From Diadema setosum (taxonomy: Eukaryota > Echinodermata > Echinoidea > Diadematoida > Diadematidae), in contig NC_092692.1 in NCBI RefSeq assembly GCF_964275005.1, positions 18,253,506 to 18,317,505 of the forward strand: a DNA stretch of 64,000 bases. Reading direction: 5' to 3'. Positions within the stretch are counted from its first letter, which is position 1, and each line of letters begins with the position of its first letter. Shown here one piece after another: positions 1-64,000 of the stretch. The notes under the pieces are model-generated. The model was not told where the DNA came from and did not search any database. It saw nothing but the letters and a program-made list of their open reading frames with translations. A program made the position numbers and the translations under genes.

Positions 1-478
1 CAGTCTTACTGATAAAATCCTGTTGTATCAACAAAATCTTGTTGTATTCCTGTTTGGTATAATAGGATTCACCTGCATAAGTACAGATACATCTATAATT
101 GATTTGAAATGAGTCACATATTTCAGGGCTATCTCAATTACATAGTGAAAGCAAGTTATTTCTGTGCTAAGAGGTCCAGGCATGAGAGTGACAAATGAAT
201 GATAGTTTTTCAAAAGTGTTTGTCTTGAAATAAAATTAAATTTTTAACACATACATATATATGAATGACTTCTGACTGAGCCTGTATTTTTTTATTCTAG
301 ACAGAATCAAACAGCATGTGAACAATAAATTTATTATTGAACAAAAGTGAAACTTCCCAATAACATATGGTATGAGCTCTGATATACTCAAGTTATCAAA
401 TATGTTCTTTCTGTGTTCCCCTGGCATGTCCCCTGCCATTTTACGCTATATACTATAGAACCAGAATTATTTGGAGCA

Positions 479-522
<44 letters not shown>

Positions 523-1102
523 TGTGTTTGTGGGTGGGTGTGTGTGTGTGAATTGTCACTGGCATTCAATTTATATAGTGTAGACAAGAACTTTCACATT
601 CATTTTAATTATGTGAATCGTGGCTTGCGTGCAAAATTATCAAAAAATTCATGCACTCAAAAAAAAAAATGCTGATTGGTTAATTTTCATTTGTTTATGC
701 ACAAGCACACAGAAACAAACAAACAAACCCACATACATCATACATGAATTTAGCTATGCTGTGTTTCCAGTGTGTGAAGTCCTTGATTTTTATGCAGTTA
801 CCATGTACTAGTTCACCAGAAGGAAATTGCATGGAATTGAATAAACTATTTCAAACTCATGGTCACAAATGGTCTGCCAGAATGGTCTTGCAATGACGGC
901 TGAACCATGGACAAATCTTTCAATAGACTGTTTTCGTAATGTATCACAATTCATGGATGTTTCTTTTCCTGCAGCCTAGTAACAAAGCATTTCATTCACC
1001 TATTTTCTCTTGTTAAGTTCTATAGGCAGGACCTCACGTAATTGTTGCTAGGTAGGGCAAGCCTCTGGAAAGCTTTGTGGTTGTGAACTAAGCATGCATA
1101 AA
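1..1102. other. AT-rich flank, no gene seen
   Basis: Contains a GT microsatellite at 487-550 and otherwise unstructured AT-rich sequence. The short open frames have no recognisable content. Confidence 0.5.
487..550. repeat. (GT)n microsatellite
   Basis: GT dinucleotide run with a few GGG interruptions towards its end. Confidence 0.97.
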
Positions 1103-1285
1103 ATTTGAATAATTCAATTCAATTCAATTTATTTCACACACCATTCTCATGTGTCACAAACCCCTTGTGGGGACAAGTACATTGCTTAGTATAATTACAA
1201 AAAAATTGAACAGGGTTGATATTTACATGGAATGTTGCGTGGGGGACCTTGAGAAAGCACAGCTTGTTAGACAAGGTCCCCTCAA
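1103..1285 (-). mobile_element. 3' end of a LINE or SINE with (TTGAA)n-type tail
   Basis: Read on the minus strand the segment ends GTGTGAAATAAATTGAATTG with the pentamer repeated, the layout of a non-LTR retroelement 3' end with a short simple-repeat tail. A hairpin with a 10-bp stem (1242-1251 with 1272-1281, GGGGACCTTG) lies inside it. No coding part is visible, so it is a 5'-truncated copy; LINE versus SINE cannot be decided. Confidence 0.5.
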
Positions 1286-1970
1286 AAAAGAAATATTACA
1301 TGCAGATGAGTGGAAGTGATATACAGTGTGTTGCAAAATGAATGAAGGGCTGAGGTGGAACCAAAATGATCTGTTGAGTTTAAACAGCCAAGCAGAAAGT
1401 AGTAATTTGCATCGAGTGCTGCATAAATGGCTTTAACTGTCATGTTGTTGAAAAGGATCCACAATACACAATAATGTCATTCACCTGTACGGCTTACATT
1501 CCGGTATCAAATTCCACACATGCTTTCTTCACAAAAGACTGCCTCATGGTCATGAAGCTTGTCAGAGACTTGCCCTTCCAAGCAACAACCCCAAAGGCAA
1601 CAACCCATGAATGCTAAGCAAATTCCTGCTTATGGGACTTATTTGGAGAGAGCGGGTTAAAAAAAAAAATAGTTCATTAACTATGCTGTCAGTAGGAAAA
1701 GCAACTTCCTTGAATTTCTTGAGATTGCAAAAACGTTTTTTACTATGCAACCTATTTAATGGATACATGAGAAGTGGTGTAATGACAATGTATAGACAAA
1801 GCATGGAGGCCACTGTCTTGTTTGGAACAGGCAAGTTCCAAGTGTGAATTTATATTATTCAATACCAAGTCGACAGAATCTAGAATTGAATACAGAGGCT
1901 TAAACTAAAGCCTGCGTGTACTAACATGCATAAGTATCTCATACATACAGTCTATGGAATTTCAAACGCA

Positions 1971-2836
1971 GTGGGCCGGATGCATAAACGCTAGCAATTG
2001 CTTGTGCTAGCCTTTTACTCGAATCCGTATACATAAAAACAAGCAATTGCTTGCGAGCAGAAGCTCTTGCTAGCAAGTACAAGCAATTGCTTGCTGTCCG
2101 CAAGCAATTGCTTAGAGACCAAGCATTTGCTTAAAAACGTATGCATAAAACATACCTTTTGCTAGTTCTTGCTAGCAATTGCTTACGATTTTCCAAGCTC
2201 TGTAAAATGAGCTTGAGCTTTTGCTTATCTGGGACGTTCCCTTTTAAGTATCATTTTCATATTCATGGAAGAAAGACAACAATTGTGAAGGAGTGGTATA
2301 AATCTACAAGAAATTACTCTTAAGTAGAGTAAGAAATTTTTCATTTCAACAACGGGAATGTCCAGTGGTTAGCACGCAAAATTTGATGAAAAACAGGTAG
2401 GATGTCTCACTTCGGTGGAGAGCAAGGAGACGTCTCTCCACGTGCGATCTGGCAGATGCGGGCTATTGTAAACAGTGATGGAATCAGCCAGTAATACGAG
2501 TGTGTGTATAGTTGTGTGTGTGTGCGTCTGTGTGTGCATTTATGAGTGTCATTTCATAGCTCTTCTGTTATGTCAGGAAATGTTTCTGCACACACATGCC
2601 CTTTCAAATGCATGCTGCCACACTCGCCTTTGTTCTTGTGTTCGCACAGGCGTGACGTCCCTTTTGTTGGAAACGCAAGCAATTGCTTGTGCGGGACAAG
2701 CAAAAGGTATAAGCACTAGCAAAAGGTTATGCATATGGATTTAAGCAATTGCTTGAGCTAGACCTTTTGCTAGACAAGCTTGTGCTTTTGCTTGAAGCAA
2801 TTGCTTACGAGCAATTGCTTGTTTTATGCATTCGGC
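1971..2836. mobile_element. Fold-back DNA element built of AGCAATTGCT palindromes
   Basis: The ends are inverted (GGGCCGGATGCATAAA at left, TTTATGCATTCGGCCC at right). Each arm holds clustered copies of the self-complementary AGCAATTGCT, nine in all (about 1990-2190 and 2680-2822), together with inverted variants of TAGCAAAAGGT. The 450-bp middle lacks the motif and carries a TG-rich stretch near 2510-2545. No transposase is seen; probably a non-autonomous element. Confidence 0.7.
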
Positions 2837-3174
2837 CCAATGGCAATGCCCACACTGAAGGGGGCGTGGCACCAAAACATAGCTTGTACTCGTAATTTGT
2901 ATTGGGCGCGCTATAACAGCCCCATGTACATAGGGCCTCCAACAATGTCCCGATATACAAAACAACAAAACAAAAGAGTGATTTCAAAATTATTACAGTA
3001 CAACCAAATCAACATGTTGTTGTTGTTGTTTACCGTGGTTATCTCCATCACATGGCCTGCTATCCCTATGTGCACCCATGGACACGACATGTACCTATAG
3101 ATACAACAATAACGATTGCGCACAAGTGATCACCTCAAAGTCGTTGGTACTAGCTTGTCGATGCAACCGATAAT

Positions 3175-3411
3175 TTCTGCGATTCTGGAACAAATCTTGA
3201 CGCCAAAGCGCGGATGAGCTTTTCGGCTGCGAGGCCGAGGTTTATATTGATACGCATCCTCCACTAACGTTAGTTAGTTAGTGTGAAATCCCGATCGAAG
3301 CTATTCGTCTATGGTCCAGCTTCCCATGAAATCGTTGCTGACACAAAATCAGCTACCGCTATATTGCAATACGAAGGCCTAACTTACTCGTCGAAACGCA
3401 TTGACGGAGTC
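3175..3411 (+). promoter_or_regulatory. CpG-richer 5' flank of the DXO-like gene
   Basis: CpG density and complexity rise here relative to upstream DNA, continuing into exon 1. It is the likely 5' UTR and core promoter; no TATA box or initiator can be fixed from sequence alone. Confidence 0.35.
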
Positions 3412-3761
3412 ATGGATAGACCTGTTTCAGCATCGTCCCGGGATCTGAAAATGGAAGCTAAGCACACTGTGGGATTTTGCGACCACGTTCACCTCGGGAA
3501 CTTCTCTCTCGACGAGAACCGAAACTACTGCGACGATCACCGCAACCGTAGGTACTTCGTGAAGCCCGACCCACGGCCGCATTTCGATCTCTTGGAGGGT
3601 CACGCCGCCTTCGTGGATCGCTACCACCCTGCTAGTCCTGTACCGTCGGACGACGTCGAAAGCGAGGTAAAATCGCTCGACGTCGTACTCAAGTGGATAC
3701 GGGATCATTCTGGGGAGCTGGAGAAGAGAGGTTTGATCACCACTTCGACTGGGAAAAAGAG
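3412..3761 (+). CDS. DXO: DXO-like exon 1 (residues 1-116, start of 117)
   Basis: Starts at ATG 3412 and ends with AAG-AG before a GTTAGC donor (phase 2). It carries the N-terminal FSLDENRNY segment, the FDLLEGHAAFVDRYHP stretch (human: FDLRDG...DRYQP) and the SLDVVLKWIRDH helix. The frame is open upstream to 3283 without another ATG. Confidence 0.88.
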
Positions 3762-6700
3762 GTTAGCTTTCTTAGTTTGAAATGGAATCAGCACTAGACA
3801 ATAGGCCTGTTTTGTGTCTATAAAAGATCAATGAAATGTTGTGAAGCTGAGTCTTGTACACTGTCATGCATTTCCATTATTTGTGTCACATTTTCTGATC
3901 TGTTGTAATATGTTTGTTGTGGATCTCGTAATTATAATGCAATCTTAGTCACTATAGCGTCTCTGAGGTCGTAACAATTTAACAGATAATCAGTGGCCAG
4001 ATGGAAGGTGTTAAAAACTGTTCGGACGCAGATTATATGATACACTGGCAGGGTTCTCTGGAAATGATGTCTCTGATGTGCTCAAATAGCCCTGTGACTA
4101 GTGTGAGTGTGAGCAGTTGATTATGAAAGCTTGATTTGTAGTGAAGTTATACGAACGGATTTTGCTGAAGATCTTAATCAGGAGATACCTTGGTCAGTGG
4201 CGGTAAAATGTGACTCATTTAATGATTGGTGTTGTAATGATCAGGTGTATTAATGATCCGGATGAGGGTCCTAGAGATTTTCTAATGGATAGAATAGGCT
4301 GTATGACCATGCGGAATCGGGCGCGGATGTTTGCGTTCTCCGAGTACCAAGTAGTTTCCCCCCACCCCCCCCCCCCCCCCCTTCCTTCCTTGCTCGGAAC
4401 AATTGGAAGAAAAAACAACAACAAAGAAACATGTGATCAAATCTTTAAAAATCACAAAGGAATGCCTACTTGAACGGAATAGGCCCAGACCTACTGAGTG
4501 ATATGTAAAACAGAATATATGAACGCTGTCTTCTCTTTAGACAGTTCAACATGATTTATCCCGTCGATTATCCAAACTAACGCTGAATTAGCCTCATCTC
4601 GATTGAAAGAATATTCTAATTCACCTGCAGTGTAGGACCAAATGCCGTTAACATGACAACAGAAATTGTGAATAGGCCTTAATTCACTTGCTTGGTTTTG
4701 GTGCTGTTTTTTGTTTGTTTGGGGTTTTCCGTTAATTTCTATTTCAGTCATAACTTACAGGGGGGGGGGGGGTTGTTCGGTATGCCTAACAATATTAATT
4801 TGTTATGCACGGACACAGCAATGCGCCTGACTCATCGCATAACCCATTGAATTATCTTTTCTTCTTATTTCGGATCGAAGCCCCCGATTATGGCCGTTAA
4901 AGATGTACAGTGTTTTAAAACCAAATAAGTCTATAAACCTTTTCTTACGCTTGTAACAGAAGATAAAGTAGATAATGAAGATAAACAGTAGTCTCAAATC
5001 ACTACAAAATATACAATTAACAGATCAAACACTTTGATATGGCTCGTCATCGATCCCGTGAATAATAAAAAAAAAAGTATGTACATTGTATTTAAATTGT
5101 TCGTTCCGGCTTCTCTGCTATTTAATTATGCATAAATACAGGTTGTCGGTAGATTTTATCACCAGACGTGGCGCGCTCCATGACTTGATGAAGTCGGCAC
5201 ACTTGAATAGTCGATTCGAATTCCTGGCCACCCGATTTAGAGGCACCTGCTACCTCGAGCAGATTGATCTACAGAACCATGAACATCAAAACGATCCCCA
5301 CAGGATGCGGGTCTACAGTGGGAAGAAATTCGCTCAGTACTGTTCCAGTGGTAAGTATACCGCATCACTGGATGAGTATAGGCAAACTTCTAAGAAGAAG
5401 AAAAAAGTACCACTTTAATCCCTAACTTTGCAAATATTAATGGTGATAACTCTCGATGACTAATGGCACATCCCATATCCATGAGTATAACTATAACCAA
5501 AGAGAGTTACTACCCAGATTGCCACGTCACGTTTCCATCTCTATAGTCGCGTTTTCAATACGATTTCAACATTTTGAATTAAATCGCATACATTTTGTAC
5601 AGAGAAAATATTGTTTTTAACCCTATTTCCATTTTATTCCACTGACGTTTTCTATTTTCCTCAAAATAATTTGTATGATTTTGTTCTATATGATTATTAC
5701 AGTGTAGCCTACTCCCGATTTATAACGGACACGGTTATAACGAGATTCTCGTTACAACGAAGTAAAAATTTAGGTAAAAAAAAATATCATCTATTTATAT
5801 TTACATACTTTACTGTTCTGCTCTAAAGAATTTCGATGATTATAACGAAAGAAAACTGCCGGTCCCGAGGACTTCGCTATCACGGGAGTTGTCTAGACTG
5901 TCTAGACCTGTCTAGACCACGATTCCAAATCTTCATTCACCCGCAGAGGATGGGAGTAAACCAGATACAAGTCTACCGATCAATGACAACCTGGCTTACG
6001 AAGCGGTGATGGCAGCGCGATGTGGGGACTTTCGTCTCATGTTCAGCGTCGAGGTCCACGCGGAGGAGCGTGATCGTGGTCGGATTCCACTTCCATTTCG
6101 TCGACCACAGCACCTCAAGTACGTCAACATTCGCACGACTCGCGAGTTCAACGGCCTAACGGATATTCAACAGTCAAAGGCGTTCTTCAGGTCAGACCGT
6201 TTTACTTTGATTTGACAAACCGATCGCAGATTTCCCACACCAAATCATTTTCCACTTGCGTATCCTGGTGATGTAAAGTTGCTTTGACAATGACAATCGT
6301 AATATACAACTCGAATGCATAATGATATTGGATGCGATTCGTTATAGACAAGTTCTCAAAAAAGTTACTCAATAACAGATGCAACGATTTTGGGAGATGT
6401 CAATACCCGCTTTACCAAAGCAATATAACCCATGCATCTTCTTTTTAGCATCACGGGAATGTGACCAACAACAACAACAAGCAAACAAACTCGCGACAGA
6501 CTAATAATTTATCTTGATATCTGGATGTATCTTCATCATAGTGACTTCGTTAACCGGCAGAAAGCTTAATGCGTTACCGTAAAAAGCGCTTCTCGACTTC
6601 CTTTTTTGTTTGAAAGTTTTCTAATAATCACAATTACACATTTTGCAGATTGTGATAATCGCATATTTAAAGGCTGTTAACCAAAGTTAAAAAAGAACTC

Positions 6701-8048
6701 ACTTATTACTAAATTGTCGCATTCCATGCGGCTATTAAACAAAGACGAAATCATGGCGCGTGAGCAACAATTATGAAGTCATTTTGTCATAGTCCGCTTG
6801 CCAGCTAGCAGACGGTGCCATTGTCGGTTCCAGTGCTCACTGACGAAGCAGAGACGACACTTCCCGGTCAAGGTACGAAAGGATAGCCGAGCGAAACTCT
6901 AACCGCTTTGCAAATAGAGTGGTATAACAATATAACATTGTCAATGAATAAAACTCACGTGAATTATCATACCTTAATTCTCTCCCATTGATACAGGAAG
7001 AAACTCTTCCAGTTCTGGTCCCAGAATCACATTGCGGGAATCCCGCGCGTGATACTGGGTTGGCGGGACGACGCGCAACACGTCATCACTAGAGCAGAAA
7101 CATACAAGACGGACGACATTCCCGATATCGACTTGGTAGGGATGCAGAATTTATAGGCCTACGTACCCTACGTGTCCCTTGCTTTCCAGGTTATTTTATT
7201 AACGAACATCTATTCCTATACAGTGTATCTTCATTGAGTGGTTGTAAGCTTGTATACTTCATGTCGATACACGAATCCTATTATTCTGAAAATAAACATG
7301 TATTATTTCGTTGTTGGTTTTTTTTTTTTACCTTTTTTTTTTTTTGAGTGAGTCCGGATTGAATTAAAATCATGGGCGTAATCAGTGCTTGAGGCATTGC
7401 ACGAAAAAAAAAAAAGATAATTGCAGTTCATATTCCGCAGGTTCGTAAATTCGACAATGAAGAAAAGTTTGTTATTCTGAAAATACGTCAGTGCGAAAGT
7501 GAAATACATTTTGTAAGGTTAGTTATTCCGAAAGTTCGTTAATCCGAAATGATTAAGTTTGATATTCCTAAGGTTCGTTAATCCGAAAATGATTTTATTC
7601 CAAAGCTTCGTTTATCCGAGAATGAAATAAGGTGCGTTGGGATACGCACCCTCGTTTCGTTTGTGGATTAACGAACATTATTTCATTTTCGGAGTAACGA
7701 ACCCTATTTCATTTTTTTATTAACGAACCCTACTTCAGAATCGAGGTAAAGGGAATTTGCATGGGTCGGAATAACGAACCAAGCATAACTGCTTCCTTAT
7801 AGCTGGATATGAATTTGTAATCGAACCAGATCTTCTTTCTTTTTCTTTTCTTTTTTTTTTTTGTTCGTCTAACTGACTATAAATCAATTTGTGTACCAAA
7901 CTAGATTCTGTTTCTATTTTCAAGTGTCCGTGGAAGCCACATCGATACTTCACCGCCGTGACAAATCTTCTGTCGGAAATCATGCGCATTGTGTCTATCG
8001 ATGATCCAAGGTTAGTCAGTTATCAAACCTTAATGGTTTGTATAATAT

Positions 8049-8092
<44 letters not shown>

Positions 8093-10450
8093 CGTACGTG
8101 TTTGTTTGTTTTTTCCCCGTTGCGTTATTTCATACCTTTACCTAAAAATGCTTTTAATATCGATTCGATTACATCATGGACCTAATACATATGGACATTC
8201 ATCGTATCGTTAATTAATTCATGCACCTTACATCTCAAAAGAGCCACAAAGACATTTTAGCATGCTTCACTGCTTTGATCCCATGATCGTCGCCGCCAGC
8301 AAGCCGGGAGAAGAACAAGACGGAGATTCGAGAAATCTAAAACTATATGCGCAAAAGAAAATAACTCACCAAAATCAAGTAAAGTGAATGTGCAGTTGTG
8401 GGGTATGTTAGGAAATCATATACCTCGAACAATTTCGCTTGGGAGAAGCAGGCAATTTTTAAAAGAAAGCTAACATTTTGGCAGAATGATTGTCATTTGT
8501 GATCTAAATATTTCACTTTTCCGCAGCTTATTCCAGAGCAAAAAGGGACGGTAATGGTAGAGAACAGGGGGGTGTTTCATCAACGTTTGTCAGCGCTGAC
8601 TAGTTGTCAGCGCTGACAATTTCAGCAAAATCCTTGGTTTTGATTGGATGAGATGCTCTGGTCACTGACTGTTACTATGGTGATTGTCAGCGCTGACAAA
8701 CGTTGATGAAACACCCCCAGGTATATCTTGCCATTAGGCAAGGTCTTATGCGTGTGCGAAAATGTGCGAATCAACAATTACCCATCTTTTGACATAAAAT
8801 CTGTCATGATCTCAGGTTTGCTGCTCCTCCTCATCTGTATTTATTCAAAGACATTTCCGTCTGAAAAAGGCACATCAGCGAAACAAGACTGAAATGAGGG
8901 AAACTATTCTTTTGTTAGTGACGATACATGATCACACAATCGTTATTGTCCAGACACCTGAATGTACTCATTAAGATGCACATAATCATGTGTCGGTGAC
9001 GATCATTACATCAAACAAGACTGCCGTGAACAGTCCATGTATATTAGGTCCATGATTACATACACCCCGTCAAATGCTGCAAATCACACTTCATGATTTT
9101 AAGCGTTTATGTTATTATAAACTGTCATACAGGGCGGTGGCAAATATTTACGCTGAACAGAGTTATAGCAGATTTTGTCTAAATTAAGGAATGTATCCGG
9201 TCAAGTCATATTAGAAGTGTAAACACTGAGTATTGCCAGAACACAACATGGCAGAGACTTTCAAAATTCCGAAACTGTTTACGGTAAGAGACATTTCATC
9301 GTCTTTTAGAACGAGCATTAGGAAAATTACATTTATTTTTCTCAATATTTAACATAATCTCGATGAAATCTGAAATCATGAAGAAAACTCAGATAACACA
9401 AATTGTCAAAGAGAGCATAATTCCTTTAATTCTCTCAGTTTGATTTATTGATTATTCCGTATGTTAGACGTTTCTTTCAAAGCGCTCTTTTGGTAATGAT
9501 CGTGTTTTGTGATTAGATATGAAATATAATCAGCGTGAGATGGATAAAAAAGATTAGGTCAAGCCTGCAACCAAACGACGCCCATCTTATGCAGCTCACA
9601 AAATCATATGTCCAGCGAGGACTGAAAAGAAATGCCATGTTATTGCTTTTGAACCCTTGCTTTGTTCGCCGAGTAGCAGGCACCCAAGATGACGTTCTTT
9701 GCTGATTGGCAAAGATGTCCGCAAACTAATTGTCAGTGAATAAAGACTACTTAATCCTCTCCCCTAATCCATAGTGTCACTGTGGTCTTGACAACTGAGT
9801 GGGCTTATGCCGCTTCACCAATTTGGTCAATTTTGGAGGGACTACTAAGTATTTAGTAACTGAATGATGAACAAGCTTGCTAAGCTACACAGATGCCTGG
9901 GCTCTTAAGGCTTATCGTTTTGGGAGGACAAAAGACATGTTTGCAGGGGATGCCGATTCTGCATTGAATCCGTCAGTATACCCGTTAATATAACCAAGGA
10001 GGTTCTCTCATACCTCCTTGATATAACCATGCTGTAAAAGCACACATTTTCGCGATGCAGTAATTTTTCGCGCATTTCATGCTACTTTTGGCTAGCGCAA
10101 ATTCTAAAATCCGCGAAAGTATCTTCACAATTTTCTCTGCACATTTTGAATGGGTTGACAATCGTGTAGCGCGAATTCAAGAACCCGCGAATGTGTCTTT
10201 GAGCCGCTCAGCGCGAAAAAGTAATCGCACGAAAATTATGGACGTTTACAGTATCTGATAAAATTTAACATTGTGTCCTATTCGTTTTAGCGTCGTTTAT
10301 CATCTGATTCTGGAGGAGGTGCCCAGGGTATGCCTACCGTGGTCCGAGCTGGCCAAACGCCTTGAGGAGAGGCGATTCGAGGTGCGGAGGAGAGATGGCT
10401 ACAAGATCGTCCCCGATTGGTTCACTCGGGATGTCGTACCTGGGAGGTAA
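3412..10450 (+). CDS. DXO: DXO/RAI1-family protein (Dom3Z-like), six exons, probable pseudoenzyme
   Basis: CDS joins 3412-3761, 5142-5350, 5947-6190, 6997-7135, 7925-8010 and 10291-10450. Every join keeps frame and uses GT-AG introns, giving 395 residues plus TAA; human DXO has 396. The family removes incomplete 5' caps (NAD, unmethylated or triphosphate ends) and degrades the RNA 5'-3'. Family landmarks are clear: LGNFSLDENRNY near the N-terminus, RFRGTCYL (148-155), GKKFAQY (177-183), MFSVEVH (218-224), KYVNIRTT (244-251), FWSQNHIAGIPRVILGWR (274-291). Against remembered mammalian DXO the metal-binding residues are largely lost: GYKFE reads GKKFA, GEVD reads VEVH, ELKTS reads NIRTT. Arg148, Glu222 and Gln277 remain. 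The ATG at 3412 is the first in-frame ATG and has G at -3 and +4; Met14 (3451) is a possible alternative. The frame is intact and splicing regular, so this looks like a maintained gene that lost catalysis, not a decayed copy. Confidence 0.9.
5142..5350 (+). CDS. DXO: DXO-like exon 2 (residues 117-186)
   Basis: Acceptor AATACAG, donor GTAAGT. Encodes the first catalytic-core strand with the conserved arginine (RFRGTCYL, Arg148) and the GKKFAQY motif, where the family normally has a glutamate at the Ala181 position. Confidence 0.88.
5700..5889. mobile_element. TTATAACGAAA-family MITE copy, right end degraded
   Basis: Shares the start CAGTG...CTCCCG, the TTATAACG repeats and the core AAAACTGCCGGTCCCGAGGACTTCG with the fuller copy at 14830-15335. 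The right terminus is shortened after ACGGGAGT. Lies in intron 2 of the DXO-like gene. Confidence 0.75.
5891..5917. repeat. Three GTCTAGAC palindromes in tandem
   Basis: GTCTAGAC at 5891-5898, 5900-5907 and 5910-5917, 29 bp before the exon 3 acceptor boundary. The octamer equals the published Smad3/4 consensus palindrome; function here is unknown. Confidence 0.8.
5947..6190 (+). CDS. DXO: DXO-like exon 3 (residues 187-267)
   Basis: Acceptor ACCCGCAG, donor GTCAGA. Contains the degenerate metal-binding motifs: Glu222 is kept but the next acidic residue is His224, and the Glu-x-Lys motif reads Asn247-Ile-Arg249. The surrounding framework (FRLMFSVEV, KYVNIRTTREF) aligns well with the family. 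Confidence 0.88.
6997..7135 (+). CDS. DXO: DXO-like exon 4 (residues 268-314)
   Basis: Acceptor TGATACAG, donor GTAGGG. Encodes KKLFQFWSQNHIAG followed by PRVILGWRDD, matching the family segment HKLLKWWAQSFLPGVPNVVAGFR, including the conserved glutamine (Gln277). Confidence 0.9.
7436..7782. mobile_element. Fold-back repeat of GGTTCGTTAATCCGAAAATGA units
   Basis: Left arm carries several degenerate copies of GGTTCGTTAATCCGAAAA, right arm the reverse complements (GGATTAACGAAC, GGAGTAACGAACC). The arms meet at a central hairpin GGTGCGT-ACGCACC (7632-7651). No coding capacity; probably a non-autonomous DNA element in DXO intron 4. Confidence 0.7.
7925..8010 (+). CDS. DXO: DXO-like exon 5 (residues 315-342)
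   Basis: Acceptor TATTTTCAAG, donor GTTAGT; 86 bp. Encodes an amphipathic helix segment ending ...MRIVSIDDP, equivalent to the QSTVVQDDP stretch of human DXO. Confidence 0.82.
8051..8095. repeat. (TG)n microsatellite
   Basis: TG run in intron 5 of the DXO-like gene, 40 bp after the exon 5 donor. Confidence 0.97.
8568..8718. mobile_element. 151-bp hairpin MITE with 33-bp perfect terminal repeats
   Basis: Bases 8568-8600 are the exact reverse complement of 8686-8718 (starting GGGGGTGTTTCATCAACG). The palindrome GTCAGCGCTGAC occurs three times. Perfect arms suggest a young insertion, in DXO intron 5. Confidence 0.88.
10032..10251. mobile_element. CTGTA-ended MITE, copy a
   Basis: Begins CTGTAAAAGCACACATTTTCGCG and ends CGTTTACAG followed by TA, with CGCG-rich palindromic interior. 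It ends 39 bp before DXO exon 6. Confidence 0.65.
10291..10450 (+). CDS. DXO: DXO-like terminal exon (residues 343-395, TAA stop)
   Basis: Acceptor TTCGTTTTAG. Encodes the C-terminal strand and tail and stops at TAA 10448-10450. The sequence AG-GTAACC at the stop could also act as a splice donor, but the total length matches the family, so the stop is preferred. An exact X-box match overlaps the stop. Confidence 0.82.
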
Positions 10451-10460
10451 CCATGGCAAC
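10447..10460 (+). promoter_or_regulatory. RFX X-box match GTAACCATGGCAAC
   Basis: Exact match to the X-box consensus GTNRCC-N2-RGYAAC, overlapping the DXO stop codon. Confidence 0.45.
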
Positions 10461-12014
10461 GGCTGAAGATGTTTGCATCGCGATGACAAGAATTAAGATA
10501 TATGCTATTACCGAACTGGGAACACGACTTTATAGTGACATTATGAAGGAATACTTCTGTGTTGCTGTTTCTTTTCCTCAAGTTTACTCTTTCCCAGAAT
10601 GAGGGAGATGAAGAAGGTAATTTTTGCTTTTTCTTCATCCTTTCTTTAAACAAAATTTGCTATGAGTTTTTGTTTATATTTCAGTCAATATCATGTTATG
10701 AACAGTTAATGATTTCCCTGTCTTAGTTAATCATACTCTTCATACAATTTTATCGTCATGATAAATGTACAGTGCAATTACGTCGATTGATATCACCACC
10801 AAAACCAAATCCATGATGCATTGGCTTTTGTGTGAAAAAAAAGTAAATATTACATGATAGTTCAGTAAGTAATGCTGAATATCTTTGTTGATAAATCGAT
10901 TTATAAGTAATGCCAGTAATACAGTAAGTGCTAGCACGATTCTCTAGCATGATTCTTAAAGAAGTATGGAAACTTCTGTATGCTTTATTTGATATCACAA
11001 TACCAAATAGTAATTGATGGAACGTTTATTTTCATAAAATATGTAGGCTAAAGTTTAAAAATGCATACACAGGAAATAGAAACGCTGATGCTTTCTTGCG
11101 CTTTTGTTATTTTTGTGAGTTGTTTACATTCTATTTTTTTATCTATTTATTTATTCATTTATTTATTCTTGATGCTGCTTTAAGATGTTTGACTAAACTG
11201 CGCCCACTCCTGAAGTATGTGTATGATTGGTATTACAATGGCGTAGTCTCAGTTTTAAACATTTCTGTGATAAGCCTGTGTTCATCACATCCAAATAGTA
11301 AAAGGATCAGCGTGAAAATGATTGAAATTGTTGCCTTCACCAATATCTTATCAACTGCGATTTCGATTCATGCAGGAAGTTAAAAAGTGTGATGACTTGC
11401 TCAGCCTTGTAGACCAAAATGTACGATAAATGCCACAGAGAGAATTCAACAGTTTCACGACTCATCCAAGTCACTTTTCAGCTCTGACAGACAATAGACG
11501 TAGTGATACCGCCCTTCTTTCCAAACGGGCGGCTGAGGTGAAAAAGTGACTTTGGATCAGTCGGGCAGCCCAGCCGCCCCCTCCGTGAATTCTTCCCCAA
11601 GTCCAGATGGCCAGATGATACAAGTTTTAGAACTTTCATCGTAATTCTTTTTTTTTTGAACAACTTCCTATAAACACGTGTAATGTACATGTATATTCAT
11701 AATCACATTTTTCTTTCTTCTATGATCACGTTAGTAGCAGCGATAATGCTGTTTCGTCAACATTGACAGTTTTGTCATCCACATTGCTGGAAGGAAAGAT
11801 TTTAGATTCGGATGTGAAATTTTCAGTATATTTTGTAACACTCAAACTTGACATTTCTATGGCTGGTGATGGAAGAAAAGTGAAAATAAAATTTTTATTT
11901 CTACATTTAAAAAAAAAAGAAAAAAAGTATAAGGCATTTGTTTATCTGGGTGTACTTCATATGTGTCTACCCAATTAAAAGAACTTGCATTTATGCATTC
12001 ACAGCATACACAAA

Positions 12015-12067
<53 letters not shown>

Positions 12068-14829
12068 ATATATACCCTCACACACTACAAATACTTCAAA
12101 CTCAACAGGTTTTCCTGTTTTGGAATGTTCTCTTTATTTACATTTGATACATTTCTTTTTTCATTATTATTTCATAGAAATATTTAAGCTACTACAGATG
12201 CTTAGAATAGAGAAACATGATCCTTCATACTTTTGTCAACTCGGGAATGAAGTTTGTTGATCCTGAAGTCTACAACTACAGTTTACCTATGAAGGGCAGC
12301 ATTTTTATTGTGACCGAAAGAAGAACTTGGTGCAATGTTCAGCCTTAATGTCACATATTCATACAATATATTTGTTCCCAAGGCAATTCCAACATTTTGA
12401 AATGAATTCTGAATACACATACATATGTACACAAGTTCAAGGTGTCAGATGATATTACGGCACTTTGTCAGATGAAAGCAATGTTTCTATGACTTGAGAA
12501 AGAATCACTTCAACATGCAATTAGATGGTATGCCACTATGAATTGTCTCATGTAAAATTTCTATCATTCAGTACTGTTGGAGACAGTGTTTTAGTACAAA
12601 GACAGGATTAAATGGAAGCAGAGATGTGAAGACCAACTGATGAAAAGACAGAATTCATATCGAGGAAGAAAATGAGGAAATGATAATGACTGGAAGTGAG
12701 AAAATCTTTCTTTCTTTTCATTTGACAGACACTTACTCTCATGAGTCCATCCATCTAGGAATCAAAGCTGTGATTTAGCTAATAGTAATTGTCTAAAATT
12801 GCCATTTTATACTAGAAAAGAAAAGGTATTGTAGTAAATGTCTTCCTCTTTTTTCACCTTCAGCACATACGATGAAGCCACAGCATCTAGGACATAAGTA
12901 TCCCTTGTGCGTGTAGTCTTGTTCTGTTGTATAACACATACACATGAATGGTGCATGCAATTACAGCTGATATCAGAGGTATATAGTTCATGCAACACAG
13001 GAACAATCATGCTTTGTTGTTCAAGCAGGTTTCATGTGTGATTGCTACAAGAAAGAAGAATGCATACTTTCAAGATGCTGATCCCCCATCAGAGCTTTCC
13101 AAAACGAAGTTCCTTTTGACCGTCAATTTTTTTTTTTTTCTTGACCAACAAATCTTTTTAAAGGTTGATCAGATCACTACAGAGAATATGAGTCATGATG
13201 GTGACTAAATGAGACAAAGTTGAATAATATACCAAGACAGAATCATAAGGAAATATCACTTCTTGACCGACTTACGACTGTACCAATATGCTGTATGCAA
13301 ATCATTGTATGAAGTCTCATATCTAGCCTTCTAGGATTCCTTTCATTGAACTCTTAAGATATATTCTTCAACAGAAGGACTGCAAAAAGAAGTGTATACC
13401 ATAGCAGGTCTTACCATTTGACATCATCTTTAAAAATTGTGGCATAAATTCACAGTTGGAATGTACATATTGGTGGAGCTCTTGTCACTGAAAGTCACCA
13501 TGCCCTATCCAATGTTGCACTGTTCATCTCAAGTGCTCTGTGATTTTAAACCACATGTACCATCTCATACTCGCCCGAATAGCCATGTATTTTCTGTTTT
13601 AGTAGATATTTACACCTCTGCTAATGGTTTATGTCAATGTGGCCATTCCCCTAGGCTGAGTAGGCATTTGAGCGACAAGTTCCTTAAAATCATCAACAAC
13701 TCACAACGACATTACAAGAGTCATGAAATGTTGATGACTGCCACAGGGTACAGTCACTTGGTTATGGCGATGTGCTCTGTCCAACACACACAAAACTATG
13801 ACGCATTCATAGAGTAAGTAATGCAAACATTAACATCGCCATCTACACTGTACATGAACGGAACCGACCATGGTATTTCTACAATCCTATACATGGCACA
13901 TTCAGTCAGTCTGAACCTACATAACCCTTTCCAATGCACATTGAAACAAACTATGATACATATCAATAATAAATCAGCTTACATATTTCTGCATGTATGT
14001 ATTTTTCAATCATACACACTTTTCACTCTGAGTATTATCTCTTTTGTTTTGTCTGTACTACAACACATCAGAAATTCTCAACTACATACACAAGCACTGG
14101 AAATGAAATGAAGTAAGCAATCAACATGTATTACCATGTTTTGTCTCCAATATTTAGTCCAATATACTTGTACGAGGACTGCCAACCTGCAATTCCTCTA
14201 CCATGATGACAATAACAACAAAAATCACTGAGCATAATCTATTTGGCACCTTGACTGAAATCAACGACTACCCTCTGAATCCTTCCAAGACAGTATCTCC
14301 TCATCTCCTTCTCAACAGACTCCTGTACATTGTTAGTGTAATCGTTAGTTTGGATCAGATACAAAATGTAACCAACGCGATCCATCAACATCTCTAACAC
14401 TCCCGCCATATTTTAATAACTAGCTGAAATAAATATTTCTTGCTCTGGGACACACACTCGAAGAGAGAAAGAAGAAGATAAGGAAGAGACTACATCATAT
14501 AAGGCACTAATAATGTCTGTACATACAGAAAAACATGAAAAAGATGCAGTTGTAGAGTGATTCTGCCACACAAAACAGCTACACAAAAGTTACACTAAAT
14601 CAGTACACAGACAATTTACCCTGAAGGTAGAAAATCAACAGAGTATAATGGGGCTCTTACAACTGAATTAAGCTCTTTGTAACATCATAAAATGGGTCAC
14701 AATAACTCACAGAATCTTATGTCTAGAGTGGATAATGGAAATGATAAATTAAATATTCAAGTGAATTGAGGGGGAGAGAATCACTGTTATTTCTCATACT
14801 TGCAGCAGCTGGTGGTATCACTGCAATTA
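10451..14829. other. Intergenic region downstream of DXO, no gene recognised
   Basis: AT-rich DNA between convergent genes. It holds the DXO 3' UTR of unknown length and a CA microsatellite at 12018-12066. Open frames such as the one at 13437-13817 have no recognisable domain and no splice or codon support. Confidence 0.5.
12018..12066. repeat. (CA)n microsatellite
   Basis: CA dinucleotide run between the convergent genes; produces several artefactual open frames. Confidence 0.97.
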
Positions 14830-15335
14830 CAGTGCACTCCCGTTCTAACGAAATGCTCGAGACCGGCAGTTTTCTTTCATTATAACGAAATTTCGTTATA
14901 ACCGAACAAATACAATATATAACGAAAACAAGGAAACCACGCATTGCTGAATACTCATCATACACTGGAAATCTATGTGAAATGGGATGGGATTATTGTA
15001 TTACAATATTAAACGCAAGTTCCCCTCAAAAACTGTGCGTGACACAAGGAGCGAACACACAGTGATGTGAAGCATTCGCCCGTACAGAGACGCTACTAAT
15101 GCCTGTTCCGCTACGTATTTTCGAAAGCAATTCGCATTTCGTTATAACAGAGCACATTTCTTTTGTTTTTCTTTGTCAGTGGCGCTCGGAAAAGACTTCG
15201 TTATAACGAAAATTGCGTTATAACCGTCTTCGTTATAAGCGAATTTTGTACCATAACACATTTTGGGACCAGAAGTTTTACTTCGTTATGACGAAATTTC
15301 GTTATAACCATGTTCGTTGTAACGGGAGTGCACTG
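14830..15335. mobile_element. 506-bp pogo/Tigger-like MITE with TA duplication
   Basis: Ends are CAGTGCACTCCCGTT and its reverse complement AACGGGAGTGCACTG, flanked by TA at 14828-14829 and 15336-15337. The interior is rich in CGTTATAACGAAA palindromes. TA target and CAGT ends fit the Tc1/mariner-pogo superfamily. No transposase is present. Confidence 0.85.
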
Positions 15336-15337
15336 TA

Positions 15338-17558
15338 TGACACATGCTATTTTGTTACTAAGAGTCAACTTTTTACCAAGTTTGGTGAAATTCATAAGGG
15401 CTGGCAAAAATAATGCTACTGCCATCTGTTGCAAGAAAATTTGTAGCCCTCTCAACTCTAAAATCACATCAGAAAAGGCACAAAAGCAGAAATTATTTTG
15501 ATCCAATATCGGGCCCATCTGAAAACGATTCATCCGTAAATCTTGTCATTCCGTTCTGTGTTTCATAATGTCAAAACTCATCATACTCAGTTGAATTTGC
15601 ATGCATGCATACTATGCTTTGATGAAACAAAGATGTAAAACATTAAAAAAAAAAGCAATTTCCACATCAGTGCTTCAATAAGATTTGGCTCTGTCTATTG
15701 ACTTCATCTGGACAACCTTCCAAGTTTCTGCCTTACTTTCCATCAAAGTTACTATCAACACTGCTCCCTAGCTCCGATCAAGCTAACACCAAATAAGCAA
15801 ATACAATGTGATACCTTCTTCTAAAACCCCCATGGTAGTGTCTATTAAAGTATGTCCAATGTTTGATCAACGGCTGGCAAAATGGAAAATATATGTTTGA
15901 AAGTTGAGAGGCAACATGATACACATAAGTCCTATACAGTTCAAAGTCCAATTACGTGAAACGCAGATTCCTAATGCTGAACAATGATTATGGAAAACGT
16001 GATAGGCCAGGATGCACATACACACCCTGTTCAGAAAATGTACAAATACGTAAACCAGTTTCCTGGGAATCGGACCAAGATGACATCTTTGTGAAAGACT
16101 TTGATAAAACTTTACGACGTGTAACAACTGCAGACAAACTGCTATAACAGATATGTTCTTCTGCAACTCCCATCATTTCATATCATTAAATGACATCCAG
16201 ATCTGGAGAAATCAGCTCGCATTGGTGGAACTGTAAGAACACATTTCGGTTCAATCAGTGAGATTTACAAACTGAATTCAGCGGACAGCTGCAGGTTACT
16301 CGGGCATTTATAAGAAATGAATCACAACCATGTCATGATTACAGTTGGTCACCAAAAGCCTGTGTTAGGAATATCCTGATTATTATTCGACATGATCTTG
16401 TGATACAGACATTTAGGAGCCTGTTTGTTTTTTACTTCTATATTTAGATGGTTTTCAGTGGAATTTGATCAGACAGCTATAAAGATGAAATTTTTAAAAA
16501 TACAAGAATGTCAGTGACTATTCTTATGAAATCAACACTTGTTAGATATTTACAACTGACATCTGATCAACTATAAAGACATAATTATATATGTATATAC
16601 ATGTACATTGTATATAAAGGCAATCATGAAATATGATATTCAAATACATCGTAGGCAAGAACAAATCAATTTTATTTTCCCAACTTTCTTACAGATAGGC
16701 ACTAAAACATATACATGGCGGATAAAACTATTTCAATAAAATTTGTGTAAGCTTGGAGCTTTGATTTGCTGGCAAGCTGATAAAAAGTGATCCAATCAAA
16801 AAGCAGGAATGATTTGAGTGCCATGATTGAACAAAAGAACTTGTCAGAAATTGAAAGACATATTGTTCATTTACTTGCTAATACTGATAATATCCAAATA
16901 AGTTGAAAATGAAAGTAATAATCAGGGCTCGGTACGATGGCAGCAACTGTGATTTGTTCTGTACATTTCAATACCACTATCAAATTATCTCTGAAATATC
17001 AATTTGGCACTACAGGTGTAGCACATATTTCTTGATTAGTAAATAAATTGTGATGTCGGTGATACTCGTAAACACATAATCTTGGGGGATTTAAGGTAAG
17101 TCTCTAAGGTGAATTCCTATTCCTGCCTCTTGATGCTGTATTCTATCCTCCTTATATATATATACACAGGTTGTCTCTGAATCCTTGCAATCATCCAAAC
17201 TCTGATTCCACACAGTGGAACCATCAGCTACTGCATTCCGTGACTTTACAGGCTATGCCGAAGGAATCCGTCCAATCATAAAAGTGCAGACTGCAACATC
17301 CACAGATGGGTGTGTGGTGCACGTACCATCAATGAAACAATTTCAGGTATATCATTCTAGACATTGTAAAACATATTAGAAAACAAAGCAGCTGGCCAAA
17401 ACTTCAAGGTATTTTTCATGCATCCACTGAAGTGGGTTAAAATACAAGGTGAAAGTCTTCTCTGAACCTTGGAAGGCAGTTGTAGATATAAGTAATTTTG
17501 CAGTTTTCCTACATGCGTTGAGCGAGAGGTAAGCTAGTGAGTTGGGCAACGGAGAAAA
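15338..17558. other. Intergenic DNA and presumed KIF19 3' UTR
   Basis: AT-rich with no supported gene. The part adjoining 17559 is probably KIF19 3' UTR; its limit is unknown. Confidence 0.45.
16671..16676 (-). promoter_or_regulatory. Possible KIF19 polyadenylation signal
   Basis: AATAAA on the minus strand about 0.88 kb past the KIF19 stop. It is a plausible cleavage signal, but the hexamer is common in AT-rich DNA and nothing else supports it. Confidence 0.25.
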
Positions 17559-17740
17559 TCAGAGGCGCCTCCCGACCGAAACGTTCTTTCGGGGCACTGC
17601 GAGTCCAGAAATGGTGAGGGAGCCCCGCCTTACGTGGGAAGGGATCGCCACGGGCCTGACGCGGGATTTGGGGCCAGCAGGGACGGGCGTGCTGGACTCC
17701 GAGGAGTCATGGTTTGGCAGCTTTCCAGTCGGTTGAGAGC
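17559..17740 (-). CDS. KIF19: KIF19 exon 20 (residues 1014-1073, TGA stop)
   Basis: 182 bp after acceptor CTCTTTCAAAG, ending at TGA 17559-17561. Encodes [36 protein letters not shown] and [14 protein letters not shown] content is far above its flanks, the phase fits exon 19, and the basic Ser/Pro composition matches the rest of the tail. Confidence 0.75.
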
Positions 17741-20700
17741 CTTTGAAAGAGAGATGACAAAATCAGTCTTTGTTCAAATAGAGTATGGACGGACACACAA
17801 GCTAATCATACATTCAAGGTATCGGACTGATGCTATGATCACAAGATGGCGTGGTGTGAGCAAGTCCCAAATTCAAATCTTTCTCCCCTCTTCCATGACT
17901 TACCAGTTTAATCCTCCTTTCCTTTTTCATTTCAAAACTATACAACACACTCTAAATCATTTTCCATCCACAATTTAATTATTCCACTACAATCATTAGC
18001 TTGAAACAGATCCAATTTGGATACATATGCGTGTTGTAGCAAAATCAGCCTGTCCTCAATGGATTAATGGGCATCAATCTCATTCTACATAAAACAAGAA
18101 ATTGATAGTGAATCCTCGACAACTTGTGTAGCTAGGTTTATGCAATATTTTCTTCTTTGTTTCGTTTGGTTGTTGTTTCTTATTGAGGGGTGCGGATAAG
18201 AATAAGAGGAGGCCTATTCAGCCCGAGTCAATTTTTTCATCGCGTGAGAAATACTATGCCAAAAAGAAAGCATGGGTCACGTAGATATAAAAGTGCTAGT
18301 GTTGCAAAATGAGGAAGCAGGATAATAGACTTTGGTGACAGGGTTTGTCTCAAGAACTCTGTGCTGGGATTCCACCCACCTTTGTATCTCCTGACGACTG
18401 TGTGACCTTTGCCCTTTTCAGCTCCAATCTGATGAACTGTGGTGGGTGGGGTGCTCCTGTATTCACCTATGTCTTGCTCTCCTGTGAAACAAGAATGGGA
18501 GAGCCATGAAATTAATGCTCGTAACGTATGCTCGTTAGCACAGATGAACAAATGTGTAGAGTTAACTTCATTAAATTGATTGATTGGTAATCTATTAGTT
18601 GCTTCACAATACACACTGCAAAACTGTGGGTGGCCACTCTTGAAATACACTTCTATTCATCATCTGTGAAAATCATGTCAAGAATATGTTCATCAAATAT
18701 TTAGTCTTAACAAAAGTTTGCATGTTTCACTGCACTTATCACAGGTGATATCCTCTTTCAACAAACATGAAAGCAAAACAATGTCTCACAACATTTTGAT
18801 ATACTCTCCAGTACTAAACTTGGACATCATACTGTGCCATAGCACCCATCCCGGGTTTGTGTTTCTTCTATCATGAATGTAATGACCTCTTACCTGCATG
18901 GTTGACTTGTGGATATCGCTTAGTTGCCTTGGTACCCTCGCCATTGATATTGTAGGGGGTAGACTGGGGGATGACCCGGCGGGGTGGTATCTTACTGACC
19001 GCCCCGCCTCGTCTACCTGTTGCCTTGGGAATGTATGACACCTGAAAGATGATAGACCAAGATAGATACAAGGGATGTTGATAACATGAGACATCTTACA
19101 CAAGGTGTTCCCTTCTGTAATCCTTATTTTTCACAAGATTTAGATTGTCATTTGCACAGGTATCAAGCAGCTAGAAATTTGTCAAGCAAGTAAAAAGGAG
19201 CATGTGTTGAAAAGATGAATGCAAACAGAGAAAGCAAATGTTACACTGCAGTGAAACATTGTGGAAAATCAGAGAGGCATTAAGAAATACTCAGCCATTT
19301 TAGTATCACTACATTGTCTAATATCATACACGGTGGGAACTCGATATTGTGACAGAGTTTGTTCTTGCATTGTATATTCCTTGTAGCTGGTATGTGGATT
19401 GGAACAAATGTCTTTTTTCTTTTCTCAACCTCTTTCTTTCTTCATGACCCTTCTGAAGACATAAACAGATTTTGACAAGATATCACATCACACAACCCAA
19501 AGGAAGCAAACACAGAGACAGTAAAGACTAACATCAACTTGTATTTCTGGGTGCATGAACAGAGAAAGTAAAGACTAACATCAACTTGCATTTCTGAGTG
19601 CATGAACACAGACTAGACAAAGATATGCTGGATCCACAGACAAGCTGTTCTCTAATTAGCAAAGAATTGATTAATTTGTGAGGGGATAGCAGCAAACAGA
19701 ACTACTTACTTCAAGAGAGTTTCTGCCTCGCCTCCTATCTGCCAAGCTATTCCTCGAGTATGCCTTTTGAGAAGGCTTTCGGCCGGCAATACTCAGACTG
19801 TCTGCACCACCATGTGACCTGGTTTCAAATGACCGCACTGAGGACAGGTCGTCCTGGTCACTCACATGTGATCCAATGGGTGAGCCGGCGAAATGTGTCC
19901 GGCTGACCTGCGAGAGTCTACTGTGCGTCAGCAAGCTTTCGTGGGGGTTCCTGGGCTCTGTCGTCTCTGTGACAGTCCGCAGCGCCATGAACCCTCCGCG
20001 CTCCTGCAAACTCTGCTTCTCGGGCCTCCCAATCTTCTCCGAGGCCTTCTGGGATGTCCTCTTGCGGGCAGCCACGGCTGCAATATTCTTTGTCCGCTGG
20101 ATGATCTCCTTCCGTCCCACATCCCCTTCCGACTCGCTGAGGTTAAGTTCGTGGAACGACCTGACGGGGTGGGCCAGCACTCCGTTGGGAGGGGTGTACG
20201 GCCGCTTGGCGGGGTGCCGAGAGCCCCCAGCATTGCTCAGGTCCACAAGGCTCTCATGCTTCGTGATGGGCGGGGTCGTAGGAGACTGGACCATCACCAT
20301 TGGTACAGATCCCTCTCTCAGCTGGCGAGTCCTGGGACTGGGCTGGAACACCCTGGGCTGACTGTTGCTGGGTTTGCTATGTTTGGAGAGAGATAGAGAG
20401 CATAGCTCACATCATTAGTAAATCTTGACACTTTTCTCGCAAAACAAAACCAAAAAGTTGTATTTCTGATGTGTAACTCCTGGTTTTATCCCATGGGCAA
20501 TGTTTTACCAGTTATCCTTGCCCTGTAAACTATAGGCCCTACATAATGACCGTAGCAAAACTCTAAACTCTGCGAGAGTTCTGAAAAATGCAGTTGTCTC
20601 ACGTAGAACACACCTTGCATTCCCAGAACTTTGTCACTACACAAATATAGTTATGCTGCACATTGCATATAATTGGATGCATGACATAACTATTAACGAG

Positions 20701-23700
20701 GGGTGTGAGAGAGTGCTTGCACAAAAGAGTCTGACAAAATCTGAAACTTGGGAGGGAAAAAGGTTTGAAGTGCCTTAAACAGTGTACATTTCAATGCATT
20801 TGAACTGTAAAAAGTCTGAAAAGTGGGTTTTGGGCACAGCTAAAAAGTCTGAATTCAGATAAAACTCTCAACTCTAACCAACCAAGTTAAACTCAAAGCA
20901 CACTAAGGAGTCGATCGAGGCCATCCTGAAACTTTTCCTACTTCTATCTGGACTTACCTCTCAGGATGCGAGTGCTGTGGCCTCTTGTGTGTCTTGCTGG
21001 TCTGTTTGATCTCCACTGACTCCTTCTCAGGCGAGTTACTGTCCTCCCTCTCCTCCTGCATCTGTTTCAACATCTTGAGGTTCAGCGCCGACTTGGCCTG
21101 AAACAAATCAAAATAGAGTTGAGAGAGATGACATCTCATGTCAATGTGCTGGAACCCATATAACCAACAGGACTGTTAACCTCTACACATCAAAAGACAT
21201 ACTGATGCATGGGATAAAAAATATACATACATGCTTTGAAAATAAAAAATTTGCATTTTACTTATTAGTTTGAATTTTGCTGATACTAGATATGCTAGAT
21301 CTAATTTCAGAAAAAAAAATCATGGCAAGAGCACATTTCCCTATTTATTTAAAAAAATAAAAAACAAGAAAGCCTAGTTATTGTGAAAACATATTATTGG
21401 CAGCTACACACTTGAGACCTTAGAAATGAGGGCCATCTGCAGGCAAGACAATGGTCAAAGCGCAATTATCACTAAGCCACCTCATTTATAACACAGGCCA
21501 TATTAACCCTAACTAGGCCGGGGGGGGCCTCCGAGGCCCCCCCCTCGACGTTCCGCGCGATGTATCGCTAACGCGAAAAGCTATCGCCGCGACGTTTCAT
21601 GACTTTTTTCTTTCGAGTCTCCCGCATCTTTTGACACCAAATTTGCGATGCCCGGGTGCGCGGTTCTGAAGTAGCGCATAAATATGTACGTGCATGTCAG
21701 ACCAAAAATTGCTCAAAAACGTGAATTCGTGTACAATTTCAATGCAAACTGTGCTTACAGGCAGATTTCTTAAAAGCATGATTATTTTGGGGTTTTATTG
21801 ATTAAAATCAATTATTAACATATTTTCTTGTTCGGAACAATGTCGCGGACAAGTTTCATAGAAAAAACAATGAAAAACATAAAGTCGAAAAAACAAAGAA
21901 ATACATAAGAAATTCAAAAAACAATAAAATACTTAAGAAATTTTTTCTAATGGCACAATTTTTTTCTCTTATATTTGCTCACGACACTAAAAAGAATATT
22001 TACACAAAAAATGTGCCCATTTTGAGCTTTATTTAGTGATTTATACCAAATTGTCTGATTTCATGCATCATTATGCATAAATTAGCATAATTTAGCATAA
22101 ATGATAATTTTTTTTAAAATTTAACTTCATGGTACTTTAGATTACGTCACAGGCAATGTGTGTGCCAATTTTCATCGCGATCGCGCGGTCGACGGCTGAG
22201 ATCTGGAGGGGGGGCCTGGGAGGCCCCCCCCCCCCGGCTCTATGATCTACCTAAATAGCCCGGCCTAGTTAGGGTTAAGACAACAACGCAAAAAGAAGTG
22301 AGGGATATTGTACAGCTCACATATCAATCTGCTAATGAAGACAATTACTGTCTGTGCACCACGCCGATCACAGGAGTATGTAATTTTTGAAGAAAAAGAC
22401 GAAGAAGAAGAAAAAAGAAATGTGTCTAATAAGACGAGTGTCTCACCTTGAGTCCCTCCATGTTATTGTGGTGATGCATAGAGGAGTGTGCCCTCATGTC
22501 CTCATAGAGATCTTCATTGACCCCCATGGCATACTTGTCATACAGCTCATCCAGCTCCATGGAAACGGGAAGACCATGCTCTACACAACAACAACAACAA
22601 CAAAAATAACAACACAGTAAAGATCATGTCTGTCACCATGGCAACAAAATAGCTTAGTTTCATCTGATAATTCACAACACATATATGAAATCATCTGCTG
22701 GTGACACAACATGTTCCTGTGACAATTGTTCCGTTCATATTTTCTCAAAGGACTTAGGGTTAGGGTGGTAACAGGGTTTTAGATTAGGTATGATGTGAGG
22801 AATAGGCTTAGGGTTAGAATTATGTTTGTGAATAGGTTTTATGTTTGGCTTAGCATGCAACAATTGCTCCCATTGCAACAATTGCTCCCATTTCTCATGG
22901 GAGCAATTGTTGCAGGAGCAAATGTCGTGGAACCTATCTGCGAGGAACCTTTAATTTCAGAATACCTGGAACTTGACATGATGGTTTCTTAGCCTGATTT
23001 TATAATGATCATCCATAAATGTAACTTTTCATCATTGCAAACACAACAAAAAGAATCACATGCCTGTATGCTCTCTGCTGCTGATTGTTTAGTTCTCAAA
23101 CTTTATTAGTTGCAGTCATTGTTTTCAGCAAATGCTAGAAGTTTTGAATCGAAAAAGGCCTTGCACTTAATAGCAGAAAATGAAAATATGCAAAAAATGT
23201 GACATAAATTTTGATATATTTACGCACCTTATTTTGATAAATAGGCCTGTAAGATAAAATGTATTTTTGTTGATGGAAATGAAATTCAGTTGAACACACT
23301 TCACAAAATATTTGCAATTTGCATCACATGAAATGAAGCTACAGAAGTGTTGACATGTGTGAGCACATACAGGAAGACACAAGGTAAAAATGTGAGAGCT
23401 TGCATTCTTTAGCAAAGATTCCGTTCAACTTCTCCCTTGTCCTGCTGTTTAAATCTTATCACATTATCAGATGCCCTGTGTTCTTTCATTTGTACAAGGA
23501 GTCCTGTGATTATTGACAGTACATGAGTCTTGCTGCAATAGCCATCTATGTACACCAGGGGGCATGTAATGACTCTCTGGCAATCTCTATAAGAGACTTG
23601 CGAACAAGAGGACTACAGAGCAATGTTGCAAATGAAAGATCAAAATCTGTCCTTGGAAGCAATCCCCAATGCACACCTGTTGGAAAAGAAGTTTGACTGA

Positions 23701-26700
23701 TTTATCACCCCCTCCATGAGGTAGGACAATTGTATGTAGAGGGAGCCCTCACCTGAAATAATCTTGCGCTGCTCGCTGATGATCTGGTCACAGACCTGCT
23801 TGTGCTTCTCATAGCGGACGATGATACCCTCCTTCTGTTCACACATGTGTCTGTCCATGAGAGCCCTGGACTTGAGTTCAGTGTCTGGGAGACGGAGTGG
23901 GTCAAGGAAAAGTAGAACTCTGCCAAAAGAGTAAGCAAAGTTAACTTGATCCCCGAGATCTTGATGAAAATCATAAATCAGAGGGACTGTTTCTAAGGGA
24001 GGCATTGTATTGTAAAGGTTGTCAATTATAAGATGTTTGCTAATCCTCATATCGCTTCTGTAAACCCTCCCACAACAGGCTCTTGCAAGCGGAGAAGACT
24101 TTAAAACATCTACAGAATTCTTTCAGCCCACTTCCTGATCTTTGCAAAGGAGTCATACCGTATCATGCATTGGTGCACATATTTGCTGATGGGAAAAACT
24201 ATTTAGCAGGCCTACATAGTTGTGGTTTACGAATGTACCGCAGTAGGCAGCAAATGAATATCAATTCAATCAAAGAACCATAATGTCTGCCCATTGATTC
24301 CATTAGAGACACATAGCACCATTTACAATTTCTTATGGTTAATGAAGGACCAATATTTTCCCTCACACAAAAATATCACAGTAAAATGACAATGGCTTGT
24401 ATTTCCTGTTCGTTGTTTCTTTGTTTCTATTTGCATAATTTTGGCAAAAATGCCTCACATGCAAGTCCCCCATGGTTACACCAAATTTCTACTACAGATT
24501 GTACTCTACAGAATGCTAACCACATTGATCAACTACCCGTGGGCCTAAACAGCAAGACATATAATAGCAAGTCTTGTTCTCTTTTTTTTAATCTTTCTTT
24601 TAAATAAAGAGTTTGACTGATGGGAGCTCAGCATGACTATATATTAAATAGTAGTATCATGTCTGTGGCTTGAAATGACATCTGTGAGCTACAGGGAGCA
24701 TGCCTCTATGCAATACAACAAACAATTATTAATGAATGACAAAGTTCATCCCACACAAACCTGTGTACGCCCAGAATATTGTAATCTCTAAATGACAAGA
24801 GATAGAAAAAGGATACTCTCAATCTCAAGCTCATGCACTTTGCATAGCATCTCCAGGAGTTCTCTCTGCTCCTCACTGGTGATCTTCTTTGGCAAGACCT
24901 GTAACCATGGCAACAAAGTGGAAAAAAGTGGAGATAAAGAGTGACAGAGGTAGTGAATGTAAACTTTAATTCAGTATATTTAAACCTCATTTATTACACT
25001 TACAAACCACAATATACACAAACATAGTAACACACATACAAAACAAACCTAACAAAGAATCATGCTGATTTGAGGTCAATAAGTTTGTTGAATTTTTAAA
25101 GAATCCCTACTTGCACTGCAACCCCAATTACTTTTGAAATCATGAGTGAAATAAATCAATCAGTTTAATGAAGTCACTAATTCATTTCTCTGACCTGGGT
25201 CCTCCCTTTCCCAATTAAAAAAAAAAAAAGGTTGGTTGAAAATTTAAATCGCTAAGGCTTTGTTTTTAATCCTACGCTCTGAACCTATTCCAACAAGTAT
25301 GTGGTAATCAATTCCCTCCACACTTGGACTAACAGCAACCAAAAACAGAGACAATTTGGCACTCTTTTCCGCACCTCTTCCAGGCTTGTTGCTGCCTGAC
25401 GGACATTCTCCAGTTGCTTCTCCAGCTTCTTCCGTTCAGAGTCCTTCTTCTTGCTGGCCAGCACGGCCGTGGTCAAGCTGTCCCGAGCCGTCACAATCTC
25501 CTCTGGCTCTGGTGACTCAAAGCCGCTAATGTCCGCCTCCAGGTCCTTTTCCAAGGCCCGCTCTGATAGATTTTGATAAAAGACAGAAGAGCATTGTTAG
25601 TATGTCCCTGAACATGGCATAAGACAAAGCATTTCTTTTAATGTATTTTACCGCATGTTCGTGTGTGTGTGTGTGCAATGTATAATGTAAAATACAGAAT
25701 ATGTAGTAATTAGAGTACAAATTAAAATTTTTGGCCATTTGTATTCTTATGCACAGTCAAATGTGATTCATTACACATACTGTTTACACATTCCTAATAG
25801 CACACTCCCAATTTGCTACTTATTGCGGTTATAACAATCAAATTCAAAGAACTGAAGTAAATCTACTTTTGAAATCAGAGGCCCAAACTCAAAAAGTAAT
25901 TCAAATGAAATCCATGGTTTAGATTTAGCCCATGGATTAAAATAAGCACAAAGTAGGCGTACCTTGCACGTGTATACGGTACGTATCATCATGCCTTCAT
26001 TATTTGATGCCTGCCTTAGCATGCGATGTATCACATACATTCACACAGTCAAAATTTTCAAGATTCGTGGACTAGATTCAAAGTGTGAATCAAGAGCCAG
26101 AGTGTTAAGCTGTGATTGAGAAGCAGTCCCTCTGTACATACCTTTTTCCCTGTTATCCAGACTGGTATTACTCAGGATGTGAGCTTTATCCCTAGCATGC
26201 TGCCTTATCTTCTCTTGCTCAAAGCTAGGAAGGAAGAGGGAAAAATACATGGTAATATTGTGAAAAAAAAGGATTATGTAAATTGACAAGACTTCTTTCA
26301 ATTTACAATGTGGTAGGTCTTGATTATCTGACAATCTCTTCATAATACTGATTTGTTTTTTTCCCCATACTCAGTTGACTTTTTCTGAAATGTCTTTTGT
26401 TCTCATTGTGTTCATTTAGTACACTTTCTTCTATTTTGGGGAAGGAAAAGGGTCAACATTGGGATGCATATTACACAGTTAGACCAGGTAAAAGGTAATA
26501 ACAGCTTCCAATGACATAATGCACTCAGATAATCATACAATACCAAGAGTACATATACAACTATCGGTATTCATCATGAACCAAATAATTACAATTAGAA
26601 TTATGGTAAGGTGTGGGTTGCAATACTCAAAGCTCACAAAGAGGGGAGGAAACAAAAATCAATTGCTATGTACTGTAAAAGTGGATATTTTCGCACGACT

Positions 26701-29700
26701 AATTTTTTGCGCTAGGCCGGGTCAGAAGATTTTCGCGTGTTTTTAATTCCGCGGAATCAAGACATCACGCACAAGAACGTATGGCAAGCAAAAATATTCG
26801 CGTGTTTTTATTTTCGCGCTAGTTTCTGGTTGCGCGAAATGCGTGAAAATTTCAACACCGCAAAAATTTCCACTTTTACAGTATGGGGAAATAATGTGCT
26901 ATTGATGGAATTTCTCCATGAAGCTGTGACCAACATCTCCACATCTCGGACAGGAAGAGGGAAGGGAATTGCCACAAGGGAATCAGTCGAATAACGAAAG
27001 TCAGAGGTCAAAAGATGGGTCAACTCACTCGGCGACGATGGCCTGGTAGCGCTCGGCGTCCATGGAGAGCTCCCACGTCTCCTGCTCCACGTCCATCAGT
27101 CTCTGGCGGATGCCCATCTGGGCCTGGAAGTTGGTGATGAGCTGGTGCCGGAGGTTGTCCATCTCCTCCCGGCTGTGCTGGCTGGACAGCTGACCCAAAC
27201 CGGCTGTAAGACAAGGTCACAACCAAATGACTCATGTCAGTGAACGGGAAATTGCCTTTAGTTGCAACAAAACATCACACTGTGGGGCATCTCAGACGTG
27301 AATACATTCTTCTTAGTAGTACATGGCATAAATTCTTGCGGCAAGCAGTTGCTGATTTCAGATTCATGATCTGGAATTATATCCCAATAACATAAGTTGC
27401 AACAACTGTAACTCACAATTTTAGCAATCAGTGTGGTAACAGGTTGAAGTCAAGAAATCTGATTCTGGCAGCAGTAATTCTTATTGAGGAATTTTACAAT
27501 TACACAGCTCGTCTGTGCACATGACACGTCCTCTACAAAACTTCAACCTGAGAGGCACAAGAATTGCATCTCACAGAAATTGTTTGAGATTCATCGAACG
27601 ACAAGAAATAACACAAATTCAAAAACACATTTTCATTTCTCCATTCAAAAAAAAGAAAAAGAAAAATGAGGTGCAGTTCACTGTAGAATACGATACACCT
27701 ATCACCTTAACATCATCACCCTAAGCTGAAATATTTAACAAATGTAGGGCCACATCCTGCAAACTCACAGTGCATGCTCTCCGTCTGTCGATCACTCTTC
27801 TGGTGCTCAGCAATCTTTCCCTTCAGTCTCTCTATCTCTTGTTTCAGCTCTGTGATGATGTTGGTATACTGGGCGATGTGGTAGTTCACATTCATCTGGT
27901 TGGGTTTCACCTGTCATTGGATAAGAAGGTCACACAAAAAAAAACTGATACTATAAAATTTTCAAAATAACATCAAATCTACAAATATACAATGATATAC
28001 ACACCTCAGTAAATTCTAATGGCCCTGAAGTTTTTATAAATTATCAGTTCATATTTTTTTTTGTGTGTTTTTTTTTTTTTTTTTTTTTTTGTCTACAACT
28101 GCTGTAGCCCACTTATAGGATGATTCATGGTGTTTGGCCATGAGTGGACTGATTTATAAATGCAGTTTACTGCTTCTCCTAGGAGAAAACAGACTCTCTA
28201 ATATCTGCTCGCAAAATGAAAAAAACAACAACAACAACAACAAAAACCAACAAGATCTAACTGCAAGCAATATTGACAAGAAAGTATCAGCACAATATTC
28301 ATAATCCATCGCAGGTTTGATTAAGCTCAATTCAGTATATTCAGCAAAGGGCTTTAACCCCAAACCTACCTTGAGTTTGATCTTCTTGGCTCTGTCAGCA
28401 TACAGCAGTGTATTCTTCGACTCCTCAAAAAGGTAGTCTGCGGGACTAATGTTGGCAATCATCACGGTGCGGCAGTTCCCCCCGAGGGAGTCCTTTAGGA
28501 GCCGCGTCAGCTTGCTGTCGCGGTAGTTGACGTACTTGCCTCCAAGGCACAGGGCGTTGATGCAGTTCCCGAGAGCAAGGAGGGAGCGGTTGATGTGAGC
28601 GCCCTCTATCATGCGCTTACCACGATTCTGTGCAGGCGGAAAGGTAGTCGACAGGGAACGGTCACTATTGGTGTGTACTTGCAAGATCAAACTCAAAACG
28701 TTTGTGGTGTTAATACAACTAGCACACACAAATCTAAAAAATAATTCATATTCACATATACATTGTATTCCTCAATGATTTGTATATAATTATCTATTCC
28801 TCATTAATTTGAATTTCACACCTGGTACACTCCAAGAGACAGAAGCATATCCCCACGTGAAAATTTTAACTATTAACACCTAATGATAAACTATCTACCA
28901 GCAGAATGAAATAAATTAAAAGATAAGTTAAATATCATTTTTCTTCAGTATGTTTCTCATTTTTTTCTTTTAAAGAAAACAACATCTCATGCTATTCACT
29001 GGAAGCGTCTATGGTTGCTGCTGTCAAACAATCCACACATAGGAGCTTCCTAGAAGCAAAATTTATCCAATGTCTCAAAACAAACAAAGGTTACCCCAGA
29101 GAATTATATGCAGTGTTGCCACTCAACGATATGTGGTATCTTTCCTTAATTTGTTGACTTGTTGTTGACTGACTAGATACTTATTATTCCAGCCATTACG
29201 GATATGAATGTTGTTTCTCCAAGGGTGGGGTAAAATATTTCTAGAGACAAAGAAGAAGACAAACTTCTACAATGAGACAGAAAGTCAGACATGAGAATGA
29301 AAAAAAAAAAATCCAGTCTTACCTTTGTCTGGGACGCCCTCTCTGAGCCAGCGAGGTCAATCATGAAGAGCTTGCCGATGCGGATGGCCTGCATGGTACC
29401 CCGCACTCGGCTCCTCTCCCTAATGGTCACCTGGAGAACGGCATGGGAGCGGGAGGAGGTCTTGTTGGCGGCCGTCGGCTCCTGGGTCCGCTCCTTGTTG
29501 CCTTGCATCAGGAGGTTCATGATCTATGGAAGATATCAAAGTGGGAGAAAAAATTAATAAAAGTGATGGACTTTGTTGTTGTGAACACTTTCTTGTTCTG
29601 TGTTTACTTCTTCACAGTTTATCCAAAATTGTTGGTTGACTAGAACGGCCTCTGAAGAGTGTGACGGAAAAAGAAAAATGAACACTTTCGTCCATTATAT

Positions 29701-32700
29701 TAGTTTCTATTGCTCTGTAGAATAAAGTCATACTGTAAAACAAGGAATGTTCACGTGCATTTCAATTTCACGAATTTCGCGAGAGGCAAGATTTGTGAAA
29801 TTAAAATGCACGCAAAAGTTCTTGTCTACACTGTATGCATTGAATGTTAGAGGCAACTCGCGAAAGTTTCATGCTGCAAAAAAGGCTGTAGGCTGCAACT
29901 CGCAAAAAATTTCACGCCGCGAAAATATCATGTTTTACAGTATATCTGCATATTATCCCATTTTTTCTTTGTATCCTTCTCTTTCACATATTAAATAATA
30001 TAACATATGTTGGTCATCTTCAGCTGTGAGATATTATTGAGTCTTCTAGGGTTTCTAGAGCAATATTACTTTACACAAAACAATGGATTCAGAATTTTTT
30101 TATCAAAAAAATCATCATTACATGCAAATACAAACATACATTAAGCAACAAAAGTAATACATATTAGAACATTTGCCCTGTAGTTTCAAAGTAAACATTT
30201 TTTTCCAGCCTTCATCCCTCTATGGAGACTGAGAAGTTATTTCAACTATTTAAGCTTGAACACTGACCTCTGTTGTTGAAGTGGTGGATATCTGCTTGAT
30301 GCCAGCCACTTGCACGTTCCCTGAGGCATCCTCCCTGAGATCGAGGAACCCCGTTGATGGATTCAGCAGATCTCTGATCATCTCATTGTAGATCTGGAAG
30401 GGAATAAGTTTGTAAGATGAAGGACAATGAAAGATTAGGTGGGTTCATACTGAATACGATGAAATATTTTGGACAGTGATTTGTACTACAACTGCAAATA
30501 CATCATGAAACATATCGCAAAATACCAAGGTATTTATGGAGATAATCCAAAGTTGGCATGAATATACATCCCAGATTTGAGTGTGAATTGTATCAAGAGA
30601 TACCACCGATCATACAGTGGTATATTCTTCAAGTGACCCAACACACTTCCTTCACACTGTAGGAGATATGCGCATACTCAGTGATCACCCCGAGAGAGGT
30701 GTACTTTTAGACCACAAATACCATGGTATTTTGTGAATGAGGAATGGTACCTCATGAATTACCAAATCCAATCATAATTAGCATGTGTAAAGTGACAAAA
30801 AGTAACTTATGTGTCAACTATCAGAATAGCTCCAAGAAAATTGCAGATCAATACCCTGTGGGCTAATGTGAACAGGAATATGAATTAGCCCACTAATCTG
30901 TGAAAGGGAAAACATCTTGAGCTTCGATTTCAATCAGGCTGATGTGAAATGGCCTACAAACAAGAGAAAGACCATATGTGACCCGCTACAACAAAATGGT
31001 CCTAAAGTCGCGCACGGTCGAAGCCATGAAAATCGAGTTTGAAGTTAGAGCATCAAAATTGGTCAAAACTTACGATTTTCTGAATTTGACATATCATTAG
31101 AGTCTGACATGTCTTCTATCATCTGTCGAAATTTTGAAGCAAAATGATGAAAGGAAAGACCAAATAATAGCGTTTTTCTGGGCCATGTTTTTTGGCGTTT
31201 CAACGAAGCAGAAACTGGTTTGAACATTTGGATTGAGCGCCACACAAAGGCTCCGCCCCTAACAACGACCAGCGTGATCTCATTGGTCAGTTTGCCGCTT
31301 GCCGCTAACCGAAGCGTGAAGCTCGCACACTGCCCAGTTGACTGGTGCGTGCTGGCGGGGTTCGCTATGCCCAGCCGGCCCAGCCGCTTCTCCTGGCATC
31401 CTGGTCACTGATTGGTCGGTGAGGAGACCGCCGACGCTGTGTTTGACTGAGCATTTCGGGGGTTGCTAGGGCTTACCTTCTATTGTCCGGAGGTGAATAC
31501 TGACTGCGTGTCCCGTGATCGTGATTGCGTCGCAAGGAGAACTTTTAGGGCGCTTTTCTCGAAACTGTGATTTCCCAGACGTCTTGACATGCTCTCTTTT
31601 AAACATCGATATCTCCGCATCCGATTATTTTTATAAGATGTGTTATATATCAATTTAAAGCAGAAGATTAGGGAATTGTGTCATGCAATTTTCAAATAAT
31701 CGACCTCGCCCGACTTTAGGATCATTTTGTTGTAGCGGGTCACATATTCACACCATAAACAAACAAAAAGATGAAATACATTAAAGTGTGGCATCACATA
31801 CCTCTAGGTAGGACATGGTGACATTGAAGATCTTCTCCTCTTTCTTGGACTCCATCTCCGTAAAGAGATCGTTGAGTGCCCTCGCCATGATGCCAGGTTC
31901 GTGGTCCGTACCCAGCATGGTATACGTCTTCCCTGCACCTACAGGGCAGAAAGGAGACGTGAGGGAGGGGTATTAAAACCATGTACAAACACACACAGAC
32001 ACACATACACACACACAGAGCCTGCTTGCTACAATTCACAGTCCCAAACTCGATTCATTCAATCGACGCAAATACACTCTCACACACGCACACAACTACC
32101 AGTGTGAACACATTTTGCGGCACATACATGTACCCAAACACAACCATGAAATGACATTGTAAATGAAGAAAACATTAGGAAGAGTTATGACACCAATATT
32201 GCAGCTAAAATGAAACAATACACAGATACTAAATGCAAAGTTTGCAGTTTACCAATGAGACAAATTCTATGATTGTGATTTACGTTTTTACTATCATATG
32301 TTTAATACATTGATGCATTGTGTATAATTTGAATGTGATTCTGTGATCCCGTTTAAAAAAAAAAAAAAAAAAAATCTTTGAAAGGCTAATGGCAAATATA
32401 TCAATGTACTGTATTAACTGCACTCACAGCTCAACAGTATCAACTGCTGAAATTCAACAATACTGATGGTATATAAACACCTTGGGGAAAGTCTAAATAG
32501 CTACAACAAAAAGGAGAAAATACAGGGGAAAAGAATAAGGAGACCATTTTTACCACTCAAATGGATTATGGTGGAAAAAAATGGAGAAAAAAAATTCTAC
32601 TTTGACTGACTGCATCCTTTAAAACAACTGTTATACCTTCAAACATTGAACATATAACTCTATGAATTCAACATTTTTTTTTTGGTCAAAAACTACCAAC

Positions 32701-35700
32701 TTTCACCTCCACATCAAACTAGGCCAATTGCTCACACAAAGTGAATTACTTAACATTGTAAATACGTATTACGATAATGGACACTGTGATGGGAACAAAT
32801 TAAAATGCTCGGTGCTGATTGGCTGGAGCCAGCCATTCTGCCACGACAGACGAGGACACAGGTATCATCATCCCTCTGCGCTCATTAAGAGTCGCGACCT
32901 TAATAGCCAGATATCAGGGCTATTTGTCTTCCCTAAGAGCCTTCTCCAATGGTTTCATGATAAAAGGCTGACAAGGTTTGCCTATCCAAGGTTTCATCCT
33001 CCAAACTGGAGACAATAACAGACAAAAGCCTCATGTAAATTGCATGGATACAACATCAAGGTTTTGACTCTCACCTAGAGGAGTTAATACACTTCCAGGA
33101 CTATCTACCTGAGGATGAATTGGAGTCTACATTTAAAGTTTGACTATCACAAGTTTCACAGAGACTCAAACTACACTGTACCCCACTTTGGGTGGGAGAT
33201 CTCTCGCTTTGAGGTGACTTTCTCAAGTCTCATGCTCTCCCCCTCCCAAGTTTGAATTTCTCCCGCCCTGGCTACACGTCTCCCGATTAAGATGTACTTT
33301 CTCCCACTTAAGATACAGTATTCTCCCGCTTTATATTACTTTTATCATGATATACAATGTATTAAAAATTATGGCTAAGATAGTACCAGAGTGCACCATA
33401 CTTAGGAGCTTCAATGGGCCCTGGACCCCGGCCTCAAGGGATGTTGCGCGTCACGCTCGTGATGTGCGCTATACCAACAAACATTGATGTTGTGCCTACA
33501 GAACTTGTATGTTTGCAAAATCAGAGTCTCCCATTTGCTAAAGGGTTTCTGCAGGAGAATAATCCTTACTTAGATGGTTTGGGTTGGAGTCTCTGGATAC
33601 TTGGTATCTTCTTTGTTTTTTTAGCATATGGAAGGTCTTTATGTGTGCATGTTATGCGCCCTTTACATATTGTATTTGTGTAAGAAAAGAATATTTTGAT
33701 AAGCTATTCTGCTCTCTGTTTGAAAATTATGGTAACTGCACAAGCCATGAAAATATTCCCCTTTGTTCTGTTTTTTTTCCATAATTAACTTCCAAGCAAT
33801 GTACATGGACACATGGTATCATACATGTACAGAGGTTTTATGGTGTTAATAACGTGACTGGATGAATAATGAATGCATTTTGCACGTGCGTAATTGAAAG
33901 ATATCTGTTTACAGTGTATATAATGCACAGATGAATGATGCCATTATGAGGTATGAATGCAAAAACAACCAACTAACTGACTGCACATTTTTTTCTCTTT
34001 CTGCCATTATATAACAACCTTGTTTTGGGGTAACTTTTTCTTTCCCCTCAATGACGTGACGTCAAAAGATGCAAAATTTAATTTCTTCGCCACACCTGTC
34101 TGACGAAGCAATAATACCCTCGTTTAATCAAAATATGACGCCAATGTATCGAGTCAGGTGTTTCTGCTGGCCTGGTACTCCTTATGGCAAAGGCTGGCTG
34201 ACGCAAGCACCTCATGTATGGGGGCTATCAATGAGAGCGGGGTAAGCAGCGCTCCCCGCCCCCAATGCGCGTCACTTGCTGTGATTCCATCACGCACTGA
34301 GAAACACCTGTCCTGCCTAATGGCGGTGGCAGAGCAGAATATGACGTGCACACACCTGCCCAATTTGCCAGCACATTTATGGAGGGGGGGGGGGAATCTT
34401 TTTGTTATTTTGTTATTATAATTGTGCCTCAATTTTTCCTTACCATTGTGTGTGTGTGTGTCGCATTTACAATCTACGCCTACTCTCCTGTGCAATCTGG
34501 GTAGTGAAATGGAAACTCGCTCAACAACATATATGGCTCATCTCTCTCGGAAGGTTAGCTGACAAGTAACGAGAGAAACGAGGCGGCCGGGTGTCTGGTA
34601 TATCAAAGCAGCCGATGAAAGCTGCTTTTGTCCGCGGCATGCTAATTACTTTATGGCAAGGATGAAAGAAGGGCAATGTTGTGATACATAATATGTGACG
34701 CGACATGTCCAAACTCTTCCTCCATTTGTTAAAAAAAAAAGAAGACGAAAAAAAAACACCAACAGGCTGATGGCACTGAATACCGGAAGAAAAGAGTTGG
34801 AACGTCCTTAGCTCTCTCTCTGTTTTTAGCTCTAACCTGCTTTCACCTCAAGTTGTTTGCTCAAGCTCTATGTTTTATTATTTTGCTGGTTGCCTTGGAG
34901 ATGAACACAGGCTTTAAACATGGCAACACACACAAAAAAAAAGAAAACAAACCTAACGACTCATTCTACACTTTGTTTTGGAGTAAAGAGAGATGGCGTG
35001 CCATTCAAACATAGCTTCCATTCTCATTTCCATTCATCTATTCATTCATGGAGTGCTCAGCAAGCTCGATTTGATAACAGGAAACTACATTGTTCAACTG
35101 TTTGACAAAGACGGGTTCTCATACATATTCATTTGTATCGGTATCACATTGCCATGGCAATAAACACCACATGAGCAAGCCAATCTCCTTTTGAATGATT
35201 AATCACTCTGTTTGGAACGAAAACACACAATCGATCACCCTGAACTGAGGTTGGACGACTATTACCGGCCATTCAGATTCTTGAAGGCCTGCAATCTCAT
35301 TTTAATACATTCACAGTGTCCTCTTTCCCACGACTGAAATTTAAAATGTAGTAACAGATACAGATTGCTCTCAAGTTTTTATTTCTTTTTTTCAAACTTA
35401 TTGAACATTTCACATTCACACAATATTTAAGTTTGTTTTTTTTTAAGGAAGGAGTTTGCATGGTGGTTTACATAGCATATGCTTGGGTTTTTCAAAACCT
35501 TTAAGTTGTTTTTCAACCTTGGCTAAATGATGCATGTCTGACAAAGAAAGTGGCTTGGGTGACCGTAAGTAGCAAATCATTTAAACTGTCAGTACACATT
35601 GCGCGAAGTTAATGATGGAATCATAAAGGGCTGTGGTTACTATCTTGTAGAATGTTCATATCCCCCTTGTGTTGCATGGAAACGTAGCAGGACTGGACAG

Positions 35701-38449
35701 GAAAACAGTGTACGCAAGACATTGTTGCCAGGAAATGGCTGTGATTGATATATAAACAGCAACAACAACACACAACAGTGATTACTAGACACAGAGAATC
35801 ACATTCTAATGTGACAATGTGTACATGTTTGTTAAAGCACACGCACACACAAACACACACACACACACACACACAAAACATACCCATGCTATTTAATCTT
35901 ATTAACGATACTCCTCTAAAATTATTTCTATCTTTAACCCTATTCTAACTGGGGGGGGGGGTCAAATTGACCCCCCCCTCGACGTTTCGCGCCACGATTC
36001 CGCAACGCGCGAAAATTTTGCCGCGTCGTTTCATGACTTTTTTCATTGAAGTCTCCCGCATATTTTGAGACCAAATTTGCGACGTCCGGGTACACCGTTC
36101 TGAAGTTATGCAATGTTTTACATATGCATGTCAACCCGAAAACCGCTCAAATTCATGATTTCGTGTGCAAATCCAATGCAAACTGTGTTTTTTTGTTTAA
36201 TTGATATAAATTAGATTATTTCAACTTTTAACATTTGAAATAAATCAATTCTAATGTAGATAAGCTTGAAAAAGTGCCTCCAACAAATTTTGGCAAAAAA
36301 CAATAGAAAACAAAAGATCGAAAAAACAATAAAATACATAAGAAATTAACAAAACAATAAAAAACAAAAGAAAATTATTTTGATTGCACTATTTTTTTTA
36401 CAAGAAAATTGTTTGGTGTGTCTTGAGGAACTCTGACACAAAAATTTAATAATCCTTCAGTCCTTTTGATGGAGTTATAGGCGAAAATATGATTTCATGC
36501 GTTAATTTGCATAATTAATTTATTAAAAAATATGAAATCAACATTTTTCTATTGTATGACCATGTAATCTTGTAGTTGACATCCGGCTCTATGTTCAGGT
36601 AAAATTTTGCGGCGATCGCGCGATCGGCGGCCGAGATCTGAAGGGGGGGTCAAATTGACCCCCCCCCCCAGTAAAAACTTGGTCTCAAATAGCCCAGTTA
36701 GAATAGGGTTAAGCCATACTTCTCATCTTCTCAAAGGAAAGTGCTTTTTAAAAATAAACAGATATCACAACTTTAAATGTACATACAAACACTCACAACA
36801 AAATGGCTAGAAAATGAAATAAAAAGACATCTTTTATGCCGTCAGCCTATCATGCTACGATGGACACCGTCACAGGAAACTCTTCACTTCAAAGACGAAT
36901 CATCAAGCATGAACAATTTTAGATTGTCGAGCTGCTATCTGGCATTCTTGAAGACTCTATCATCGTTGGAGAGCAAGGCACACACACATATTATGATTCT
37001 CTGGCGAGACATAGTATACTCAATTACTAATATGTGCGGAGACTTTCCCCTGTCTGGCTAGTATTGATTTATGCCAAGATCATCAAAATACCGGTCATCA
37101 TCATCAACCCTGATATTGAGAATTTATGAATTTTGCAAGACATTGGCTGAGAGCAAAGTCTCCTTGATGCCGCAAATGTTTATGTTCCAATCCAAATCCA
37201 CTTGAGGCTGTTGCTGAAGGAGGAAAAAGGGGGAGGGGGCAGACAACTCAAAGGTCTTCCTCTAAATAGCATGCTACCACTCCTGGAGTTTAGCACACCA
37301 ATGACGCACTTTCGGTTGCTTATGAATTCATTTGCAATTACCACGGCAACATACATAGTTGCTCCTAAGTCTAACCATGAGAGGTAATTAATATGACGGC
37401 ACTGTGTTTTTAGAACCTGTCTGAAAGCAGGAGATATTCATCAGGGCAGCGTAGGGTGATATCTGGTTCAGTATCAAGCCTTGTTTGAGGATGAGAATCA
37501 AATACTATTGTGTGTGTGTGTAAGCTGTATGTATTTCGGGTCACGCACCAATTGATTAAAAAAAAAAAATTTAGGTCGATCAAACATTGCCGATTGTATA
37601 TTGTTTATACATTCAAGATGAATGCTTTTGTCATGTGAAATTATAGAAATCAAATAAAGATTATGGAAAAACAAACAAAAAAAAGTGTAAGGTATTTTGT
37701 TTGTCATCCAAGGTACTGTAATAACACTACAATTTTTTTTTGTAACCTTTACATTTTGTTGCCCACCACAAGCATTTCACCTCATGGCAAGTTTACCATA
37801 ATAGCTATCAGTCCGAGCTCGCATTAGAGGATTTGTTTGAAGCATCTTCTCCCCTTCTGCATCTATTTTTCATGAGAAGCTACTATAAACCTCTGAGAAA
37901 AGCTTCTTCACAAACAAGAACAATAAAACCAATCAAGAAACAGAGAAAAAGACAGGGAGGAAAAAAAGTAAAGTGCAAAAAAAAAATGGATGACTTGAGA
38001 CTATCTGGGCAAGTGCTTCTGCTATTCCAAATTTGTGCAGCACTTTCACAAAATAACACTTAAAAAAAATCATTTTGACACATATGATGAGAAATTGGAT
38101 TAGTCTGCGTATTGCCAACCACTCTATCAAAAAATTTGCTTTTTCAATTATTTTCCATGTAGCGACTAAGATCGTACAGTTAATGTTCTGTTCTTCCCAA
38201 CTATTATGAAATTTGAAAGCACACAAATTCAACTTATTGAATTAAATCTTGAGAGAGTATCAGTGAAGACAAACACCACCTGAATGGTTCCTGGACTCAT
38301 TGTTGACAGTGTCAATCACAGATTGTGGGTATTTAAGACCAGCATTCATGCACTTCTCTGGTTGGAGGTTTTATGCAACAGCATGGAGTATTTCAACCAC
38401 TCTACACACACCATATCATTCACAGGCAAATAGAAAGTAAAATATGAGA

Positions 38450-38497
<48 letters not shown>

Positions 38498-41400
38498 AAC
38501 ATTCTAATGACAGGCTTCAACTGGGGATATGATAGTCTGCTCATGGTACAAAACTGTAAATGGGCATATGCCATTATTTCTTTCCGAAAAAAAAAAACAA
38601 AAATCTATATTCATTGAAAACCATCAAAAAATATTTGAATTCAGTTTTATAGTAAGTAGAAAATTAGGATTCATATAGTGTATAGGAGCATACGCAAGAG
38701 TCTAGGATACATGTAAAAATCATAGAATTTCCCCATTAAAATAGTGCGTGAAGTACTATTTGTCCACATCCAGTTACTAAATACACAGAACGGGCATAGA
38801 TATCCCTAGGGCCTTAAAATGGACTTTTTCATTTGTTTTACCATAAATTCTCTGAATGAGCGTATCAATTATATGCCCGTGCCTTTGAAATGTATCCCAG
38901 TTGGATAGAGTGAAACAATATATGATAATATCCCCAATTTAAGCCCCTTATGAGAAAACACAAGTCCATGCACACAAACACAAATTTACAACACTGTCCA
39001 TGTCCACAAACACACAACTTTTACACATTTACCAATATGTATTTGTATAACAGGTGATTTACAAGTATACAGGGCAATTAGAGTGCACTAGGAATGTTCC
39101 TGAAGTGCTCTTAGAAACTCTGTATGAAAAGACAGTGGAGTGCTTTAAAGTTTAGGCCCCTCTTAAGGTTAAGTATGTACAGAAGCACTCCGGAAACGCT
39201 CAAAAGTCCCTATAACGATTAATGGTCACCAACATTTAGAGCGCTCCTGAAGTAGTATGCGGTACGCACTGTGCACACAGGCTACTGTATATGCCGAATA
39301 TTTTGTGAGGTTTCGCGAATTTGCGAGTCAGGTGGTAATCGCAAAACTAAAAGACGCGCGTAAATGATGACTCTGATCTCAATATGAATGTGACGCACAC
39401 GTATACACTTTCTCCGTTCAGTACAGTACTCCATTATCGCGAATTTAACCACTTGCGAAATCATCGGGAAGTCCCGATTTGCGGAAATTTAGACTCGCTA
39501 AATATATGGCATATACAGTAGTTCCCGCACATGCGAATGTCACCCTGAAAGTTATGCCCTCTCAGCCAATTGTGCGCGTGGTCTCTGCCCACTTTAATTC
39601 TCTGTATGAACAAACACAAAGGGTCATAGGTCGAAGCACTCCAGGAGCACTCCTGCACCTAAACTTTGTGTATAAAATGGAATATATGAACTTTTCCAGG
39701 CATGAGCTGAATCATCATTTTCATCACATAAATTTACAAATCCCTGCTACATAATTCATACTTTTGCTCCGCAAAACTGGACTTCTAATCGAACTCTCCT
39801 TGCGGATACGAGCGGAATAATTTACTAATGGCATTTCAAGTGTTCCGCCTCATAAGTTTTTCACGTGCCGGGGCTCACTGCTTGACACGATACGACATTC
39901 GCATAATTGCCTTTCTCTAAAGGGTGCAAAACAGCTTCAGCACACTCCAAGCACTCTAAATTGCGAGTCCATGCCGAGGTATCCCCGTGCTACTGAAAGT
40001 GTGTTAGCATGACTGATCCCTTAGTGCCTTGTCTGTTCTGTTTTGTTTTGCTAGAAAAATAAATATTGACAGAGCTGTCTAGTACCATTATAATATGGTT
40101 CTTTAAAGATTCTGTGCTTAATTATCTGTCCCTGACCCCTTCTCCACTTTCAAGAATTTCAGTGAGTCTGTAGGAGCTATACATCTATAATCTACCACTT
40201 CTCCATCTCTATTATATGACCTTGCATTGCAAAACCCCCTACGTAGAGTGGAATGGGTCAATTTCCCAGTCAAAAATATGTGCTCTATGTCGAAAACATT
40301 CATTTCTAAGCTTCGACTATTGCCATGATAAACTATCCTTTTACAGATGAAGTCTGGGAGTATATGATCACATAAATGTAATATATTTCTGATTGCTGTA
40401 TAAATGCAGACCCACATTTCTTTTGCAGACTTTCTTTTTCTCTATTTCCAACTCTTTGAGGTGCTTACAGAGCTGTATGGTACATACATGTAAGAATCCT
40501 GTAAAAATCTTTTTTTTTTTTTTTTTTTTTGCTAGACAGACAGTGATACTTTTGGTATTCTCTGAAACAATCATGCATAGGATGTACTTGATGGGTATGC
40601 AAAGTCTTAGTATAATCTGATATCATATACTAGCTGTTACCATGGCAATTTAAGTCCATCTTTCATGTGCTCACAACCAAATATGAGTCAGCACACTTTA
40701 ATGCACTCAGAACTTTAAAAAAATCCATTTTCTCTCATGTAGCCAACCTAATGAATGCATTTTCAATCTATTCTTGTTTGTTGGGAACATATGATTATGA
40801 ATAGCTACTGTTTTTGAATGATCATCATCAGTTTCTTGAAGTTAATCAAACAGCAATATAAAGGAAAGCACTGTAAGATGCATAAGACAATAGAAATTGC
40901 ATTTATATGCAGGCATGCAACCTTATCCCACAAATTGTGATGAGGTTGGCTGGTGAGCAGTTGAGACATACCTGTGGCTCCATAGGCAAAGACAGTGGCA
41001 TTGAATCCCTGTGTGACACTCTGGATCAGATCTTTGGTAGTCAGCTCATACACCTCCTCCTGAACATTGGAAAGACAGACAAAACTCATTAATGCTTCCA
41101 TATTGGTTCAGCATTCGCATGGCTTCATCATTGTGATAAGGGATTGTGCAACATGTTCGGGCACTCATGTTATCGTCATCATCTATAGGCATATTGTGTT
41201 TCCATGGTGATAGACTATTTGGAGGATTTCTAGCTACTGTAAAACCAGATGAATGTTTGGGTGCATTTTAATTTCGTGAGAGCCACGATTGGTGAAATCT
41301 ATTGTACGCGAAAATTCTCGTCTGTACTGTATGCACTGAATGCAAGTGTCAATTTGCAAAAATTTCATGCCACAAAAATATCTTGCTTTCCAGTACCTGT

Positions 41401-44400
41401 TTGTATGAGTGATACCCATGACATTCAAAACCATGGACCGCAGTGGCACTACATGTACGCATCCATTTTATCCATAATACCGTATTTCCCTATTTTTTAA
41501 TTTGAACGTGATGTCGGTCCAATAACAGGCAATGTTTCTTTAATCAATTCTATAATCATGCCGCACCACAGCCTTCCAAGGCCACTCAAACAGACAAGGC
41601 AAGAATGAATTGTAAGGGAAAGTATACAATGTATGACTTATAACTTAAAAATATGAATGTTTGTAATACACTGCCTACAGTTGGATGTTCTGCAGCTTAG
41701 TCAGTGTTCTACAGCTTAGTCGCTGTTCACATCATTTCATTGGTCTAAAATTGAGCAGTCATTCTCTATTCATTGCAATCATTCTCTATCAACTGCACAC
41801 CCAGGTTGCATGACATTTACGCAATGTTGAATCATATATACATGGCGGACATTCGCATTGTCACATACAGTGGCTGTTGATAAATACAGTAGGTTCATAA
41901 CTTTGCAAAATATTTATCACATTGCCATGGTAACAGAGCTCAGCGTTGGGGCTGGTGAATTACCCCCCCCCCCCAAAAAAAAAAAAAGTATCCAATCCAA
42001 TCGCTCGCAAATATCAAATTTGCATCCAGCAATGGAGCGGACTTGATTTGATGAGCCTTTGTTACTTGACAGCTGAGATCACTCTATGATCGTGACTGGG
42101 CACTCTGATGAGCATTGCTGTATCATTCCCCCCACTGCTTGAGTAAGATGCACAAATAAGCTTGATTGTTTAAGGTCAGGTTAAAAAGTCATCTCTTGAA
42201 GTAATGTATTTTATGTTTGAATTTCTTGAATTAATGTTATTTTGTAATGCGCAGTCAAGAGTATATTATTATAGTAGCTGCGCAATATAAACGTCCTTTT
42301 TTATTATTATTATTATTATCATTATTATTATTATCATTATTATTATTATTATCATTATTATTATCATTTTGTGAACTTGGGAGTATTATTATCCTTTCTG
42401 CTGATTTGATTTCACATCAGAGAAGAAAATCATGTATACATACATGTACATGAAGGAAAGAAAGGGGAAACCCTCCATCTCCATTAAACAATTAATGATT
42501 TAATCTTCATGAGATTTTATGATATGATCTGCCACAGAAGTACAGTGTTAACTGGTGAACATCTAACTGAGAACAAATAAAATCTATAACCTATGAAATG
42601 CTGCAATTATTTCCTGGGAAAGCAAGTTTACTTTCATTCCAAATACACATGTACTCAGTGTCGACTTTGCAATAAGGAGACGTGATGACTATTTTTGGTG
42701 GTGTATTAACCATACCAGCAAAGCTTTGGCTAATTCATTGAAACAAAAAGAAAGAAGAAATATGGTGGTGGGTGCTTGTGACACTGACAATTTTATTACA
42801 GGTCTTTCTATTTCATGATATTCAGTTATTTTGGTGCTAGTTGAGTTTCATACTAATAAGTGTGTGTGCCTCACAATATGCCTCCATACAAGGTACTAAA
42901 ATTCAAAAGTGACTTTTTGATATTCCAAGCCTTTGAAGTTTATAGATGTTCTATAATATGCCACCACACAAGCACTGTGACATAATACTATTCTCTGCAC
43001 TTCTACTGCCCTGGCAACAACAGAGTGGTTTAAATAATAAATGGGTAATTTGGTACGATGGAAGTCTGACTAGGCAGCAAGGAAGACGGGGTTTGAAGTT
43101 GCATGTAAAACATTTATTACCCCGCCACTAATCGCATAGTGTCATGATGAGGCTAATGAAATTGCATGAAGATTAAAAAAGCAACAAAACCAGCAACAAC
43201 ATAAAGTTCTTCATGGTCAATTCTATTGCCCGGAAATGTATCAGAGTGTAAGGTCTTGATGGAAAAAGTACCATCCAATATCAAAATTTATGAATGATGT
43301 ATTACATTATTATTATAATTTTTTTTTTTTTTTGCAATTAGAATGGAGTGGATGCTTGTTTCAAAAAAAAAAGAAACAAAACAAAACTACACTCTGTTGA
43401 CTGGTTACCATGCCAATGTCATAAACACACTCTCTACTGAACTCATTCAAATCAAAATACAATAACAACTTATTAATTTCGGGAATGGAAGATGGATGCC
43501 TGACAGTTGTTTTGTTGCCCGCTATTATTTTGCCATTGATCTTTCAAGACCAGAGTCTTGACCAGTATTGTAATAGCTATGACTGGACAATGGAGAAGCA
43601 ATCAAAGCTTGTCAATACAGTCATCTCAATTGTTGAATTCAATCAAACCACATAAACAACAGGCAAAACTGGAGAGGAAATTTATTAGAATAGAAGACTC
43701 ACTGCCACTTCGTCTGACAGAATTTCTTTTTGCTCATTATTTTGGTGCATGACTTGTGCATCGTTCAAATTATTATTGCCACACAATTGATACGTGTTGA
43801 AAATTTGTCTTTAATTTTTTTTTTCCTTAAATACACTTATTCAATAAACTGCAGATAGATGCAGTCGGTTATATTCATACATCACCAGCAATTGTGTAAT
43901 TAATTTGGGGAGCTTCCTGTAGCTTTGGTATTTTAGAATTTAATATATGATGTGCAATATTTAAATTTATTTTCTTAAATGCCAGTACTGCCTTTATAAT
44001 TTGTACATTAATGCTTAAAATAATACTGATGATAATGCATATAATCATCATCATGACACTAAGCCATTAGTAAGAATAATAATAATGTATACATGTAGAC
44101 TGCATACAGGAATTTGTTAGCTTTGCAGTCATACAAAATGTTGTAAATATTGTCACACTTCATTTCCATTCAAACACGCAGTAGGGCAGCATACCTACAG
44201 AAAGAAGACTTTATTTTACCACTAATACAACGGTATATCTACATTTCCATCTCAGTATAAACACTCGTAATTGATACCCCGCATAGGTTGATTAAAAAAA
44301 TTGCAGACACAGCACGTAGCGTACCGCCAAACGTTTACTCTCTTTCCTTCATCACTTTATCCATGTAAATATAAAGACAAACGCCACTTTACTCCAGTTT

Positions 44401-47400
44401 ATTCCAATCCCACGTCAACAAATATTGACAGTCAAGCAGATGGGGAGGGAATTTCAAAAAAAATTTCACTTAATTGTGTTTGCTCAGGTGGCAGCCCCCG
44501 AGGAACCACGGCCGATTTATTGTCAAGCTCTCCCCGTTTCACAATTTTTATCACTGATGCGGGAGGCAGAAATGAAATTAAAATGACAATCCATCATGGC
44601 TTATGTAATGCATGCAGATGGATTTCTTTCAGCTTGACAGATAGCCAATTTGTTGCCATGACAACTTTGCTTTATACATTGTCTCTCCCTCTTCTTCTCC
44701 ATATAGAGAGAAATTGATATCTCACTGAAAAAAAAAAAAACAACCTAATCTAAACTAAAACACTGCATTCAGTAATATTACATAGTGTAGGCACAATTTA
44801 CTGTACATATTACATCTCTTTCTCTCTCTGTTTATCCACTCTACTGCCCTTGAGACGAAATTGATGTTCAGTTTATCCTTTTTATGCTTGGAGTGGCGAT
44901 CGGTACAAAAAAAAAGAAGAAGACGAAACACTCCAGTGTTGTACACACTTGCATGATTCACACTGACATGAATTAGTGGGGTACAAATCTAGAGATTTGC
45001 ATGGCTGATCCAAATCTCAAAATCTTTGCCTGTGTGGACATTAAATTCTGAGTAAACAGCACAATCAGCACTGCGATCCAATTCCCAAGAAATCTTGTGA
45101 TTATTTCAGAATCAACACAAATGAAATTAGCAGGATGATACGTACTGTGGCGAGTTTGTGAACACTGCAGCAAAATATCTCAAGATTTTCCTTCCCATCA
45201 TTCAAACACACATGACTGAACTGTGCACAAAACAAGGCAGGGGCGGATACATGAATTCTGTAAATGGGAGGCACCTTTACAAAATTAAAGGGAGGCGCAT
45301 GTGCCAGCATTTTTTTCTTTTTATTTCTTTAGTTATAACAAAAAAATAAAGTGGGGCCTGTGTCAGGTGCGCCCCCGCCTGGATCCGCCACTGCAAGGGC
45401 AATTCAGAGTCACAATTTCGGTAGATTTCGGGCATGCGCAGTTTGTTTTTACAAATTATCATGATCGACAATTGGCGGGATATTTCTATTTGTCTGAACG
45501 GGCACAAAAAATCTTTGAGATTTGGATTGCAATCATCATCCCACTATTTTGTCTGTATGAATGCAGCTAATGTCCAAAGTCCTTGGCAAAGAAAGGGTTA
45601 GTTGTTTTAATACAACACCTTGTTAAACCACACATTACAGAATTACACATTTTAACTTTGTTTGCTAGAAATAAAGCACAGCTGTTGTATAGTTTCTATT
45701 AGAAAATGAATTGCTAAACTGTATATCATAGACATTCAAGCCTATGTCAAGTCAAATAAACAGTACTTATCTTAAACTTTAGGGGGGGAAAAAGTAAGAA
45801 CCAGGTGCTACAAAAGGCACAAGTGTTGTATGCCTGGGCCAAATATACCTTTTATAGTTCATCTCTCCACGAGTCCATTTGTGTGTTTCTCACATCAATT
45901 TGATTTTCAAAGTAATTCCAGCTCTGTGTTTGCTTTCCAGCAAGCTGCTACTACATGAGATTGATTGTAGCCCATTTAGCAAATTAGTGTTATTAATCAT
46001 CCCCTACCCTATCTCTCTTACTATTAAGACTCTTTCTTCCACCCTCCCATTCTTTCTCTCTTTCTTACATCATAATCTTAATATGATACGTCCACTGGGT
46101 TCTGTAGTACCTGGATAGCTATTTAAAGTAGAAATTAAAGCTTGGGTTCAACAAAAAAATGAACTTTCAATGTATAATTGACATTTACACTGATATGGAT
46201 TTCCTGGTATACTTATTCACAATAAAAAGAAACACTATCAGAAAATTTCATCCCGTACATGTAGAAGTATTCACTGCTTTACAAAAAAAAAAAAAAAAAA
46301 GTTTTCAAATAAACTTTCATATCACATATTGTAAATGTTGATTGCAGAGTTTAAATGACACTGGAACTCTGAAAACCTGTCTAGGCTACAAGTGTACATC
46401 AAAGGCTAAAGAACAGTGCATTGTGGGGTTTTTTTTAACACAAGAAAAGCAACATGCATGAAGGTTTGAATAATAAAGGGGGTCATAAAAATATTTTAAC
46501 AATTGAATTCATGATTTACACTGTATGGTACAAAATTTCATGAATGTAAAACATTGGTTGGCATGAGTCATGCCAGCAATGTCTACAACTAAACAAAGTT
46601 GGACTAAGTATGAAACATTGTAGAATCAACTTCCTACAGCTACTATAAACCACCTCCAAACTGGTATACAGGGCATGTATTTAAACTCTATCACAGCTTT
46701 ACGGATCACAAAATACAATGTGTCCAAACATGCGTGAAACTTGATATACATTATGCTGAGCATTAACAAAATGGAATCATTTGCAATCGCTCTCCTCTGG
46801 TTACTTCTCCTTGCTATACATGAATACAGAGCTCTGCATCTCCAAGGCAACAAGAATACAGAAACATTTTTGCACTACAGGCTGGGTTCATTATATTGAT
46901 ACAGTACAAGTGTACACTGTAGACCAATGCCATCTGGGTACCATCCAGTCAATCAGATTAGTTTACTAATTGCAAAAGTTGTAGCATGGTAAACATACTG
47001 TTTCAACACTGAAAATCAATGTCAAGCTCACTGGGCAAACAAAACTACACTCAAAAAACTTTTTTAAATTAAAGTCACACCCTGCAAATAAAATCATTTC
47101 ATGCCGAGTATTCAATCCTAACAATTTCACTTTCCTGAATTGAATAGAAAACATGTGTATTGCATCTCAGATTCTGATTCCATCCCCCTGTTTCACAAAC
47201 TGCTGGTACCATAATATATCAATCTAAACATTTTTTCAGCTACTCTCCCTATAATCACTAGTCATACATGTAGACCCTAACATAACATTGATATGTGACA
47301 AAGAAGTGGAGAAGATTAAAATCACCTAAACTTGAGCAACATGATTATGATCTCTAAGGTCAGCATAAGATAGAAAGTGCATTTCACCAAAGAATTTTAT

Positions 47401-50400
47401 GGTATCACCATTCTTCTACTACTAATAGTACTATGTTTTTCGATGCAATATTTCTAGGACATGCAAACATGACTATGATACAAACACAAAATCCTTACGC
47501 CATTTATATGCCCTATGATTCAGACATTTATAGACAAAACGGAGAGGGTGAACAAGGTAGGTTTCATTAAATCCTAACAGATCTCCAAGGTATTACAAGC
47601 CTTTATGAGTGTAAGCCAATCTTCTAGATCTAGGGAGAACAGTCTTCCCTTCTCTACTTATTTTTTTTTTTTAATCCAAGGGCTTAATTCAGCCAATTTC
47701 CTAATGCTTGATGCTGCAGGACCTCAAGGGAAGCCCACTCCAGGGTCACGGCTATAGGAGGATGTAAAAGACAGTTTGGCAAAGGTCACCAGAAACAAAT
47801 GGATTAGGCGCAGCGATGTTTCAACGGGCTTCTTCACTTCCCCTTCTATGAACACCCGGCTTCTTTATTAACAACTGTACTACTCTGACCACAACCACAA
47901 ATATTTGGGGACACCGCATCACAAGGTTTTGGGGTAATAGAGGCAGACACACGCTAATTGTCTTTGGCCCTACCTGGGTGCTGGTGGCATCGAAGGCCCT
48001 GTCGAAGACGTAGTGCTTCTCCCTTGATCGGTTCGCCCTCAGGACATCGTCAGGGTCATCCGTCGGATCACGCAGGACAACAATCTGTAGGAATTTCATT
48101 CAGATTGAAGGGGAAACAAAGTGCAAATGAAAGTGAACTATTGATAAGGCATATTTAACGATGAGAGATTACACTCTCTGTACTGTAAATTGATTATCAT
48201 CCGCTTTTTCTTCTTTATTTTTTTTTGGGGGGGGGTAGGGAAGGTGGTTGAAATAAAGGAAAACCCTCACATTGTCATGTAAGCTGCTTTCTCACATAAC
48301 CATTGAAATATGACCATCATGCAGAAAAACTGATTCTGAAATGCCACACATTGTACATTCATAACTGTTCAGTCATTAAAGTAAGTTCACAAATTCATTT
48401 CAATTTATTACTATATAAGCAGCAAAATTACATTCTTCTGTATCATGAAACATCATCAAAGTGTACTGTAAAACAAGGAATTTTCGCATGCATTTTACTG
48501 TCGCGAATTTCGCGAGGGCCAAGATTCGCAAAATTAAAATACACATGAAAGTTCTTGTCTACATTATACACATTGAATGTTTGAGGCAACTCGTGAAAAT
48601 TTCATGCTGTGAAACAGGACGTCGGCTCCAATTTGCAAAAATGTCATGCCGCGAAAATTTTGTGTTTTACAGTACAAATTGTACATTGTGACTCAATCAT
48701 TGCTCACTCAGTCGCATGCTCATTTCATAGTGTACGCCAGAGAAAATTCCCCAATCATTTAGTTTGACAATGATGGGACTGAGACACTCAAAATAAGGAT
48801 ACATGTACATAGAGGCATGAAGTTGATTAAAGTACCTTAGAACATCTCCTTCAAAGAATATACATGTACTTCTCTATAACTTTATTTAATATTGATGATA
48901 CTTCCTCCCCAACCTGCGTATAACAGTTCAACTTCGTCTGAAGAAAAGTGAAAAGTAGAGAAAATGCATTTGGTGTATCACATTCAATGGAGCACAGTAC
49001 AAAGAAAAATACACATAAAGCATCCGAAACCCCACTGCTTCAAACCACACATCAATACCCATCAAAAAGACACGACTTCAACCTTGTAAATAACGATCAA
49101 ACTTTGCTCATCAAACCACAATACAACTGCATTACCAAAGCGTAGTTCTTCCACCAATGCATGAGTGGGCAAACATTATTTGTCAAAGGACCGACACAAA
49201 TCAACCAGAGGTAAAACATGATCAAAATTGAACTTGACTGCTATACAGTATCTGCAGTCAACCCACACTTCAAAATCAACTCATCTGCAACATTTGGACA
49301 GCAGAGTAAAACATGAGAATTACTTCAGAACACAAGAGAAAATGTTTGATAATGGAGGCTGTGAAATCAATGTTTAAAGTCAGAAATGTCAATGATGTAG
49401 GTTGGTTGACTGGCATAGGCTAGGCCTTTGCTGTACTCATAACATTTGGAATAAATGTGACTGTACTTTTTTATGGCCAATATTGTCTGTGATGGATTGA
49501 ACATGCATCTGTCTGCTCTCTTCTATCTATGAAATATCAAGCGATACCATACAGTGAAAGCAAAATGAGATGACATTCGATGACTGACTGTTTCTTTGCA
49601 AACTGAATCAACTACTTGGTTGGGATGATTTAATTCCAGGTATTTTCATGCCACATTACAAACTGCTGGCAGTGTGTGTGTCATTGTTACCTAGCGATCC
49701 TGCCATCGATTGCTAGACTGGCATTGTGTGAACTCGCAACTGCCACAGACAGACATGGCCCGAGACAATTACCAGAAAGGGATGAAGAGGGAGCTGGAAT
49801 AGAGACCCAGGAGGTACAAAATCAATAACATTCCTTTCAGCATCTGTGCAGACATATCAGCACTCCCATCTCCCCCTGTGACTCTGTGCTTTAATATTGG
49901 CTTCTTTAGAAAGTGCAAGAGGATTCAAGAAACTCCCAAGGCCCGGTTTCTGCCCCACTGTGCACTCCCCTCGGTTTCTTGTGCGTGTCAGGATTGTGCA
50001 AGTGTGACACCGATCAATAAGAAATTTCTCTGCAAACAAGAAAAGCTTTTGATGGAGTACGTGTTCCAGCACCTGAGAGAGAGAGAAAAAAAAACGTATT
50101 TTCACCTGCTTCAGAAGTGTTGTCCGAACAGCAAGGCCTGGATACGGCATGTCCGTCTTTTATTCGGTTTTGAAGAAAACACATCAAAACATTTTATATC
50201 TGTTCATACTACTTATCTCACACTCACAGACAATCTATCAAAGATAAACATCTGGAAACAGTGTGTAGCACTGCATTCTTTTTATGCAGATATATCACTC
50301 GATCAATTTATGCTTATCATATTCAGCTTGTTGAAAAGTGCAGCATACAAAGACAGTTTTGAATCAAAGTACATTGTGCTTTGGGAGACATCTTTCCATA

Positions 50401-53400
50401 ATTGTTTTGTCTGAAACTAATGCTATATTTCTTTGTAGATGAAAAAGTATAATGCATTTAGGATAACTTAAAACAAATTGTACACCTAGTATTTGAACTT
50501 TACCATAATGTACAAGTCAAACCATACTTTGAAGTTTACTGCAAACCTTTTGAGTATGCTTCATTACATCGAAATACACGCTCCAGAAATTGAGAAAAGA
50601 TGAAAAAAAAAATCAATCTTATCACTCTATCCCATCTCCTACACGAGATAATGGAATTTCCACAAGTTCTGTACTAGACCAACCAGGTTCAAAAGGGACA
50701 GGTTTTACACATAGTTTAATGTTCAAATCAATTGCCATAATGCATTAATCCAACTATGGAAGAAGTCGAGAGATATTGCAGGTAATCCATAACTCCCTGC
50801 CCACCTCCACCCCACAATAAACACAAACAAACAAACCCAACAAACATGACGGAGGGCATTAATAACAGATGACTCCTCTTTTCATTGGGTTTGTAGCTTA
50901 CTGTAAAAATGTACAATTTAAAAAGTTGATATTTGTATTATAATATCAAATTCCACGTGTCAAATACTATACTATGCTCTTCACTAAGATGTTTAGTCTT
51001 CAGCTGATGGCAGAATATTAAAAAAAGGAACACAAAAAGAGCACAAGTTCTCTTTTAAACAAATTACATACCGTAATAACGAAATTTTGTTACAACAAAG
51101 TAAAAATTCAGGTCCAAATATCACTTATCTCTAGATATGTACTTTATTTGTTCAGCTGTAAAGAAATTCTGATATAACAAAAGGAAACTGTGGTCCCAAG
51201 GACTTTGTTATACATGTACATGTAAGGAAGTACGTCACCTGAATATAATAATCAATTTGTTACAGGTCTACAACATCCTGGATGTTTCACAACACATCAA
51301 TGTAAGTTTTGCTTGTATCATATTAGCATTATACACAACCTCATATTAATTCACTTTGAGAGAACATTTCTTTTTTTATTTGCTATTTATAATTGATGTT
51401 CATGCTTGGTTTATCTGGCTACACACTTCTAGTAGTCAAGGTCTCTACATTTGTATGTGCATCAGATTAAATTCACTTGTTGACTGTATCTCCTTATAAA
51501 CGCAGTAGAATGATTCGAAACCAGTCATCTTGCTTTGTCTGACACTTTTCCAAGTCCCTGAGACTGCTGAATTTCTGCTGTAATTCTCCTGAAATGCTGA
51601 TTACAAGTAGGATGCAAGCATGGCTGGGCATCCATCATTCCCAACTGAGCTGGGTGAACATGAATTGAAGATAATCCTGCCTGCTGTTTGCTACAGGGGG
51701 ATTTAATCGGTTCAATGACTTCAAGGAACAAGGCCAAGATGTCTTTGGGGAGAAAAAGGACTGAGAAAGAGGACTTGGCCCAAATAATGAAAAGGGCTTT
51801 AATACAGTAGCACACTACACAGAAGACTTGATACTGACTTGGTATCAGGAGGGTTCTTAAGTTTTGATTACTGAACACTCTGCTGAATGTCTTCACACAA
51901 TACATTCAGGCCTTGAAGGAGCTCTTCTTTGATTATTCTGGAAGAAGGCTGCAGCATGGATGTTGTCCAAGCATTAATCGCAGAGGAAAGAGAAGATCTG
52001 GATCATCTCTTCAAGTGTTTCATTTCTTTCTCCCCTCTTATCAAAGCACTAAAGATGAGCTTTCAAAAGCTGATCAATAGATCTGAGAGCTAAGTTGTGC
52101 AAATGCCACCATAGAGTGAGTGGCTTTGGATTTCACCTTGATTGTGTACAAGCTGTCTAGATACTGTACGAGCTGAAATTTTCGCTCACAGATATTTTCG
52201 CGAATTGCTACTTGGAGGACATTTTCGTGTGTTGTTAATTTCGCGGTTGCGAGGGTCTAACTGAACTTACTTATTTGGGCGTTGTTATTTTCGCGTGTTG
52301 TTATTTTCACAGTTCAAAGGCAATTCGCGAAATTCACGAAAATAAAACCATCGCAGTAGTTACTGCACAGTACTTACTGTGCATGCTAGATGCTCGATCA
52401 TATGGACAAGAGTCAATGCCATATATAGTATCAATGACATAGTTTGGTAGGTAAATCTTACATTTTTATGATCTCTGATGATTTGGCCCCTTTATTTGAA
52501 TGTAATACCTCAGGCATGTACTGGTACATGTATATTATGATGCATTGTCATTGCCATCCCAGACCTGGACTTTGGTGCTATCTTTACCTTTAATATAAAT
52601 TTCTTAACATTCAACCTAAGTGAATCAGACGTGATAAAAGGATAAATACTGAATGCCAGATTCTTAGTAAGTTTTTGCAGACAAAGTTGATTCACTTGAA
52701 AAGTTTCTCTATTTTTCACCAGTTTTCATCAGTTTCTGGAAGTTTTTCAAATAATGCACAGTAACATGTGGAATATTGCTGTGATACACTTTAATAGCAA
52801 GCCCCATCATGCGCTTCCATTGTGGATAACATTAAATACATTGCACATCGAACAATGTCCGTATCTGTACGTGTCGTTCAAATTCTAAGACTTACAAATG
52901 TACCTCTTGGGGAAATGAAATGAACAATCATGAATTGAACATTACACTGCTAATATTCAAACTGTATCATCACTGTTATCAATGTTTGCTGCAATACACA
53001 AGATATCCTCACAGTAAGTATTATCCAAATGTGTACACTACGTCTGATATGATCTGAAAAACTCTTTAGGCACAGGCTATTAAGACAAGAGATACAATCC
53101 AGAAACTAAGCAGATAAAAAGATAAACTGTATACTCTGCAGGTGATTCAAACCACTCGATAGATAAAATAAAATAAAAATTATAATGTCTGGGATATTTA
53201 GATAAAGAAACATACTGTACACTGCAAACTCTTAGCCTAGAGATTGAAGAACATTCCAGATAAAAGAATTTCTGTTATCACATCAGAGAATCTCAGCAGT
53301 TACATACAGTACAATTGTATGCCGATTTCCATTTCATTCTTTGAATTTTGGTCAGAACAAAAAAGTACAATCAAAATTAATTCAATCAAGAAGTACAACG

Positions 53401-56400
53401 TTAGTTTCTTTTTAGTATATTTGTACAAAATACAGATCATATTGAGACAAAACAAGTTACATCTGTACAGTACACAGTATGACAAATCAATAAATGGGGC
53501 CAAAATTGGCACATATTGTGTTGTACTTTAATACTTTTGAGAAAATGATCGCATCAAGATTTAGAATATCTCTTACTTAAATGCAATTCAATTTTGCCAG
53601 ATGGATTGGTACATCTGTGATGTGATTTCCAGTACCAGTAATGATCTACTTTATATCGCACTCTCCCATCCAGGAATTTTTGGTGGACAGTTAGACGTAA
53701 TCAAGATTCAATGTCAGAAGTACATTGTATGATGCTGGACATTCCTGTGAAGCAACTAGAGTCCCAATGTACGGTGTACTCGAAGAGAAATAATCTTGGG
53801 GATTTACCAATCAAATTAACGCATCGGGCACTGCATGAGATGTGTGTACACAGCACACTTGGACAAAAGATCACCCGGGGACAGTTTGCCAATATCAGGA
53901 TTTTCGTCAAATTGCTTCCGTCACGCAGGAATTAATCAACTGACATTCCCCTGCCTGTCCTCCAATATCGTCATAGAAACCCTCCATTGTTCACACACGT
54001 GTGCATACACTGGTGGGATCCTATGATGTATGTACAGTCCACATAAAGCAACAATAATATCCAGTGTTTGATTTGGATGGGCAGTGCGGAGGGGTAAATT
54101 AAAAATATGAAACCCATCCTGCAACTAGATGTTTCCCTGTGGATTGAAATGACAGCAGTTGCAATTCAAGGGATGAAATAAGAACATATTCTAAAGAAGG
54201 AAAATGGTTCAAATTAGGGAAATTGTGCAGGCAATGTCTGCTAGTGAATTGTTTGGATGACAAAAGAACTACAAAAGTGTTTGTTTCACAACCATGATGT
54301 TCTCCATAGGAAAAAGAGAAACAGATCACTCAAAGTAAGTGATAACATCATTTATATTGGTTGTAGGCAGCTCTGTATAAGTACACTGTACAGTACATCG
54401 CATGTCAAATTCAGTTCATTAACATGGGATTCAATTACAGGGTATGGTAGGGGAGCCCTACAAGCCAGAGATGATACAGTCAGGGACATTTGAATGTCAA
54501 TTAATGTTCTCCCTACACTGCACTAAGCACTTAATCTCCACCATTACCGTCTTCCAAAACATGCATTAAAAGCAAGCTCTACAGACTAAATGGAGCCTTT
54601 GGTGATCAGAGGGTAGAATGACAAATAGTGGAATAGACTTGATGAGGTCTGACATTTCATCCTCGCACACAACAGGAGAGCACTGCTAATGTAGTGTTTC
54701 CTTTAGAGACAGCAGCTCTAGGGATGTATGGTGCTTGTGCATTTCATTAAAGCATTAAAACACAATGTGCAGCGATACACACTGCTGAATGACAATAAAT
54801 TGCAACAATTTGCCCATGGATACTTGACACATTCATTGACAAATCATAATGGAAAACTACTGATTTTACACATTGCGATTTAAGATTTTTTTTTTTCATA
54901 GCATTGGGCTATGATTAAATGTTTGGTACACTCAAGTATAATTCCAAATCTTCTGGCAGTGAATAATAACACAAAGAAAACTAAAGTCTAAATATCTCAG
55001 TCATGGATATGCTTGAAATTACCAGTCAAATGCACAATTTACCAACAAAAAAATGCTTTTAATTGCATAATGCGTACATTCATTCACACACATTGAGTTT
55101 ACTATGCATTTGCAACATTTATCCTGGCTTTGATTTTCATACATTGAAGTAGGGAGGAGCCAGTAATGAGAAACTACAATGTATGACTCATCCTAGAAAT
55201 CAGAAATGAATAGATACAGATATATTTAACAGCAATCACCCATGGAAAATACATGGCACAGATTGTATACAAGTACACAAATCATTGCAAATCACTATAA
55301 AAAGTGATCTGGTATTGATTCATCGTTATGAAGCTACTTAATAATGAAAGATTAAAGTATCATTACATGTATCTGTATGACATTTTCATTCATGCATCAC
55401 TCTGCTCTACTGAAACTTGATAATTCTTTTTTTTTTTTTTTTGATTCTAATAGTGAATCCTGTTATACACATGTATACAATGTATAACTTTGCCATTATC
55501 CCAAATGTTGAAAGATTTCATTTGAAACATTTCATGAACAATATCATTAGTGTATGTACTGTTGTACATAACCTGTGTATAAATGTATTGGAAAGAAAAT
55601 GCTAGATACTATCAGACTTCGATAGTGTGGCATGCAGATCAAACTAAATACAGTATAGAATGATAACTTACTGTATCTTCCACTGCATGAGCAATGATCT
55701 CCGCTCCTCTCTCTGCCTCTAAGGGAGTTAGGGGCCTGATGCGAAGGGCAACCTATGGGAGAAAATATGATTTAAACAGCTTCTTTAATACACAAAACTG
55801 ACCATTGTTCTGATAAAGATTGTAACAAATGCAAATTCTTATTTTCTTGTTTGCTTCTTTGCTTACTTTCTTATCATCATCAGCAGGGAAAAACAAAAGT
55901 GTAGTCAGTATGTACCCCTCTGTAAACCATCTTTAGCAGCACAAAACTTTATTGGGATACATGGTTTTGCTGACATATAAATTAATTTCTTTTGTTTTGG
56001 AGAACTTGAATTGGTAAAGGTTCTGTACAGTCTAAAATACATTATATCAAAAGTCACCACAGGTGAAAGTGATGATAACAGCATTGTAAGTAATTATATT
56101 TCTTTGAAGTCTAGCAAACTGATCACTAGCTAAGCCCATTAATACATGACAGTACAGCAATATAATTTATACTTTTAAAAATTGTATATCCCTCATTAAC
56201 GAACCCTGTTCAGTGATTGGTCATTATCTAGGTACCTGTAGTGTGACAAGTATTTCAGTGATGTTGATGATGTTGGGGGAAAAAAATGCTGATGGAGAAA
56301 AGTGCTATAACATGCATACCGTGACATCATTCAAGGTAAGGTGCACTGCATCATTCTATTAATAAATTGTCAAGCAATGGTACATTGTATGTGTATAAGG

Positions 56401-56480
56401 GTGTTATGGATGTAAATGACTTTGTAAATCATGTCCACCATAAAACACTCTTCATTGTTTAATGTAAAATCTTCTTCTTC

Positions 56481-56512
<32 letters not shown>

Positions 56513-59500
56513 AATCCACTATTTCTTTTAAAGATCAGTTGAAGGTGACAGAAGGTACCATGTACATAATGTTATCCCTGCCACCTTAATCTCAACTACA
56601 GCCTTTCAGTACATATCTATCATAATTCCTTCTATTTTAAAATACAGATAAATTTCCTTTTCAAATCTTAGTAGGTACACTGTAAGATTCAACTATTTTA
56701 AAAGAAAAATGAATTAACTTATTACTCAACACTAGGTAAACAGGGCCCCGTCTTATAAAGCCTTCAAATCAATCACAAGTCCCCAAATCATAGCAACTTG
56801 CATTGCAGCTCACAAGAAACTTGTGATTGATTTCTATCACAAGTCTTTATAAGACAGGCCCCAGAATAACTGAATGCAATCCCTCAAAATTCATATTTGT
56901 TACACTTGTATCCTTCTGCCATCTGTTTGTAATGATTGTATGTACTACATTTTAAGAAGTGAAGCATGTTACATGATATTGATGTGTCTTTACATGCAAA
57001 CTGTGCTACATACATTGTAGATGTCACTTAGCCATATTGATAACACAAACATTATTGCTGGAATAGAATGTAACTTCCCTGATTTGGCTCAATTTCCCAA
57101 ACTCAAGGTTCCATGCAAGTTTATGAGTTATAGTTTTTATATGATGGCACAAAATTTCTTTCTTCTGCATTTGTCCAAGATTTCCAAACTTCAGGTTTAC
57201 CTCTGAAATGATTCTTTGCTATGTTCTACAATACTCAAGAATGACAAAATATTTTCAAGAAACCCTGGTCAAAGGGATGAATTGAAACATACCAGGCAAT
57301 TCTTCAATGTGGTGAAGAGAAAAAAAAAATATATAAACTCACTTGTGCAAAGTGCAGGAACACCAGCAGAAACCAAAATATACATGTACAGTACTGTTTC
57401 ACAGATTTGTATCAGCAATTTCATCAATCTGAAATGAAATCTGCATGGTGACTTATAAATTGTTTCACTGTATTTATGATGACCATGAGAATACAAATGA
57501 GAGGGACTTTTGTTTAACTGTTCTTTGCACACCATTACAGTATATATGGCCAATGAGACATACACTGTAAAATGACAATCATCAGTAGAAACAAACAACT
57601 TTGTGGACCCAAAGTTGTAGCCACGGGGCATTCTGTGGCTGCTGAAATGAATGGCGACAGACAATATATCAATTCATTTACAAGAAAGAAAAACCTTAAA
57701 AAACTTTAATAACAAACCAAATTACATGTGCCCACGTAGTTAGCAACTGATACCAAAACAACTGCCAACCTTTCAACTCACCATTAATTGGTTTTCCCTC
57801 CATTCACTTTTACCAGCCATGTTTCTGGCTGGTTATCCTTGAGGATGATTTTCCTCTAGAGGCAATTGTTCGAAGGAACATGGCTGCTCCTGCTTGGAGT
57901 ATTCACTCCAGAGCCACTGTTCACCATTGCTGGCATGTTACAGCACTACTGCAGCCGAGCTTCCATCACGATGGTTGGGCACTACTTTGGTGAATTATGT
58001 TGTACTGAGCCAGTCAGCTACTCAGCCGCTGCTGTGGCGATGTTTCAATAGTAGGGTATGGTACTCGGTCCCAGATATGGGGCGTGTTTAGCAAACTTGA
58101 CAGCTACGGCATTCTTGCTTTTAATGCAGATCCTGGTGAGCCTGGACAGAAATGAAAAATAATGCTTAAATTTGTGATTCCACTGATACAAAACTGTAAG
58201 AAGTTACTTTTCAAAATGAGACATAGAAACTGGTCGAAAAAGAGATCCTTTTATTAACAACATATTTTATTCGACAATTATATTTAAAAAGGAAAAATCT
58301 GACAGCTACCAGTACTCTACTGTAAACTATGAGTAGCTGATGTCATGGTGAAAGCAATCCACCTCGCCGCCTCACCCTGAATTAACAGGGCCGGCCCTCA
58401 ATATGACTGAAGTAACTGCATGAGCTTCTTTTAGCGGGGGCCAGGGCAGGGGTACATATCACGGTGATATGGAAATCTATGTTCTTGACTGCAGACCACT
58501 TTTTAATTTATCCAGACAACGAAGTTGAATGCAAACAAGACTTGTGAACTGGTAATCTGTAGATTTAAAAGCTAGCCATTGCTAATAAACGTGCTCACTT
58601 TGCCTCCCATTTTTACACCGTGCGGCGAGGAGATTAGAGGCTGAACAGATATAACAGCTAGAGCTAGGCAAGAGCTCGAGTGACGGGGGATTTTGGCGTC
58701 TGACGCCGCCTTGACCACGGGCTAGGTCCTGGATGATAGCCTGCGGCTCTGGCCGCGGCCGCGAAGGAAGTCTCGTCGAAAGAGATTTCGTTTCTGTTGC
58801 TCACATATGCATTTATTTACCTTTTTTAAATGAAATTAGAAAATAATAGCTACTTAACATCAAAATTTCGTTCACTCACCTGTTAAAACATAAATGAGAT
58901 ATGTGTGAACAACTGCTGTTTGTTAGTTAAAAAGGAAATACTGGATGCTACTTTATGGCGATCAGTTCCGACAAGGGTGTAGGTGGTGTGGTGCGACGAT
59001 CGAGTGTTGCTTGACTTTGTACGTATGAAGCAGCTAGCCAGCGGGTGTACGTGTACTGTACATATACGTGTATGTACCAATCGGTGGTCACCGCGGATAG
59101 GGTACATGGGAGTTACCGTGTGTGTGATCGTATTTTACGTACGTGTACGTGTGTGTATTGACGTGTGTACTGTATTCACTCTTTGTATCGATTTTTACCG
59201 CAGCTCTGAAAGTACATGTTTAGTGGGCATGATATGCGTGGCGAACGCGTACGCGCGCAGCGATGTGAAGAACTTGTTTAGAAGTTGCACCACGAAACAC
59301 TCAACCCCTTCTACTTTCCCTCAAATTTAGCCGAAAAATCACCTTTCCTCCGTGATAATTACATTACATTAGTAATATTGTTGAACAATTATCCATTAAC
59401 TGCTTCTTTTTCACTTTCATTTAAGCTGTTTTTGCCTGTATCATCAATCATCGCTTTCGATTCTATTGCGCAATGAATGGCCGCTCAACAGGTTTAGCGT

Positions 59501-59829
59501 CATGGCAACTGTATACAATGCACGAGTCAAGAGTCGTAGCTAGTGCTATCAGTTGGGGCCTCGGTGAGCAATGTACGGCTACCTTCGTGGACAGTTAGTA
59601 CCTGGGCCGGGCGCCGGGTGGTCTTCATTATGTTACGAAGTACCATATTCATATTGTCAACTTGAACGGTCCTGACGATTGAGGAAAGTCAGAAATTAAG
59701 AACAGGTACCATATAGATACACTTAACAAGATTGTAAGGCATTTGCAATACATTTGGGAATAGATGAATCATACTGTAAAATACCTTCATTCCTCTTTCT
59801 ATTGAGAGACTCGGGCTTGATGTAGCCAT
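17559..59829 (-). CDS. KIF19: Kinesin-8 family protein KIF19, 20 coding exons
   Basis: Twenty exons join in frame with GT-AG introns into 3,222 bp (1,073 residues plus TGA; human KIF19 about 998). KIF19 is a plus-end-directed motor that depolymerises microtubules at the ciliary tip and limits cilium length. The motor spans residues 16 to about 350: VALRIRP (16-22), KIF19-type loop 2 [19 protein letters not shown]-loop GATGAGKT (106-113), switch I NKTSSRSH (216-223), switch II DLAGSE (252-257), [17 protein letters not shown] (298-314). The neck and coiled coil follow, with KIF19 signatures [25 protein letters not shown] and [15 protein letters not shown]. The tail is basic and Ser/Pro-rich with a conserved [11 protein letters not shown]...AARKR block (797-814). 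These features favour KIF19 over KIF18. An in-frame ATG at 59865 would add 12 residues. The exons themselves show no break. Confidence 0.95.
18380..18481 (-). CDS. KIF19: KIF19 exon 19 (residues 980-1013)
   Basis: 102 bp between TTTCACAG and GTGGGT. Encodes [19 protein letters not shown] and GHTVVRRYK. If the donor is not used the frame continues to TGA at 18237-18239, adding a hydrophobic end; that is the less likely isoform. Confidence 0.68.
18894..19041 (-). CDS. KIF19: KIF19 exon 18 (residues 931-979)
   Basis: 148 bp between CTTTCAG and GTAAGA. Encodes [20 protein letters not shown] and a basic, proline-rich run to VNHA. It is very positively charged, fitting a microtubule-binding tail. 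Accepted on phase and splice sites. Confidence 0.78.
19514..19607. repeat. 47-bp tandem duplication
   Basis: Two adjacent 47-bp units (19514-19560, 19561-19607) differ at only a few positions. Lies in KIF19 intron 17. Confidence 0.9.
19710..20376 (-). CDS. KIF19: KIF19 exon 17 (residues 708-930), basic tail
   Basis: The largest exon, 667 bp between AACATAG and GTAAGT. Encodes a Ser/Pro/Arg-rich, probably disordered tail. One block at 785-814 ([25 protein letters not shown]) resembles human SHKERKEILTGTKCIWVKAARRRSR and may be a conserved tail motif. The remainder is poorly conserved. Confidence 0.88.
20958..21097 (-). CDS. KIF19: KIF19 exon 16 (residues 662-707)
   Basis: 140 bp between GTTTCAG and GTAAGT. 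Encodes [19 protein letters not shown] and a Lys/Ser-rich linker. Low conservation with vertebrates; accepted on phase, splice sites and raised GC. Confidence 0.82.
21507..22274. mobile_element. piggyBac-like MITE, copy A (768 bp)
   Basis: Flanked by TTAA on both sides (21503-21506, 22275-22278), with terminal inverted repeats CCCTAACTAGGCCGGG. TTAA duplication plus CCCT ends is the piggyBac signature. G-run and C-run tracts sit just inside each end. Non-coding; in KIF19 intron 15. Confidence 0.88.
22447..22580 (-). CDS. KIF19: KIF19 exon 15 (residues 617-661)
   Basis: 134 bp between GTTGTGTAG and GTGAGA. Encodes [19 protein letters not shown] and a His/Asn-rich end [13 protein letters not shown]; the LDELY core aligns with human LEELYEVYL. 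Confidence 0.9.
22632..22645 (+). promoter_or_regulatory. RFX X-box match GTCACCATGGCAAC
   Basis: Exact match to GTNRCC-N2-RGYAAC, 52 bp upstream of KIF19 exon 15 in transcription order. Confidence 0.4.
22857..22913. repeat. Hairpin with 17-bp perfect stem
   Basis: GCAACAATTGCTCCCAT occurs at 22857-22873 and 22875-22891, and its reverse complement at 22897-22913. The second copy can pair across a 5-nt loop. Probably the remnant of a small inverted-repeat element. Confidence 0.85.
23753..23884 (-). CDS. KIF19: KIF19 exon 14 (residues 573-616)
   Basis: 132 bp between GTCTCCCAG and GTGAGG. Encodes [15 protein letters not shown] and [18 protein letters not shown], matching human NTEMQSHALL and QHRSLCDEIIQGQRQII. 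Confidence 0.94.
24817..24898 (-). CDS. KIF19: KIF19 exon 13 (residues 546-572)
   Basis: 82 bp between GGTTACAG and GTATCC. Encodes [18 protein letters not shown] and CKVHELEIE, matching human LPRRIGSEEQREVLSLLCRVHELEVE. An exact X-box sequence overlaps the acceptor side at 24901-24914. Confidence 0.94.
24901..24914 (+). promoter_or_regulatory. RFX X-box match GTAACCATGGCAAC
   Basis: Same 14-mer as at 10447. It abuts the exon 13 acceptor of KIF19, so part of it doubles as splice-site sequence. Confidence 0.4.
25375..25562 (-). CDS. KIF19: KIF19 exon 12 (residues 483-545), coiled coil
   Basis: 188 bp between TCTATCAG and an unusual GTGCGG donor. Encodes [13 protein letters not shown] (human PPEVAAARESI) and the lysine-rich coil [18 protein letters not shown]. 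The donor is supported because the next exon continues [14 protein letters not shown] in phase 0 as in the human protein. Confidence 0.9.
26142..26224 (-). CDS. KIF19: KIF19 exon 11 (residues 455-482)
   Basis: 83 bp between CTTCCTAG and GTATGT, phase 2 to 1. Encodes a charged helical stretch [19 protein letters not shown]. Little sequence is conserved with vertebrates here, but both phases fit its neighbours exactly. Confidence 0.85.
26673..26881. mobile_element. CTGTA-ended MITE, copy b
   Basis: CTGTAAAAGTGGATATTTTCGC at left is matched by AAATTTCCACTTTTACAG at right, with TA on both sides. KIF19 intron 10. Confidence 0.82.
27029..27203 (-). CDS. KIF19: KIF19 exon 10 (residues 397-455), coiled coil
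   Basis: 175 bp between TCTTACAG and GTGAGT. Encodes [19 protein letters not shown] and [16 protein letters not shown], aligning with human GQLREQL...FQEQMDVRRRLLELE. GC content is clearly above the flanking introns. Confidence 0.92.
27769..27910 (-). CDS. KIF19: KIF19 exon 9 (residues 350-396), neck coiled coil
   Basis: 142 bp between ATGACAG and GTGAGT. Encodes [19 protein letters not shown] and [13 protein letters not shown], the characteristic KIF19 neck, then a polar linker. Confidence 0.94.
28055..28090. repeat. Poly(T) tract
   Basis: T-rich tract in KIF19 intron 8, including an uninterrupted run of more than 20 T. Confidence 0.9.
28370..28627 (-). CDS. KIF19: KIF19 exon 8 (residues 264-349), end of motor
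   Basis: 86 codons between CTGCACAG and GTAGGT. Encodes the relay helix region [16 protein letters not shown], a short loop 12 (CLGG before KYVNYRDSK), [21 protein letters not shown] and [13 protein letters not shown] at the motor-neck junction. Confidence 0.96.
29323..29523 (-). CDS. KIF19: KIF19 exon 7 (residues 197-263), switch I and II
   Basis: 67 codons between TCCATAG and GTAAGA. Carries [19 protein letters not shown], switch I SSRSH and switch [18 protein letters not shown]. Confidence 0.96.
29733..29940. mobile_element. CTGTA-ended MITE, copy c
   Basis: Ends CTGTAAAAC and GTTTTACAG flanked by TA. Over its length it closely matches the copy at 48466-48672, sharing GTTCTTGTCTACA and GCATTGAATG blocks. 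KIF19 intron 6. Confidence 0.88.
30268..30393 (-). CDS. KIF19: KIF19 exon 6 (residues 155-196)
   Basis: 42 codons between CTTCCAG and GTCAGT. Encodes [20 protein letters not shown] and the [10 protein letters not shown] strand, nearly identical to human KIF19. Confidence 0.95.
30977..31744. mobile_element. 768-bp TGTGACCCG-ended MITE
   Basis: Terminal inverted repeats of about 34 bp with one mismatch, beginning TGTGACCCGCTACAACAAAA, flanked by TA (30975-30976, 31745-31746). The interior is GC-richer than the intron and has no transposase. It ends 57 bp from KIF19 exon 5, inside intron 5. Confidence 0.88.
31802..31938 (-). CDS. KIF19: KIF19 exon 5 (residues 109-154)
   Basis: 137 bp between CCTGTAG and GTATGT. 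Completes the P-loop (GATGAGKT) and encodes [19 protein letters not shown] and VTMSYLE. Its donor lies 57 bp from the end of a 768-bp transposon in the next intron. Confidence 0.95.
33170..33480 (+). repeat. Dispersed repeat with CTCCCGC motifs, copy 1
   Basis: Contains TTTCTCCCGCCCTGGCT and TAAGATAGTACCAGAGTGCA followed by AGGAGCTTC. The same blocks in the same order occur on the minus strand near 62.85-63.08 kb. Class unknown. Confidence 0.6.
34889..34902 (-). promoter_or_regulatory. X-box-like site GTTGCCTTGGAGAT
   Basis: One good half-site and a weaker second half. The identical 14-mer appears, inverted, at 46837-46850. Confidence 0.3.
35839..35875. repeat. (CA)n microsatellite
   Basis: CA run in KIF19 intron 4, just before the second piggyBac-like MITE. 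Confidence 0.95.
35938..36708. mobile_element. piggyBac-like MITE, copy B (771 bp)
   Basis: TTAA on both sides (35934-35937, 36709-36712), inverted ends CCCTATTCTAACTGGG. The interior aligns with copy A (CCCTCGACGTT, TTTCATGACTTTTTTC, GTCTCCCGCAT, CCAAATTTGCGA) while the outer ends differ after CCCTA. Non-coding; KIF19 intron 4. Confidence 0.88.
38451..38492. repeat. (CA)n microsatellite
   Basis: CA run in KIF19 intron 4. Confidence 0.96.
39285..39518. mobile_element. CTGTA-ended MITE, copy d (variant ends)
   Basis: CTGTATATGCCGAATATTT at left and AAATATATGGCATATACAG at right with flanking TA; interior has GCGAATTTGCGA palindromes. Related in layout to the CTGTAAAA copies but with different inner ends. 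Confidence 0.75.
40636..40649 (+). promoter_or_regulatory. X-box-like site GTTACCATGGCAAT
   Basis: One mismatch (final base) to the RFX consensus. The same 14-mer occurs inverted at 41921-41934, so the two sites bracket KIF19 exon 4. Confidence 0.35.
40972..41059 (-). CDS. KIF19: KIF19 exon 4 (residues 80-108)
   Basis: 88 bp between GTTCAG and GTATGT. Encodes [17 protein letters not shown] and [11 protein letters not shown]; its last base begins the glycine codon that completes the P-loop in the next exon. Confidence 0.95.
41237..41393. mobile_element. CTGTA-ended MITE, copy e (internally deleted)
   Basis: Starts CTGTAAAACCAGATGAATG after TA and ends CTTTCCAG-TA. Shares ATTCTCGTCTGTACTGTATG with copies c and f but is about 50 bp shorter. 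Confidence 0.75.
41921..41934 (-). promoter_or_regulatory. X-box-like site, inverted
   Basis: Minus strand reads GTTACCATGGCAAT, one mismatch to the RFX consensus. Confidence 0.35.
42300..42366. repeat. (TTA)n / TTATCA microsatellite
   Basis: Trinucleotide TTA array with regular TCA interruptions. Confidence 0.95.
45238..45393. mobile_element. GGCGGATCC-ended MITE, copy 1 (156 bp)
   Basis: Left CAGGGGCGGATAC, right GGATCCGCCACTG, flanked by direct CAAGG. The interior GAATTCTGTAAA and ATTTTTTTCTTTTTATTTCTTT match the copy at 60587-60756. Confidence 0.82.
47974..48084 (-). CDS. KIF19: KIF19 exon 3 (residues 43-79)
   Basis: 37 codons between CTACAG and GTAGGG. Encodes the KIF19-specific loop 2 [18 protein letters not shown] and [13 protein letters not shown]. 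This loop is a microtubule-contacting element in KIF19 and supports the subfamily call. Confidence 0.95.
48466..48672. mobile_element. CTGTA-ended MITE, copy f
   Basis: CTGTAAAACAAGGAATTTTCGC at left, GTGTTTTACAG at right, TA on both sides. Closest relative in the window is 29733-29940. Confidence 0.88.
51072..51220. mobile_element. TTATAACGAAA-family MITE remnant
   Basis: Internal part only: AATAACGAAATTTTGTTACA, AAAGTAAAAATTCAGGTC and GGAAACTGTGGTCCCAAGGA align with the copy at 5700-5889. Both ends are missing or diverged. Confidence 0.65.
52164..52370. mobile_element. CTGTA-ended MITE, copy g (diverged)
   Basis: Starts CTGTACGAGCTGAAATTTTCGC after TA and ends CTGCACAG-TA; interior repeats TTTTCGCGTGTTGTTATTTTC. 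The terminal repeats are imperfect, suggesting an older copy. Confidence 0.6.
55672..55752 (-). CDS. KIF19: KIF19 exon 2 (residues 16-42)
   Basis: 27 codons between CTCCCATAG and GTAAGT. Encodes motor strand beta-1 (VALRIRPL) and [11 protein letters not shown], close to human VALRVRP...LIAHKVDEQ. Too short for most ORF finders; recognised by alignment and phase. Confidence 0.93.
56472..56509. repeat. (TTC)n plus poly(T) tract
   Basis: Short TTC array running directly into more than 20 T. Confidence 0.93.
56741..56863. mobile_element. 123-bp hairpin MITE
   Basis: GGGCCCCGTCTTATAAAG at left pairs with CTTTATAAGACAGGCCCC at right. An inner pair, AATCAATCACAAGT with ACTTGTGATTGATT, extends the stem. 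No coding capacity; KIF19 intron 1. Confidence 0.78.
59785..59829 (-). CDS. KIF19: KIF19 exon 1 (residues 1-15)
   Basis: Reads [15 protein letters not shown] and splices in phase 0 to VALRIRP, giving the usual kinesin start GMKVALRIRP. Donor is GTATTT. The exon appears to extend to 59874, where TTTGTGTTTCCAG forms an acceptor, so an upstream 5'-UTR exon is likely. An in-frame ATG at 59863-59865 is an equally plausible start. Confidence 0.72.
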
Positions 59830-59874
59830 ATCATTCTTAATTGTTAATCCATCTTGAGAAATCATAATAACAAT

Positions 59875-60285
59875 CTGGAAACACAAAATTATTTTTTTCA
59901 AAAAATGATTAAAGTTACAAGCCTGACGATTATAGTGTATTTATTGGTTAAGAAAAAAGAAAAAAAAAATCCTCTGGTTGTTATTTCATGTACTACTAGA
60001 TCGTAGTAAGTATCTCCTCCCAAAACCTGAATCTAGCTGAATGTACCTCACTCGAATCTATTGTGTTCTCCAAATATTGTTCCCGACAATTTCAGGTGCT
60101 GTGAATGTGACTCTGCGCGAAAGAGTGATTTCAAAGGACCGATCTTGTTGCTCGATTGTTGTCACTGAAAAAAGAAACCTGCAGCGATAGGCCCTAATAT
60201 GCATGTCGGAAATTCGAGTTACAAAAAATACACTTTGCCTTCAGAGTTTCTGGTTAGAATTATGGGCAGAGGTAATTCCAAAATA
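59875..60285. other. KIF19 upstream flank
   Basis: Probable location of a non-coding first exon and promoter, because the first coding exon carries its own acceptor at its upstream edge. The exon boundaries cannot be fixed. It is bounded upstream by a transposon nest. Confidence 0.35.
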
Positions 60286-60586
60286 CAGTCAAACCTGCCT
60301 TAGCGGCCACCTGTCTATAGCGGCTACTAAAAAATCCCCGAGAGAAAAGCCCTGTTAAAGACCCTGTGTGTAGCGGCCACCTGTTTGCGGCCAGCGGCCA
60401 TAAATTTTGTTTCCCGCGGTATAGATTTTAACCTGTCTATAACGGCCATAGACCCGATGGAGCGGTAGCCGAGCCAGTAATTCAGCGTGTTTTTCTGCTT
60501 GTAGTCGTGCCAGTCATTCCTGGGCAACGTGCAGTGATTGTCACTGCTGCATTCATCACTCATTCAGTCATAATACTGCACTAGTG

Positions 60587-60756
60587 CAGGGGCGGATCCA
60601 GGAATTCTGTAAAGGGGGGGGGGGGCGCAACTAATATTTCTGGTGCTACTTCCGGGTTTCATTTCATTTTTTTCTTTTTATTTCTTTTGTTTTTAACGAT
60701 GAATAAGGGGGGGGGGCGTGCGCCTCTTGCGCCCCCCCCCCCTGGATCCGCCACTG
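60587..60756. mobile_element. GGCGGATCC-ended MITE, copy 2 (170 bp)
   Basis: Left CAGGGGCGGATCC, right GGATCCGCCACTG, with perfect 6-bp duplications CTAGTG at 60581-60586 and 60757-60762. G-run and C-run tracts lie inside. Confidence 0.87.
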
Positions 60757-61015
60757 CTAGTGTTAAGCTTTCTTCACGGCTGTACACATGCTACTGTGCA
60801 ACAATATTGATAAACACCGGCATTGTTCAATGCATGAAACACACGTGTGCATACGTACACACATACATGTAAATGTAAGTACTTATAGGTGTATACAACG
60901 ATGAAACATATACATGTAGGCAATGCACACAAAGTTGGATAACCTGTCTATAGCGACCACTTGTCTATAACGGCCACTTTTTTCGTCTCCCTTGGTTGGC
61001 CGCAATATTATAGAC

Positions 61016-62775
61016 AACAGTTCAAAAGTGTTTTCACCAAGGAAACACCCATACCGAATGACTTACTACCGGTAACCTCAGACTTTAAAGAAATGGAGGA
61101 TATTGTGTTTACATCAAAGGGTGTAGAAAAGTTGCTTTGTGGTTTAAAGATATGCAGTACAAAGCCCCTGGACCGGATGGTATAACTCCACGAGTCTTGA
61201 AGCAGCTGGCAAACATTCTGGCTCCAATTCTTTGTAATATATTCCGGTTGTCATATGAATTAAGTGAAATACCAAATGATTGGGGTGAAGCAAATGTTGT
61301 ACCAGTCTACCAGGTAATCGATCTACTCCTGTAAACTACCGCCCCATTTCGCTGACATGTATTTGCTGCAAACTAACGGAACACGTTTTAGCCAGCAAAA
61401 TTATGACGCACGGTGACGAAAATAACATTATTTTCCCCTGCAATATGGCTTCCGTAAGAACATGTCATGTGAACAACAATTACTAGGTTTCACAAGCGAT
61501 CTACACAGGAACTTGGATGAAGGGCGTCAAACGAATGTTATAATCATGGATTTCTCAAATGCTTTTGACAAGGTTGGACATGAGCGGCTTTTACGTAACT
61601 GGACTACTACGGTATCAGGGGAAAAATCTTAGATGGATTCAAAGCTTTCTCAATGGAAGAAGTCAGAGGGTCGTTTTAGATGGTATTAAGTCTCCTCCAA
61701 TAGCGGTAGGATCTGGAGTGCATCAAGGGTCGGTTCTTGGGCCTTGCCTCTTTCTGCTTTACATTAATGACTTGCCAGATGGTCTAGCGTCAAAGGTTCG
61801 CATTTTTGCCGATGATGCAATTTCCTACATGACCATTGACAATCAACATCATACGCAAAATCTTCAAGAGGACCTAAACAAAATTTGTGACTGGGCGAAA
61901 AATGGATGATGGTTTTGAACACAGATAAGTGTAAGGTTTTGACAATATCCAGGAAAAGAAGAAAGGTGCAACACGTGTATCATCGATAACGCCCCTCTTG
62001 AATTTGTTGAATCCGTGAAGTACTGGGTGTAACCATCACTTCTGATTTGAAGTGGACCCAACACATCAAAATACTGTCAATAAAGCCAACAACATCCTTG
62101 CATTTTTGAGACGCAATCTTCGCATGAAATCTTCTGATGTTTAAGCCACAGCTTACAAAACTTTGGTTCGACAAATTGTTGAGTATGCTTCCACAGTTCG
62201 GGACCCATCTTCCAAGAACCTAATCCACAAAGTGGAAATGGTCCAGAGAAGAGCTGCGAGATTCACTTTAAATCGCTACCATAACACCTCAAGTGTCACC
62301 AAAATGCTGCAAGAACTTGATTGGACCAGGGAGGTGGACTGATTGGACCACTCTGGAACAACGCAGAGAAAATGACAGACTAATTATGATGTACAAAATA
62401 CACAATAATCTTACTCCTCTTTCAGCACAGGACTATAGTATCAAACAGGTTACTCTGTTGACGAGAGCCTAGCACAAAACTCCTATCAGGTACCATACTC
62501 GAGAACTGAATCGCATCGCCATTCGTTCTTTCCAAGAACTGTAAGGAACTGGAATTCCCTGTAGTCAGAAATTGTTTCAGCGCCATCTGTGGGATCATTC
62601 CGAAACCGTCTAACGGTTGATCACAGTGGCTAGTTATTTTCGTCAAATTTTCTATGTGCTTGTAAATATCTGTAAATAAACTGTATTGTAATGTAAATAG
62701 CACAGTCTGCAAGAATCTTCAGTCTATTGAAGGAGGCAGGACTTAATCAGAAGAAGAAGAAGAAGAAGAAGAAGA
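61016..62775 (+). mobile_element. 5'-truncated LINE with degraded reverse transcriptase, (GAA)n tail
   Basis: Fragments of one non-LTR reverse transcriptase in shifting frames: YKAPGPDGITPRVLKQLA (61146 on), NYRPISLT (about 61336), MDFSNAFDKV (about 61548), SGVHQGSVLGPCLFLLYIND with IFADDAISYM (61703-61836), then the C-terminal VQRRAARFTLNRYH segment (about 62240). FADD is the catalytic motif. At least three frameshifts and some stops make it inactive; the endonuclease is missing. It ends in GAAGAAGAA at 62752-62775. The domain wording fits the CR1/L2/Rex1/Jockey group; the exact clade is undecided. Confidence 0.88.
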
Positions 62776-62849
62776 CAGGTTTGACTGTAGTAGTATTCAC
62801 TGAGTGGCGCAGCCCAGAAGCAGAGACTCCAACCCAAAGCACCTTCTGA

Positions 62850-63080
62850 TCTGGAGATTCTCCCGCCTGAAACCCCTAGCAAGCGGGAGACTCCAAGTTG
62901 ATGTGTGCGAAGCGCGAAGTTCCTAGGGTTCTACATGCTCCCTGGTGCTATCTAAGGCTTATTTTTCCAACATACAATAGCAATAAGTAAGAAATATTTC
63001 CAACGGGAGACACAGAGCCAGGGCGGGGGAAATTAAATCTCAAGCGGGAGAACGGGAGATTTTGCAAAAATGGGTTTAAA
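62850..63080 (-). repeat. Dispersed repeat with CTCCCGC motifs, copy 2
   Basis: The minus strand shares TTTCCCCCGCCCTGGCT and TTAGATAGCACCAGGGAGCA followed by AGGAACTTC with the plus strand near 33.2-33.4 kb. Confidence 0.6.
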
Positions 63081-63239
63081 AAAAAGTTAATGGTAGGCCT
63101 ACTCATGAAGGCACCAGGGGCCATACTTGTGACCAGAAACTCAAAATTAGGCAGAGTATAATTATTTGTTTTATAGTTTGGATCAATTTTTTTACCAAAA
63201 GCTAGGAGGAAATATGAGACGTCATATGGACGATGCGAT

Positions 63240-63530
63240 GTTGTGGGAGGGATCCTATACGTACATTGACCGTAGGAAGCAGGGCGCGATCGGGTCAAAA
63301 TTACTTTGTTACATTACAGAAAGTGACTGTAGGAAGCAGCGCGTGATGTCACAATTTTCAAAATGTTATACCGTACCAAGCAGCGTGCGATATCAGAATT
63401 GGCTTATAATGTGGCAATTATGTTTCGTTACATTTCATAAAGTGACCACAGGAGGCAGCGCGCGATATAACAAACTTTGCGATATTTCAAAAAGTGACTG
63501 TAGAAAGCAGTGTGCGACGTCACAATTCCT
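63240..63530. repeat. Degenerate tandem array, five units of about 50-70 bp
   Basis: The core GTGACTGTAGGAAGCAGCGCG recurs with changes near 63267, 63323, 63371, 63442 and 63494, each followed by GATATCA- or GATGTCA-like sequence. Spacing is irregular (48-71 bp). Confidence 0.75.
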
Positions 63531-63605
63531 TTGTGATTTCATCAGTGGCGTATCTAGGGGGGGGCAAGGGGGGCACGTGCCCCGGGCGCCACTCCTTGAG
63601 GGCGC

Positions 63606-63770
63606 AAAAAAAAAAAAGAAGAAGAAAGAAAAAAGAAAAAAGGAAGAAAAAAGAAAAAGAAAAAGAAAAAAGAAGAAGAAGAAGAAGAAGAAGAAGAAAC
63701 AACTCACCGGAAAGGGGGGGGGGGGAGGAAGAATGGTGGGGGGGGGGGGGCAGAAAACCAAATAAAAAAA
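63606..63770. repeat. Purine-rich GAA/GGA/G-run tract
   Basis: About 160 bases almost free of pyrimidines on the plus strand apart from a short break (near 63701-63710), with a GAA array, then two long G runs. Confidence 0.93.
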
Positions 63771-63788
63771 GATAAAAACAAAACACAA

Positions 63789-63974
63789 TGATGACTCGGA
63801 CAAAATGACAATGTTTATTGTGTTCACACAAGAATTCCATGTTATGTAAGCTGAAATACAACAATTTTCGGCTCGCTCGCTGCGCTCGCTCTCTAAATTT
63901 TATATAGAAGAAGAAGGTGAGAACAAAATGTGATGATGGCGCGGACAAAATGACAATGTCTATTGTGTTCACAC
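63789..63974. repeat. Direct repeat pair of about 43 bp
   Basis: GGACAAAATGACAATGT...TATTGTGTTCACACA occurs at 63789-63830 and again at 63931-63974, about 142 bp apart. Between them lies GCTCGCTCGCTGCGCTCGCT. Probably part of a larger repeat running off the window. Confidence 0.8.
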
Positions 63975-64000
63975 ATGTCATTTTATGTTTAGCAGGCAAA

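What the first reader, a model, noticed from the sequence alone, without database searches (positions are those of the whole stretch)
3412..10450. DXO/RAI1-family gene that has kept its frame but lost most catalytic residues
The six-exon model is full length (395 codons) and aligns through the whole family fold, yet the metal-binding motifs are altered: GYKFE to GKKFA, GEVD to VEVH, ELKTS to NIRTT. Only Arg148, Glu222 and Gln277 remain of the usual set. Intact splicing and full length argue that the protein is maintained, so it may be a non-catalytic regulator, such as an Xrn2 partner (RAI1 has a structural role with Rat1) or an RNA 5'-end binder.
Basis: partly seen in the sequence, partly recalled or inferred. 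Interest (0 to 1): 0.78.

Follow-up and report, generated by a model that had tools for sequence, protein, structure and literature searches.

The report
Sea urchin decapping enzyme without catalysis
Near a normal RNA-decapping enzyme gene, what appears to be a sea urchin genome carries a related gene whose protein has lost most of the metal-holding residues needed for cutting but kept those that grip the RNA end, and selection appears to preserve it, which suggests that it binds RNA ends instead of cutting them.

Summary
The window encodes an intact six-exon, 395-residue DXO/RAI1-family protein (WIN) that has lost Glu192, Asp236, Glu253 and Lys255 (mouse numbering). The residue map needs correction: Arg148 is not the motif I arginine; Arg126 is, and it is kept, as are Lys270 (motif V) and Arg291 (motif VI). 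So the metal site is mostly gone while the RNA- and cap-contact residues checked are complete. The same genome (912.7 Mb; bindin present, so probably a sea urchin) has intact-looking DXO genes, the nearest 13 kb away, and a second degenerate paralogue, C, on another contig: WIN's closest relative found (42.5% identity), same exons and phases, same three metal ligands replaced, same contact residues kept. Neutral decay of WIN is rejected: synonymous sites are saturated, and dN/dS = 1 on its branch costs 31.3 (2 delta lnL; 0 of 200 simulations reach it). Best reading: an old, maintained DXO pseudoenzyme that binds RNA 5' ends without hydrolysis, working like Cutoff and eIF3d but not shown to be either. 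Expression and other species could not be tested.

The parts
3412..3761 (+). Coding exon 1 of the DXO-like pseudoenzyme gene (WIN), start ATG 3412; 52 of 93 aligned residues identical to paralogue C
5142..5350 (+). Coding exon 2, with motif I Arg126 (5167-5169, kept) and motif II GKKFA (5320-5334, metal-site Glu lost)
5947..6190 (+). Coding exon 3, with motif III E222-V-H224 (6051-6059, Glu kept, Asp lost) and motif IV N247-I-R249 (6126-6134, Glu and Lys lost)
6997..7135 (+). Coding exon 4, with motif V K270...W275-S-Q277 (7001-7024, kept) and motif VI G289-W-R291 (7058-7066, kept); 139 nt, same length as exon 4 of paralogue C
7925..8010 (+). Coding exon 5; 86 nt, same length in paralogues C, A and B3
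10291..10450 (+). Coding exon 6 and stop codon

Best explanation
WIN is a maintained pseudoenzyme of the DXO/RAI1 family. Shown here: of the four metal ligands in motifs II, III and IV only Glu222 is left, while motif I Arg, motif V Lys and Gln and motif VI Arg are kept; a second gene, C, on another contig shows the same pattern; the WIN coding sequence is under purifying selection. Inferred: the protein folds like DXO, cannot hold the two catalytic metals, and binds RNA 5' ends (5' phosphate or a non-canonical or incomplete cap) without cutting, either shielding them from the intact DXO and 5'-3' exonucleases or marking them for another factor. Published precedent: an E192S/E234Q/E253Q mouse DXO mutant, designed with reference to the non-catalytic homologues eIF3d and Cutoff, gave strong density for bound 3'-FADP (PMC7293010, passage) with no metal in the structure (PMC13213243, passage). 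The shield-or-mark step is a guess by analogy with what is proposed for Cutoff.
For: Motif table against mouse DXO and the genome's own intact-looking paralogues. By published role, Arg132, Gly133 and Gln280 contact the phosphates of the cap, Asp236, Glu253 and Glu192 or Glu234 hold the metals, and Lys255 may activate water (PMC13213243, passages); motif V Lys and motif VI Arg contact the RNA backbone (PMC4513879, passages). In WIN and C the contact group is complete (R, G, Q, K, R), and of the four metal ligands only Glu234 survives in both. WIN-C: 149 of 351 residues identical; dN 0.50 and omega = 1 costs 167 (2 delta lnL); third bases of shared fourfold codons equal in 17 of 59, close to saturation. 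WIN branch omega 0.05; omega = 1 costs 31.3 and 0.5 costs 26.0; 200 simulations under omega = 1 gave at most 6.4. Same six exons and phases in WIN, C, A and B3.
Against: No expression, binding or structure data. No orthologue from another species was available, so selection is read from paralogues of one genome with saturated synonymous sites; several branch lengths hit their bound, so the omega values are bounds, and the 0.05 on WIN being lower than 0.23 to 0.29 between A and B3 is probably an effect of saturation. The omega = 1 test on the C branch is weaker (7.0; 6.4 with fewer free parameters) and was not simulated. The replacing residues differ between WIN and C (A/Q, H/A, N/D), so catalytic loss in their common ancestor is likely, not certain; if loss was late in WIN, part of the constraint predates it. 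C is less altered: Glu253 became Asp, also an acid, and Lys255 is kept. No predicted structure was made.
Confidence: 0.68

Rival explanations
1. Decaying pseudogene: an old DXO duplicate that drifts neutrally and has not yet met a stop codon.
For: Fast divergence: 31.6% identity to mouse DXO against 45.8 and 47.2% for A and B3, and a WIN+C path about 2.5 to 2.9 times as long as that of the catalytic genes in a five-sequence tree. Catalytic residues lost.
Against: Omega = 1 and 0.5 rejected on the WIN branch, parametric control 0 of 200, synonymous saturation with 42.5% of residues kept, open frame and GT-AG introns, WIN not clearly faster than C in relative-rate counts (changes unique to C / to WIN: 39/27, 30/35, 29/24).
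Confidence: 0.07
2. Maintained protein-protein regulator: WIN keeps the fold as a scaffold for another factor (an exonuclease or the intact DXO paralogue), and RNA binding is incidental.
For: 63 alignment columns are shared by WIN and C and differ from A, B3 and mouse DXO (columns where those have gaps included), 24 of them in exon 1; exon 1 is the best conserved exon between WIN and C, 52 of 93. Fission yeast Rai1 is a partner of Rat1 (PMC4513879, passage).
Against: The five RNA or cap-phosphate contact residues are all kept in both WIN and C although only 42 of the 128 columns invariant in A, B3 and mouse DXO are kept in both. That argues that the RNA site is still used. No test of partners was possible.
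Confidence: 0.17
3. Still an enzyme, with a rebuilt or weakened metal site (Glu222, His224 and Asn247) or a metal-free activity.
For: Glu222 and the phosphate-binding residues are kept; His and Asn can be metal ligands in other nucleases (recalled, no call). In C, Glu198, Asp216 and Lys218 remain, so C is the better candidate for residual activity.
Against: Three of four metal ligands and Lys255 are changed in WIN; C carries different replacements (Gln157, Ala200, Asp216), so no shared new metal site is visible.
Confidence: 0.08

Closest known systems
DXO (Dom3Z) / RAI1 family of decapping 5'-3' exonucleases
   Same: Full-length family match and fold-wide alignment; motifs I, V and VI kept; same exon phases as the intact-looking DXO genes of this genome
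   Different: Motifs II, III and IV broken: Glu192, Asp236, Glu253 and Lys255 replaced
Cutoff (Cuff) of Drosophila, a Rai1 homologue that lacks key catalytic residues (PMC11125864, passages)
   Same: Catalytically dead DXO/Rai1 relative; proposed to bind RNA caps
   Different: Cutoff acts with Rhino and Deadlock on piRNA clusters of flies; no link of WIN to piRNA or to those partners is shown.
eIF3d cap-binding domain (PMC10165153, passages; called a non-catalytic homologue of DXO in PMC7293010, passage)
   Same: DXO-like fold used for cap binding without catalysis
   Different: eIF3d is a separate Pfam family (PF05091) and this genome has its own eIF3d gene at C8:14.21-14.23 Mb; WIN matches only RAI1 at E <= 0.001
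Expanded DXO homologues of C. elegans (eleven, EOL-1 among them; PMC13129544, passages)
   Same: Multiplication of DXO genes within one genome, some in tandem
   Different: The passages I read treat EOL-1 as active; whether any nematode paralogue has a broken metal site I did not see

Membership tests
DXO/RAI1 family (homology) | Match to PF08652 above the curated cut-off over the whole profile | tested here: met
   172.7 bits against 26.8, profile 5-332 of 333
DXO/RAI1 family (homology) | Exon phases shared with an intact-looking DXO of the same genome | tested here: met
   six coding exons, five introns at matching phases in WIN, C, A and B3
Catalytic DXO/RAI1 enzyme | Motif I Arg | tested here: met
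   Arg126
Catalytic DXO/RAI1 enzyme | Motif II G-Phi-X-Phi-E | tested here: not met
   GKKFA in WIN, GKKFQ in C
Catalytic DXO/RAI1 enzyme | Motif III EhD | tested here: not met
   EVH in WIN, ETA in C
Catalytic DXO/RAI1 enzyme | Motif IV EhK | tested here: not met
   NIR in WIN, DVK in C
Catalytic DXO/RAI1 enzyme | Motif V KX4-Phi-h-Q and motif VI GhR | tested here: met
   K270...W275-S-Q277 and G289-W-R291, K236...W241-S-Q243 and G255-W-R257 in C; the 'h' of motif V is Ser in both
Catalytic DXO/RAI1 enzyme | Decapping, pyrophosphohydrolase or exonuclease activity | not testable with these tools
   bench assay needed
Cutoff (non-catalytic Rai1 homologue) | Loss of catalytic residues with the gene kept | tested here: met
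Cutoff (non-catalytic Rai1 homologue) | Orthology to insect Cutoff; complex with Rhino and Deadlock on piRNA clusters | not testable with these tools
   no Cutoff sequence and no interaction data at hand
eIF3d | Match to PF05091 (eIF-3_zeta) | tested here: not met
   only RAI1 matches at E <= 0.001; the eIF3d gene lies elsewhere
Pseudogene | Neutral evolution (omega = 1) or broken frame | tested here: not met

The most novel reading that the evidence does not exclude
A pseudo-DXO lineage about as old as the split between sea urchins and vertebrates, kept in the urchin lineage and lost in vertebrates, whose proteins are dedicated non-cutting readers or shields of RNA 5' ends; in effect an echinoderm counterpart of Cutoff and eIF3d that arose on its own. 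Hint for the age: where A and B3 agree and differ from mouse DXO (110 columns), WIN and C match the urchin residue no more often than the mouse residue (21 against 22, and 24 against 23). Without an outgroup this cannot be rooted, and fast evolution could erase the signal.
Probability: 0.25. Interest if true: 0.75.

Novelty: new variant of a known kind. Interest (0 to 1): 0.56.

Why it matters
The papers I saw name two non-catalytic relatives of DXO, Cutoff and eIF3d (PMC7293010, passage); one is a cap-binding translation factor and the other is proposed to bind caps. A third case, apparently independent, in what is probably a sea urchin and with an intact-looking enzyme 13 kb away as a natural control, would suggest that the decapping fold is repeatedly turned into an end-binding reader, and would give a clean way to ask what a metal-free DXO does in a cell.

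Tried and rejected
Neutral decay: rejected. Restoration of the motifs by other exon ends: rejected, the changed motifs lie inside exons with conserved flanks. Recent tandem copy of the neighbouring intact DXO: rejected, WIN is closer to C on C2 (42.5%) than to A (31.1%). Retrocopy: rejected, introns and phases are shared. A private C-terminal extension of WIN and C: considered, because the first alignment left A gapped there, then dropped, since the Pfam profile is covered to position 332 of 333 in WIN and in C and the end of A can be aligned there by eye. eIF3d identity: rejected. More members of the degenerate pair: none found with 208 residues of WIN or all of C, but these searches score only the best candidates and miss some known short exons. 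Relatives in viral contigs: 54 pattern matches, none a relative. An outgroup for rooting was not obtained; a five-sequence tree cannot root the pair. Literature: three papers hold DXO, sea urchin and decapping together, none with these terms in the title or abstract (listing only); no relevant title among the 15 listed of 3174 nor a DXO pseudoenzyme paper among the 15 listed of 158, listings only.

Full report
What is there. The window lies on contig C8 of a 912.7 Mb genome in 102 contigs.

The genome's DXO set. A search of the whole genome with PF08652 gave 18 exon-level matches. A and B3 keep the motif residues checked (GYKFE, GEVD, ELKT and motifs I, V, VI). Between A and WIN lies a gene with ECSIT domains.

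The second degenerate gene. C has six exons with the same phases as WIN; exons 4 and 5 have the same lengths, 139 and 86 nt. It is an open frame of 359 codons and matches RAI1 at 176.9 bits. WIN and C share 149 of 351 aligned residues (42.5%); each shares 28 to 32% with A, B3 and mouse DXO; A and mouse DXO share 45.8%. Whole-genome searches with 208 residues of WIN and all of C found no third member; these searches score only the best candidates and miss some short exons.

Which residues are lost. The six published family motifs are: I Arg; II G-Phi-X-Phi-E; III EhD; IV EhK; V KX4-Phi-h-Q; VI GhR (PMC4513879, passages read). In mouse DXO the first metal is held by Asp236, Glu253 and the Leu254 carbonyl, the second by Glu234 or Glu192; Lys255 may activate water; Arg132, the Gly133 amide and Gln280 contact cap phosphates (PMC13213243, passages). 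In the alignment, Glu192 is Ala in WIN and Gln in C; Asp236 is His and Ala; Glu253 is Asn and Asp; Lys255 is Arg in WIN and stays Lys in C; Glu234 is kept in both. Arg132, Gly133, Lys273, Gln280, Gly292 and Arg294 are kept in both. Of 128 columns invariant in A, B3 and mouse DXO, WIN keeps 60, C keeps 54, and 42 are kept in both. So retention of the RNA-facing residues is above that background, though these residues are also among the most conserved of the family and the comparison was made after seeing them.

Is it maintained? Pairwise codon likelihood gives WIN-C dN 0.50 with saturated dS; omega = 1 is worse by 167 (twice the log-likelihood difference) on 351 codons. At codons of shared fourfold families, third bases agree in 17 of 59, 0.29 against 0.25 expected at saturation. 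GC3 is similar, 0.63 and 0.66. A branch model on 324 codons of WIN, C, A and B3 gives omega 0.05 on the WIN branch; fixing it at 1, 0.5 or 0.3 costs 31.3, 26.0 and 20.5. In 200 data sets simulated with omega 1 on that branch the largest cost was 6.4, against 31.3 for the real data in the same reduced fit. For the C branch the cost of omega = 1 is only 7.0. Several branch lengths hit their bound, so omega values are bounds; that WIN scores below the 0.23 to 0.29 of A and B3 should not be read as stronger constraint. Relative-rate counts show no clear excess of change in WIN. Simple decay of WIN is therefore not tenable on this evidence, with the caution that all codon sequences come from one genome.

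How it most likely works. With three of four metal ligands and the catalytic lysine changed in WIN, hydrolysis is unlikely. With the phosphate and backbone contacts kept, binding of RNA 5' ends is likely. Precedent: a triple mutant of mouse DXO (E192S/E234Q/E253Q; two of its three positions are among those lost in WIN) gave strong density for bound 3'-FADP; it was designed with reference to the non-catalytic homologues eIF3d and Cutoff (PMC7293010, passage). Cutoff lacks key catalytic residues and is proposed to bind caps of piRNA-cluster transcripts (PMC11125864, passages). By analogy WIN would shield or mark certain RNA ends, perhaps in competition with the DXO encoded 13 kb away. That last step is inference. 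An Xrn2 partnership was not tested and has no support here.

Age. In a five-sequence tree the WIN+C lineage joins where the urchin and mouse DXO lineages meet (with two pairs and one single this is close to the only shape open to it), and WIN and C match urchin and mouse residues equally often where these differ. This hints at an old split, but the tree cannot be rooted.

Novelty. DXO pseudoenzymes are a known kind (Cutoff, eIF3d). A retained metal-dead pair beside intact-looking DXO genes in a probable echinoid did not turn up in the listings of my literature searches, which show the top rows of a library that holds only part of what is in print. I file it as a new variant of a known kind.

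Noticed in passing
window 8568-8718 (intron 5 of WIN): Perfect 33-nt inverted repeat with 85 nt between the arms, 151 nt in all; looks like a miniature inverted-repeat element.
   Followed up: no
window about 28154-41107, minus strand: Stretches of a kinesin motor domain on the opposite strand downstream of WIN, three ORFs with Pfam Kinesin matches.
   Followed up: partly
window 61544-61909 (+): Reverse transcriptase fragment (RVT_1, 35.0 bits), probably a retroelement remnant.
   Followed up: no
L010:790-3563, about C8:18247289-18250062: A gene with ECSIT_N and ECSIT_C domains (named for a Toll-pathway intermediate) lies between the intact-looking DXO A and WIN.
   Followed up: partly
C15:23635283-23706241: An exon 1 of the intact DXO type lies about 68 kb from exons 2-4 of the same type; either one gene with a very long intron or two fragments.
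   Followed up: no
paralogue A (C8) and B3 (C15), N-termini: A and B3 carry a basic N-terminal stretch of roughly 70 residues that WIN and C lack; it may be a nuclear localisation region.
   Followed up: no
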